Shown in pieces: positions 1 through 64,000 of a DNA stretch of 64,000 bases. The notes beneath the pieces are model-generated. The model had not been told where the DNA came from and ran no database searches. It was given only the letters and a program-made list of their open reading frames with translations. Source of the stretch: Symmetrospora coprosmae (taxonomy: Eukaryota; Basidiomycota; Cystobasidiomycetes; Symmetrosporaceae). The stretch is from NCBI GenBank assembly GCA_008802785.1, contig VUYT01000002.1, positions 901,875-965,874 on the forward strand, read 5' to 3'. The first letter of the stretch is position 1; the number at the start of each line of letters is the position of its first letter. A program made the translations under genes and the position numbers.

Positions 1-150
1 GACCGACACTACGACTACCCCACCTGCACCTGGACCGAGTTCCAGACAGAGTGGAACGAGCAGCTCGTACAGGACCGGCTTGAGTATCAGAACGTACAGA
101 AGGCAAGAAGCGCACTCAATCTTCCGCTCGACCCAAATCCGCCAAGCACT

Positions 151-2932
151 ATGTCTGCACCTCCAAGCTGGAACGATCTCGAGGTAAGCCCTCTTTTTGC
201 TCATTGGGAAGCCTGCGGCACGTCGCGAGGTGCATTTGGGACCTGTGCTGACGGTGGTTCTACGCAGTCCATCGCGGGCGGCATCCAACGCGTCAAAGTC
301 GACACGCTCAAGAGCATCATCCGCGCTGTCAATACAAACAACATGGGCCACCTGCGCGTCAGCGGCAACAAGCCCGCACTCACAGACAGCGTCGTCGGCC
401 TGCTGCGCAACCTGCACGCGACGCGCAGCGAGCACTACCTCACGCTCGCACGGCTCGTCGGCGAGGGGCAGGGGTACACGTACACGGGCATCTCGTCTTC
501 GGCGACCCCGGCGGCGGGGCCCTCGTCTGCTTCGTCGTCGTCTGCGGCGGCAGGGTCGTCAGCGTTGGCGCTGGGCAGCGCTAGCGCTAGCGCAGCCGCC
601 GCGGCAGCAGCAGCGAGCCGAGCCGCGTCGTCCGCGTCGCCGTACCTCAATGGCCCCGGGTCTTCGACAAGTACCGGCGGGGCAGCAAATCCGTCATCAT
701 CTTCGTATGCCGCGTACGGCGGCATGCCCCAAGCAGGCGGAGCCGGGTCTTCGAGCTACGCCTCGCGCTCGACGGATTTCGGCCTCAACCGCAACTCTCC
801 CGCCACGCAGTACAGGCCGTACCCATACGGCGGGCCCGGCCAGGCTGGCGGCGCCTCATCGTCTTCTGCTGGCGGGCTGCCAGGTGGCGCAGCGTCGGGC
901 AGGCCGAGCGGGTTCTCATACCAGAGCACCTACGGAGGCGGGCAGAACGGCTACGGCAGCAGCGGATCGCTCGGCGCCAGTGGGCGGACGTCGCCTTACC
1001 CTCAGTACGGCGGGGCCTCCGGCGCTGGCATGTCGTCGTACAACAGCGGCCCCGGTGCCGGCGCACTCGGCGGCATCCCAACGTCGTGGCCGACGAAACC
1101 GGCGCCCAGACCCGTCGGCCTCGCGGGGCAGCCTGCGGTGCCGATCAACTTCAAGCCGAGTCCATTCTACAAGATTGTCACTGCCGTGTCAACCGTTACT
1201 ACGCTACAACGTGAGTCAGCCTTGTCGCGATGCTCTCCCTGCTAGTTGAGTATTGCACTGACGCATGATCCCTGCGAGCAGGTGCGGGACCAGGCGACAG
1301 AAAGACCGGATCATGCGCCATTCACTTGACGGAAGATCAGCGGCAGAAGCTGACTGCGGCAAGGTGAGCCGCCACGAACTTCGATGCTCATGACTCTGCT
1401 GACTATCGTCGTACCAGAACGAACAAGAACGCGCCGCAACTGCAGCTTCGGCTGTACTGCACGTCAGTTGATCACTACTCGCCCACTACGGGCCAAGGGT
1501 TTGGTGCGAATGCGCGGAGCGGGATACCCATGGACTTCCCGCAGGCGTGCGAGGCGAAAGTGAATGACTGCATCGTCACTGCCAATCTCAAAGGCATCAA
1601 AAAGAAGCCTGGCACGGCGCCGCCGGCGAATCTGTCCGCGACCAAAGTGCCCTCTGGCCACTCGCGACCGGCCGGAAGCTGGGCGCTCCGCCTCGATTCG
1701 ATAACGGAGCAGAATCGCGTCGATCTCAACTATGCCAACACGGAGAAGCAGTACTATATGCTCGTGTATCTCGTCGAAGCGACGAGCGTCGACCAGCTCG
1801 CGGAGAGCATCAGCAAGAACAAGATCAGGACGAAAGAGGAGGTCATCCGGAGCCGTGAGCACTGCCGCCTGGTTTCATTCACCCGGCGTGGTGGAAAAGG
1901 TCTGCAGCTGACTTCAAGGCGTGTTTGATCTATTCCGCAGTGCAACGGCAGGCCGAAGATCCAGACATCCAGGCGACGTCAGAGAGCATATCGCTCAAGG
2001 ACCCGCTGTCATTCATGGACATGTCGACGCCGGTCCGCGGACTGCACTGCAGGCACATACAGTGCTTTGACGCGACCATCTTCCTGAGCATGATGGAGAC
2101 GACGCCGACGTGGCTGTGCCCTGTGTGCAACAAGCTCATCAACCCGGACGATATCGTGCTCGATGGGTGAGTGCTACTGTTCACATCTGGCGGTACACCA
2201 TGTCGAGCCGAGCTGACTGGGTGTTCTGCCGCGCTCAGCTTCACGCAAGATATCAAAAAGTCGCTCCCGTCCGGCGTGGATACCGTCATTGTCGAGACGG
2301 ACGGGACGTGGCGGTCCGAGGACAACAAGCACGGCAATGCTGCCAAAGTGCTGCAGGCGAAAGCGGCCTCTGCCTCGCGACATGCGTCGGAGTCGGTTCC
2401 GCCGTCATCTCGGCAGAACGGCGGCGGGTACGGCGGTGCAGCGGGTGGCAGCGGATCGCACCGCGATGGGTCTCTCGCCAGCAGCTCGAAGGCAGGGACG
2501 CCGCTCGACACGAAGCCGGATCTGGAGGGCCTGACTGGGCAAGACAAGGGCAAGCAGAAGGCGCGGGCGGAGGTCATTGACCTTGATGAAGAGGATGACG
2601 ACGACGACGATTACGGCGGTCGTGGACACGGCCACTCGAACGGTGACAGTAACGGGAGTGGAAATGGCAATGGATGGGCACCGCCGCCTCGGCCGTCTGC
2701 GAGTGCGGCTGCACCTCCTTCCGTCAAGCGAGCGGGTGCTGGCGCGGTGATTGACCTCACGCTGAGCGATAGCGGGGAGGACGACAACGAGGGCGAGGAC
2801 GAGGACGACCGGCCCATCATATCGCGCCGGCTCCAGCTCGCGTCGCAGTCTGCGAGCAACAAGCGGAGAGTCGACTCTGACTGGGAGGACGGGCCGAGCA
2901 GCGGGGGTCACCAGCGGGCGAGGTATGCCTGA
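151..2932 (+). CDS. SIZ1: SIZ/PIAS-type SUMO E3 ligase (6 exons)
   Basis: Nuclear E3 that transfers SUMO from Ubc9 to chromatin and septin-type targets. Introns read at 184-267, 1211-1281, 1364-1417, 1855-1940 and 2167-2238; the joined frame gives about 804 residues. Residues 12-61 form a SAP domain (DTLKSIIRAVNTNN), about 320-490 a PINIT domain, and 500-575 an SP-RING with the zinc ligands in LHCRHIQCFD and TWLCPVCNKL. The tail is low-complexity and acidic and has two SUMO-interacting motifs, EVIDLDEEDDD and VIDLTLSDSGED, typical of this family. A Ser/Gly/Ala-rich linker separates SAP and PINIT. The ATG at 151 is the natural start, but the frame is open back to base 1, so an upstream start outside the window is possible. 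Domain order is seen directly; the role follows from the family. Confidence 0.93.
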
Positions 2933-3571
2933 CCCGTCGTCCGGTCGCTGAAAAGCCAGAAAAGCATGCTCTTGCCTTCAATGCCCTGTTGTGTGTACTG
3001 TGCCCCCTTTTCGCGGTATCAGATCGGTTCTTTCTATCAGTGTTAGTCAATCTGGAGACCATGCCCTGATTGGCCTGCAATTGCGGAGGTGGGCAACGCG
3101 CATTGGTCAAGGCCGTCAGGGTGGCCATGCAGACGAGCCCAATCCAGCTGGCAGAGTCGCAGCAGGGGTACATCGATGGGCAAGCAGTGCATGCATGCAG
3201 TCCAGGTAGCCTGTTCTCCCTGCTGTTGACGCTGGCCTGCGCTGCTGCCCCGGTTGATTGGGGCGGCATTTTATCCCCCTTCGCCGCTGCCCGCTGCCCG
3301 CCTTTTTCCGAGGGGGGCGGCCAGGGCGGCCAGGACTTTCTCAGAGGCCAGGGCCTTCCTCTCTGCTCTGTTTCGTCCATCCCCCCATCCTCCCCCCCAA
3401 AAGACATCTCTGTGAGCATGCACAGAGCAGCATACTGACAATCACAGCGACTCGCTTTCTGACGCTGTTCCATCCCTCCCTCCCTCCCTCTGCCCGCTGC
3501 CTGCGCTGGACCGCAAACCCCGCGATAACCGCCAAATTCTGATATCCGACATACTCACCATTCGCAGCAAC
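2933..3571. other. Intergenic region, SIZ1 to AAC
   Basis: No convincing gene. The second half (about 3340-3500) is pyrimidine-rich with runs of C and CCCT repeats just before the AAC start, as expected of a strong promoter or leader. Confidence 0.5.
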
Positions 3572-4929
3572 ATGTCTGCCGACAAGAAGGTGGGCTGCGT
3601 TCCATCTTGTTGACTAGCAGGCTGTCCGCATGCTGACGGTGTATGTCGCTCATCCACAGACCGCATCCGGTTTCGCTACCGACTTCCTCATGGGAGGTGC
3701 GTCCCCGGACCGAAGTTCAGGAGAAGAGCCCAGGTAGGACGCTCAGCTCACACTGCCTTCTACACGACCTTAGGTGTCTCGGCCGCCGTCGCCAAGACGG
3801 CCGCCGCTCCCATTGAGCGAATCAAGGTGGGTCTCTGCCGTGTTGCTGCGGATCCAGCAAGGGCTTGCGCGCTAAATCCCCGGCTCTCCTACCCACCCGC
3901 AGCTCCTCGTCCAGAACCAGGGCGAGATGCTCAAGTCTGGCCGACTTGCGACTCCTTACTCTGGCATTGCCGACTGCGCCCGCCGCACCTACGCCGACGA
4001 GGGTCTCGTCTCGTTCTGGCGAGGCAACACGGCCAACGTCATCCGATACTTCCCCACCCAGGCCCTGAACTTTGCCTTCAAGGACTACTTCAAGTCGCTC
4101 TTCGGCTACAAGAAGGAGAAGGACGGCTACTACTGGTGGATGGCCGGAAACTTGGCTTCGGGTGGTGCCGCCGGCGCCTCGTCGCTCCTCTTCGTCTACT
4201 CGCTCGACTACGCACGAACCCGTCTCGCCAACGACAACAAGTCCGTCAAGAAGGGCGGCGGTGAGAGGCAGTTCAACGGTCTCCTCGACGTCTACAAGAA
4301 GACTCTCGCCACCGATGGTATCGCCGGTCGTGAGTCTCCATCAGTACAGAGGGGACGCAATAGCGGACCCGCCGACTTTTGCACCGTGGTCTCCACGCGC
4401 ACTGCTGATCACTACTCTGGCATCCACGCCCAGTCTACCGAGGATTCGTCCCGTCCGTCGTCGGTATCATTGTCTACCGAGGTCTCTACTTCGGCATGTA
4501 CGACTCCCTGAAGCCCGTCGTCCTCACCGGCTCGCTCCAGGGCTCGTTCCTCGCCTCCTTCCTCCTCGGCTGGGGTGTCACCACTGGTGCCGGCATTGCC
4601 TCGTACCCGCTCGACACCATCCGACGACGAATGATGATGACGTCCGGCGAGGCTACCCACTACTCGAGCATGTTCGACTGTGGACGACAGGTCATTGCCA
4701 AGGAGGGTGTCGCCTCGCTCTTCAAGGGTGCTGGCGCAAACATCCTCCGTGGTGTCGCCGGTGCCGGTGTCCTGTCCATGTACGATAAGCTCCAGCAGAT
4801 TCTCGTAAGTCCCCTTGCCCCCTCTACCCCATAAGGTATCCAGCACAGCACAGGGGCTGACTCGTACGCTCTCGCACAACCCTTCGCGCTCCACAGTTTG
4901 GTAAGGTTTACTCGGGTGGATCCGGTTAA
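3572..4929 (+). CDS. AAC: Mitochondrial ADP/ATP carrier (6 exons)
   Basis: Inner-membrane antiporter exchanging cytosolic ADP for matrix ATP. Exons 3572-3589, 3660-3696, 3774-3826, 3903-4329, 4434-4804 and 4897-4929 join to 312 residues, the usual family length. Three carrier repeats are visible: PIERIK in repeat 1, YSLDYARTR in repeat 2 and YPLDTIRRR in repeat 3. The RRRMMM signature that defines nucleotide carriers lies near residues 244-249. The first exon encodes only six residues. The last exon encodes only [10 protein letters not shown] and stop; this exon plus most of the preceding intron is duplicated in inverted orientation at 5284-5386. Start chosen at the only ATG giving the conserved N-terminal segment. 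Confidence 0.97.
4828..4929 (+). repeat. Left arm of AAC-tail inverted repeat
   Basis: The last about 100 bp of the AAC gene (3' part of the last intron and the whole terminal exon) are repeated as reverse complement at 5284-5386. The two arms differ at only a handful of bases over about 100. Confidence 0.92.
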
Positions 4930-5283
4930 GCGCATCGAGCTTTCCAATCCCCTCGAACCGCCTTCCGCCACCAAAACCGCCCATTCGCCACTCGGCAAGT
5001 GGGCGGCACCTCCGACCTCTTCGCACACATACCACACACTCACGCTACATGAGCAACATCGCAAGCATACAGCAACATGCAAGAGCGACTCTCGTATTCT
5101 GCCGCTCGTCGCTGTTTCCCGCTTCGGTGGACCTAGACTTAGAGACTTCACCTCTGCGCGTTGTTTCTATCCCTCTTTCCCTTCCGTCACGGTCATTCTG
5201 TTACACGAAACGGTGCTTCTGGACTCGCTGCTGCTGCTATTGCCTCCGCCCTTCCTCCGCCCTTTATCGAACGCCATCCCCGG

Positions 5284-5386
5284 CTAACCGGATCCACCCG
5301 AGCGAACCTTACCAAACTGTGGAGCGCGAAGGGTTGTGCGAGAGCGTACGAGTCAGCCCCTGTGCTGTGCTGGATACACTATGGGC
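5284..5386 (-). repeat. Right arm of AAC-tail inverted repeat
   Basis: Read on the minus strand this arm contains intron sequence, the CCACAG acceptor, then an open frame FGKVRSGGSG ending in TAG instead of TAA. One Tyr codon is changed to Arg by a two-base difference. Nothing upstream on the minus strand resembles the rest of a carrier, so this is a gene fragment and not a second gene. The spacer at 4930-5283 holds no gene. Confidence 0.92.
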
Positions 5387-5512
5387 AAAGTCGCCTCGCG
5401 AACCGCTGGCGCGGTTCGCAGGCAGGCTCGCTAAGCTAGCTTTCGCTGTCCAGCTGAATGTCCGCAGGTCCCACGCTGACGTATTCGCAGGCGAGACGTG
5501 CGATACTCCACC

Positions 5513-7155
5513 ATGACGGAAGACCAGAGACTCCTTCAAGAGTATTTCAGCGCCAGCCGAACGACTGTGCTCCTTGCCTCTGCTCCTTCTCGTCAGGAGA
5601 GGTCGAATACCCTCCTCTCTCCACTGACGTTTCCCCCGCAGAATGATTCTCTTGAGCCCGGCCGCCTCTCCTGCCGTCGCACAGATGCTGCTGGATGTCA
5701 TCTTTCCCTCACCACCTGCTAGCACCGCCGTCAGCATCCCACGGAGCATCTACGACATCCATCTCAGCCTCCCTCTCGACGTCCATCTCGAACGCGAGCT
5801 CGACCACACATTCGGATTGTGGGGCAGCTGCATCCAGGAGCTCACCCTCTCCGACTTTCTCATCCTTCCCGGTTCTATGGCATTTCTGTGTGCCCTGACC
5901 CATCTCACACACCTGGTCTTCGACAATGTGGAGAATGGGGCCGGCACTCAGAGCGCACTGAATGAGCATCCGCTACATGCTCCCCTCCTACTACTATATC
6001 TTCGCACTTTGCGCTGCATCTCCAGCGAAGATTGCACTCTCAATACCACTTTCTACAGCCATGCCAAGACAGTCAGCAAATCAGCAGTGCCGCAGCTGAC
6101 CAGTCTATGCGTGACTATCAGTCTGCCCTGCCGTTAAGAGGACGAGCACCCTAGTCTACCGAAGTCGCGCAGCAGCAGAAGCTCGCCTACCTCGCAATCA
6201 TCAATGAAGCTCTGGATGCGGGCATCAGCACATTCACCAGCGGCCTGCAGTCGCGCAGTCCGGAGGCGCTAGCGCTGGCAACCGGGTTGCGTGTCTCGCG
6301 CTTTCCTATGCCGGGTGCGCCGCTCATTCTTCTACGGTCCGATGCCGCGAGCTCAGCCAGGTCTGTGCAACAGCTGGCACATGACTGATGAATCTGCGAG
6401 TATTGCAGTGTGCCATCGATGATTTCGTTGGAAGCGTACTTCCTTAAGAAGAACGAAGACCACCAGCGACCGAGAGATTGGGCGATCGAGGAAATTAACG
6501 CCAGCAAGACTCTTCTCCTGCACTCCGCATTCCTCTGGAGACACACAGAGAAAGCCCCACCGCATTTCCTGGCGTCGTTTGTCAGGCCGGCTCTGGAGCG
6601 AACGAAGGACTGGAAACGGGTGAGCCGCCCGTCCTCGCGCCGACCGAGATCTCGTATCCCGCCAGAGAAGGACTCAGTCGCTAACGTGCATCTCGACTCC
6701 TGACGGTTCGTGGACGTCCAGAGGACTTCATCGTCACGTCCCTGAACATTCACAATCTGTCCGACCAGCAGGTCCTGACGGTCGCTAACGGCGGGCTCGT
6801 CGGCACAATCATTGCCGGCGCTGGGCACATCTGGGTGACCAAGAACGTGGCCTTCAAGTTCGGGGAGGAAGTCGTGCACTGCAGTCAGACAGACTGGAAG
6901 ATCTACGGCACCGTCCCAGAGTCGGAGTGGGACTCGCAGGAGTGGCAGCTGTTCGCCTATCTTGACACAGACGGAGAAGTCGGCATCGCTATCCTCGCGG
7001 ATGGCAGGCTGAAGAACGGCCGAAACAACGGTCGTGCCTTCGTGCGCACGATGTCCTTCCCTGGCATGAAGACCGGAGTCCAGGTCGTGGGCGCCATGCT
7101 GAAGGCCGCCGAGGTGCCTTCCGCAAAGGAAGCAAGGCCGGTTTCCCAGGTATGA
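5513..7155 (+). CDS. Unrecognised multi-exon protein
   Basis: Not recognised. From the ATG at 5643 the frame runs LLSPAASPAVAQMLLD with LRR-like leucine spacing (CIQELTLSDF, LTHLTHLVFDN). Small introns at 6111-6154 (44 nt), 6361-6408 (48 nt) and 6620-6723 keep one frame through SMISLEAYFLKKNEDHQR and FIVTSLNIHNLSDQQ to a stop at 7153-7155. The first exon is unclear: an ATG at 5513 followed by an intron ending at the strong acceptor near 5640 is possible. The C-terminal half contains GHIWVTKNVAFKFGEE and SEWDSQEWQLFAYLD, suggesting a globular domain I cannot name. The tail motif FPGMKTG is repeated out of frame just after the stop, at 7147-7247. It converges on UTP4. Confidence 0.55.
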
Positions 7156-7247
7156 AGACCGGTGCCACCCGTAGGATCGTCACCGATGAGGAGGTGCTGG
7201 GCGCCACGCTGAACGCCGCGAAGCTGCCCAACGCAAAGACAGCGTGA
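7156..7247 (+). pseudogene. Out-of-frame duplicate of the preceding gene's tail
   Basis: In the next frame the DNA reads GFPGMKTGATRRIV, then EEVLGATLNAAKLPNAK and a stop at about 7245-7247. This mirrors SFPGMKTGVQVVGAMLKAAEVPSAK encoded just upstream. It looks like a tandem duplication of about 100 bp that fell out of frame, or a repeat reached by unseen splicing. Confidence 0.5.
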
Positions 7248-7371
7248 ATTGCCCATTACGCCTTCTGCCTTATACGTAGCATGAGCGAATGCTGACTACG
7301 AGATGCTTCTGCTTTGCACGCCACAACCTCCGAGCCCCATTGGAGTACAAGAAGCATTCGCTATCGACTGG

Positions 7372-10300
7372 TTAGCTGGCGTACTTCCGCTCAACGAACG
7401 CCGGCGCCATATCACCCAGCAGATCAAAGAACGGTCGCTCGACGATGACGAGCTCTCCGTCGGCAGTGAAGTCCAGCAACAGGATGGGCTGGTATTTGTG
7501 CGAGACGACGACAGGCGTCTTCTTATACCGCCCTAGGAGGGCCGGCTGATTCTCCTCCTCCTCTTCCTCCTCTTCGTCGTCGCTCTCCTCTTCAGCTCCG
7601 ACGCGCCGGCGCTTGCTCGATGCTGCGCCGCTCGCAGACGGCACCTTCATCTTGCAGAGCCACGTCGCGCCGTACGCGAGGAGCGTGTCCTCCCTCTGCG
7701 CGCCTAGGATGGGAGTAGGGTCGAAAGCGAGGCCGAGCATGGGCTCGCGCAGGGTAGTGAGTGCGCCACTGGCCGCCTGCGAGATGCCCTTTGCCCACGA
7801 CGGGATGCTGCGCTTCTCGACATCGAAGAACTGCAGCGTGTTGTTGGGCAGGGCGACGGCCAGGATGGACGGGACGGAGGGGGAGAAGGCGAGTGCGCTC
7901 GGGGGCAGCTCGAGCGAGGGGAGCGGGGAGTGGTACTGCAGCGAGTCGAGGTTGAAGACGTGCAGGCGGCACGCAGAGTCGGCAGAGACGAGCCACTGGC
8001 CGTCCGAGCTTGTAGCGAGACACGCAATGCTTGAGATCACGTCGTCTTCCGTATCTTCGTCGTCGTCGCTGCTCTCGCTGTCTAATTCAGACTCATCGTC
8101 TGCATCACCATTCGCTCGCTGAGCAGGCAGACCCGCAACGGTCCGTCCGGTATTTTGGCGGCTCCCGAGGCGATGCTGGTTGAACACCCGCAGCACGCTC
8201 GCTTCCTCCGAGCTAGACTCGGGAAGGCTGACGACGACTATCCGGGCGCCAATGCCTGTCGCCAGGACGAGGCGGCTCGAGTCTGACGTGAAGTGCAACT
8301 GCGAGGCGCCGAGGTCCCGTTCGAGTGCGCTTTGGGACGTCAGGGCGGCGGTAACATCGTGGCAGCGACGTGCTCGGTATGCTCCGTCGGCCTGCACACG
8401 CGGAGTGATGCAAAGCCCGACTCTCCCATCAGCCTACATCCAGGCACGCACTGGCAAGTCAGTGGAAGCCCACTCACCCCCTGCCTGAGTCGGAAGACTT
8501 TCGTCTCTGACAGGTCCGACACGGCCAACCATCGCCCGTCAGGCGAGATGGCCGACGCGACGAGGTTGGTCTTCCCGCTGAGCTCCATCTCGAGGACTTT
8601 GCTCCATCCGTCTGTGTCTGCTTGCCCTGCAGTTCCCTGCGCCTGCGGCAGGGCCCACACCTCGACCTGTCCGCTCTCCTTTCTGCACACGACGAGCCTT
8701 CCTTCTCCGGCAAGGTGCGCGGGCATCGACCGTTGCGGGATGTATGCGCTCTTGCGCTGGAACGACTCGGAGAAGAGGGTCGTGCTGCTCTCGCTGACGG
8801 GGTTGGGGAGGCGTGCGTGCGCGGGGAGGGTGGCGGCGGGCGAGTAGATGAGGCTGAAGTCGAGGCCGCCGGAGATGACGACGGGGACCTTGCTGCTGCT
8901 GCTGCTTTGCACTGGCGAGCTGGAGGGGCTCAGCGTGTATGCGGGCGAGACGGCGAGTGCGCGGACGTCGTGCGAGTGCATGCGCTTGCTCGTGCTGAGC
9001 ACCCAGCGCCGCTGTGTCTGCGTCTGTGTCTGCTTTTGTGAGCGTTTCCCCTGTGCATGTGTGCGCGGCGCCTCGATGTCAAGCAGCTGGATCTGCGTCG
9101 TCTTCTGGTCGACCCCGCTCGCGTACACGGTGCGCCCGTCCGGGCCGAGCGCGAGACAGAGGATGTCGGCCCTGCTGGCCTGGCAGCTCTGCAGCTGCGT
9201 GCCCATCCTCGTGTCCCAGAATTTCACGTTGCCCATGCTGTCGCCCGACACGGCCGTGCCGTCTCCGAGGAGCGCGAGGCACCACACGAGCGTGTGCTCG
9301 CCCTTCACCTTGTCCGTCGTCATGCGGTGCACGCACCGGCCCGAGCGCGCGTCCCACACGCGCACGGTGGAGTCGGCGCAACCAGTGACGAGGAGCGAGT
9401 CCTCGTACCTCGCCTCCTCCTCCTCCTCCGCGTCTGCGCTCGCGGCGTCGCTGGCATCTCCGTCCATCCCGTCGTCCTTGGTCGTGTTCGCCGCCTGCTT
9501 GCCCTTGGTCAAGCTGTTTCCCTTCGTCGTCGGCACAGGCGTCCGCTTGCCCCACGCCAGACTGAGCAGGCGCGTCTTTACGGCATCGAACTTGCGGACG
9601 TGCTCGAGCTCGCCGTCCCAGAGATCGAGCAGGCGGACGGCGCCGTCGTCGCAGCCGAGGGCGAGGGTCGTGTGCGTCGGATTGGCGGCCATTGACCAGA
9701 TCGCGCCGCCCTGGGATGAGATTGTGCGCTGCACCATCACATATGTCAGCCTCACTCTGGCCAAACGGAGGAGAAGGAGAAGAAAGAGGAGATGAGGGGA
9801 ACGCACCTTCACATAGCCCAGCCCGCCGTCGGCCCAGTCCCACTCCCAAAGGTCGCTGCCCCCACCGCTGCTGAAGAGCCTCGGCCGGCTCCTGCGCAGT
9901 TTCAACAGTTCGCGCGCCTGCTCGGCGTCGTCGAACAGGTCCTTATCCGAGTCGGAGAGGATGACCTGGTGGGTGAAGAGGAGGTGCTCTACGCGGGACG
10001 GCCGCGGGGATGCCAGTTTCTGGCGTCATGCAAGACGTGAGAGAGAGTGAAGTCAGTATGTCTGCAGCAAGGGCAGAGAGAGCGCGAGCCCGCGCGCACC
10101 CGTTCGAGGACCCATCCCTGCCTGTTCCCTTTTGCGTGCTCCGTGCGCTTCTTCTTTCCTTTCGCAGTGGATATCTGCTTCTGCCCGCCCATCCCGCCTA
10201 TCCATGTATAGATCTCAATGTCCCCATTCTGCCTTCCGACCGCGAGGATCTCTCTCCCCTGCGGTGAGTCGATGGAGGGGAGGTACGGGTAGTGGACTGC

Positions 10301-10498
10301 GGGATCGTACGTGCATGGCGTGAGTGCGATGGAGGTGATGGGCGAGGGCGAGTAGTCGACGAAGCGGATCCGGTGCAGCGCGGCCGTCCTCGTCGCGGTC
10401 GATGAAGATGGACCAGCTGATGCTGATGCCGATGCTGATGCCGATGCAGCTGCTTGGAGGTGCTCCCCCTCCGCATCCTCAAAGTCAATGTCCATCAT
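7372..10498 (-). CDS. UTP4: U3 snoRNP WD40 protein Utp4/cirhin
   Basis: Component of the t-UTP/UTP-A subcomplex of the small-subunit processome, acting in early 18S pre-rRNA processing in the nucleolus. Introns at 10020-10099, 9729-9806 and 8392-8477 all fall in phase 0 and give about 960 residues, longer than yeast Utp4 (776). The N-terminal block (HRIRFVDYSPSPITSIA, LAVGRQNGDIEIY) and successive WD repeats (DGAVRLLDLWDG, CADSTVRVWDARSG, GNVKFWDTRMG) match the cirhin layout. Insertions rich in Asp/Glu/Ser account for the extra length. Start is the first Met of MMDIDFEDAEG. It converges on the unrecognised gene at 5.5-7.2 kb and diverges from the coiled-coil gene at 10852. Confidence 0.93.
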
Positions 10499-10851
10499 CG
10501 TGGCTCTATGCTCTGGAGTGCAGTCCTTCTGATATGTGAGTGTGGATGGATGTCGTCAGAAGAAAGCGTGCTCGCCTGTAAAATTCGCGGGCTCGTAGCC
10601 TCGACGGTGGCAAAACACGGTCGCAGCGGCTTCGTCGAACCGGGCTGAGCTTCTCAGATGAATGAAGCCATGCACGATAGACTGGCCAATCTATTGCATT
10701 GTGCAGCTCTGCTCATATATGCGCCATATCCTCTGTTGTCGCTGTTTCCTGCATCATCCTCGACCTGGCCTGCCCCCTATTCTCAGCACGGCACTGCACG
10801 GGATGGATGGACGCGTCTGTGCTCTGTGCAGCTCCACCACTAAGAGAAACA
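10499..10851. promoter_or_regulatory. Divergent promoter region, UTP4 / coiled-coil gene
   Basis: 353 bp between two divergent starts. No gene is seen and no specific element was recognised. Confidence 0.45.
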
Positions 10852-13800
10852 ATGGCAGACAGCAGCATACTGAGCGTGTCAGAACAGGGTCCCGCTGCTG
10901 TTCAGCTGCCCGCATCGGCATCAGCGTCGTCCCTCCTCGACGAGACAGAGCCCGCCGTCCTCCTCCAGGACACGACAGCCGTCCTCAGCGGGGAGGGAGA
11001 GGCAGAGGCAGAGGGAGAGAGAGGCAATGGGCGAGGGCAAGCGGAGCAGCACGAACAGGAACAAGGAGAGGACGCTCTTGCCACCCCACTGGACGACGGA
11101 GTGACTTCTCCTCCTGCTGTGGACGAGCAACCCGGTGAGTGGACGTGTGCGGATGTGCCTGGACGGCGCGCTGACCCTGAACCCGGATACAGACACGGTC
11201 AAGGCCACACCCCGCCCAGAGGAGACTGACAATGACAAGGCAGACAACAAGCTGCCAACCAAGACACCCTTCAAGCCCGCTGGCGCTGCCGGTGCTGGCG
11301 GTCCCATCCGGCGACCCCTGGGCGCAGGAACAGGTACAGGCACAGGCACAGGTGCACGCGCCGCCGCCGCCGCCGCCGGGCTCAGGAAACCAGGAGCGCC
11401 CGCTACAGCGACAGGAGCAGGAGCAAGCAGCAAGAGCGCAGTCTCATCTTCCGTCAAACCTACAGCTACGCGCACCGTGCCAGCACCAGCGACAGGTGCG
11501 CGAGCGGGGACCGTCGCAGCCGCCAAAGCCGCCTTGAACGCAGGCGGTCCGACCGCCACCCGCGCCTCTGGCCTGCCGCCCCGCACAGCAGGTGGCGGCG
11601 CTTCTAGTATTGCGTCAGCCTCAACTAGAGCAGGGCCAGTTGCGCGTCAGCCGCCATCAACGAATGCAGCGGGAGCGGGGACAGGGACTAGGCAGTCCCT
11701 CGCACCGACCACCCTCGCGCGCCCGGGTGCAGCCCGCCCAAACCCCGGTACAGGCACAAGCAGTACAAGCACATCGTCCGCTCCGCTCAAAGCGCGCCAG
11801 ACGTCAACGAGCTCGACCGTGACTGGTGCTCGACCCGCAGCTGCAGCTACGGGACCGGGAGGCGTAGGCAGCGGAATCGCGCGTCCGGCGACTGCCGCGT
11901 CCAACGGGACCACTGCAAGCGCGGGCAATGGTGCACCCGGACGCACTGCTACGGGCACTGGCGCGCCTGTGCGTGGTGTGAGTAGGACCACGCCGGGAAC
12001 GAGGAACATCCTAGCCAGCTCGACGAGCAGCGGCAGGACGGCCGCGTCGAGCTCGTCGACAGCGTCAAATGGGACTGCGCGCGGGAGTGCAGGCGCGAAC
12101 GGCGCATCGGATGCGAAGGTGCGATCTGCTCTTTCCGCGTATACTCCTCCTTCGTCTCACCAGCTGACAAGGTCGCGTATCGTACAACGTGCTCCGCGTG
12201 TGTGTGTGTGCGTGTGTCGCAGGTCAAGGAGCTCGAGAAGCAGCTAGCGGACAAAGATACCGAGATCAGCGCCCTCTCGTCCCAGATCGCCGAGTTGCAG
12301 GGTGCCGCCTCGTCCGCTGCGGAAAGCGCGTCTGCGCAGGCCGAGCACACGGCCGCGCTCCAGGCGCAGCTCGAGGCGCAGACGGCCGATCTCGAATCGC
12401 TCAAGGCGCAGCAGGTGGAGCTTGAGCAGGCGCTCAGGGCAAGCCAGGGAGAGCGCGAGGCGCTGAAAGGGAAGTCGGACGCGCTCGGCGAGGAAGTCGC
12501 GCAAGCGACGGCGGACCTAGCTGCTGCGCGCGAGAAGGAACCCGCGTCCATCGAGAATGCGACAGCAGGCGAGGGGGAGGGGGGGAAGACGGGAGAAGAA
12601 GCCGACGCGTCTGCGCAGCTCGCCCCGCTCGAGGCGCAGATCCTCTCGCTGCAAGCACGCACCGACGCGCAGGAGGCGGCGCTGTCCGAGGCGCGCGAAG
12701 GCCTGCGCGAGATGCGGGACGCGGCGCTCGCTTCCAAAGAACGGCTCATGGAGCTCGAGCGCGCGGGGGAGGGGCATGCGAGTGAGCGGGCGGAGCTGCA
12801 GGGCGCGCTGGAGCGGGCGCGTGCGGAGCTCAGCGAGGCGGGGACGCAGCTGCAGGCGAGAGACGCAGAGTCCGCTGGGCGCGAGACGCGGGTCGGGGAG
12901 CTGCAGACTGCACTGGAGGAACTCCGGGCAAGCATGCAGCGGCAGAGCGAGAGCGCGGCCAGCGAGCTCGAGCAGCTCAAGCGCGCGCACGGGGACGCTC
13001 TCGATGCGGTGGAGAAGGAGCGCGCGGAGGCCAGCGACGCGCTTGCGGAGCTTCGGACGAATGGTCTGCCTGGAGCCGTCGAGGAGGCGCGGAGGGAGGC
13101 GGCGGCGGATATGGATGCGCTGCGCGCGGAGCATGTGGCTAGGCTTGCCGAGCTGAAAGAGCGGCACGCGGTCAAGGACGGCGAGGCGGAGAGGGCAGCA
13201 GAAGAGGCCGAGAAGGAGCTCGCTAAGGCCGTTCGTTCAGCCGAGAAGAAGGCAAGACAGACTGCGGAGATGTTGCAAGAGAAGCTCGATGCTGTCCAGA
13301 GGCAGCTGGACGACGCTGGTGCAAGAGCATCGCAGACAGCCGAGGAAGCCAGCAGCGCACAAAAGGTAGGCTGTCGCTTCGCCTCATCCGACAGGAAACG
13401 CGAGTGGTGCGGCTGATCGCGCTTCCGCATCCCGTGCGTGCATACAGGCAGCGGAAGAGCGCTTCGCTGCGCAGTTGGCAGCCGTTCGATCAGAGCACGA
13501 CGAGAAGACCAAGGGCGCCTACGAAGCGGCTCGAGCAGACGCAGATGCTACGCTGCAGGCTGAGCTGCGCGCGCTGCGGGAGCAGTCCGCGTCGAGCATC
13601 GAGCAGCTGCGCGCTGCGCACGCGGCGGAGATGGAGAGCGCGCAGAGGGGGAATGAGAGCCTGCTTGCTGCGAGTGCTGGTGCGTTCCTCTCCCTCACGC
13701 CTGCATGTACACTCTGCTCTTCTGGTTGAGACGTGGAGGCTGACTGGGCTGTACGAGTACTCGTAAACAGCCCGACTCGAGAGCGAGCTGAGCGCGCTTA

Positions 13801-14655
13801 AAACAGACCTGGACGCTACGCGCTCCGACCTCGCAAAGAGCAAAGCAGCGCAGCAGGAGCTCGCGGCGTCGCTCGCTAGCTCGCAGAGTGCGCTCCAGGC
13901 CTCGTGTGAGGCTGCATCTGCCGCAGAGGACGCGCTGCAGAGCGCCAATGCTGCGCTCGTTGACGCGCAGGCGCAGGCCGGCGGACCGAGGCGCAATGCG
14001 GATGGGGACGCCAGCGACGGGCACGACACGTCCGAGCTGCTGCACGGCGAGCTCGATACGGCGCTCACGGAGCTGTCCGAGGCGCGCGATGCGCTGGCAC
14101 AAGCTGAGGAGCGCGCGAGGGCGGAGCTGGCGGCTGTGCGAGGGCACCATGATTCCGAGCTGCAGAGCGCGGCGGAGGAGCGGGTGCGCGTTGAGCGAGA
14201 GCTGAGGGCGGAGATTGAGCGGGTCAAGAATGGGGCAGAGGCGCAGCTTGCGGGACTCCAGGCGGAGGTGGCCAAGCTGCGCCTCAAGGCGGAGAACGCC
14301 ACTTCGCCCGCGCTCGCGCCTGCGCCTGCGCCTGCTGCTGCTACAAATGGTGAGGCTAGCGGAGGGGTGGTCGACAGGCTGCGCGAGGAGCTGCGGCGCA
14401 CGGCGCTCCTCCTCGAGAGCGCGTACCGCGAGAAGGACGAGGCGGTCCAGGAGCTCCATCTAGCGAACACGAAGAAGATGTCGGACCAGGAGGCGGCGCA
14501 CCAGAGGGACCTGCAGGCGCTGCAGGAGCTCAACATGAATCTGCAGACGGAGCTGGCGAGTCGGTGGGTCTCTCTGCTTCCTGATCATGTCGAGGCGAGC
14601 AGCGCGTTGGCTGGATCATACATCGACTGACGCGGTCGCTGCTTGCAGGTCGTGA
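10852..14655 (+). CDS. Large coiled-coil protein with disordered basic N-terminus (6 exons)
   Basis: Not assigned to a family. Introns read at 11135-11192, 12119-12222, 13366-13447, 13680-13770 and 14564-14648; total 1127 residues. Residues about 1-95 are acidic and Ala/Glu-rich. Residues 95-400 are a disordered, Gly/Ala/Thr/Pro-rich basic stretch with repeated ATGTGT-type runs and LPTKTPFKPAG. From about residue 400 almost to the end the protein is a long coiled coil with heptad-rich Glu/Ala/Leu/Gln sequence (VKELEKQLADKDTEISALSS). The last exon encodes two residues. A basic Ser/Pro/Thr head followed by a long rod recalls CLIP-170-type or other microtubule or cytoskeletal scaffolds, but no CAP-Gly or other named domain is visible, so that is only a suggestion. 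Confidence 0.85.
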
Positions 14656-15428
14656 GCATGGGTGCAACCCGTGCAGGTCGAGATGGCGCCGGTCAGGAAG
14701 AGCAGTAATCGTCAGTAGTCCACCTCTTCAGTTATTCGTTTTAAACGCAGCCATCGACGCAGTAAAAGCGAGAGTCGTCGCTTCGCAACGCAACCTCTTT
14801 CCGATCTTCCTTTCGCGATGCGACAGCCTGCCAACGTCCAGCGATGGCACTGCGCGGTCACCGGCGATTGATGCGCGCACGATTGTGTGCACTGCGCTGC
14901 GACTCAATGACCCGCAAATTCTACAAGCTGATCTGTGGGACTCGGCAGAGGATGGGTCCGAGTCGTGCGCATAGCTTCTTACAGCGGAGGTAGCACGCGA
15001 CGGCAACAGACAGCGGTCATGGACGACGCGGGAGGCAGTAGTCCCGACTGCGTTCGATAAAGCTGTCGTTTGGCGTGCATCTCACGAGTATTCTGTGTCT
15101 GCGAAAGGCTCGCGGCCGAGCTCGGGTGGACATCCACCGCCTCACCCAAAAGGCTGAGAAATGGAAAATAGGGGTAAGGGCGGGGATAAGCACGCGACTG
15201 GGACCATCTTATCCTGCTCTTGCACGAGAGAGGGACAACAGCGTCGACTCTGCATTGCGTACACGGACATATCAGAACAAACAGTCCTCCTCCCTCCCCT
15301 CCTTTCCTGTGCGTGAGATCCCAGGCATCCCCCTTCCGAGCGGCCTGATCCCGAACTGACCGGCGACTCACCCGAATATCGTCGGGCTCGGTCGACAACG
15401 ACGTCCACCCATAGATCAGATACACGCG
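14656..15428. other. Intergenic region
   Basis: 773 bp between two plus-strand genes. Only short incidental open frames; no gene, RNA or repeat recognised. Confidence 0.5.
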
Positions 15429-17163
15429 ATGGCACCCGCAGCAGCGGCACCTCTCGCTCCCGGGCAGAAGCGAAAGACCAATTGGTCCAATGTCGGCGTC
15501 GGAGGTGGGTGTTGGCAGTCTGGGTGTGCCTGGCCGGCCGGCTGCATAGGCGCGCGTTCAAGGCTGAATCTCTCATCGGGTCCCCATCTCGGCGGGTAGC
15601 CATCATGAAGTGGGCATGACTCTCTGCTCTCTGTCTATTCGCAGCATCAACCGCTGACTGCGTGTCTCTGTTCTCCTCTGCCCGCAGCATGTTCGAGGTC
15701 ACCACGCTCGGACAGCCGCTCGAGGTGAGTTGTCCTACTCACGCTTCCGTCTTGCCCGGTTTCACCCCCGCTGAGCCTCGCCATTACCGCTCGCTTCCAC
15801 AGGTCCTCAAGACGCAGATGGCGTCCAACCGGTGCGCTCTCTCCGCTTCCATCTAGGCCCCGTCCTGCCAACCGGATTGTGCGCATTCGTCCGCTCCCGC
15901 TGATCACGTGTAGTCTCGGTGCTTGCGTGCTACAGATCCCAGTCCATGCCGGCAGCAGCTGCGACAGTTTGGAGCAGAGGCGGTATTCGCGGTAGTGAGT
16001 CGCTCTCTCTCCTCTTGCTGTCTGGCCGTGCGCACCCAACCGAAAGCTGATTCTCCTCCCCCGCGCAGTCTACCAGGGCCTGATTCCATGGTGAGACCGC
16101 GCTCACTCCCCCGGCGCACTCCTCGCATGCACCAGCTAACCTCGTGTCGCACAGGGCATGGATCGAGGCGTCGACCAAGGGCGGCGTCCTCCTCTTCACG
16201 GCGGCAGAGATCGAGAACCGCACGATTGACCTCGGTGTCAGCCCGGGCACGGCGGGCCTGCTCGGCGGGATGGGCGGAGGTGTCGTACAGGCGTACGCGA
16301 CCATGGGCTTCTGCACGAGTGGGTGCCTCCCTCCCCTCTGTTCGGCGAGAAAGTTGCCTGATGAACCGTGCTGACCTGACGGTCGCGTCGCCCGCAGCCA
16401 TGAAGACGGCAGAGATCACAAGGCACAAGGCCGTCGCTGTCGCTGGACAGGCTGCTGAGAAGGTTCCCTCGACGTGGAAGCGTGGGTCTCGCTCTCCCTT
16501 TCTGCCCGTCTCGCATTTGAAAACCCCGCTGACGGAGTATCCCGCGGACCCGCACGCAGTCTTTGGCGACATCTACAAGAAGGACGGCATCCGTGGCATC
16601 AACAAGGGCGTGAACGCAGTCGCGCTGCGGCAGATGACGAACTGGGGCTCGCGGATGGGTTTCGCGCGCCTGGCCGAGCAGGGCATCCGCAAAGTGCGAG
16701 GGAAGCGCGAGGGGGAGAGCCTCGGTGCGCTCGACAAGATTGCGGCGAGCAGCTTTGGAGGAGCACTCGGCACGTGGAACCAGCCCATCGAGGTCGTCCG
16801 CGTCGAGATGCAGAGCATGGCCAAGCAGACGAGCGCGAACAGGCCCGCTAAGCTTACTGTCTTCAAGTGGGTCCTGTCTTCTCGCGTCCTTCTGATACAT
16901 GAGGGGCCCCGGCTGATGCCTCGTGTCGTGCAGCACGCTTGCGTACATCTACAAGGAGGGAGGCATCAAGGCTCTCTACCGCGGTGTCACTCCGCGCATC
17001 GGGCTCGGCGTCTGGCAGACGGTCTGCATGGTCTCGTTCGCAGAGTGCGTCCGATCTCGCGCTTCCTTCGCGATTGCCACCGAGCATCGAGCAAGACTGA
17101 TCTTGTTCTGTCTCTCATCACAGCTACGTCAAGGCCTGGGTCGGTACCGCCAAGAAGGTCTGA
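15429..17163 (+). CDS. YHM2: Mitochondrial citrate/oxoglutarate carrier Yhm2
   Basis: Inner-membrane carrier exchanging citrate for 2-oxoglutarate, also reported as an mtDNA-associated protein in yeast. The gene is cut into about nine small exons. Joined segments [91 protein letters not shown] and [16 protein letters not shown] follow the Yhm2 sequence throughout. The stop is at 17161-17163. One exon (IYQGLIPW) is only about 22 nt. The first junction is ambiguous: two donors near 15505-15509 give different short joins to the EVTT segment. Confidence 0.93.
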
Positions 17164-17646
17164 GGGCCTCAGGCTTGCCGCTTCGCTTGACACCGTCACT
17201 TCCCAAAAGCGGGCCCGCGCCCAAATCATGCAGTACACACACTCTGGGATACCCTGGCACGGCAGTAGAGAGAATAGACCGTCCATCTGTGCTCGTCTCG
17301 TCCAGCCGTCTCGAAAGCAGTGGGTCTCCCTTTTCTCGCGAGCGCGTAGAATGTCGTTACCTTGTACTGTACCACCTAGAGAGGCCCGTCTGGAGAGGCC
17401 AGTGAAAACAGACGAGATGTCCTCTCGGATACAGCCTACTGCGCACGCCTTCTTGCTTCCTCGCTCGCTCTACCTGAGCGCTGACAGTGTCGCAACGTTA
17501 ACCATCGGGTCGTCTCCGGAGCCTGAGGACGTCTCCTCGACTTTCCCGCCCGCTTTGCTTTCCTGCTCCGCTATGTTCGAACATCTTCGCATTGATTCGC
17601 TCGGCAAGATCATTTCTCGCATGGCTACATCCAGCAGGACCGTGCC
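17164..17646. other. Intergenic region
   Basis: 483 bp after YHM2. No supported gene or element. Confidence 0.45.
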
Positions 17647-20600
17647 ATGACGGGCTCGAATGACATGGAGGGCGTCGAGCTGGCCCACGGCGCGCCGTCG
17701 ACCTCGAACACGTCTATCGGGACGGCGACGGGCGCTGGAAACGACATCGCCGGACTGAGCCTGAAGCACAAGGCCGCGTGTCTGAACCTCATCGAGAATC
17801 TGCTCAAGCGGAAAGATGGGACGAGCGTGCGCTACATGACCAAGAAGCTGCTCGGTGAAGTCTCGTCCTGGGCCTGCGCGCTGGTCGCGACTCGTGTACA
17901 AACACGCCTGTGGCTGACCAGGTCATGCTTCATACAGGCTTTCTGCCTGGCGAGGGGTTCAGACCTCAGGACTTTGGGAAATCCTCTTTTCCCGCAGCAC
18001 TCGAGACCGTCCGCCAGCAGTCAGTCTTGCAGCACTTGCAGCTCTACCGATGCCAGTTCCGCCGAACTGGGCAATTGCACGGCATGTCGACTGACACTTT
18101 CGCTGCAGAGTCCGCGCAGATGCTCACACGTCTGTTGGGACTGTATATCGGGCGCTGTTGAGGTGCTTCGCCAACGTCGAAGACCAGCCTGGATACACTT
18201 CAACGTGTGTGGCTGAGGCTATCGTATGGGAGGTATGCGGCAGACAGCTTGTACAGGATCAGCTCAACGCTGACAAGGAACGAATACGCGCTACAGTCTC
18301 TCCTACACGACGCATGGCTCGAGGAGACCCGTCTGCCTGCCCTGTATCGGACTTTCCTTGATCTCGGCCAAATTGACCCGGAATGGCGGAAGCTGCCCGT
18401 CCAGACGCGCGCGCAGCGCATGGTATACTAGAAGTCGCACTGGATCCTGTACTTCATCCGTCGGCTATCCAAGCACAAGAACAGGACCGGTCGATTGATC
18501 GCATACAATTTCAGGGATCTGCCAGGTACACAGAATGTCTGCAAGCCTTGAAGACGCTCGGACGGAACATCACCAGCTGACTACGCGATGGCCGCCCAGA
18601 CAAAGACTGGGATCCGATCTGGTACAAGGCCTACGTTGGCGTGCAGGACCCTATGAGTTTGGATATTGTCGCAAACAGGTCAGAAGCTGGCATTGTCCCC
18701 AAGTATGCCCATTGCACTTCCATAGTAGCTGCTGATGTTCTGTCGTTACTTGCTGACAGATTGCGGCTCGGACTGTACAAGCTCGATGCAGAAGGCAGAA
18801 AGACTGTGCGGGCAGATTTGGGCCAAGTCTTCGGAGTAGTGGTTGAGAACGGTAACCGCTCGAGCGAGAGGTATCGCGATGCAGTCGATATGCAGGTAAG
18901 CCGTGGCCGTGATTGATTTGAGGGAGGACATGCTGAGCCCCAATACGCCGCCGGAATCCGCTCAGGCGATTCTGAACAAGTGGTGGCCCATCGCAGGCTC
19001 AGTCCCCGGCTTAGACCCAACAGCCGCGGCGCAGACGATGACGACCGCCCATGCCATTGCTTCTTCAAGTTCAGCTACGGATCCGAAGAGTACCCGAGGA
19101 GCGACGGCCGCCCCGCAAACCCTGCCTAAGTTCGTCAAGGTCGCAGGGTCCGCGTCCACAACGGCATCCGTATCCCGAGCGGCACCAGCATCAGCGGGTG
19201 CATCGGGGCCTCCAGTCCCGGCCGATGCGAGCCAGACTCAGACCCTGACGTCCGCACAATATCGCGACATGTACCTCACGATCATCGTTAAGCTGCTCAA
19301 GTATACGGACCCAAAAAGTGGGCGAGAGATCGGGAAGCAGTTCAGTGAGGCTGTCAACGCACTCGTCACCCGGGTAATGCCCGGCATTATGCTGAACGAC
19401 CCCTGCAAGGCAGTCTAGACACTGTCCGGTGGCAGTAAGATGAATTCCTTGTTCGATTATCAGCGATCTGGCTGACGTAGCGCGCGTCGCTCTTCCCATA
19501 AGTATAGGCTGTGTACCGTCACCTTCTCCACTCCGAAGGAAGCCTATATGGCCATATTGCATTGTTTCACCCGCGCTTCTGCAGATTCTGGCTGCTCTGC
19601 GCAGCGTATTGCGGATGCTATCGAGATGCAGGTGAGACTATCGGGTTGTCGTTGCAACAGACAGGTCTTCACAGACGGCTCACACACCTGACTCCGCCAC
19701 CAGCTTCAATTCAGCCTTCTCTGGATGCAGGAACCACGTCTACCGAGCGATGCCACCTTTCTGGCTGTTGGTCACCTGAACGCAAAGTGCTGGACGGTCA
19801 CGGTTCAGAAGCGCATCCAGCGGATCGGCTCACGCAAGACCGCAGAGCTGCTCGAGCTCTCTACCAAGCTCGTCAATCAAAGGGACTGGACTACAGGCAG
19901 GCGAATCGGGATACGATTCGACGAAGTTATACGTACGGATGCCTCTACCCCGTTCCTTTCGGACAACGTACTGATCGGCGTGCCTGTGTGCAGCTCGCAC
20001 GGATGACGAAGTTCGTCAGTATCGTCGAAGAGTCGAGAACCACTTCAGCCTTGGCATGTTCTGCAACAGGTACGTTGCTCGATGCTCTGCTGTCCTGTTG
20101 TTCCGCTCACTCGACATAACGATTATCGTCGAGACAGAGTCCGACTTGGCCTGTATACTCTCAAGGACGTTCAAGGCATTCGGTCAGATCTGGCGCTCGT
20201 CTTCGGCGATGTCATCGAGCACACGGATCCTGCCTCTCAGCTACATGTCGATGCGCTGGAGATGGCAGTAAGTCGGCTAGAACAAGATGGCCCCTTCGTC
20301 TCCGCAGGGCTGATCCCTCGACTGTTTATCGCTGGCAGGCCGTCTTGCAATCGCTGTGGCCGCCGCCTTCCACAGCTTCCTCTCCTCCACCCACGAAGAC
20401 GTCGCTCTCGCGCTCTACCGCCGATCTGCCCGGTCGAGCTGCTCAAGCCACATCGCCATCCGCGGCATCCGCTCCGGAGTCCGCTGGCGGTCCGCATCCG
20501 ACGATGAGCGCCACCGACGGTCACCGCTCGAGTTCAGTCACTAGGCTCGAGCAGGTACCGCTGCCAGTACGGCTCTCTGCTTCAGCGTCACTGCAGCCAC

Positions 20601-23600
20601 GCGCTGTGCCGTCAGATTCACCCTCCGTACCTGACATGACGTCAGCCGTTGGGCCCGCTTCAAATACCAGTCTGGCAGCTCCGTCCACGGCGAAACTGAG
20701 CACCGGTACCTCCGCCACATCGAATTTTGCTGCAGATCCAAGTCTCGTCGCCGCTGGCACATTGGACGTTCATGAAGCGGCGACACGCCTACCTGCGACT
20801 TCCGCAGAGGGCTCAGCGGTTCCTGAAACCGTTCCTAACTCCGACACTGAAACGATGACGGTGCAGGCGCTGGCCACAGTCGCATCAGCCCACACTGCAG
20901 TTGCAAGTCCTGAACTGCCGCCTCCTGTCGTGGAGTCCAGCCAAGAATCGACCGCAATCGCTGCATTACCTGTCGTCGCGGCCGCAAGCCTTGCGCCCGA
21001 GGCGAAGCCGTCGGCAACTCCGACAGGTAATACATTCAGCGCTGATTCTTCCGCATCAGCGAGCGATCTCTTCAACAAGGCCTCGTCCACGGAGTTTCCG
21101 ACCGGTTTCACTCCGCATATCCACTCCATTTTGACTGCCGAGCCGCACATTCTTGTCTGCATTGCGAGCGCCAATACGAGCGAGAAGCTTCATCACCTCT
21201 TCGAACATGTGAAACAGCTCGAGCCTGCGGCTGCACACCTCATGAAGGACTTGATTCAGGAAGCTGCGGACAGCATCAGCAAGCGGAAAGAGCAGTCGAC
21301 GGTGGAGCCCAGAGCGCATGCCGGTCTCCCTTACGTTCTCGATCTCGTTTACTATCCCGAAGTGAGCGGCATCGTTTCGCCGACCCAGCCTCATCTGGAA
21401 GCCTCTTGGCAGTCACGACACGCGTGGGCTGCCGAGACGCTGCATCGCGTCTTTCCGCCCGAGCTTGCAATTCCTTCGCAAGCGCAGGATATGCAGCGCA
21501 GGCAGCTGCTTGACTACAGTGTCGAACTCCGCCAAATGCAAGTGCAACTGCAGGTCGGATCGAGCCGCTACCTCGGTCACAGGGCCCTTAAGAGGCTTAT
21601 TGGCGGAGGCACCGGTACATCCGATGCTCCCATCGACGTTGAAGCTATGGCGGACCGAGCGAAGAAAGCTGAGGTGGGCCGAGTTTGTCGCAGGACGGGT
21701 TTTATATCGCTGAGCTGACTCCTCGATTGCAGAACGCCTGGCTGTCAGCCGTGATTTCCCACTACTTCCCGTTGCGACAGCAAGCAATCAAGCTCTTGCA
21801 CCCAGTGGGCGAGAGTGTACAAGACCTGAAGGATAAGGCCCTCATAAGAATGATACAGGTAGGCCATTTACGCGATCTGAGGCATTCCTTGTTAGTACCA
21901 AGGCTGAAGGTTTGCATGCGCGATAGGCATCTGCCGCAGCAGCATTGCTTGCAATAGACATTGCAGCACTGGAAGTCATCCTTCTGGCTCGCGGAAGCTC
22001 TACAGACGTGCTCAGTACGCTTGTCGGCAGTGGTGTCCGGCCCGCAGGCCTCGAAGACCCGGCCCACCGGGCTCCCTACCCGAGTGTCCCTGAAGACGTC
22101 CAGCCCGAGCCAGGTTTCGCGGCTCAGCCGTACTCCAGCACGATCTCGTCAACCGAGGATGCTGCTGTAGCGGCAGCCGTCTGGTCATACGCACAAGAGC
22201 ACAGTCGGATGACACAAAATGGCAAAGACTTCCTGATTGGCCACTGTCGAGCTGCTTTTGTCTCAGAGGGCGTCCAGTCCGCCGTCGGAACCATCGCTCT
22301 CGGGTGCCTGGCATTCTTTCCCAACGATGTGTCCGTTCTGCTGGTCCTCTCCTCCTTCTACACTATCTCGCAGCGCTATACAGTCGCTGCTTATCTGTCC
22401 AGACAGATCCTGGATATCACTGGTGGAGGAGGACTGGGTGCGGCTGAGGCTTTCTCGAACTTGGCCGTGTGCATGGGAGCTATGGTGAGTCGAGATCATC
22501 GACGACGCACAACGCAGCGATTGAAACAGGGACCGCTTTCTGCCGCAGGGCTTTTTCGACCCAGCCAGATCACTTCTGCAGAAAGCTCTCAGCATCTATC
22601 CGACCTATTGGAGCGCCATGTTCAATCTTCTATATCTTTCCATTCGTCCTGAAGACTCGAACGCTGCCATGGATCCCGAGGGAGCTCGGGTCCGAGCAGA
22701 GGGCATAATCAGGCTCTGCGGAGACCTCGAAGCTGGCTTGTGGCCGACACAGCCTACGTCGAAAGGACCACTTGTGCGACTCCTCCCGCCCAACGTTCCC
22801 GTCTCCGCCATGCACGAAGCGCAATTCTACTTCCTCGTCAAGTCGAGGATCCTAGTTAGCCTCGGGGACTTCCGCGAGATGGTCACGACGCTCAAGATCG
22901 CCTTGGAGCTTGTCTTCCCGCAGAAGCTGGCCATGAAGGGCACAGGTGCACTTGCTGAACAGCCAGTCACATTTGCCGAGATTATCCGCGCGGCGTACTT
23001 CCATATTCGATATTCGTGGATGGTACAGGGCGGAGAGGTGTGCAAGCCGTTCATGGATGCCAGCGAGAAGGCGATCGCTACGATCACCCAAGGCACGCTC
23101 ACCATTTCGACATTGCTCGAGAATACGGCCTGGTAAGTGCTAAGACCCAAATCCTAAATAGAGGGAGCAGGACTGACTGGCATCATGGCGAACGCAGGCA
23201 CCTGAGTGGGTACCCTAATATCGCCACCACGGAAGCCCTGCCTTTATGCGTTTCCAATGGCAGAATGCCGATAGTCACGCTAACTGTGAGTGGAGCCTCA
23301 GTCCGAGTGTAAACTTCTCTAATGCTAACGCATCGTGACAGCCCAAGCACGTCACCAAGATCGCCGAAGGAACCTTCTCGATCGGTCTCCAGAGCACTAC
23401 GGCGTGGATGCCGCCTGCGCGCAGGGCTCTGGGCATGAACTCCAATCTGCGACGCAAGGCGGACGTCCAGATGCGCGTGACGAGCTCGTCAATCCTCGTG
23501 GCCCTCGCTCGTGTGCTGCAGGGCGCGCTCGACAGTATGTGCCATCTACAAGTCGATAACAGCGGAGCGGACCGTGCTAATATCCCAGATTCACAGACCC

Positions 23601-24084
23601 AGACCGAGACATCGATGACTATCTCTACGCAGAGCTCGGATCGCGGCCGTCGCATGGTCTGCTCCTCTGCCTCTATTACCTTGCCTTTTCGCTACACCCG
23701 CAAGCTATGACCGCATGGGTGGGTCGGGCAGCTGTTCATGCTGCTCAAGAAGTGAAAGACTGACGCTTATCTGGGCTGTCGCTAGAATATCGGTCTCCTC
23801 TTCACCGACTTTCCCAATTTCCCCACCACCCACGTCTCGACGAAAAAGGGCCTCAAACAGTACACATCCCTCGACATTGCGAGGATCTGGGTGCGCAAGG
23901 CGCATGCCCTCAATACGGATGGTAGCGTTCCAAGTAGGTCGATTCCGTGTGGGTCGGTTTGTTGCACCCAAGCTGACGATCGCGGACCGTGCTAGTCGAG
24001 CTTTTCGCACAATTCTTCGAGCAGTTTCCGGTACCGGCTGGCAGTAACAGCAGCGGTCGCAAGAGCCAGTCAGTCAGTGTCTGA
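17647..24084 (+). CDS. Unrecognised large protein with repeated helical modules
   Basis: Interpreted as one intron-rich gene, because exons joined across the repeat boundaries stay in frame. The N-terminus (MTGSNDMEGVELAHG) is joined across the intron 17855-17937 to GFLPGEGFRPQDFGKS. Three modules follow, ending in DAVDMQ at 18895, DAIEMQ at 19631 and DALEMA at 20267; each ends exactly at an intron donor. Modules 1 and 3 also share an intron after AN/CN and before a RLGLY segment (18679-18759 and 20070-20137). Downstream are a long Ser/Thr/Pro/Ala-rich linker (20.4-21.0 kb), then alpha-helical sequence resembling TPR/solenoid repeats (SVLLVLSSFYTISQRYTVA, ARSLLQKALSIYPTYWSAMF) to VELFAQFFEQFP and a stop at 24082-24084. 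The function is unknown. The middle exons (18.1-18.6 and 19.3-19.6 kb) are uncertain, and it could be two genes. Confidence 0.5.
18600..20267 (+). repeat. Intragenic tandem modules with conserved intron positions
   Basis: Protein-level repeats of about 45 residues: LGLYKLDAEGRKTVRADLGQ near 18770-18830 and LGLYTLKDVQGIRSDLALVF near 20140-20200, with a more diverged copy ending AQRIADAIEMQ at 19631. Each copy is closed by an intron after the EMQ-like motif (donors at 18896, 19632 and 20268). Confidence 0.7.
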
Positions 24085-24281
24085 GTCAGTATACGTCCAG
24101 CACAAGGATTTCGGTGTCGGGCAGCCATCGCATTAGTCATTTAGCAAGTTGGCCCTGTGTCCCGTCACGATCGGGCGCGAAATGGCAGGAAGGACTGGCG
24201 TTGTTGGATAATCTATATGCTACACCTGCAATGCATGCAAGCTCGTTCTGATTCACGTCCACTATTGCCTTGATGTCAGAT

Positions 24282-26464
24282 TCAGGCCTTAGGGAGGTCC
24301 TCGATCCGGGTGAGGGTAGGGTAGCCGGCCTTGGGCGGGTCGGAGAACTTGGTCTCGACGAAACACTTGAGCAGATTTCCTTCACGTTTGTCGAACGCAG
24401 CATAGAGCGCTTCAAAGTCCTCCATGGGAAATCGGTGCGTGAGGATGAGTCTATAGAGGGTATTGGAGAGGGGCGGAGCGTCAGCCTGCGGCGATGCCGG
24501 ATGATCGGTCCGGAGAACAAGGGCACGCGCCTGACGTCGAACAAGCCAGTCTTGATATAGCGTTCGGCCAGCTGCGACCAGTACAAATGAACTGGTGCTT
24601 GGCCATTGCCTGAGGGAGGGGCAACGTGTTGTGTCAATGACCCTGCCCGGTGGCAAAACCCGCCCGACACACGGCGAAGGAAGCGACAAACCGATGAAGC
24701 GGATACCCTTCTCCATCAGAGCGCCAATGTTGAAGCCGTTCGTGATACTATCGCGTTAAAGAAGCTGGTTAGCAGGTATGAAAGCCGCTGAAGGCTAGTG
24801 CGGACTCACCCGGCGTAAGCGGAGATGAGGCCACAAGACCCCATCTTCCTGGTAGCCATGATCATCTCGTTCGCAGTCTCTGCGACGTCTGTCTCGAGCA
24901 GAAGGGCCTTCTGTACTTTGTGGAACTGCATGACGGGAAGCGAGTTCAGCTTGCTAAAGGACCCCGAGCGAAAAGACCCGAAACTCACCATTCCCTCTGC
25001 GACACCACACCCACACGGAATGGCGAGGAGCGTCAGCGAGTGTCTTCGTATAGATAGGGGGCGAACCTGGCAGCCGCCCCTGGGCTATCCTTGCCATGAG
25101 ACTCACTCGGCTCGTGGAAAGTCTATCAAGGGGCACCAAAGCAGTTAGAAGAGTTGTTACCCATCTCGCAACAATCGCAAGTAAAGCACTCACACCACAA
25201 TCGAGGGCCCTGTCAAGACCGCCCGGAACGAGCTCCAGGAGGTGCTTGACCATATCCTTGTGCTCGTTGAAGTTGACGACCTCGATGCCGAGCTTCTCCT
25301 TCGCATAGTCGAGACGGAAGGGAACGCCATCAATGCCGATGATACGTTTGGCTCCCTTGAGCTGGCACCACCTGGCAGCAGCAAGTCCGATGGGGCCGAG
25401 ACCCCAGATGCCGACAGTGTCGCCGTCCGTGACGCCCGTGTCGTGCACACAGTGGTAGGACGTGGGCAGAACGTCCGAGAGGTAGATTGCCTCCTCGTCC
25501 GAGACGTCGTCCGGGATGGGCAGGCAGTTGACTTCTCCGAAGGGCACCTTGACGTATTCTGCCTGTCCACCTGGGAAGCCACCCGTGAAGCGAATGTTCA
25601 GTGCTCAGTGCCCGGTGCTCGTACTCGAAACACTGCTAACCTGGGAAGCCACCCGTGAAGTGACTATAGCCAAAGAAGCCAGCATCTCGCCCGCCATACA
25701 TGGTCTGCATCATCGACGAGTCGTTGGTGCGCTCGCAGAAGGACGACAGCTTCTTTTCGCAGTAGCGGCACTTGCCGCATGCGATCTGGAAGGAGACGAC
25801 GACGCGGTCGCCGACCTTGAGCTTGGTGACGTTGGGGCCGATGCGGTCAACCTTGCCGCAGAACTCGTGGCCTGTGCATGGTAGACTTCAGTAGAGTCTC
25901 GAGAGTTCGGCAGTGGCGTTTGCGCGACTTACCGAGGATGTCTCCCTTCTGCATGTTAAGAATCTCCGAATGGTAGAGGTGCAAGTCGGAGCTTTACGAA
26001 TTGCATAGGAGCACTTAGTATCTCAACCCATTGTACTCTATACGCGGGCTGTTGTAAAACGTACCCGCAGATCTGTCGTCGGCGGAAACGGAAGATTAGC
26101 AACGCTCGCAAGCCAAGAGGCGCAAGAGAGGCTCACGGTGGTTCCAGTGACCTTGAGGACGACGTCGTCCTGTAGGATGGTACAGCTTCAGCCATCGAGA
26201 CCTTCAGAAGGTCCAGTTCTTGAAGGGCGACAACGCACATCTTGGGTGATGTCAGGGATCTTCGCGTCGATAACCTTCACCTTCTCCTGGCCGAACCACG
26301 CGAGAGCGCGCATGGTCTCCTCGCCTTCGCGGGCTGTATGGCAAGCAGCTTCAGCATATAACCATCAGTAGTCTTCTGGAGCGCAACGAACCCTTGTAGC
26401 CAGCCTCGACCTCAGATGGCTCCGGACCCATGGCATTCTGGATGGTGTTTGCGACGAACTGCAT
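24282..26464 (-). CDS. Zinc-dependent alcohol/formaldehyde dehydrogenase-like MDR protein
   Basis: Medium-chain dehydrogenase of the glutathione-independent formaldehyde dehydrogenase-like (FDH-like) group, probably NAD-dependent and cytosolic; the substrate is unknown. The start MQFVANTIQNAM is at 26464. Visible elements: catalytic ICGSDLHLYHSE, GHEFCGKVDRIGP, the structural zinc site CGKCRYC with a fourth Cys in SSFCERTND, the Rossmann motif GLGPIGLAAARW with Asp at the end of strand 2 (GIDGVPFRLDYA), and FPMEDFEALYAAF at the end. At least ten introns. The catalytic Cys codon lies in an 8-nt exon at 26065-26072. A second 8-nt exon at 24989-24996 restores HEPKGMFHKVQKA. The intron 24451-24530 must use a GC donor to give FDVRLILTHRFP. 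The intron 25571-25640 is bounded by a direct repeat. Confidence 0.92.
24989..24996 (-). other. 8-nt microexon of the dehydrogenase
   Basis: AGGGAATG between acceptor GTCGCAG and donor GTGAGT on the minus strand. Including it joins TFHEP to KGM and FHKVQKALL, the pattern conserved in this enzyme family. Skipping it breaks the frame. Confidence 0.8.
25569..25660 (-). repeat. 22-bp direct repeat framing an intron
   Basis: Two identical 22-bp copies at 25569-25590 and 25639-25660, spaced exactly 70 bp. The 70-nt intron (25571-25640) starts inside one copy and ends inside the other at the shared CCCAG/GT junction. Splicing restores the single exonic copy in HFTGGFPGGQAEY. Confidence 0.9.
26065..26072 (-). 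other. 8-nt microexon carrying the catalytic cysteine codon
   Basis: ATCTGCGG lies between acceptor GACGACAG and donor GTACGT on the minus strand, with flanking introns 26073-26136 and 25992-26064. It supplies Ile-Cys and most of Gly in TICGSDLHLYH, the catalytic zinc ligand motif. Confidence 0.85.
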
Positions 26465-27069
26465 GATGGGCTGGCTAATTGCTGTGTGACTGTATGAGTG
26501 CGAATGCGTTTGGAGCGAAGGCAAGAGAGGCGTTCTTCACTCTGTGCTGCTGACAATCTTGCGACCACCACCACGCGCATATCTCCGCTCCGGCGGCATC
26601 TTCCCTTCTCCGCCTCTGACGTACTTGAAAATAGGGGCAGGCACAGGCACAAGGGGGATCGGCACAGGCACAGTAGACGGTCGATCCCCGCTACGATATC
26701 GCACTGGCTTTGCCCGTTCAATGTGAGGGAGGAGTGCTCTATGATACTGAGGCCTGTGATGCTATACATGTTTGACAACAAGGATTGACCTGCACTCTGA
26801 TTCGACAAAGACTCTGTCTGTGTTTTGCGGGCCCATGTACTGCTACATCCGGGCCGCCACGCACATGTATAGTTCCTGTTGAGAAGAGTGAGGCGGACTA
26901 TCTACACTGGCCCGATTTTCTCGATGACGATGATGCAACATACGACAGAGACTGCTTTGTTTGAATTGTCGAGATGGATGTATTCCCTCGCCCGTTCCAC
27001 GATGCTGCTGGCCGCCGGGATTCTCACAGGCTGCCGTTCTTGGGGTGTTGCTGAAAAGATAGGACGGAG
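26465..27069. other. Intergenic region, dehydrogenase start to HMG gene stop
   Basis: 605 bp with no supported gene. A short GGCACA/GGCACAGGCACA repeat sits at about 26638-26672, upstream of the dehydrogenase. Confidence 0.5.
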
Positions 27070-29267
27070 TTAGGGAAATGAGTATGAAGGCCCGCCGCTC
27101 TCTTTGGGCGGCCTGTACGTCGTTTCTTCGATGTTTTCGGCCACGAGACCGGTTGGCTAAAGAGAGTAAGTTGAAGTCAGCGCAGCCCGCCGAAGTAGGG
27201 TGCTGAGGGTGCGACTAACCGAAGGCAGCATTGGCTCTTGCACGTAGGCCTCAGCAGCATGAGCGTTCGCACTTGCGCTCAGGCACGTCAAAAAGTCGAG
27301 CAGGGGCGTGCCCACAACGTCGTCTTGCCGAACCCTGACCTGGCCGAACGGGAGCAGCCAGTCTGGCAGGGTCGTCCCAGGCGCGCTAGGTTCGTTAGGG
27401 GAGGACTCTGATGGAGACGTGCCGTGCGGCTGCAGCCAGGTGAACTGCGACAGCTGAGCGAGCGGATTTCGATACCGAAAAGGGTCAGCTGCTTGTCCCC
27501 GGCAACACCAGCACAGCCCGAAATCTGCTCACATCAAGCTGCTGGAAGGACGAAGGTACTGATTGTTGACTGCTGCTCCCTTCCGCCTGCTGCTGCTGCT
27601 GCTGCTGCCGCTGCTGCTGAGGCGAGACGCCGAGCTGAGGCGATGCAGAAGATGGCATGCCAAACGGCATGAACGCGGGCAGCGAGCGCACCTGGCTGTC
27701 GAAGGGGAGCACTTTGGTCGTGGTGTGATACGTGGGGGCTGAGTAGGGATGCTGCAGCGCCTGGTCTTGCGGGTATTGGCTGACCTGCATCTGGTTCTGA
27801 GGATGCAGTGTCTGCTGCTGCGGCTGCGTCTGCCGGTTGTTGCTAAAGTCGCTGCTGTTGCTGTCGAAATGCGCCTGTCCGCCCTCTTGCTGTGCAATGC
27901 CAGTCTGATCATCCTCTGGGACGGACGGCTGCAGGCCAGACTGGGCCGGCCCACGCCCTTGCCGCCGATTGTATACGTTGAAGAGCTCGACGGCCGACGA
28001 GCTGCGGCGGGCTAGCGTGTCGTGCAGACCCTCCCCAGTGTATAAGCGTGGCTCGATATTGTGGCGTATAGATGGCCGTCTCTGATGAGCCGCGTATCCT
28101 TGCTGCTGTTTGGGAGGGCCTGCGTGCGCGGCGGGGAACGTGTATTGCGCACTGGAAGATTGCGCCACAGGCATGGGCGGAACAGTATAGAGCGGCTGAG
28201 GCGACACTTGCTGCGGCCGTGCGGCTTGCAGGTGCGTCTGCTGCTGTGGGTACTGGCCCATGTGCTGCACCGGAAAGACAGCGTAAGGCTGCGACTGCTG
28301 CTGTGGCTGGTACTGATGCTGCGGCGGTATAGGAGAATGCCGGTCTTGGTAGTGGATCTGCTGTCCCTGATGCGGCAGCTCTGATGATCCTTCTACATAG
28401 TACCGGGGCAGCTCAGCTGCCGGCATCGGCGGCAGGGTCGTGATCATGTCATCCGAATGGGGCTTCTGCGAGCTCCGGCTGCCCGGCACAACGTATGGCC
28501 CTGGGCGAGTGCGCTTTGGCGCAGGCTCAGCTGCTGGTGTCGCTGCTTTGCGCGCATTGGCTGCTTTGCCAGCATTCGGTTTGGCTTGCTTCCGGCAGAA
28601 CTTCCAATCTATAGCGATGTGCAGGAAAGTTTACGTGTCAGCATAAAACGGCAAAAGCTTCGAGAGCCCTCTGGCGCGACTCACCAGGATGCTTCTGTGC
28701 ATGCTCCTCCCTCGCGGCCTCTGCCAGTCTCTCATAGCTCGTCTTGACTTCCTCTGACTCGTTCCTCCACTGCTCTCCAAACTGCTTCGACAGATCCGCC
28801 TGGGTCGGCTTGCGTGCACCCTCAGGCATCTCGGCGCGCATCTTCTGGATGCAGTCGGAGCGGTACAGGATCCACGCGTTGGGCGGGCGCGGGACGCGCT
28901 TGGCCTCTCCTGCAGGCGTGTCCTGCGGGGACGGGGCGGTCGACGTGGCAGCGGAAGAGCCAGCCGCAGCGGCCGTGGCGATGGCAGGGGTCATTATGCT
29001 CCACCCCTGCGCGTGCCCTCCATACTGTGCCGCTGCCGACGAGGGCGAAGGTCCCGCGCTGATGACGGCAGGTACGGGCGGGCTCCAGGGGAATTGCACC
29101 CCTGGAATATTAGGGTCTGCTGGCGAGAGGAGCGACGTGCTCCCGCTCGTTGTGCTGCTCCCCGTATACAGCGAGTCCAGGCTCGTCTCGCCCGTGTCGG
29201 TGCGGTAGCGCGCACGGCGTGCATCCGCAGACGACGAAGACCCCGTCGTGTTGCTATGGCTGTGCAT
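27070..29267 (-). CDS. MATA-type HMG-box transcription factor, Prf1/Ste11-like (4 exons)
   Basis: Sequence-specific nuclear DNA-binding protein. Exons 28685-29267, 27533-28608, 27220-27453 and 27070-27156 join to 659 residues. The HMG box is at about residues 124-200: RVPRPPNAWILYRSD, then QADLSKQFGEQWRNESEEVK and KHPDWKFCRKQ across the first intron. This is the MATA-HMG pattern of mating-type and pheromone-response factors; smut Prf1 belongs to this group. A basic segment (APKRTRPGPY) follows the box. The rest is Gln/Pro/Ser-rich, with a polyQ tract from a CTG repeat at about 27588-27612, typical of activation regions. The C-terminal exons (LSQFTWLQPHG, TTYRPPKESGG) are inferred only from splice signals and open frame. 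Identity as Prf1 itself is not shown. Confidence 0.88.
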
Positions 29268-32200
29268 CCAGCGAACGTACGTGAGTCGGGGCGTGTATCT
29301 GGCTTTCTGTGCCGAGCTGGCGCCGCCGGATCAATTCAGAGTGACGTCCGCAGCCTGCGAAACATGGTCAATTGAATGAAGGAACGATTGGATGAATGGA
29401 TGAGAGAAGGAATGAGCATTAGTGGAGTGTTATGCGATTGCGGATCGCTTCGCACGAGCTCCCTTGACCCCGCCGAGATAAGAACGGTCCGGCGGCCGTG
29501 TCGCGAGTCGCGAGGATTGGGGGAGACTGACCTGGACCTGGAGGGCTGATCTGAGGCTTGTCGGCATCCGAGCACTTTCCGTGCCGTGTCACTCGTCCTG
29601 TCTTCCGTATGTATATAATCAGGCTTTGAGAAGTCTGCGTTTCCGTGGACGTGTGCGCGTGCGCTCGCTCGCTTGCACCTTCTGGGGGAGACTTCTCCGT
29701 TTTCTTTTGCCAGCGATGATGCGGAAAGATCCAGTCAGCGCAAGGAAGAGCGCTACCGTGGGAGGCGACGGTCAGCGGGAGTTTGTCTGAAGGCCGATGG
29801 AGGAATCGTCAGTGAGTGCTCATCTTCTGCTACTGAGCATCGGATCGCGGGAACCGCAATGCAGCAGAGGGAGAGAGCGCGTCCTCTCGGTTTGCTGGCA
29901 CCCCTTCGGCGTTTACTCGCCCATCACGCCTAACCCACATGACGCTGCGCACAGCACTCCCGTACGATACGAAGCCTCGCTTACCGGGACGGAGCCTGGA
30001 TCTCTTGCGAGTGCTGGATGATCTCCTGTTTCAATTCTCCGCTCCCTGCCGGTGTGATGTGGACCAGTGTTGCAGGCTTGCTGCTGCTTGGAAAGACCGG
30101 TCTTGGATCCGGAGGCGCCTCGACTCGACAGAGTCCGTGAGATGCCGTGACTGTCGTCCTCTGAATCAGCCGGGTCTGGCCAGTGGGGCTGCAGTAGTCT
30201 CCTCCACCAGCGGCAGTGTGGCCCCAGCTTGAGCGGTATCAGCCCGTCTTGCTTCGGAGATGCAACGCCGGTTTCCCGTTGCCAACGATTCGAGTTGTCA
30301 TGATCACGCACATCACGAGGTCCGCCCTCCGTCTCCGCCTGTCTGATCAGATTAATTAGATGGAAGCAGTCGCGGACGCGCACCCGCAAGACGCGTACAA
30401 CAAAGGCACAAGCCACACACCAACAAGCATACGCGCGAGGATCGTCCCCGGTACTTCATCGTACATATGGACAACGTTCCTCCTTCATGGCGCTGCTGCC
30501 CAGTGATTATCACGCGCAGCCTTGACATGTTATGCAGATCCCCCTGCCCGCAACGGATAAGGCGAAAGGAAGCATCAAGCTCAAAGGCCTGGGCCTTGCC
30601 GAGTGCCCTCCTCAGAGCTCTCAGAGACTCGCGACGCGAGCTCAAGCAGCCAAGAGGATACTGCAGGTGCCCCGTATGCTTCTCCACTTGTATATGATAC
30701 GGAAACAGCCCTTGTCAACTAGCACTTGTAGTGCAGATTGACTGAGTGCGTTAGGCCCGTAGCCCATTCTCCAAGTGATGCATGTCTGACGATGCCGTCG
30801 CACGTCGGTACCGAATCCCGCGCGTGTATGAGCCCGTACCACAGCTTCCGAAGGATCAGCAGTGAACCGTTGCGAGCCGTCGCCTGCATGAGCGAGCGGC
30901 ATCTTCACCCGCTCGAGACGGGGCGTACAGTAAAACCTAGCAAGCACGCGGGGGTAGATGAAGTACTGCCCGTGCATGCGCTCAGTGCGATATAGCTGCA
31001 TTGGCGAAGGCGTCATATATGCGCTCTCTCTCTCTCCTCTCTCTCGTACGAGCAGTCCCCGCAGCGTCACTGGGGAAGGATCTGCAATCGTTGTTCGCCT
31101 CGTCCTGTATCGAGCATCTGCAGAGGCCAAAATGCATGCAGGCAGAACGTCATTGGGCCATGATATGCCGCTCGAGTCGCACTTGGGTGCAGATCGTGCG
31201 GAACTGCCTGCGCTCAACTTCCCAGGAGCTGGACATCGAAGAAGCCGGGCGCAAGACAGGCTGGAGTCTTCATACCCAGCACGACGGTACAGGGAGGTAC
31301 GGACGTACAGACGGCTCGGAAGTGCTGGCAGCCCTTCTGCTCGCAATCTCCGTACTCGAATGAGGGCATCTTCGAGCCTGTTGATCCCCCGCCCGTCTCC
31401 TTCCAGCGGAAGCCTGATTTAACCGGACCAGCCGAGATCCGATTTTCACCTCAGCAATTCGATAACAATCTGAGTCACCCTGCTCGCTACGGTACTCTGT
31501 TCTGCTGACTCGAGGCTTTTCGGTGTGCACAGCCGGCCCTGTGAGCGGGAGAGCGGCCCGAGCAAGCTCCACAGGCATCCGGCGGGCCGAGCCGTGCAAG
31601 GTGTGCCGGGAAGTCGGTCCGCTCCACCCCAGCTTCAATTCCCTCGCACACTCGAGCAGCTCTCTGGATGTCCCTGCACGGTGCGCATGCAGTCCCTTGA
31701 CAATCTCTGCTTTCCTCGGATTAATAATATGGAAGAGCCTCGGACCTGGTGTCGAGCTGAAGGCTCGGGTGAAGCGAAGTCTGGACGCGATGCTGCGGTG
31801 CAAATGACCGAGCTGGCTCGGCACTGTGGGCTCGCTGACTCGATGCGCATGCATCGCCTGTCAGGTGCCGTACCGTATCTCACGCCCATGCTGGAACCCT
31901 TGTCACCCTGTCCCCGTCCAGCCTGGTGCCGGAGTTGCTGGCCGACATCCCGTGTGGGCCAAGGGACAGGGCCTCTCGGGAGAGGTACGCGGCTGGCCAC
32001 CTAAAGCTGAGGGCGCAACCTGTTTGCACTCGTTGCCAAGCGGTACGACGTCGTGATAGACTTGTGTAGTTTCGGCAGCTGTTCCTTTCGTGCGATGCGT
32101 CGGGCCAGATGACGTTCGTGCCTGAATTCTGCGCTTTTCGAGGAGGTCGCTCGGATCGAGCTAGCGATTCCAGACCTTTGAGCGATGCCAGAAGCCGTCA

Positions 32201-32751
32201 GAGCATCGTGAGCCCTGTCGGCCCTTCGGCTAGGTCATTGCTCGAGGCAAGGCAAGTCCATGACGGTGCCTGGGTTCCTGCCAGCTGGTGTCCCGGGAGG
32301 CCGCAGATGCTGCGACCGGCCTGTGCGGCCTTCCAGTCACGCTAGTCGAGCGTGCCCTGATCCCTCTCTCTCAGGAGCCTGCATGCTGCAGGCCTGGGCA
32401 TGTCGAGGCCGTTCGAGCTCGTACGCGCGAAGGACATCCCTAAGCGCGGCGCTTGCCAACTGTGCTGCGAGCGCGACGGGCACGGCGAGCGCAGGTGAAA
32501 GGGCGAGGTCAGGGCGCAGTGATGTGTTGCTGCTTGTCGAGCTCCCGTACTCCCGATTAATCGCCATTTGTGTTCGAAGAAGAGGAAACCAAGATACCAG
32601 CCTGCGCGGTCCCCGCAGCGCTCGGCCTTGCCTGATGCCGTCACCGCCCGCAACCGTCATCACGGCTCGGCTTCGCATCCATTCGACACACCAGAGAGTG
32701 ACAAGCATAGCAGCAGCATACCTACACACTCAACTGCGCAGTCATCATCAT
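29268..32751. other. Unusually long apparently gene-free region
   Basis: 3.5 kb between the divergent starts of the HMG factor and fimbrin. All open frames here are short, overlap on both strands and look non-coding. A CT-rich microsatellite lies at about 31023-31045. The stretch could hold the long regulatory region or spliced 5' leader of the HMG gene. I saw no tRNA, snRNA or repeat. Confidence 0.5.
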
Positions 32752-35539
32752 GGCAGCCGTGTTCAAGCTGCAGCGAAAGTACCCAGAGCTGGGTCAGCAG
32801 GAGCTGGTGCGTTCGCAGGGCTGCGGTGCAGGACAGAGGTGTGGATGAATGAGAGCAGCTCGTGTTGACGCCTCGCTGTCATTCCACCGTTATACACACG
32901 CGCATGTGCACGCAGATGGGCCTGATCCAGTCCTTCAAGTGAGCCCTGTCGACGTCCATGCGGTGTTGGAGAACGGGTCAGCCACCCCAATGACGCCGCA
33001 GCCGCTGACTCCAGCTTCGACGACCCCGCCCCAGCAACCTTGACACGCAGGGCAAGGAGTCTGTGGACCGCTCGGACGTCGCAAAAGCGCTGGCAGGGCA
33101 GGGCGTGGGCACGTACGACCAGGTCCGAGAGACGCTCAAGGAGGTCGAGGTCGATGCCACGTGCGTTGTTGGCTCGGGGCGGGGCCAGACCCTACCCTGG
33201 TGGTCCTGGATGACGCTGCAGTCATGCTGACGTGCTAGGGAGGATGTGCGCATTTGCAGTGGCCGCGTCGCACTCGATGACTACGTCGACCTCGTCGCGA
33301 AGCTCAAGGCAAAGACGGGAGTCACAAAGCTCGGGCCCGTCATCCCCGGCAGACCGGGGCAGGCTAGCGAGAAGAAGGCCGTCCTGGGAGGAGCGACGGG
33401 GAGCTCGAGCCATACAATAGACCAGGAGGAGTGCGTTCGGGCTGTTCTCGTCCTCTGATCTTGACTGCTGTGAGCTGACGCGCTCACATGGGACGTCTCC
33501 GCCTTTGCAGGAAGAGCGAATTCACGAATCACATTAATGGCGTGCGTTGCATCACGTGAAGCTGGTGCAACATCTGGTGCGAATGCTGACTCGCCCTCGC
33601 GCCGTGCAGGTCCTTGCTGGCGACCCAGATATCGGAGACCGTCTCCCCATTCCGACGGATACCATGCAGCTCTTCGACGAGACGCGAGGTGTGCCTGCAT
33701 GCATGTTCGTCTCCTACGGAAAGCACGCTGATAGTCTCCTCTCCAATAGACGGCCTGGTTCTGTGCAAGCTCATCAACGACTCTGTCCCGGACACGATTG
33801 ACGAGCGCGTCCTGAACAAAGCAACGAGCAAGACGCACCGCCGGATCCCCTCCCAGCCCAACGCCCCCGCGGGTGCATCCTCTGCAAAAGCGCTCAACAA
33901 CTTCCAGATGACGGAAAACAACAACATTGTCATTGCGTCTGCGAAAGCGATCGGGTGCTCGGTCGTCAACATCGGCAGCGCCGACATCATCGAGGGCAGG
34001 GAGCACCTCGTCCTCGGCCTCATCTGGCAGATCATCCGCAAAGGCCTCCTGAGCAAGATTGACATCAAGCTCCACCCGGAGCTGTACCGCCTCCTCGAGG
34101 ACGGCGAGACGCTCGACCAGTTCCTCCGCCTCCCACCGGACCAGATCCTCATCCGATGGTTCAACTTCCACCTCAAGGCCGCCAACTGGCCGAAGAAGTG
34201 CGTGTGGCCTTCCTCTGCCCTCATTTTGTATGAGTATGTTCGACGCTGACGGGGATCAGTGCACAGGGTGCACAACTTCTCCAAGGACGTGTCGGATGGA
34301 GAGGCCTACACGGTTCTCCTGAACCAGCTCAAGCCAGACCAGTGCTCCCGCTCACCACTCCAGACGCGCGACGTGCACCAGCGCGCCGAAGAGGTCCTCC
34401 AGAATGCCGACAAGATCGGATGCCGCAAATACCTGACTGCAAAGTCGCTCGTCGCGGGCAATCCGAAGCTCAACCTGGCCTTTGTCGCCAACTTGTTCAA
34501 TACGTGGCCAGGCCTTGAGGTGCGCGCGAGTCAAATTATGAATGCATGGCCTTCGCGCCGGGGCTGACTGCATTCTTGTCCGGCTTGGGTGTGCAAAGCC
34601 CCTCGAGGAGACGGAACGCCCGGAGATTGAGGACTTTGACGCCGAGGGCGAGCGCGAGGCGCGCGTGTTCACGCTCTGGCTGAACAGTCTTGAAGTCGAC
34701 CCTGCGGTTTACGACCTGTTCGAGAACCTGCGCGACGGCGTGGTGATCCTTCAGGCGTTCGACAAGGTTATCCCCGGGAGCGTCGTGTGGCGGCGCGTGT
34801 CCAAGCCGAAGGTCATCGAGCAGCCGGTTGAGCTCGCCGAGGGCGAGGAGCCCAAGCCGCCCTTGTCGCGGTTCAAGATGGTGGAAAACACAAACTACGC
34901 CGTGGACCTGGCAAAGGCGAATCGGATGCAGATTGTCGGGATCCAGGGGGCCGACATTGTCGATGGAAGCAAGACGCTCACTCTGGGCTTGGTCTGGCAG
35001 CTCATGCGGCGCAACATTGTCCAGACGCTCGCGAGCCTGAGCGCGTCCCGCGGAGGACGCGAAGTCACGGACGGCGATATCGTAAAGTGGGCCAACGAGA
35101 CGGCAAAGAAAGGCGGCAAGAGCTCGAGCATGAAGAGCTTCAAGGATCCCAACAACAAGAATGCAGTCATTTTCCTGGACGTGCTCGACGCGCTCAAGCC
35201 GGGCTATGTCGACTACTCGCTCGTCACTCAGGGCAGGAACGACGAGGAGTGCAGGCTGAATGGTGGGCATCTTGCGCTCCCGTGGCACGTTTCGGTACTC
35301 ACATGCTCACATGCTCACCGCTCCATGCGCCCGCCCAGCCAAGCTCGCCATCTCGATTGCGAGAAAGCTCGGAGCGCTCATCTTCCTCACGCCAGAGGAT
35401 ATCGTCGAGCTGCGCGCAAAGCTCATCATGACTTTTGTCGGAAGGTGCGTGCTGTGACTCGGAGTTGTCCCGTACACAGAGACTTTGGCTGAATTTTCGT
35501 GGTATCCGCAGTCTGATGGCGCTGCAGCTGCAGAAATGA
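32752..35539 (+). CDS. SAC6: Fimbrin/plastin actin-bundling protein
   Basis: Cross-links actin filaments in patches, cables and the cytokinetic ring. A reduced EF-hand region at the N-terminus (SFNNLDTQGKESVDRSDV) is followed by four calponin-homology domains in two actin-binding modules. CH1 has DGLVLCKLINDSVPDTID, LNNFQMTENNNIVIASAKAIG and LVLGLIWQIIRKGL. CH2 has FSKDVSDGEAYTVLLNQL. CH3 has LRDGVVILQAFDKVIPG and LTLGLVWQLMRRN. CH4 ends with KLAISIARKLGALIFLTPED and SLMALQL. The gene has about ten introns, several of about 75 nt; the N-terminal exons are short. The stop at 35537-35539 lies in the last exon after a 3' intron. Length of about 640 residues agrees with fungal fimbrins. Confidence 0.96.
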
Positions 35540-36352
35540 GCGAGTGCATGCGAGGGATCTTAGGCGAGGCACGCAGACCAAGTCGCGAAAGACACGAGCA
35601 CATTGTAGCAAGTCAGTAGAGAGGCAATATCGATGATGGCATATGAAGGCGTTGCATGCTCTTTGACCGTCCCTCTCGTCACGATTACAACGCAGCAGCT
35701 GCGACTGACCGAGCTGAATACTGACATCGCAATAGGGAGAATATAAGACACCTTTGACACTCGCTGTGTCACTGAATATTAAGGCTAGAGGCGGGGACAG
35801 CATGCACAAGGTGCGGACTGTGCCCTCGCCCCGATGATGCCGACCTAGCAAGCTCTAAGCGCGTCTCTGATTTTAGATTATTTCTCTTCGCTTGGACCCA
35901 AAATCCCTGGCTAGGTTCGTCGCTGTTTGTGCTTTCGTGAGAGAATGCACGCGTACCGCCAGGACTGTCTATATAGGGAGCGGTGTGTGTGTTCAGGGAG
36001 GGGATGTATAGAAATGTCGAGGTGGTCCGGGAGGGCGAGGGCGCCATGAAAGGAGGTCAGGGCTGTATTGCGGTGCGCGTCCGACAACGCTGCGGCACGA
36101 GAGAGTGTGTACAGAGGGGTTGGACTGACGGCATGAGGATGCACAGGGTGCGTGTGAGGATGCTCGCTGTCGGGCGGTCTCTCTCTGCAGGATCCCCCCT
36201 CTCTGCCGCCCCTCTGAATTTTTCGATCGGCTTTCCTTAGGGGTAAGGGGGGGAGAGGGGGAGGGAGGGAGGAGGCTAGCGAGGGACACGACGAGGAGGG
36301 ACCGCCTGGATTCCGCCCGAGTATCGACAACCTCTCCATCCACTCAGCAGCC
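35540..36352. other. Intergenic region upstream of RPL16
   Basis: 813 bp with no supported gene. A purine-rich run of G with AGG repeats at about 36243-36275 lies just before the ribosomal protein gene and may be part of its promoter. Confidence 0.5.
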
Positions 36353-37860
36353 ATGGCCACCATCTCAAGGTTAGTGGGATGGATACGATACATGCCCATG
36401 CGTCCATGCCGTGCGCGCGCCGTGCTGCCATCGAGCAAGCGAGCTTGCCTGCCGGAGAAGGAGGATGGAGGGACAGAGACGGAGACGGAGCAGCAGCGCA
36501 GGAAGAGCCGTGCCGAGCTGCATGGATGGTTGACAGCCGTGCAGGATGGGTGCAGGGTGTTCTGCAGGCGTGCTGGCCGCTGTTCTGCGAGGTCAACGGC
36601 AGAGACTTCGCCTGGGTGGTCTGCTGGTGCACGCCTGTGCAGGAGGGAGGCACCGACAGCTCTCGCCGAAGAGCAGCAGCAGCAGGGGCTTTGCGAGCAG
36701 CCTGGCAGGCAAGGGTCAGACAATGCCGGATGCTGGTGCTGAATGAGGCATTGCGGGCGGCTGCATGTGCACCGACACACGTCGGAGAGGGCAGCCACGG
36801 GCAAAGAGCGTCGTTGAGCACGGCAGCGCAAATTGGCATCGGCCCGGCACGCATCAGCAGCGAGACACGGATCCAGGGCTGACCATGCCCGCTTCATCGT
36901 GCACCACAGCACCCCCATCGTCATCGATGGCAAGGGACACCTCCTCGGTCGTCTCGCCTCGACCCTCGCCAAGCAGGCGCTCAACGGCCAGAAGGTCGTT
37001 GTCGTCCGATGCGGTGCGTGCAAGCCTCGTTGCCTGCCCTGAGCTGCTATCCCGGCGCAGAGTGCATACTGACGCTCACACTGGCCACCCGCTGTTTATC
37101 CCACGCTTCAGAGGAGCTCAACGTTTCCGGCTCGTTCTTCCGGATGAAGCTGCGCTACCACGAGTTCCTGAACAAGCGCCACCTCGTCAACCCAAAGAAG
37201 AGCGGTCCTTTCCACTTCCGCGCGCCGAGCAAGATTCTCTACCGCGCCATCCGTGGGATGATGCCCCACAAGACTGCCCGAGGTGCCGCTGCCCTGCAGC
37301 GCATCAAGCTCTTTGAGGGCGTCCCGCCCCCATACGACAGGAAGAAGAAGGTCGTCGTTCCCCAGGCACTGCGAGTCCTCCGACTCAAGCCCGGAAGGAA
37401 GTACTGCACCATCAAGGTGGGTTCTGCGACAGCTACGGACGGGGCTCGGCGGAGCAAGTACAGGCCGAGAGAGGGAGAGCTCGCATGAGCGCTAGCCACT
37501 CTCGCTGGCTGCGACTGTTCCGAGCCGATGCCCGTCGACTAGCAGCTTCCTTGCTGTTCGACATTGGCCGACCGACTGACAATCCAATCTGCATATCTCA
37601 CAGCGCCTCTCTCACGAGGTCGGATGGGGCTACAAGGATGTCGTCGACCGCCTGGAGGAGAAGAGAAAAACCAAGGCTACCGCCTTCTACGAGCGAAAGG
37701 TGGGCCCCTCTACCCTTCCACTCAGTCTCTTCTTTGGCCAGAGCTGACTTTTCACCTCACTTTCGCCTCGCAGGTCGCCAGCGCGAAGGCCCGCGCAACG
37801 GCAATCAACTCGTCGGAAGCCTCGAAGCACAACGAGGAGCTCGCCAAGCTCGGCTACTAG
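36353..37860 (+). CDS. RPL16: 60S ribosomal protein L16/L13a (uL13), 5 exons
   Basis: Large-subunit ribosomal protein. Exons 36353-36369, 36910-37013, 37112-37416, 37604-37699 and 37774-37860 give 202 residues, the family length. Conserved blocks: [92 protein letters not shown] and LEEKRKTKA. The first exon is only 17 nt (MATIS plus two bases of the next codon). The first intron is 540 nt, several times longer than other introns here. Confidence 0.97.
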
Positions 37861-38547
37861 GCGTATCTCACCATCGTCTTCGCTGCCGTGTCTTTTTTCA
37901 TGCGTTCCGCCTCTGCGTGTCATACGGGAAGGGCGGGCCTGAGGAGCTCGTCCCGACCTCATCACCAAAACCTCGCATGCGCTCCGATCGCCTCCGCGCT
38001 GGGGATTAGGGCAGGAGGAAGCTTGCGTTGTATCACCTTACCACCTGCAATACCAGTGCGAGAGATCGGATGAAGACAGCTGAGGCCAGTGCGGTAACGG
38101 ACAGCGATATAAGAGAACTGACAGGCTTGGCTTCAGCTAAGCGTGGGCATGAGCAAACCAGCGCTCGCCTCCGCAGCGCGCTAGGTGACGCGGAATGGCA
38201 TTCAGACAGTTACTGCGTCGCATCTACAACACATTTGGCGTCGCACGGCACATTTACTGATTCTCCCACACGATTCGCAATGTTGTCCTGCCTTCCATCT
38301 CTGCACTTCTGCTTTGACTTTCCTCTGTACTTATGACACTGAACTTTCGCTGGCAGCAGGAGGTTGTGCCCTGACTACATTTTGTTTGCGGGCTCATTTG
38401 CCTGATTGACGGGGACGCTCCACGGCATCGAAGGGCAAGCCCGCGGCATCGCGCAGGTGAGGCCAACACGCAGCTTATTGCATCACTCCCGTTTCTTCCT
38501 TGATTCGCCGGTCGCTGTCCCGTGTCGCGCCGCCCGCCCTGTAGGCC
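37861..38547. other. Intergenic region
   Basis: 687 bp between convergent genes. Only incidental short open frames; nothing recognised. Confidence 0.45.
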
Positions 38548-39651
38548 CTACTCCCATCGTCGCGACACCTTTGCAGCGATCTCGCAAAGCCTGTCTCGGG
38601 CCATCCACTTTGGCTTCCCGGCTGTAATGTCCTGTATATATTGAGACGTAGGTGATAAGAGCGGCAGGTAGCTCGGGTCGCTGAGGAGGTCGTAGAGGCG
38701 ACCGCGGGCGTTCTTGGTGAGCTTCGTAGCGGTGACGTCCCGAATGGGGCACTTCGTCTCTCGCAAAGCGCGGAAGAGCGAGTTCTCAAACTTGCCCGAA
38801 GGTCCATTGGAGTTATCAAGCACGAGATGCTGGAGGTTCGGGAGATTCGCCAGCAGAGCGTTCCAATTCTTGGTGCTGAATGTGTCGTGGTCCCCTGACT
38901 CCTGGATGGGCTGGTACTGGAGCGAGGAGATGAAGTCACCGAAGAGGGCGGAGCAGGCTTGAAGATTCGTTTTGGCAAGGGAGCGATGTACGAGCTTAAT
39001 GGCCTGGGAAGGGCGGCCGAGGAACAGAGGGAGGTACTCGCAAATTGCACGGGCAGGCAGGCCTTGGTAGAGCCAGTTGCATCCTGGCAGCTGCTGGAGT
39101 GCCACGCTTCTGAGTCTGTGCATGTGCTCGAGCACTCCGGTACCGCGTCGGAGTTTGGTGACGATGGCAGCCGAATCGAATAGCGTCGGACCATTGAAGA
39201 AAAGCGAGAGCTCCTCGATCCTGGGGAGCGCGTGCAGAAGCCGGTGAGCGGTCAGGATAGAGTCCTTGTTGATGAGCAGCTCGCACTGGCGAACAAATCT
39301 GCCCAGCTCTGGCTGGTGTAGCAGAGTGTCGACGAGCGCCAGCTGAGCTTCGCGGCGGGAAGCCTGAGGGTCGTCAGCGATGGCGGTGAAAGGGGACGGC
39401 CAGCGCTGTCCGGCCAGGTCGATATGTGCGTATACGGCGGGTGCAGTGCTTATGTAGAAGGCTTTATTGAGACTGGCGACGCTTCCGAGAAAGGCGCGAT
39501 AGGTGGATTCGATGCGTGCTGCCCCTGCGGTGATGACGATTGTGAAACTATCGAGGCACACGTGGTGCAGAATGACGCTGACGAGCTCTGCAAGCTGGAA
39601 GACAGTCTGTGCCGCTGTCAAATGCATATCGGCTGAGACCTGTTCTGGCAT
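38548..39651 (-). CDS. F-box/LRR-like hypothetical protein (copy 1)
   Basis: Single-exon protein of 367 residues with no named domain visible. It starts with an amphipathic segment (VFQLAELVSVILHHVCLDS) like a degenerate F-box, followed by SLNKAFYISTAPAVYAHIDL, the pattern with which many basidiomycete F-box-like proteins continue. Leu-rich spaced segments follow (LPRIEELSLFFNG, LPNLQHLVLDNSNG), consistent with LRR folding. It is related in layout to the next minus-strand gene at 40229-41401: both share a HE(L/V)..LN(R/K)AFY.(A/S)T.P...A block, REAQL, and a PI.(E/D) segment near the end. Function unknown; substrate recognition for ubiquitin ligases is only a family-type guess. Confidence 0.78.
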   Translation of the reverse strand: MPEQVSADMHLTAAQTVFQLAELVSVILHHVCLDSFTIVITAGAARIESTYRAFLGSVASLNKAFYISTAPAVYAHIDLAGQRWPSPFTAIADDPQASRREAQLALVDTLLHQPELGRFVRQCELLINKDSILTAHRLLHALPRIEELSLFFNGPTLFDSAAIVTKLRRGTGVLEHMHRLRSVALQQLPGCNWLYQGLPARAICEYLPLFLGRPSQAIKLVHRSLAKTNLQACSALFGDFISSLQYQPIQESGDHDTFSTKNWNALLANLPNLQHLVLDNSNGPSGKFENSLFRALRETKCPIRDVTATKLTKNARGRLYDLLSDPSYLPLLSPTSQYIQDITAGKPKWMARDRLCEIAAKVSRRWE

Positions 39652-40228
39652 GGCGATCCTTCGCGACCGGTGCGAGCTATTGCGCGGGGTAATAGCGGTC
39701 TACGCTTGGAGCCGGGCGGCGAGCAGGACTATAGCTCGTTCTGTCCGTCCGTCACTTCGCCGAGAGTCGATGCAAGCGATCCGCAGTAGGACTATTACTG
39801 GCTGCGCTCGTCCTTCCTCCGAGACCTGTTGCGCGCGGCCAGCATCCAGCATCAGTCTTGCAGAGCGCCGACTCGGAGGCGCAGCGACCAGCCGTCCCGT
39901 GCGTGCGCACCGTTCAGCGATGCCTCGTGGCGTATGCGGGCGGGTCTCGAGAGTCCCAATTTCAATGTCGCGGTTAGCGGCTGGTTGGCAGAGAGAAGGG
40001 CAGGCGGGGATGCGGGCGACAGCTGCGTAGATAGGAACGATCTTGTGGCGACTACGCGACTGTCTCGTACAGGCACAAGTCCCTCACTAGCAACGAATAC
40101 TGTACATACAGTTACTGTCCAGTCTGACTCGAGTGTGCTGCGACCGGCCTCCCGGCCTTCCTCGTCTTTTGCTCTGGCGACGCTCTGGCATGCATCGCGC
40201 GCCGTTTTCTGACGCCAGCATCTGCCGC
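39652..40228. other. Spacer between the two LRR-like paralogues
   Basis: 577 bp with no supported gene. It contains the upstream region of the copy at 38548-39651. Confidence 0.45.
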
Positions 40229-41401
40229 TCACTCCTGCCTCGCCCACCGCTGCCTCGCCCTACCATATAGCGCCATGCGCTCCGCATTTCCCATCGCCTG
40301 CGGGTTCCTGTCGCGCCAGAGCTCCCGAAGTACCGCCGCCGAGTGGCGTAAATGCGAGAGAAAGGTGGGGTCGTCTCCCAGTAGCTGGTACAGCTGCCAC
40401 ATGGAGATCTCGTCTATCGGGAGGTCGAGCTCCTCGATCGGGCACGACGCTGAAGTCGCCTGCAGAGCTGGGATGATGTTGCGGAACATGTAGCCGGGCT
40501 GCTGCCGGAGGCTGAGCTCGCGGAGAGCTGTGAGTGGCGCCAGGAAAGCGGTCCAGTCCTCGGCGGTGACGGGTCCTTCGGCGCTGTTGAAGTAACAGCC
40601 CAAGGAGGTGAGGCGGTCCCCAAGTTGCGCCGTGTAGGTGCGCACGCTGCTCCACGTAAAGTTGTGTAGCTCGAGAGCGATCGGGTGGTCTGGCTGTCCG
40701 AGGAAATGCGGCAGGAACTCGTCCGGCAGGCGGTGTGTTACGTACTCCTCTATTCTGTAGAATTCCGCCTGGATCAGGGCGCTCTCCAGCTTTGGCATGC
40801 GGTTGAAGAGACCGTCGAAAGGGTACGGCTCGGCGGGCCTGAACCCGAGAGGCAGGTGCACTTGGAGGTGCTCGCAGTTTGGCAGCGACTGCAGCAGTGG
40901 GTACGCCGCGAGTGTGATCTCCTCGTCGGCGCGGATCTCGCAGTCGCGGATCCAGGCGGTGAGGTCCGGGCGCAGCACGAGGTTCTGAATACGGCTGAGC
41001 TGTGCCTCACGCGTGGCTGTGGGTTTCGCGAGCCAGCGATTGCTCTGTATGCTCAGTTCGGCAAAGAGGACCGGCCGGGTAGCTTCGTAGAAAGCCCTGT
41101 TGAGGAGGGAGAGCTCGTGGAAGAACTGGCGGTCCCGCGTGATGTCGTTCGCGGGGCAGTAGGCAGGGTTCCGCGCTGCGTCGTGCAGGATGCGGCTGAC
41201 GAGCTCGCGGAGACTGAAGACGATGCTCTCGACTTCGAGCTGTCGAGCTGATTTCGCCTTTGCTGGGCTCCTCCGAATCGGCCATGGCCTGCCCAAGCTC
41301 CGTGCATGCGTGAGCGGATAGCCAGGTGATTCACCTTGCGCGTTTCCCTCGACTTCGTCTTGCGAATTGATCCAGCGGAAGCAAGAGAGTAGTTTCCGCA
41401 T
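40229..41401 (-). CDS. F-box/LRR-like hypothetical protein (copy 2)
   Basis: Single-exon frame of 390 residues. The N-terminal 45 residues are basic and Ser/Pro-rich; LRELVSRILHDAARN follows as a possible F-box helix. FFHELSLLNRAFYEATRPVLFAELSI parallels the neighbouring copy. Leu-spaced segments (LLQSLPNCEHLQVHLPLG, LTALRELSLRQQPG, CPIEELDLPIDE) indicate LRR-like repeats. It ends RARQRWARQE. With the gene at 38548-39651 it forms a same-strand, diverged tandem pair without introns, unlike the intron-rich neighbours. Confidence 0.78.
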   Translation of the reverse strand: MRKLLSCFRWINSQDEVEGNAQGESPGYPLTHARSLGRPWPIRRSPAKAKSARQLEVESIVFSLRELVSRILHDAARNPAYCPANDITRDRQFFHELSLLNRAFYEATRPVLFAELSIQSNRWLAKPTATREAQLSRIQNLVLRPDLTAWIRDCEIRADEEITLAAYPLLQSLPNCEHLQVHLPLGFRPAEPYPFDGLFNRMPKLESALIQAEFYRIEEYVTHRLPDEFLPHFLGQPDHPIALELHNFTWSSVRTYTAQLGDRLTSLGCYFNSAEGPVTAEDWTAFLAPLTALRELSLRQQPGYMFRNIIPALQATSASCPIEELDLPIDEISMWQLYQLLGDDPTFLSHLRHSAAVLRELWRDRNPQAMGNAERMALYGRARQRWARQE

Positions 41402-42177
41402 GTGTTAGCGTTATGCTCAGAGGAAGCGGTTGATCCACGCTGAATGGCGTGGAGCAGAGTTTGTCGCGTCTGATTCGACAAATGGCCCGCAATGATCAGC
41501 TAATGCGAAGCGAAGCAACCGCATTCGCTTGATACGCGCACGAATCGTGTGCTCATGTGCGCTAGCATTTGCTCGGTCGGCGGGAGAGCAAGCGGCACTC
41601 ATCAAGGCCAGCGTGGCATGTCCATCAAGGCCCTTAAGTGGCATGTTTCGGCCTCCAGATTGCGGAAGAGCAAGCGCACTCAACCGCGACTAGAGCTACA
41701 TTTGGCTATGCTCGGCCTACTCCGAGCCTACTCGCGCTGCCTCTCCGCAGGCGCAGGCCCTGTCTCCGCCTGCGCGCCCGCCTGACATCCCTTGTCAGCG
41801 ACGCAGACGCATCACGCAGCTCGCACGGAGTGATGTTGTCCCGACCAGGTGCCTTCTTCGCTGATGTCGCAGTTCCGAAGGTCTTCTTGCGGCTGCCCGG
41901 GGCTGCCAGCGTTTGCGAGGCGAGACGATACCTGAAGCTTCCATCCCAGGAGCCCTCCTCAATGTCTTTCGGAGGCGTGGCATCAGTTGCAAGGATACCT
42001 GTATAGGAGGGCCGGCTTCAGTTGACCAGATCTGCCGGCGATCGTCGTTGATAGCTGAGGTTGTGGGGAAGGCGAGATGTCTGTACAGAACTGTACAGTG
42101 GCAACAGGTCAGATGCGGCCCAGCCCGAGTCCGTCCGTGCCTCCTTACTCACCTCGTGTACAAGGTACATCGCAAGA
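41402..42177. other. Intergenic region
   Basis: 776 bp between two minus-strand genes with no supported gene. Confidence 0.45.
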
Positions 42178-43121
42178 TTAGCCAGCCGAGGCAGCAGAAG
42201 CATTGATGCTTCCTCCTGCAGCGGCCGCCGCAGCTGCAGCCGCCTCTGCCTTCTCCCGCTTCCTGTCCTCCCTCGTCTTCTGCGAGACCGTTTTCCCATC
42301 CTCGAGGAGCTTATCCATCTCTGCAGCCTCCTGCGCCTTCTTCTCGAGCCACCTCCTCAGCAGCGCGGAATTATCGTCTGCAAGCGCCTCGTTGCGCTTC
42401 TCGAGCATGTCAAACTCGAGGCGGAGCATGCCGAGCTCGTCCTGGAGCGTCTCGATGCTGCGGTCTTTTTCCCTGCGCAGCTGGAGCGCCTCCTCGCGCT
42501 CGCGCTCTCGCACCCCGCGCTCGCTGCGCAGCTGCAGGACCTCGGTGTGCTCTGATGCGCTCCGGTCCTGCTGCACGTGCAGCTGCTCGGTGAGGTGCAC
42601 GAGGCGCTGCGCGTTCTGCGCCTGCGTCTTGTACACGGACGAGAGCTCGTCGCGGAGCGTGCTGATCTGCGACTCGAGGGAGGAGATGTAGGCTTGTCGG
42701 ACGGGGTTGTCTCTGCCGGAGGATCCAAGCGGGGATGCGGGAGGGTCAGGTCAGCCTCTGTGCGCTGTGACCCGAAGTCCACCGGAATGGTTGATCCGAG
42801 ACGCACTCTGCTTTGCCGCCTCCATTAGCGCCTCCTTTCGACCCTATCGTGCCCGTAGCTGCACTCGACGTGGCCGACGCCGAGGCCTGGAGGAGGCTCC
42901 TGTTGCGCTGCTTGAGGACGGCAGCATGGCCCGCCAGGCGTTTGTCTGATTGAGCGAGGCACGCAGAGCATCGGTGCACGTCAGATGGAGCTGCTGATAG
43001 ATACCAAGCACTCGTACGCACACGCCTGTATGATATCTGCCTGTCCTTGCTCGATGGCATCCCGCTCGTGCAGGCGGTCCAGGATGGTTGCCTGCCAGTC
43101 TGCGAGTCCGACTGCGGCCAT
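42178..43121 (-). CDS. ATG16: Autophagy protein Atg16
   Basis: Subunit of the Atg12-Atg5-Atg16 complex that directs Atg8 lipidation to the phagophore. The N-terminal exon reads MAAVGLADWQATILDRLHERD, the Trp/Leu-type Atg5-binding helix expected at the start of fungal Atg16. After short introns come KQRNRSLLQASAS and RQAYISSLESQISTLRDEL, then a long coiled coil with the family block LQDELGMLRLEFDMLEKRNE followed by LADDNSALLRRWLEKKAQEAAEMDKL. It ends in an Ala-rich tail. There is no WD40 domain, as usual in fungi. The start at 43121 is about 200 bp from the divergent small gene at 43330. Junctions of the two 5' introns are approximate. Confidence 0.92.
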
Positions 43122-43329
43122 TGCGCTTCTGCCACGAGGTGTGCCAACACTGAGATGCTACAGCAAAAATGGATGAGCGGTGGCTCGCTTTCGATTTGAT
43201 GGCGTTGGTCGGGAAGCAAGCCAGGCCAGGATAGACGCGCCTCGAACGCCACCAGAGACGCCTATCCTGGTCCTGCTTCGGACAGGATCACCGTGTAGCA
43301 CTTTCACCATCGCAGGGCATACTTTCACG

Positions 43330-43891
43330 ATGCGAAGATGCTCGTGCAACAGATGCGTGGCCGCTCGGGAGGTAGCGGCAGCCAAAGCTGTGGAGTCGAC
43401 TCTGCCAGACGCGCCACTGGCCGACGGCAGCTCCTCTGGACCGGTGGCAGTCAAGGACCAGGCAACGTCAACGGACAGCTCTCCCGCTTACCATCACCAG
43501 GCGAATGGAAAGCGAAAGGTCATTGACGTGGACTCGGACTCGGAATCGGACTCGGACGAGGACCCGGATTCAGACGCGGACGGGGACACAGGTACGTGAC
43601 TACAAGTGGTTCACGGTACGAGAACACTGACAGGAAGCCTCGTGCGCAATGGCGCGATGCGACACGTCTCAGACCCGCTCGATGCTCGGAGGGAGCGACG
43701 CACTGCCGCCCGCGAGGCGAAGAGGATCAAAGCCAGAGCCGATGCGTACGCAGGTAGGTGTTGCCCTTGTTCGTGCGAGACCGGAAGCCAATGCTAATCG
43801 AGGAGATATGGCATCCTTGTGCCCCCAGTCGGCAGGTAGGACTCTCCAATGTGACACCTCACGGCTTCCAGGTCTCGCCTCCGCTGGATAG
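43330..43891 (+). CDS. Small acidic/basic hypothetical protein
   Basis: Not recognised. Exon 1 (43330-43591) starts MRRCSCNRCVAAREVAAAKAV and ends in a strongly acidic run after KRKVIDVDSDSESD. The VIDVDSDSESD piece resembles a SUMO-interacting motif with an acidic flank. Exon 2 (43634-43753) is basic: ERRTAAREAKRIKARADAYA. The C-terminus is unresolved: joining to the exon at about 43873 gives a stop at 43891, and another join stops earlier. It shares a roughly 200-bp divergent promoter region with ATG16. Likely nuclear from its composition. Confidence 0.5.
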
Positions 43892-44110
43892 GGTGCGAAT
43901 GTGAAGGGAGATTAGCTAGATGAGACATACGGGAGAACGAAGACGATCAGTGGAGGGACAGGCCAGAGGTGTGCAACCGCAAGAAGCTCAATGTGCCAAG
44001 AAGCAGCGGCCAGCCATTGCGCGCCTCGCACTGATAGACGGCTTTGATGCGTACCCACTACAACAAGGACTGTTCCTGCGATATTGGTCGAGTCTTCCCG
44101 TGCCTCCCGT

Positions 44111-47078
44111 TCAATAGCCAAGCGATCTCGCCATGTGTGCAAGGTAAGCCAACGACGATGCCGGTCTCGTCGTCTTGGTCTCTGCGTCACCCAGCGGCGG
44201 CGCCGTGAACCACAGCAGGTCGCCCGTGTCTGGGTCTCTGCGGAATCTGTCGGCTGCCAGAACGCAACGGGGACCGGACCGTGTCAGCGAGTATACGAGC
44301 ACAGACTTCAAGAATCTGACCTGAGCCATAACGCACCAATCTCTTCCGGCAGACTCTCGAACGACTCCTGGATCGCCGCGCTCTCCGCCTGCGTGCTCGG
44401 CTCGTACGTCTCCCTCGAAAAGTACTTGTCGCTGGGTGGCTCATGCTCGTTCGCCTGCATGGCGCTCGCGCTCCTGCCCGTGCGGCTCTTCTTCGTCTGC
44501 TGCTGGTGCTGCTGGGCGTCCTCGTCATTGTTCTCGTCCTCGCTATCCAGCTCCGGCAGCGCGTCCGCCAACTTCCGCGCCGCCATCGCTTTCCCGTACC
44601 CGTACACCTGCCCCGTGCCCGGCTCCCAGCTGTCGAGCGGGGCGTAGCACAGGTCCTGCTCGAGCCCTTCCTGCTCGAGCGGGTCAGCGAGCCTCCCCGG
44701 CCCCGCGACGTTCGGGTTGCGCATAAAAGGCGACTTTATGCGGTGCGGCGGCGGCGCGGGGGGAGTAAACAGACGCAGGCTCGCCGGGTCGGGCACCGTC
44801 CCTTCGGGCACGCACACCTTCCAGTTCTTGATTTTCGAGAAAAGCCGCGTCTCGATCTTGTACCGGTGCTCGACGACGTACACGGGCACAGCCTCCTCGC
44901 CGTCGCCACCTTCCTCGTCCCCGGGGAAGTCCTCGCTCCACCGCCCGCGCGCGTAGTCATCGACGTGCATGACGCTCACGCGCTCAAGGAAGTCCTCAAC
45001 TGGGTGGTCGATAAACAGCGACGTCTTGAAGACCTCCTGCTCAAGGAAGGTCCGCTCCGCAACGTGCTCCGTCTGGCTCGGGCGGTAGTACCAGTTGGCC
45101 GTGATGTACCGCTGCTCGGCTGATGCGTCTTCCTCCGAGCGCGTCGCCCGCCGGAAGCACGAGAAGATCTGCGCAATGATGGGCAGCTTTGGGTTGCTCG
45201 GGTTGTATAGGTGCACAAAAGTCCCCGGGCTGAGCTCCTCGCCTTTGAAATTGAGCGAGGCGAGGTACGTCTTCTCTCCGAGGCGGACGCGGTGTGGCGG
45301 CAGGTTAAGGCGGTACTCCTTCTTGCCGTCGTCGTCCTCGTCCACCTCGACCGGTATGTGCCCCGGCCCAAACGGCAGGCCGCACAGCTCGGGCAGCGCG
45401 TACGGCTCGGGCGGGACTGCGCCTTTCCCCTTTGTGAGTTCCTGGTAGATGCGCTGCGCGCCGAGGACGTCGCCGTAGAACGTGGGGAGCTGCTCGCCGT
45501 CCGTGCTGCTCGTACCTGCCGTCTGCCACGTCCGCGCGTTCCGGAAGATGGTCACGAGCTCGCCGTCGAAATCCGCCGGGTCGGGCACTTTGTTGGTGCG
45601 CAGGTGCTTCTCGATCGACTGGAGCGTGGGCGGGTGCGGGTCCTTGATGTGCTGGTAGAACTGGGGAAACTTCTCGCGCTGCGGCATCCCAAAGATGGAC
45701 GCCGAGAGCGTGCGCCCCGAAGCAGGGTCCACCGCGGCTTTCAGGCGCGCAATCACCTCGAGCAGGAAGAGCTTCTGCGAGTGTCCGTCTCCTTTTCCTT
45801 CCAGCCAGCCAGACTGCGCGTCCGTCGGCTCGTCCGACGTCCGCTTGCGCTTCTTGGGCGCCAGCGCCGTGGCGCGTGTGGCGAGCACGCGCTGCTGCTG
45901 CTTCTGCAGGCGCTGCCGGGCCTCACGCGAGGTGACTGAGGGCGGAATGTAGATGGGAACGCTGATGCCGTCCTTGCCAGACGGGTGGGGCTGCCGGAAG
46001 GGGTTGAGCGGCTGCGAGGTATAGGCGGACTGCTGGTGCTGCAATTGAGAGCTTGATGAATACTGCTGCAGTGGTGATGGAGCGTGTTGATGGGCAGAAG
46101 CCAACGGAGTGGACGGCTGCTGCTGCTGCTGCTGCTGGAGGTTCCTGACGGGGACGCCGCTCCCAGGAGCAGGAGAGGACGCTTTCCTCGCTGCGCTACT
46201 CGGCGGCGCACTGGGCAGATGCGGGACAGCGGCTGGCGCGACCGCCTTCGTTGAGCCTTTTGGCTGTGGCGGCTGGAAGGTCGGGTGCAGGTGATTTGTC
46301 GTGAAGCCCGGCGGGCCGTACGTGACGGCTGTGCTCGGGTGCCGCCCATCCTCGTCCTCGTTGCCGAAGCGTATCAGGCTGTCGACGGTATCGAGAGGGG
46401 GCAGGCGGTACTCCTCGACCTCTGGCTTTGCCATCTGCTCCCATACTTCTTCGAGGAGGCCCTGCGGCGTGCGGGTCGAGCTAGAAGCGTCAGCACGCTC
46501 ACTTGGGACAAGAGTGCGGAAGGACAGAAGTGTGACTTGGCGCACCTCCATCTTTACTGCATCGCGGAAGGTGACGCTGCTCCTGTTTGCCGTCTCCCTG
46601 ACTGCGATAAAGGTGTGGAGGATGTCCCAGTAGATTTCACTGGCGGACGTGTAGCGGTTGTGCCGGAGGCTGTGCGCGTTGAGTATGGCGGACCGTCAGC
46701 ATCAGCAAGCAGGTGGCCATCTTGGAGCAGAGAGCTGTACGACAGCATCCCTCCACGCCATATTGGGCCAACCCACGCGTCTCTGACCATGTTCAGGCTC
46801 CTCGGGACGGTGACCGTCTCGTAGAACTCTGGGTTGGCGTCGGCGTCTGCGTGCAGGGAGAAGTATAGCAGCTAGTATCAGTTACTGCAGGCACATGGCC
46901 ATTGCACAGCGACGGCTGTAGCCATCCTGCTCCAGATTCCAGTCACACCCGCGCGCACCCACCCACCTGGGAGGTCGTTGAACTGCGTCCCAATGACGCG
47001 GCTGTTGCGATTCTTGAATGATCCCATGGCATCTACGAGGTTGTGGAACCCTTGCAGCTCCTCGGCAGTGAACGCCAT
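44111..47078 (-). CDS. RSC1: RSC chromatin remodeller subunit Rsc1/Rsc2-like (bromodomain-BAH)
   Basis: Nuclear subunit of the SWI/SNF-class RSC remodeller, binding acetylated histones. Exons 46967-47078 (approximate), 46777-46846, 44337-46669 and 44111-44253 give about 885 residues. Bromodomain 1 spans the first three exons (FNDLPDADANPEFYETV, SLNMVRDALRHNRY, SEIYWDILHTF). A disordered Gln/Pro/Ser linker with polyQ follows. Bromodomain 2 is LFLLEVIARLKAAVDPASGR with FPQFYQHIKDPHPPTLQSIE. A BAH domain is YLASLNFKGEELSPGTFVHL to IIAQIFSCFRRA and ANWYYRPSQTEHVAER. The conserved C-terminal DPDTGDLLWFTAPPL lies on the last exon. A second-exon donor (GTGGGT after GACGC) is needed to keep bromodomain 1 intact. 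Confidence 0.93.
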
Positions 47079-47821
47079 CCTTGCGATGATGTTGGTGGGA
47101 CGCTGAGGGGGAGGGAGAAGCCTGGACAGCGACGGCGAGGACGAGCAAGGGTACAGGGTCTCCCTCCCGCCATCAGAAACAATACTGCGAGATGACTGAG
47201 TGGCAGCTGAGGATCAGTATGGCAACACGCAGTGCAGTGCAGTCACGGCCACTCTGGCCATGCGCGATACACGCGCCCTCTCGGTGCCTTCTGGGCGGAT
47301 AGGCCATATAGGTCCAGCCAGCTCTGACATCTGGACCTCCCTCCGCCTCACAAGAGATCTGCCTCAATGCGCGCACGCGTGCAAGGGAGCTGCGATCCTC
47401 CTTTCTTCGTGCCAACGCCATCCGGGCTGGTCGGTGTCCACTGTCACGGGATTCCGCGCCGCTCGCGAGGACAGGCTCCGGCCGGACGGGCAACTATACC
47501 TGACATCTGCAAGCTGCTCGAATGCTGCCCACGCGCACTCGATAGATGAACGCTGGAACGCGCGCACGCCAATCAGCTGACTAACATGTCCCCCCGCTAA
47601 GCCCCAATCAAGCCAGACTGACCCTTTGACATGTCTGAAGTGTGACACCGCCTCTACGCTCCAGATGGCCGCTGCAACGGGCGGCCTTGACTCGGGACTC
47701 GCTGCAGCTGGCACCTCTCCGTTCCTCACCAGCTTAACAATACGAGACAGCCTTCATAGAGCCCCAACAGCTCTTGCAACGAGCGACAAGACTCAGACTA
47801 CAGCTTGAAAGAGCAAGAGCG
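47079..47821. promoter_or_regulatory. Divergent promoter region, RSC1 / paralogue A
   Basis: 743 bp between divergent genes; no gene or recognised element. Confidence 0.45.
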
Positions 47822-49539
47822 ATGCGGAGTGCCGGCAACGACCGCCCAGGAGATGACGGGGCGCGTGGTGGGCGAGCTCGCGACCGGTCCACCAACGCAA
47901 ATGAAGGCAGAGAAGGCAGGGGTAGGGCGAAGAGCAACGCCTCCGTCCACTCCCGCAACGACAGCACCTACGGCGGCAGCAAAGGATCCTCACCCCGTCC
48001 CAAACCCGGACAGACGGGTACGAGTACCCCAGCCAATGGGGCCATAACACCCTTCAACGATAGTGCGTATGGCACCCGTGAGGCATCGCCAAATGGGAAG
48101 TCCGGTCAACCCAGCGCAGGCTCGGGCATCTCCACCGCGCTCGTGCGTCATGTCAACGACGCATTCTCGTCGGCCCCATCAACAAGCGAGAAGAGATGGG
48201 TACCCTATACCGCGTCTACCACCTTCGACGAGCGGCGATGGAAAATAGCGGTGCATCACCAGCTAGATCAAGCCTTGACGTCTAGTCAGCTCGAGACGTG
48301 GACCGAAGGGTTCCGCAAGCGCATCATGGACAGGACAGACTGGAATATGCAGAGTAAGCATCAAGCCGCCGCCATACTCGAGGACATCAGCAAGGAGCGC
48401 ATCGCCAAGCTTGGCGCAGCAAGAGACGCGCGGCCAAAGGTCAAGGTCCTCCAGGACAACGAACTTGACGTGTGGTCCAAGAGCTGCGCAGAGCGCTTCC
48501 GGACTGCGCATAACGACCAAGCGCTGCTTGCCGCGCGGACATCGATCCTGCCGGTGATGGAAGCGTTCGCCAGAGCGCACGCCCCGGACAAAGCCTCCTA
48601 CAAACCGTACCACGCTGGGCTGCAGGCACGGATGAATGACGCGTTCAAGCACCAGCAGGGTGCGAACGCAGCGGCCGCTCAGAGAAAGCAGGCTGAGGAG
48701 CAGGTCAGGGCGGAGCAACAGCGGAAAGAGAAGCTCGCCCGTGCGGAGCAGGAGAGGCTCCAGAAACTGCAGCCCCGTGCTCACAAGAAGCTCAGAGACT
48801 GGGATCTCCGCTGCCAAACCGAACTCTATCAATGCATGAACTACACCGAGCTCGCCACCGCCTGTGATCACTTGGGACAGCTCGGGCAGCCCTCGCTTGA
48901 GCGCAACTTCCCTATACTGGGCCAGCCGAACGCGTACCGCGATGCGCTGTGGAGTGCCTTCTCCACCCAACGTGACTACATCAAGGCAAAGGTGCTGAAC
49001 CCGCTTGACGATGAGAATGGCGGATGGTTCCCTTGGAAAGTGGTCAAGAGCAAGCCCCTCGACACAAGCAGGGAGTGGGCCAGTGCTCCGGACAAGTATG
49101 GAGGCGTGCGAGGGGGCTCGGCTTTCAGTCGGAGCCCGTATCATCAAGGGAGAGGTCCTTCGGCGGAAGGTGCGGGCCATTCGACCGGTTTCAAGGCTGG
49201 ATTCTTCGGAGTAAGTGGTTTCGGGCGAGTTGGTCTTGCTGGTGCCAGTACGCGGTGGATTCACGTCCGGACGTTTGCGTGCGGATACAGGGCTTCTGGA
49301 ATCCCTTTGGCGGCGGCGGCTTGTTCAAGCAGAAGCAGAAGCAGGCGCGCCGCACACCAGTACAGCGTATGCCCTCACCCTCTGTCCAGGAACAGGTCGG
49401 CAACAACTCGGAGAACCTGACGCCCGAACTGCTCAGGAAGCTGGCGGATACCAGCAGGAACCATCACTCGCAGCGAGCCGCTACGCCCGGTGGCGAGAAC
49501 GACAGGCGAGTGCGCAAGGGATCGCTCAGCGGGAACTGA
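47822..49539 (+). CDS. Unrecognised basic protein, tandem paralogue A
   Basis: 545 residues from exons 47822-49210 and 49291-49539. The ATG at 47822 is the first in frame. The N-terminal 120 residues are disordered, Ser/Gly/Asn-rich, with a repeated STYGGSKGSSPRPK / SAYGTREASPNGK motif. The middle is helical: FDERRWKIAVHHQLDQALTS, SKHQAAAILEDISKERIAK, an Ala/Glu/Gln/Lys coiled coil (RKQAEEQVRAEQQRKEK), RDWDLRCQTELYQCMNYTEL and GQPNAYRDALWSAFSTQR. The second exon has FWNPFGGGGLFKQKQKQ. The same order of blocks occurs in the downstream gene at 50079, so the pair is a tandem duplication. No named domain and no function assigned. Confidence 0.72.
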
Positions 49540-50078
49540 CAGCATAGAACCCACACCGTGCCCTGCGTGCTCTGCTTCATTTGAGCAACGTCAAGGAGGC
49601 GGCTAAATACCATACGTCCCAATCACTGGCTCTGATCCGTTGTTGCGTCTGTGTCTACGCCAGCTCACAATACGCAAGAAGCTTTGCGCTTTCAACGCAT
49701 CGCTTATATGTAGCGTGCCCTCGTGGCTGCCACAGACATAGACTAACACTTGCCCGTTCCACCCGCCGGGGTCCATCCGTGCATTTGTGCCCTTGCGAGA
49801 GCGCGCCTCACTCGTTAAACATGCCGCCAGCTGACGCTGGTCCGCACTGAGCAGCTGATCTGCGTGTCCTTGCCAGACCGAGGGTCTCCGTCATACGCCA
49901 GTTGCACCCCATTGAAGCCCATTAGCGACACCGCCTCTACATCGTCTGTTCAGGCCGAGTAGTGGTGCCCGGGCTCCCCTCCCTCAGCTCTCCTTGTCGC
50001 TCATCGACGGCCTCTGCATATCGCGCAGGGCCAGACTCACTCATCGGGACAAACGAAACAGCTCAGCTGAACACGATA
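49540..50078. other. Spacer between tandem paralogues A and B
   Basis: 539 bp with no supported gene. It presumably carries the 3' end of A and the promoter of B. Confidence 0.45.
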
Positions 50079-51476
50079 ATGCCTGGTGCAGATTCCAATC
50101 ATCGTGGACGACGAAGCTCCCGTGGGCTTGGATATGACCAACAGGTCAGCAATCGCATACGTGCGGATAGCGCTTACGGCGGCAGTGTCAGCCCTTCGCC
50201 CGATCAGACTAGCCGACAAAGACGGACGAGCAATGCCACACCCGACTTTTCGGACGCACTGGCGCTCGTCAGTAAAACGCTCGCGCCATACAAAGATAAG
50301 ACTCGCTTCACTATCCGCCCAACCCGACCTACAGGCACTTTCGACCGGAACGAATGGTACAATCGCGTGCACCGGCAGCTGGAAGAGGCGTTCTCAAGTG
50401 GTCAACTCGAACAGCGCTATCAGAGTTTGCTGGACTCTCTGAACGCCTACAGCGGTCTGGACGTGCACAGCAAGAACAGAGCCCGTTCTGTCCTGGAGAA
50501 GGCGCGGCACGCCCGCAAAACCGGAGCCCACGTCGCTTCTCTGAATCACTGCCTTCGCGATTGGGAGCAGAAGTGCATGACTTCCTTCAGCGCCGCTCGA
50601 GACGAGACAACGCTGCAATCCGCTCGCACAGCACTGCTCAGAGACATGGACCGGTTTGCGACGAAGCACGCGCCTGCCTGGGACCGCCGCGAGTGCACCC
50701 GACACCTTTGGCGAGTCTTGGACACGGCAACGGCGCACCAAAGAGATCATATTCGAGCTCTGCACCAGCTCGAGCGCTGGAAAGAGCGGTGCCAGGATAG
50801 CTTCGCCGATTGCAAGACTTTCACGGAGCTAGGACAGACTTGCTACTATGTTATAGTCCCATGGCAGCCTGGATACGAAAAGCATCGCGCTGTGCGGGGT
50901 CAGCCGAGCGCGTACACCGACGTCATGCGACAGGCATTCTGGGAGCGCAGGGAGGAAGTCAAGAAGATCCAGCGGCATGCCGGGGATGACCCCTGGAAGG
51001 ATTGGGTTCCCTGGCCTAATCCTGCAGCGCGGAAGCAGGCCACACCGCTTCGCACTCACCGTGCGCGCAGGCAGGCCTCGAGACCACCGGAGATGGGGGA
51101 TCAGCGAGCGCGGTCATCGTCGGGAAGCCCTGACTACTACAACAGGCGTCCACTGAAGAGCTCTTACTGCACTGCACGATACGTGAGGAGCACGTCGGCT
51201 GATAGCTACGAGCTCGAGGCCAAACCCGATGGACTCGTTTATCGAGGCGCCGCTGTGAGTCCTTCGGGCTGGTCCGGAGCCGACCTGCGGTCCGTATGTA
51301 CATCTACTGATAATGGCGCAATGGCTGGCTCGCCGTAGCGCCTGGGTGGCATACTCGGCCGATTAGTGTACGGAAAGCCTAAGCAGCGCGGGTACCGGTA
51401 CGACTCGCAAGATCGGTACTACGATGATGATTACTACGACTCGTCGGCCCCTGGGCGCCGGAGGAATTACGGGTAG
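50079..51476 (+). CDS. Unrecognised basic protein, tandem paralogue B
   Basis: 437 residues from exons 50079-51254 and 51339-51476, starting MPGADSNHRGRRSSRG. Blocks parallel to A: ADSAYGGSVSPSPDQ, FDRNEWYNRVHRQLEEAFSS, SKNRARSVLEKARHARK, LRDWEQKCMTSFSAARDE, RWKERCQDSFADCKTFTELG and GQPSAYTDVMRQAFWERREE, followed by DDPWKDWVPWPNP. In both genes the last intron precedes a short Gly/Tyr/basic tail (here GKPKQRGYRYDSQDRYYDDD). B lacks A's Ala/Glu/Gln coiled-coil insertion. Function unknown. Confidence 0.72.
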
Positions 51477-51660
51477 TGGCAAGAAGCTGGATAGCAGGAA
51501 TGCTCAGGAGGGTTGTCAGGCTCCGTCAATAAGTCCGAGATAAGCCACGACGGCGCAGGTGCAGGACATCGACCTGCGCGATCAGATCCAGCGTCCGCGT
51601 GACCTCCAGTGTAGTCCCCTTCTGAGATGTGGTTTGCGCTGCATTGCATTGGATGAGCAT

Positions 51661-52905
51661 TCATGCTGCCTGCTGTTGCTGCGGCTCTATGTGCCCCAGC
51701 TGCCGTTCCAGCTCCTCGCTGGCGACATGCCGGTCTATTCCCTTGACGGGCTCCTCCTCGTCCTGCACGTCGCTCGTGTCCTTGCTCCCCGTGACGCCAT
51801 TGACGTTCTTCATCTCTACTATCCGCCCGAGCTCCTCGAGAATCTCCTTGCCCCCGCGCTGGATGAGCACGACGGCGACATCGTGCCCGAGCTGCTCGGC
51901 GTCGGCTTTTGTACTGATGGACCGCGTCTCGAGGTGGTTGATGGCGCGCGTGCCGTCCAGCGACGCAATAATGGCACGCACTTCGAGCCGGCGCGCCTTC
52001 CCATTGCCATTGCTGTGGCCATTGCTGCTGCTGCCAATCGGCGTTGCCTCGTCCTCCTCTCCATCAACGAACCGCGTCTCGACGCCCACAGGGACCGAGC
52101 ATCCCCCTTCCAGCGTGCGCAGCATCGAGCGCTCGCACGCCGTGCGCAAGTCCGTGTCCGTGTGGTTGAGCCGCGAGATCATCTCGCGCATTCGAGTATC
52201 ATCGGACCGGATCTCGATGCCAATGGCGCCCTGCCCGACCGCGTGCAGCATGACGGGCGAGTTGAGGTACGCAGTGATGCGCTCGCCCTGCTGGGAGCGG
52301 AGCAAGCCGGCACTCGCGAGGATCAGGGCATCGTAAGGGCCGTCCTTGGCGTCGAGCTTGTTCAAGCGTGTGTCGCTGTGGTGAAACAATGTACAGTGTT
52401 AGCCCGTTTGCGCTCTTGGACTAGCGGAAGGAGATAGGCTGGACACGCACATGTTGCCTCGGACATCCTTGAATGTCAGATGCGGGTAGTTCATCCTCAT
52501 CTGCGCAACCCTCCTCACGCTGCTCGAGCCGACGCACGATCCCTCGGGCAGTTCTTCGAGGCTCTTGTACGGCAGCCCGGCTTTGACAACGAGTGCGTCT
52601 CGCGGATCCTCCCTCTCGAGCACGGCGGCAATCTCGCACCCTTCGGGTAGGGACGTGGGCACGTCCTTGAGCGAGTGGACGATGCAGTCTACGATGTTGT
52701 TGACGAGAGCCACCTCGAGGTCTTTGGTCCATAGCGCCTTTGCGCCCATGAGGTACAGCGGCTCGATCTTGTTGCGGTCCCCTGCCGTGCTCATGGGCGC
52801 GAGCTTGAAGGCGAGCGGCGAGGGCGAGGTGAGGAAGTGCGGGTGGGACTGCGGGCGCGACGGGGCGCTGAAGGGGAAGGTGTTGAGGTTCGATGAGGAA
52901 GGGTA

Positions 52906-52938
<33 letters not shown>

Positions 52939-53226
52939 CGTGCTCGTCGGAGATGTCGACGACATGGCCGTCGCATTCATGGCAGGGCAGGCCTGCGACG
53001 CGGCAAGCAGCTCCAACCCATCGAGGACGAGGTTGGCCTGGATCAGCGCCAGCATGCTCGCGCGTGTCCCAATCTTGATGACATTCTCGCTGCGCGTGTC
53101 AATGTCGATGGCCCGGATGGCGGCAGCGAGCGAGGGATTCCTCGAGATGGACGGGAGGACGTTGGACGGGCTGCGGTCGTGCGCGAGGTCGACCCTGCCT
53201 GCCAAGGGTGGTGGTAGTGGTGCCAT
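51661..53226 (-). CDS. HEM3: Porphobilinogen deaminase (hydroxymethylbilane synthase)
   Basis: Third enzyme of haem synthesis, joining four porphobilinogen units into hydroxymethylbilane in the cytosol. Exons 52451-53226 and 51661-52375 give 496 residues, well above the usual 310-370. Family blocks: VIKIGTRASMLALIQANLV, PLYLMGAKALWTKDLE, DCIVHSLKDVPTSLPEG, VGSSSVRRVAQ, FKDVRGNIDTRLNKLD across the intron, DALILASAGLLR and ERSMLRTLEGGCSVPVG with the dipyrromethane-cofactor Cys. The extra length comes from an N-terminal extension, an Asn-Gly repeat insert (TNGNGNGNGNG, about 52908-52940) after helix 1, and a second Asn-Gly-rich insert before the C-terminal domain. Start chosen at MAPLPPPLAG. Confidence 0.96.
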
Positions 53227-53558
53227 TTGGCTCTTGTGTGCTGTTTCTGCTATGCTGCAATCCCTCGAGTGGATATCCGGCGAAGTGGGATCAAGATGGG
53301 CGAGATTCCTCCCCCGTACGAGAGGGCCGAGGTGGCAAAATTGTAGGGAGGATCTCGTTCGCAATCGCAGGCGAGGGACAGGGACAGAGACAGATGGCGC
53401 ACACACATACACTCATTCTTCTGACTGCAAGCTCCGCTACATGGTCGCATAGACTGCCGGGGGGAAGATCAGAGAGAGAGAGAGAGGGAGAAGGAGAAGG
53501 GGTACACGGGGGAGGACATCTGGGGCAGATCCAGAGGATACTGTAGAAGCAGGCATCA
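53227..53558. other. Intergenic region with GA microsatellite
   Basis: 332 bp upstream of HEM3 and downstream of the SSH4-like gene. A GA-repeat run lies at about 53470-53490. No gene. Confidence 0.55.
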
Positions 53559-53653
53559 TCAGACATTCTCATCGTTCTGGGAATGCCCTGCCCTCCCCCA
53601 GACACTGCCAAAGAAGCCGCGGAGGCCCAGTCCCGTCCCACTGGCACCCGCCC

Positions 53654-53687
<34 letters not shown>

Positions 53688-56035
53688 ACCGGCCGCGTCG
53701 TCGCGCGCAGGAGTATACCAGGCTACCGAGCGCAAGACATCAGGCGTGTTGAAGGTATAGTGTGACGGACCTGCAGTGATGCCACTGCCACTGGCACTCG
53801 CACTCCCGCCCGCGCTGGCGCTGGCACCGCTCATGCCCGCAAACAAGGCCGCAAGCTGGTCCTCCGGCAGCGAGTCGAGCATGGCCTCTGCCACACCCGC
53901 CGGGTACTGGTTCGCGTCGAGCAGGGCGTACGAAGGGGGCGAGACGTCGCCTGGCAAGCGGGGCGGCGCCGCGCCGTGCGCTATCGAGACGTGGTACGGC
54001 GGAGTCGAGCTCGTCGGCATGTCCGCCGCCGTTGCTGGCGGGGAAGTGGCAGTCAGAGTCGAGGGTGCAGTCGAGCCGCGGGACCGCTGCGACTGCCGCT
54101 CCTCCTGCTCCTCGAGCGCTATCCGCCGGCTGAACGGCGACATTGCCCGGAGCGAGATATCGAGCTGCCCGGGCGTGGGCGGGTTGTGCGGGAGCAGGTC
54201 GGCATCCTCGTCTTCTTCTCCCTCGGCGCCGTCCTCATCCTCATCATCCGGTAGAGACGCGGTCCCAGGGATCGAGACGGGCGAGGACGAGCTCGTGCTG
54301 TTGGTGGACGACGGCGTGCGCGTCCGCGTCATTGTCGTGCGGAGAGGCGAAGGCCGCACGGGGACGGTCGAGCCGGAGGGCTGGCGCCGATGCCCGCTCC
54401 CGCTCCCACTCCCACTCCCGCCAGGCCGATGCCGGGAATGGCTGGGGTCCAGGTGCGATGACGATGATGATGGCTGTCCAAGTGCCACAGCTGCAGCCTG
54501 CTCGTTCGATGGTTGCCGCTCGTGCCGCGGCCGACTGGCGCTCGTGCTGGCGCTAGCAGGTCCGGCGGCGTTCGAGCTCGATGCGGGTGTCGCACTACGA
54601 AGGGCTGGGCCCGCCTCGTCTGCTGCCGCTGCTGCCGCTGACGCTAACGCTCGGGGTGTTGTCGCGCTCTCGAGCAGGATGGATCCCCTCTCGCTGCCAT
54701 ACGCCGGCGGCGGCGCAAGCGTCCCAATCGTCGGTGCGAGGCCCCACTTCTTGACATTGGCCTCGATGAAGACGAACCCCGCCTGGCCAAGGTTGACGTG
54801 CACGACGGCGGCTCCGTCCGCCGCGACCGTGGGAAAGAGGTTGTGCTTTGTGAGACCGACGTATGCGTCCTCGAGCTTCTTGCCGTTCCGCGTGAAGAAG
54901 ACGGCGCCTGTTCGCGGGCGGTACCCCACGCCCAGCACGTCGCCCTCTGCGAGCGGAGGGCCGTACGATTGCGCCGTGAAGGGATAGTTGTAGCTCTTGA
55001 ACCCGTCCGAGGAAGAGTAGCCTATTGAATAGCGATTCCAGCCTGTGCAGCAGTCGATTGGCGTGCGTCAGCGGCAATCCGTTAGACCAACGAGTAGCAA
55101 GTGGGGAGTTCGGCCCACCTGGCATCCTGAAGCTCGGGTACGGCTTTGTCGACAGGCCAATGGCCAAGTTCGTCGAGTTGGGCTTCTCAAACAGCTTGAC
55201 CTCCCAGTAGTAGACCTCATTGAGCCGGGGCAGGGGCAGGTTGCTCTGGACGCAGCATGCGCCGCCCTCCTGCGCGGCCATCCCGATCCCGTCCTCGAGG
55301 AAGGTGATCTCGGTGCGTGATGTGACGAATAAAGGCGAGTTGGTCTCGTAGTCGGGCTCAAAGGACCAGGCAGAGATGCCCTTTTCCTGGATCGAGAGGA
55401 ACTGGGAGAGGGTGATGTCGGTCGCCATCGAGTTGGGGAGGTACTGCTGCTGGAAGACTGCGGGCGGCGGGCCATGTGGAAGGTGTCAGCGTCTCTCTCC
55501 AGGTGACTGAAGCGGGGCAAGCTCGCATGTAGAGCATGTGGGAGGGCGTGCTCATCGCGCGGCAGGCCCTCCGGCAGGCCCTCGGACACACGCCCGTAGA
55601 TGGCAACTCACGCTTTGCCCTCTCGTACCCCGCCGTTGTCCCCTCGTCCTGCTGCTCCAACCACCTCTGCTCAATCCCCCTCAGCCCGCCTTCCCCATCG
55701 AGCTCCTCCTCCCTGCTCAGGTCGAGCGGGCCGTCGTTATCGCCCAGCGCGATCCCTCCTCTGCCAGAGAGGCGCCCGCGCTTTACGAGGATGAGGAAGA
55801 TCAGGAAGAAGATGAGGAGGAAGAGGAGGGTCGAGAGGAGGATGAGCAAGGGAAGCAGCAGCGACAGGGACGGGTCCCTCTGCATGGTCGTCGTTGCTGC
55901 CCGAGCACTGCTGCTGCCTGCTCCTCCTGCTGCCGATGACTCCTCCCACTGCTCCAGCAGCGCCTTGACGCTCTCCCTATACGATGCATGCGCCCCTGCA
56001 TGCTCCACTCCTGCTCCCACTCCTGCGCCTGCCAT
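53559..56035 (-). CDS. SSH4: SSH4-like SPRY-domain Rsp5 adaptor
   Basis: Endosomal/vacuolar membrane protein that recruits the Rsp5/Nedd4 ubiquitin ligase to cargo. Exons 55612-56035, 55119-55457 and 53559-55042 give about 748 residues. One transmembrane helix lies at residues about 58-84 (LLILLSTLLFLLIFFLIFLI). The SPRY domain follows (ISAWSFEPDYETNSPLFVTS, YYWEVKLFEKPNSTNLAIGL, WNRYSIGYSSSDGFKSYNYP, GVGYRPRTGAVFFTRNGK). The disordered tail carries two PPxY motifs, PPAY and PPSY, the WW-domain ligands expected of an Rsp5 adaptor. A polyQ run from a CTG repeat (about 53657-53686) lies near the C-terminus. The tail is longer than in yeast Ssh4. Assignment between SSH4 and its paralogue EAR1 is open. 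Confidence 0.9.
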
Positions 56036-56673
56036 TGCTATCCGATATCTCCTGTTGGCGGCCTCGGCCTCCTCTGCCCGCCTCTGCCTCTGCCTCTCTG
56101 CCCGGATGAGCCCTTTCAAGGCGCAACCTGGATGTACGGGTGGCTATGGACTGCCCGTCCGCTGTAGAGCTATTGCGATCCCCGAACGACGCGCAACCGC
56201 CAGTGTGCGCCCTTTGCTGGAAGTGCGATTGCGGATCCTGTTGAGATGAGCGAGAGCGGCGTGGACGCTGACGAGAGCGCGCCTGCCTGCCTGCCTGTCG
56301 CATATAAGGAAGGCCGTCGGCCCAGCCCGAGGGGAAGACGATGGAACCTGATGCGCAGTATTGTCGACCACTCGACAGCTGCACATGCAGGCACCCTCTG
56401 CGGGAAAGAGCCAGTGGCCTGGCCTGGCCTGTCTGTCCGTCCCTCTGTCCTCGTTCGCCACCACTGCCAGCCAAGCACCTCGACAGCTCTATGTATTGCA
56501 AACAACGATGAGGTCTAGCTAATAGCGACTAGCGTATGGACCAGGGAGATACGAGCCGCAACAACATCCAAGCGCGTCTATTAAGCTATGCTATACTTTG
56601 ATAGAGAGATGGGGAGACAAGTGTCCGTGGGCGGTACTGAACAAGCGGAGATAGATGGGTACATTGCCTCCGT
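56036..56673. promoter_or_regulatory. Region upstream of SSH4-like gene, contains repeat copy 1
   Basis: 638 bp between two minus-strand genes. Bases 56398-56650 are copy 1 of a non-coding duplicated block; the remainder shows nothing recognised. Confidence 0.6.
56398..56650 (+). repeat. Non-coding direct repeat, copy 1
   Basis: About 250 bp sharing long identical stretches with 61018-61279, for example around CGACAGCTCTATGTA, the GAGGTCTAGCTAAT box, GAGATACGAGCCGCAACAAC and TAAGCTATGCTATACTT. There are scattered substitutions and small indels. No open frame is conserved. Confidence 0.93.
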
Positions 56674-58206
56674 CTAGACGACACCGGCGGCCCGGTGGTG
56701 CTGGTGCTGCGCTGCCTCGATCGGAGCCGCAGGGAATGTCTGACTGAGGGGCGAGTGCAGCCTCGGTGCCCTCGACGAGGCCCTTGCTACCGCAGCGTGC
56801 TGCGACGACCCTGGGCCTGCGCCGCTCAGGGACAGCGTGAGCGTCAGTGGGCGGGGTGCAGCTGCGCTCGTCGAAGCCGTCGCAGGCACCGGACGTGTGA
56901 TCTTGACTGTCGGCCGGGGTGCGTCCATCAGCGAAGAAGCCGACGGAGGCATGGCATCGGGCGATTGGCGCGTCGAGCGGGATGCACGCTGTGGACGCGC
57001 GGTGGGGACGGCTTCCACAGCTGCAGCATCAGACAGTGCGAGCTTCGTCTTCTTGGTGGCTCGCGGACGGCGGGGCGCGCGGTAGTCCCCGTCGTCCTGG
57101 TCGTCGTCATCGTCGACAGTGTCCTCCTCGTCCTCGTAGACATCGCTATCAGCAGCCTCGGGGCCAGAAACGGTCTGCTCGAGGCGGTGGTGTGCCTGGA
57201 GGAGGCGCTTGCTGCTGCTGCTAGTTCCTTGCACAGCCGCATAGAGGGCATCCTCGACAGCAGAAGAAGAGAATGCGCTATCTGTGGGCGACGGCGATGC
57301 GCAGAGGGTTGACATGGCCAGCGGGAGTGGCGAAGCGCCTCGCAGCGCGACAGGAGCTCTGCCCCGGCGCGCCATGGCCATGCCTGCCGGCGGCGTGGGC
57401 GTCGCTGTTTGAGCTTGGTTCGCAGCGGAAGAAGCGGACGCGAGCGAGTCGGTGCTGTTGGAGCGCGACAGTGCCACCGCCCCGCCACCGCGCGAGGAGC
57501 TGCGGCGCACCATCGGACGCGCGTACAGCGTCGCGGGCGCGACTGAGCTGCGCCTCGAAGGTGGAGCCGACGCTTGAGCCGGCACCGCAGGCGGTGTTGC
57601 CGTGTTGCGGGGGAGAGAGGACGATGGCGAGTCGGGCAGGGTGGCAATTGCGGAAGTGCCAAAGAAAGGGGTCGCTCCAAGCCGCTTGACTTTGGCGGTG
57701 GTAGCCGCAGCCGCAGCGGGTGAGATATCGTATCCAAATCCCAGCCCCGCCGTAGGGTTGCGCTCGCGCTTGCTCCTCGCCAGCCTCGCGGAGGCTTTGC
57801 GGGACTCTCTCTCCGTGTCCTCGACCAGGCGCTTCACGTGCTTTGCCTGGACGACACGCCGGCCGGGGCTCGGGCAGGTGGTACTCCAGACGATGCCCGC
57901 GCTCGCAGAGTGCAGCGAGAGCGACAGGTCCATGTACCGCGGCTGAAGGGCGAGGCGCTCCTGCTCCTCGTCCGCGTACCCGAGCGAGGGTGGGGCTTTC
58001 TGCGGGTGCGCGAGCTTGCGCTTTGAGATGCGCGCTGCGCCTAGATTAACGTTGGTGCTCGTGTTGGCGGGCATGGTGCTGGATGATGCCTCGGACGACG
58101 AGGAAGTGGATGAGGTCGGCGAGAGGTGTGTGTAGAGAAACGAGGATGAGGCGAATCCAAACCCGAAGCCTGACCCGGACCCAAGGTAGCCAGCTGTCGA
58201 GGCCAT
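56674..58206 (-). CDS. Low-complexity hypothetical protein, probably nuclear
   Basis: Intronless frame of 510 residues. Ser/Ala-rich N-terminus with a Gly/Phe segment (SGFGFGFASSSFLY); a conserved-looking core LGYADEEQERLALQPRYMD then VVQAKHVKRLVEDTERESRKASARLARSKRERN; basic Ser/Arg-rich stretches; an acidic tract (VYEDEEDTVDDDDDQDD) next to RAPRRPRATKK, which resembles an AT-hook-like basic patch; and Ala/Ser/Pro-rich tail. No catalytic domain is seen. The acidic and basic patches suggest a nuclear or chromatin-associated protein. The long uninterrupted frame and absence of stops support it being coding. Confidence 0.75.
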   Translation of the reverse strand: MASTAGYLGSGSGFGFGFASSSFLYTHLSPTSSTSSSSEASSSTMPANTSTNVNLGAARISKRKLAHPQKAPPSLGYADEEQERLALQPRYMDLSLSLHSASAGIVWSTTCPSPGRRVVQAKHVKRLVEDTERESRKASARLARSKRERNPTAGLGFGYDISPAAAAATTAKVKRLGATPFFGTSAIATLPDSPSSSLPRNTATPPAVPAQASAPPSRRSSVAPATLYARPMVRRSSSRGGGAVALSRSNSTDSLASASSAANQAQTATPTPPAGMAMARRGRAPVALRGASPLPLAMSTLCASPSPTDSAFSSSAVEDALYAAVQGTSSSSKRLLQAHHRLEQTVSGPEAADSDVYEDEEDTVDDDDDQDDGDYRAPRRPRATKKTKLALSDAAAVEAVPTARPQRASRSTRQSPDAMPPSASSLMDAPRPTVKITRPVPATASTSAAAPRPLTLTLSLSGAGPGSSQHAAVARASSRAPRLHSPLSQTFPAAPIEAAQHQHHRAAGVV

Positions 58207-59049
58207 CGCGGCTCGTATCTGTCAAAGGGATCGGACAAGGGGGAGATAAGTTGGCGATGTATGGCCGCTTGCGATGGTCTGTGTGAACGCGTAGGATAGA
58301 GTGTGTGGTGGTACAGATATATACAAGGGATGAGATGCGATGGGAGAGAAGGCAAGGGGGATGTGTCTCCGATGCTCTGTGAGCTGAAGAAGCTGAGAGA
58401 CCAGGATCGCGGCAGGCAATTAAGCCAGCCTGGTGCAAGATTCCAGCATGGCACGCATGAGAGCCTCGCACAAGCTTGAAGAGCAGAGGGTCGCTATGCT
58501 GCAACCGAGATGTTCGCGCCCGCGCTTCCCGACGATGGTCAACCAGCTTCAGGATGTGCCCCTCGTTCCAGCCGCGGTCTCAGCAGCAATCGTGCTATGG
58601 ATCTCCGCGGCGCAGACAGGACAGCACCTGACATGCCGGCAAGAGCGCATACAGCTCCCTGCTATCCAGAATCTCGCTTGCGAACCTATACCTTGGACTG
58701 CTGACCTAATCTCAGTGTCACGTGCGCGCGTGAGATGCGATGACGTCCGAGTGGGCTCACAGGAGGATGGCAGCGGAGGCACTGATCACGCTGGATTATC
58801 ACGGTATCTGCGAGACGGCTACAAAACTGCTAGATGAGAGGATCGCGGTACAATGGCGGGCGGGAGAAACGCGGATAATACGGGGTTGTGGTCGATGCGG
58901 GAAAGGAGGAACCGACAGATTAGCGACAACATCAGGCAAAGCGAGAGGAAAAGCCGGGAGGAGGGACGAGCAGGGTAGAGCCCGATGTACTGTAGCCAGT
59001 GAGCCTGAGCTTCTGACCGGCGAGCAGTCAGCCACGTCCGGGCAGGCAC
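58207..59049. other. Intergenic region
   Basis: 843 bp between minus-strand genes. No supported gene, RNA or repeat. Confidence 0.5.
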
Positions 59050-60989
59050 CTAGAGCGTCGTGTACGTGGCGAACCAATGTCCGCCAGCGACTTCCACCGG
59101 CTCGTTCGCACCCTCGCCGTCGTCCATGCCGTCGTCATCGACGCTATCGCGACGACAGCGGTGCATCGTCTCTGCAGGGCGCAGGACTAGCCGTTGATGC
59201 GGCGTCGACATGGGATCGTGGTAGAATCTGCGAGTAAAGGGGGGGTTTGCGAGCAGAGACAGCCAAATCAGCTGCCTGTTCTCGCATGCCCCGCCTTTCG
59301 CCCTCATCCGCCAGGCCCCCGCCAGCAAGTCGAAGTCGAGCTCGACCTCGACCTCTTCCTGCCGTCCACGCACCCGGTAAGCTCGCCGCTGCGCCGATTC
59401 AGGCAGATGTAGTAGAAGCCGCTGATGGTCAACCCGGACGAGCGCGCCTCGCAGTCGATAAAGTCGCGCTCCTTCCAGCGCATGAGCACCCACTCTGCGC
59501 CGACAATTTTCCGGCGGCTCTTGCACTCTGGGCTCTTCTCCCACTTGTGCTCGCGCGCCAGCCGGCAGATCTCCTTCTCGGCGCCCGGGCCGTACGCCTC
59601 GAATGCGGCGGTGCGGCTCCAGTACTCGAGGTCCGTCGACCGGTCAATCGCGCCCGCGGACGCGTGCAGCCAGTGCACCTCGTGCGCGCCCGCGCCCGAC
59701 GCACTGCCGCTCCCGAAGCTCGCGCCTGCCCCAGAGTGCGCGTGCGCATCGGGCGCGTCGCGCGTCCACACGCCGTAGTTGTGCAGGTCGACGATCTCGC
59801 CGGTGAAGCTCGTCGTCACGCTGCTCGCCTGCGCTTGTGACGGCGCACTGCCCTCGCGCGTGAGCGTCCCGGGGACGTTGAGCGCCTTCATGACCCCCTC
59901 GAGCCGCCCGCGCTCCCAGTCAACGTGCGAGATGCACACCTCGACCTCCCAGTCGTCCCGCGGCGCGCTGCTCGATGTCTTGCTCATGCCGCTCCCGCTC
60001 GTGCTCTGCCGCGCCCTGCCCCGCGTGCGGTCCCGCTCGCGTCGCTGGCTCTCCGTGACGCCGACGTTGTTGATGCTGGCGTGGCTCGAGTAGCCAAAGG
60101 CTGGCGTGGCGCCCAGGAGAGCTGTGATGCTGGGATCAATGGCGGACCCGGCAATGTCTGACCACGAGGGAGGGTTGCGAGACAGAGCCGAGTACGGGTT
60201 CTCGTGCATGGCTGGGTGCCCGGCAGACGTGCGCTGCGGCGACGTCCAGTACGGTGTGCGGGAAGACGATGAGGATGACGACGGCTCGAGGACATTGCGG
60301 TCCGGCGAGCGATTGTACGAGTACGACGTGGTGCTGCACGACGGCGAGAATACAGAGGTGAAGCTCTGGTGCCCAGTGAAGATGGCTCCTGGGCGCAGGA
60401 AGGAGCACGGGCGGATGTACGAGTCTTCCTCGTCAGGAGCGCTCGAGTCGCCGGCCTGCTGCGACTGTGGCCATGTGCCAGCGGACGTAGGTGACACCGA
60501 TGCGATTATCGGTGCTGTGCTGGCTGATTCGCTCTCTGCGAGCATGGCGCTCTCCAAGCCAACGGTGGGCAGGCTGAGCCCCATCCTCAGGCTCGAGCGC
60601 GGCGACAACGGCACTGCATTCGCACCGCTGACGGGTGGCTTGAACGGGTCATCCTCCTCCATGCCGGTGTCTGTGCCTCTGGTAGCGGCTGCCGTCCTCC
60701 AGGGATGGACGTCGATAGGGCGCGCTGCGGCGACGGCGGGTCGGTCACGCTGCTGGTGCGACTGATCGCCGCCACCCCGTCTGCTGCCCAGAGTAGCAAG
60801 CGCAGGACTCATCATGTAGATGCTCTGCTGATGCGGCATATCCCTGGATGTGAAGCTCCAGTACGGCGGGACTGCTGAAGGCGAGTAGCTGGCGGTGGCG
60901 GCGGCTGCTGGACTCGGGCTAGCGCCCGTGATGGCATGCGCTGGCTGGCGGATGGGAGATGCACCGTCGTCGCTGGTGCTGCCTGGCAT
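59050..60989 (-). CDS. GID4: GID/CTLH ubiquitin ligase substrate receptor Gid4 (Vid24)
   Basis: Receptor of the GID E3 complex that recognises Pro/N-degrons, for example on gluconeogenic enzymes after glucose return. Exons 59374-60989 and 59050-59227 give 597 residues. The first about 350 residues are disordered and Ser/Pro-rich, far longer than yeast Gid4. The beta-barrel domain follows: VCISHVDWERGRLEGVMKAL, TTSFTGEIVDLHNYG, IDRSTDLEYWSRTAAFEAYG, WVLMRWKERDFID, LTISGFYYICLNRRSGELTG, and after the intron FYHDP. The acidic insert DSVDDDGMDDGEG lies before the final strand. Start at MPGSTSDDGASP (first ATG in frame at 60989). Repeat copy 2 of the 250-bp block lies just upstream. Confidence 0.92.
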
Positions 60990-61418
60990 GCGTGTCTGTG
61001 TGCGCAGGTGTGCGTGATGCTGGGAAAGAGCCAATGGCCTGCCTGGTCTGGCCTGGTCGGTCTGTCCGTCCCTCTGTCCCCGTTCGCCACCGGCCAAGCA
61101 CCTCGACAGCTCTATGTACTGCAAACAACGATGAGGTCTAGCTAATCTGGACTAACGTATAGACAACGGAGATACGAGCCGCAACAACATCCAGGCGCGT
61201 CTTGTAAGCTATGCTATACTTCGATAGAGAGTTGGGGAGGTAAGTGTCCGCGGGCAGTAACGAATAAGCGGAGATAGATCTGAAAAGCAGCACATGCTGC
61301 GTTCTGCTCGTCTCGCATACACACTCTCTTCGTAGCTTGTCCGGACTGCCCTGTCTCAATGTTCCCGTCTCCAATCGCACAGGCGACCCGCGTCGAAGAG
61401 CTACGACTGCTGAAACAG
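60990..61418. promoter_or_regulatory. Region upstream of GID4, contains repeat copy 2
   Basis: Between the GID4 start and the TVP23 end, mostly filled by repeat copy 2 at 61018-61279. No gene seen. Confidence 0.6.
61018..61279 (+). repeat. Non-coding direct repeat, copy 2
   Basis: Direct-orientation copy of 56398-56650, 4.6 kb away. Both copies begin with GGGAAAGAGCCA and end near GCGGAGATAGAT. In both places the block lies immediately 5' of a minus-strand gene. Confidence 0.93.
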
Positions 61419-62913
61419 CTATCCCATAACCTTAGAGACCCCGCTCCGCACTGTTCGAAGACGAAAGATCGACGTTAGCTTTGCCTTTGTGTTTCGTTGA
61501 GAATGATGTACTTACGCAATCCACCAACGATGCTTCCCCCAACTCCGCCGAATTGGCTGAGCATGCTGCTCGCGGCCATCCCGCTGGCCCATTTCCGCTT
61601 TGCATCGCGGTCTGCGTACGTGAACCCGACTGTGTTGGTGACATTGAAAACCAGTGCCAGCAGAACGATTGGCAGGAAGGAGATATTGCTGAGGGAGGGA
61701 GAGGGAGAGCTATAAGCCATGTGCGGCTTCTCCGCCTGATCTGGACCTTCATGAGCCGAGAGACGTACAATTTCAGAATGCCGATAAAGAAGAGTGCTAC
61801 CCAGATGACTGGGAACACGTAAAGCGCGATCCAGAACATCTTCGAGTCCACAGCATTCGCAGGTTGAGCGGAGGGCTGAACAGACAGAAGCACGATGGTC
61901 TTAGTATCGATACCTTGTACTGGATTAGACACGGAGAACTCACATCTCGGCTCTCGAAGACCCAGTAGCTACGGGCAGAACGCGTGTCTGAGCTTCAAAT
62001 GCGTACTCTGATGCCATACGGGCGAGGATAGCTCACCTCGTGCCATCGTCGTCAACCTGATTCCAGAACCGCAGGCCGACCAGAGTGCGCCCAGACACGT
62101 TCTGCAGGTGCGTAAGATAATACCGTCAGCACTGGCTCAATCTGGGACAGCAGGTCTAAGTTGCGCGCACCCTGACGGTCCAGAAGTCCATGGAGAGAAG
62201 AATGACGACTAAGACGGTCTGTAAGCGAAACAGCGGGGGTATAGACTGGACTTGTGAGCTCTTTCCGGTGAGGGCATGGTACATGTGCCGTGCAAGACCT
62301 ACCGAGAAGACATCTGTAGACGTCGAGCACGCGCAAAGGGCGGGGAGCGAGTGCAGGCGAGACGCAGCGACCCAGCGCGCAGATGAGCAGGAAGCATCAG
62401 TTGCCGCTACGAGCACGGTTGCGAGCAAAGGCTGGCACGTACAAGAGCTGCTGAAGAAGCCGCAGAGCAGATAGACCGTCACGGCCGCGACCCGGAACGC
62501 GAAGAGGAAGAAGAGGGCGATAGGGTGACTGCAGACAGAAAGAACGTGGAAGGGATTGGCGGCATCGGAATGAATTGCGCGCGTCAGCTTATACTGCTTG
62601 CTGAACGGGTATAGCCGCTTCAAGCAGTCCCGCGACCTGGTCTGGGGCACCCTCCGAGGCCGGACCAGGCCAGCTCGCCCAACCGCACCGTCACTTACGC
62701 AGACTGCTCCCAAATGCTCTGTTCACGCTGCGGCGTGGCCATCTGCCCTCCTGCTGCTCCTGCATTGCCTGTCGCGCTTCCCGAGCTGGGGGGAGCGAGC
62801 TGTTCCTGCTGGCGCACTGCGGTCGGCTGCTGCGACGGGCGCGCTGCCTCGAGGTCCGGCTCAACGTCGGGCGTGATGAGATTGGACTGCGAGGGGGACC
62901 TGAAGCCTGACAT
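61419..62913 (-). CDS. TVP23: Golgi membrane protein Tvp23
   Basis: Late-Golgi/endosome vesicle membrane protein with four transmembrane segments. About seven exons. The N-terminal exon ([20 protein letters not shown]) is cytosolic and Gln/Ala-rich. Core blocks match the family: [99 protein letters not shown] and [13 protein letters not shown]. The end is open: reading through gives a stop at 61475, while splicing at GTAAGT near 61515 to the acceptor before 61450 gives a tail [11 protein letters not shown] and stop at 61419-61421. I prefer the spliced form because it has proper splice signals. Some middle junctions are approximate. Confidence 0.9.
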
Positions 62914-63695
62914 TTCGTATGACAGCTGTTCGTTGAAAGCGGTCTAAGAACAAGCTGTGCGACTCTTGCCTCGTGCGAAGGCGGTCAGGCGTGCTCACGT
63001 GCGGTTCAGGTAGGGTCGACCTACGCGTGCAAGCCGCCATCAAGTCTGCGCAGGAAATGCTCTAAGAGCCAGTGGTGAGCATTGCAGCGATTGTGCATGA
63101 GCGCGCGCTCCTGGGCGGACTCGAAGGTAGGCCGACGCGAGGCGTCCTAGCCGTTTGGGTCCCCGAGCATGATCAAAGAGCAAGTATGGACGCGGGTGAA
63201 GCTACAAACTGAATAAACACGAGTATCAGACTCAAAGCTGACCGAGAGTCTCTACGACTACCCTCTAGCAGTGTCGCAAGCGTTGGAAGATGTTCTGGTC
63301 CGGTTCCTGGTTCCTGGTTCCTGTGCCTGACAAGCACGTGCATCTTACAGACCCCCCCCCCCCCGAGAAGCTGCAACGCATGCAAGAGCTGGAACCTAGA
63401 GAACCTGTGGACGCCCTGTTATATTGCTCCTGTTCGTCGAGACCCGCCTTTCGTGCCGTCTCGGAGGTATGGCCGTTCGTTGCTGTAGGGTGGGAGGGCT
63501 GGCTGCTTTGAATCAGTGGCGAACAGATTATGCAGGGAGTAGGAAGAAGGGAAGGCGCAAGCAGAGCATGAGAGAACCTGTAAGACTATCCACGTACATT
63601 GTTACGCGCTTGAGGGAGACGGCTAGCCTCGTAGCAGCTCCCAGAACCGCGCTGAGACGAGTCGTGCGGGGCACACTCGAAAAATTGCACAAGCG
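62914..63695. other. Intergenic region, TVP23 start to U6
   Basis: About 780 bp without a supported gene. It contains three tandem GGTTCCT units at 63302-63322 and a run of 13 C at 63352-63364. Confidence 0.55.
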
Positions 63696-63703
63696 TATAT
63701 AAA
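63696..63703 (+). promoter_or_regulatory. TATA box of the U6 gene
   Basis: TATATAAA about 28 bp before the probable U6 5' end at 63724, the spacing expected for TATA-directed Pol III initiation on U6 genes. Confidence 0.75.
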
Positions 63704-63759
63704 GGGCAGCCGCGCGCGCGTCCGTCACCCGGCTCTGCCGTGGTATACATTAAAATTGG

Positions 63760-63831
63760 GTTAGTTCGAAGCTTCCCGTCTACCTGCGCAGTCTGGACCT
63801 CAGACTTACCGCCTCAATCTCTCTCAATCAG
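63760..63831 (+). other. 72-nt mRNA-type intron inside U6
   Basis: Donor GTTAGT, pyrimidine-rich 3' part, acceptor AATCAG. Removing it restores the uninterrupted ATTGG/AACGATACAGAG junction. Confidence 0.9.
63764..63772 (+). promoter_or_regulatory. Pol III B box within the U6 intron
   Basis: GTTCGAAGC fits the GWTCRANNC TFIIIC B-box consensus exactly. Placement inside the intron parallels fission yeast U6. Confidence 0.7.
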
Positions 63832-63910
63832 AACGATACAGAGAAGATTAGCATGGCCCCTGCACAAGGATGACACATGTAGTCAGATAGGATTGATCTT
63901 CGGATCAACG

Positions 63911-63915
63911 TTTTT
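63911..63915 (+). terminator. Pol III terminator of U6
   Basis: Run of five T directly after the TTCG-capped hairpin. Confidence 0.8.
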
Positions 63916-63930
63916 GCTTGATTTCGAAAA

Positions 63931-63990
63931 AAGTGACACATGTAGTCCCAAAAGTGACACATGTAGTCCCAAAGTGACACATGTAGTCCC
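63931..63990 (+). repeat. Tandem repeat sharing a U6 segment
   Basis: Three copies of about 20-21 bp, each containing TGACACATGTAGTC (63934, 63955, 63975) followed by CCC. The same 14-mer lies inside the U6 3' part at 63871-63884. The array may continue past the window end. Confidence 0.9.
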
Positions 63991-64000
63991 CTCTCGATCG

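Follow-up and report, generated by a model that had tools for sequence, protein, structure and literature searches.

A U6 snRNA gene with a probable mRNA-type intron that contains a B-box match

The window, by which we mean the whole 64-kb stretch of DNA that was analysed, very likely holds a real and probably working nuclear U6 snRNA gene of a fungus, presumably a basidiomycete, that is interrupted by one spliceosomal (mRNA-type) intron. A first-pass annotation had described the gene as a U6 split by such an intron, and this description is favoured by the Rfam match, by the U6 consensus that is restored on joining the exons, by signals like those of mRNA introns, and by the comparison with an intronless U6, all of which are read from the DNA sequence. 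The letters and coordinates that it had given for the TATA box TATATAAA, the exon ends, the intron, the B-box match GTTCGAAGC, and the T5 are all correct.

The U6 gene and its intron

All Rfam families were searched with cmscan against the unjoined DNA, a check that the first-pass annotation had suggested for U6. The U6 family (RF00026) was matched at 63800-63915 on the plus strand with an E value of 2.7e-14 and a covariance-model score of 65.5 bits, which exceeds the gathering score of 44. Besides this match, no second Rfam match was found in the 64-kb window up to an E value of 1. The ACAGAG box, the AGC triad, and the letters of the internal stem-loop are all present in the Rfam alignment. 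The same alignment of the unjoined DNA fills the 5' domain of U6 with 63800-63831, which are the final 32 nt of the intron, and of the five base pairs in the 5' hairpin of the model it leaves two broken. The gene provides one more anatomically clear fungal U6 intron, which is useful for annotation, since the unjoined Rfam match begins inside the intron, and for U6-promoter guide-RNA design.

Exon 1 is placed at 63724-63759 on the plus strand, with an assumed 5' end. It contains the 5' hairpin CGGC-UCU-GCCG and then runs to UUAAAAUUGG, and its last letters, ending at 63759, are TTAAAATTGG. Exon 2 occupies 63832-63910 on the same strand, begins with AACGATACAGAG, and contains the ACAGAG box, the AGC triad, the internal stem-loop, and the 3' hairpin UUGAUC-UUCG-GAUCAA. 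The gene is flanked, as had been claimed, by TATATAAA upstream and a T5 downstream. The TATA box (63696-63703, plus strand), counted from its first T, starts 28 nt ahead of the assumed beginning of exon 1 at 63724, and it is matched once in the 64-kb window, where 0.03 matches are expected; at least one match was obtained in 3 of 100 shuffles. The T5 (63911-63915, plus strand), the presumed terminator for RNA polymerase III (Pol III), was read from the letters and lies at the end of the Rfam match. T5 alone is not a rare word, with 18 matches in the window and 23.7 expected. A scan for sigma-70 promoters and bacterial terminators, which is irrelevant to a nuclear gene, found neither.

The predicted mRNA-type intron of 72 nt extends from 63760 to 63831 on the plus strand. 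It starts with GTTAGT, carries CTTAC at 63805-63809, and ends with AATCAG, and the GT...AG signals that had been ascribed to the removed segment are therefore confirmed by its first and last letters. Joining 63759 to 63832 had been said to give the conserved U6 core. Around the junction 25 of 27 Rfam consensus letters are matched by the joined exons, against 19 of 27 in the best unjoined placement, which bears this out. The word AAAATTGG has a single occurrence in the window when both strands are counted. By a count along the consensus line, the intron is situated between Rfam positions 32 and 33, 6 nt upstream of the ACAGAG box, where it separates the UUGG segment of U6 from the AACGAUACAGAG segment. 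The features by which an intron-containing fungal U6 gene is recognized, namely a GT...AG intron with a branch-site pattern and a U6 consensus restored on joining, were both found.

For comparison, five control mRNA introns of the window were placed by eye from the reading frames of the fimbrin and porphobilinogen-deaminase (HEM3) genes. The fimbrin frame was based on PDB matches to fimbrin chain 1rt8 and the porphobilinogen-deaminase frame on Pfam PF01379; further introns of the same two genes, for example near 33438-33610, were left out of the control set. The control introns are 61, 69, 75, 76, and 79 nt long (n = 5), and the U6 intron, at 72 nt, falls inside this range. The branch candidate CTNAY is found 17-31 nt before the end of all five controls when the copy nearest the 3' end is taken for each (some have more candidates), and the CTTAC of the U6 intron is 23 nt before its end. 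All five controls begin with GTGNGN, and the U6 donor GTTAGT deviates from this pattern at two positions. At position 3 the U6 intron has T, where every control has G, and at position 4 it has A, where the controls have C, T, C, C, and G and never A. Judged by these five controls, the U6 intron fits the mRNA introns of its surroundings except at donor positions 3 and 4. The controls at 52376-52450 (minus strand) and within 33689-35338 (plus strand) all begin with GTG, and five introns are too few for judgment.

In the mechanism that we propose, RNA polymerase III would initiate some 28 nt downstream of the first base of the TATA box and would terminate at the T5. The 72 nt would then be removed, as the U6 intron is in fission yeast, by the spliceosome, of which U6 is itself a component, and the mature U6 from this gene would be expected to function.

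The B-box match within the intron

The candidate Pol III B box GTTCGAAGC is found at 63764-63772 on the plus strand, inside the intron, where it shares two bases with the 5' splice-site hexamer. It is an exact match to GWTCRANNC, with the letters that had been claimed for it, and a fit to the B-box consensus within the intron is the motif that marks the fission-yeast type of U6 gene. The further proposal of the first-pass annotation, that a spliced segment serves as a promoter, stands only in part. The B-box match is indeed present in the intron, but matches of this kind are found in 1.2% of stretches of 72 nt, and a match is also present in one control intron out of five. We consider a promoter role for the intronic B box possible and hold it tentatively; by analogy with the place of the B box in Schizosaccharomyces U6 introns, the match may aid the binding of TFIIIC. 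If the B box works, it would add to the cases in which a segment that is spliced out carries part of a Pol III promoter, and the gene would help to ask whether the capture of a promoter keeps U6 introns alive.

An account in which the intron is real and the B-box match arose by chance, with the TATA box and a downstream B box or other elements driving transcription, has in our estimate about an even claim to be correct. The loose motif (GWTCRANNC, the consensus of the first-pass annotation) has 23 matches in the window, where 36.8 are expected, and is found in 5.0% of 300-nt stretches on one given strand. The figure of 1.2% for 72-nt stretches likewise refers to one given strand, and the strict form, GTTCGANNC, is found in 0.3% of them; these two lower rates speak against chance. 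Among 142 candidate introns, which are signal matches on both strands and not verified introns, the loose form was found in 4 (2.8%) and the strict form in 2. The U6 intron, whose donor departs from the signal pattern used, is for that reason outside this set. The control that holds an exact match, to the strict form, is the fimbrin intron at 34198-34266, with GTTCGACGC at 34238; this match was already known from the motif list before the control introns were counted. It adjoins the branch-site candidate CTGAC and serves as a negative control.

The chance account also draws on the arrangement of the neighbouring elements. The A-box consensus is TRGYNNANNNG, and the distance between A box and B box in tRNA genes is wider than 12 bases. 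The weak A-box-like word TGGTATACATT (63741-63751, plus strand), which has one mismatch to this consensus, is separated from the B-box match by only 12 bases. A second A-box-like word with one mismatch is present at 63880-63890. B-box words with one mismatch are found at 63831 and 63903 on the plus strand, and an exact match is found on the minus strand at 63890-63898. The downstream place that a B box of the budding-yeast type would take here, at about 64035, is beyond the end of the window. No tRNA genes, a possible source of a B-box consensus for the species, were found in the window by ARAGORN with the bacterial code. On the other side, the Schizosaccharomyces U6 introns reportedly have a B-box match within them, according to the title of a 1990 paper by Frendewey et al. 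Because of the base rates and the match in a control intron, the intronic match is suggestive and not compelling, and for the same reasons the B-box match was rejected as proof of promoter function.

U6 introns and B boxes of other fungi

The first-pass annotation had stated that U6 introns are known in fission yeast and in some basidiomycetes, and for fission yeast this agrees with the U6 passages of PMC8917221 and PMC10484740. In these passages, the U6 gene of S. pombe is a Pol III gene with an mRNA-type intron, and the latter paper places the intron close to the catalytic nucleotides and gives reverse splicing as its presumed origin. As far as these sources go, the gene described here and S. 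pombe U6 are alike as Pol III U6 genes with an mRNA-type intron and a B-box match inside it, but they presumably belong to different fungal lineages. Following the idea published for the fission-yeast intron, the intron described here may have arrived by reverse splicing into U6 RNA and a subsequent copying back into DNA. That it landed independently of the fission-yeast intron and captured a TFIIIC site appears unlikely. In that case the 5' splice site and the B box would be fused, with two bases in common, and a segment removed by splicing would be a required part of the promoter; this would account for the retention of such introns, and the design would be convergent.

Tani and Ohshima are said to have described the intron of the S. 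pombe U6 gene in 1989 and U6 introns in two red basidiomycete yeasts in 1991, and the title of a 2016 study reportedly speaks of the insertion of U6 introns several times in fungi. Going by such titles, other fungal U6 genes, those of basidiomycetes included, resemble the gene described here in having mRNA-type introns, which appear to have been gained several times. The gene, as read from its sequence, is a further case of the intron-containing fungal U6, a kind that is already known. Among the matches listed in our literature search, judged by titles and the starts of abstracts, there was no paper on B boxes in basidiomycete U6 introns.

The SNR6 gene of S. cerevisiae has a TATA box and no intron. 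It is like the gene described here in combining a TATA box with a B box, which is a candidate here, and unlike it in having no intron and in the position of the B box downstream of the terminator. The distance past the terminator is about 120 nt in the SNR6 passage of PMC1796607. The U3 snoRNA genes of fungi provide a similar situation in a different RNA: in the relevant passage of PMC5832005 they have spliceosomal introns of varying position, and they share with the U6 gene described here the presence of a spliceosomal intron in the gene for a small structured RNA. The U6 passages of PMC4424553 held nothing bearing on U6 introns.

Comparison with an intronless U6, RNA folding, and the surroundings of the gene

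When an exact 22-nt U6 core was matched against contig collections, one stretch was found in the genome contigs and none in the viral contigs, and no fungal relatives were among the viral and genome contigs matched by this core. The one stretch, L001, belongs to contig JAIYDP010000129.1, filed under a Verrucomicrobiaceae MAG, and holds an intronless U6 of the eukaryotic type at 2250-2370. The contig is likely a eukaryotic contamination of the bacterial MAG record, and its U6 was used solely as an intronless comparison. Exon 2 agrees with it at 44 of its first 47 bases, exon 1 at 13 of its final 16, and the intron at 8 of its final 16.

A pseudogene, or a non-expressed copy of U6 with a chance insertion, would agree with the repeated U6-derived word that adjoins the gene, but it is quite improbable given an intact core with such identity to the intronless U6 over the first bases of exon 2, the presence of both TATA box and T5, and a donor, a CTTAC, and an acceptor at the spacing of an mRNA intron, which would be unexpected in a random insertion. 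That the 72 nt are retained in the RNA, as a longer linker from the 5' hairpin to the ACAGAG box, is hardly credible: the U4- and U2-pairing regions of U6 belong to the exon 2 portion and would thus be kept in an unspliced RNA, but joining restores TTAAAATTGG|AACGATACAG exactly and the GT, CTTAC, and CAG signals are present.

The removal of a spliceosomal intron was also considered in terms of RNA structure, by single-sequence folding. The joined exons fold with the 5' hairpin and with a telestem, GGAACG/CGUUUU, across the junction. The pair probabilities of the telestem are 0.49, 0.83, 0.87, 0.88, 0.89, and 0.86 in the joined RNA, and in the precursor each of these pairs has a probability of 0.0 to three decimals; the presence of the telestem in the one and its absence from the other lend weak support to the modelled joining. 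Because it comes from one sequence, the telestem is a matter of consistency and not of covariation. As proof of the junction it was rejected, since four of its six pairs are inside exon 2 and the AG at the end of the intron could take the place of GG. The 3' end of U6 forms the UUCG hairpin when folded alone, and the stability of the 3' part so folded is not above that of shuffles (z = -0.42).

Three tandem repeats of 21/20 nt are found downstream of the gene at 63929-63990 on the plus strand. They hold TGACACATGTAGTC, a 14-nt word that is also present in U6 at 63871-63884, and the first copy in the array follows the copy in U6 by 63 nt, or three periods. Words of more than 12 nt shared between U6 and the 85 nt downstream were found in none of 5000 single-base shuffles, and a sample of 3176 other 85-nt stretches, taken from both strands of the window, yielded no word of more than 11 nt in common with U6. 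Conservation in the Rfam U6 consensus extends over the first six letters of TGACACATGTAGTC, so that most likely the array was copied from U6 and not the reverse. The array is thus apparently U6-derived, and we offer local duplication as the sole explanation and assign it no role. The stretch 63866-63990 takes in both the U6 word and the array. On the other side of the gene, about 1.8 kb upstream of U6, an exon of a DUF846 membrane protein, which we take to be TVP23-like, is found at 61435-61932 on the minus strand.
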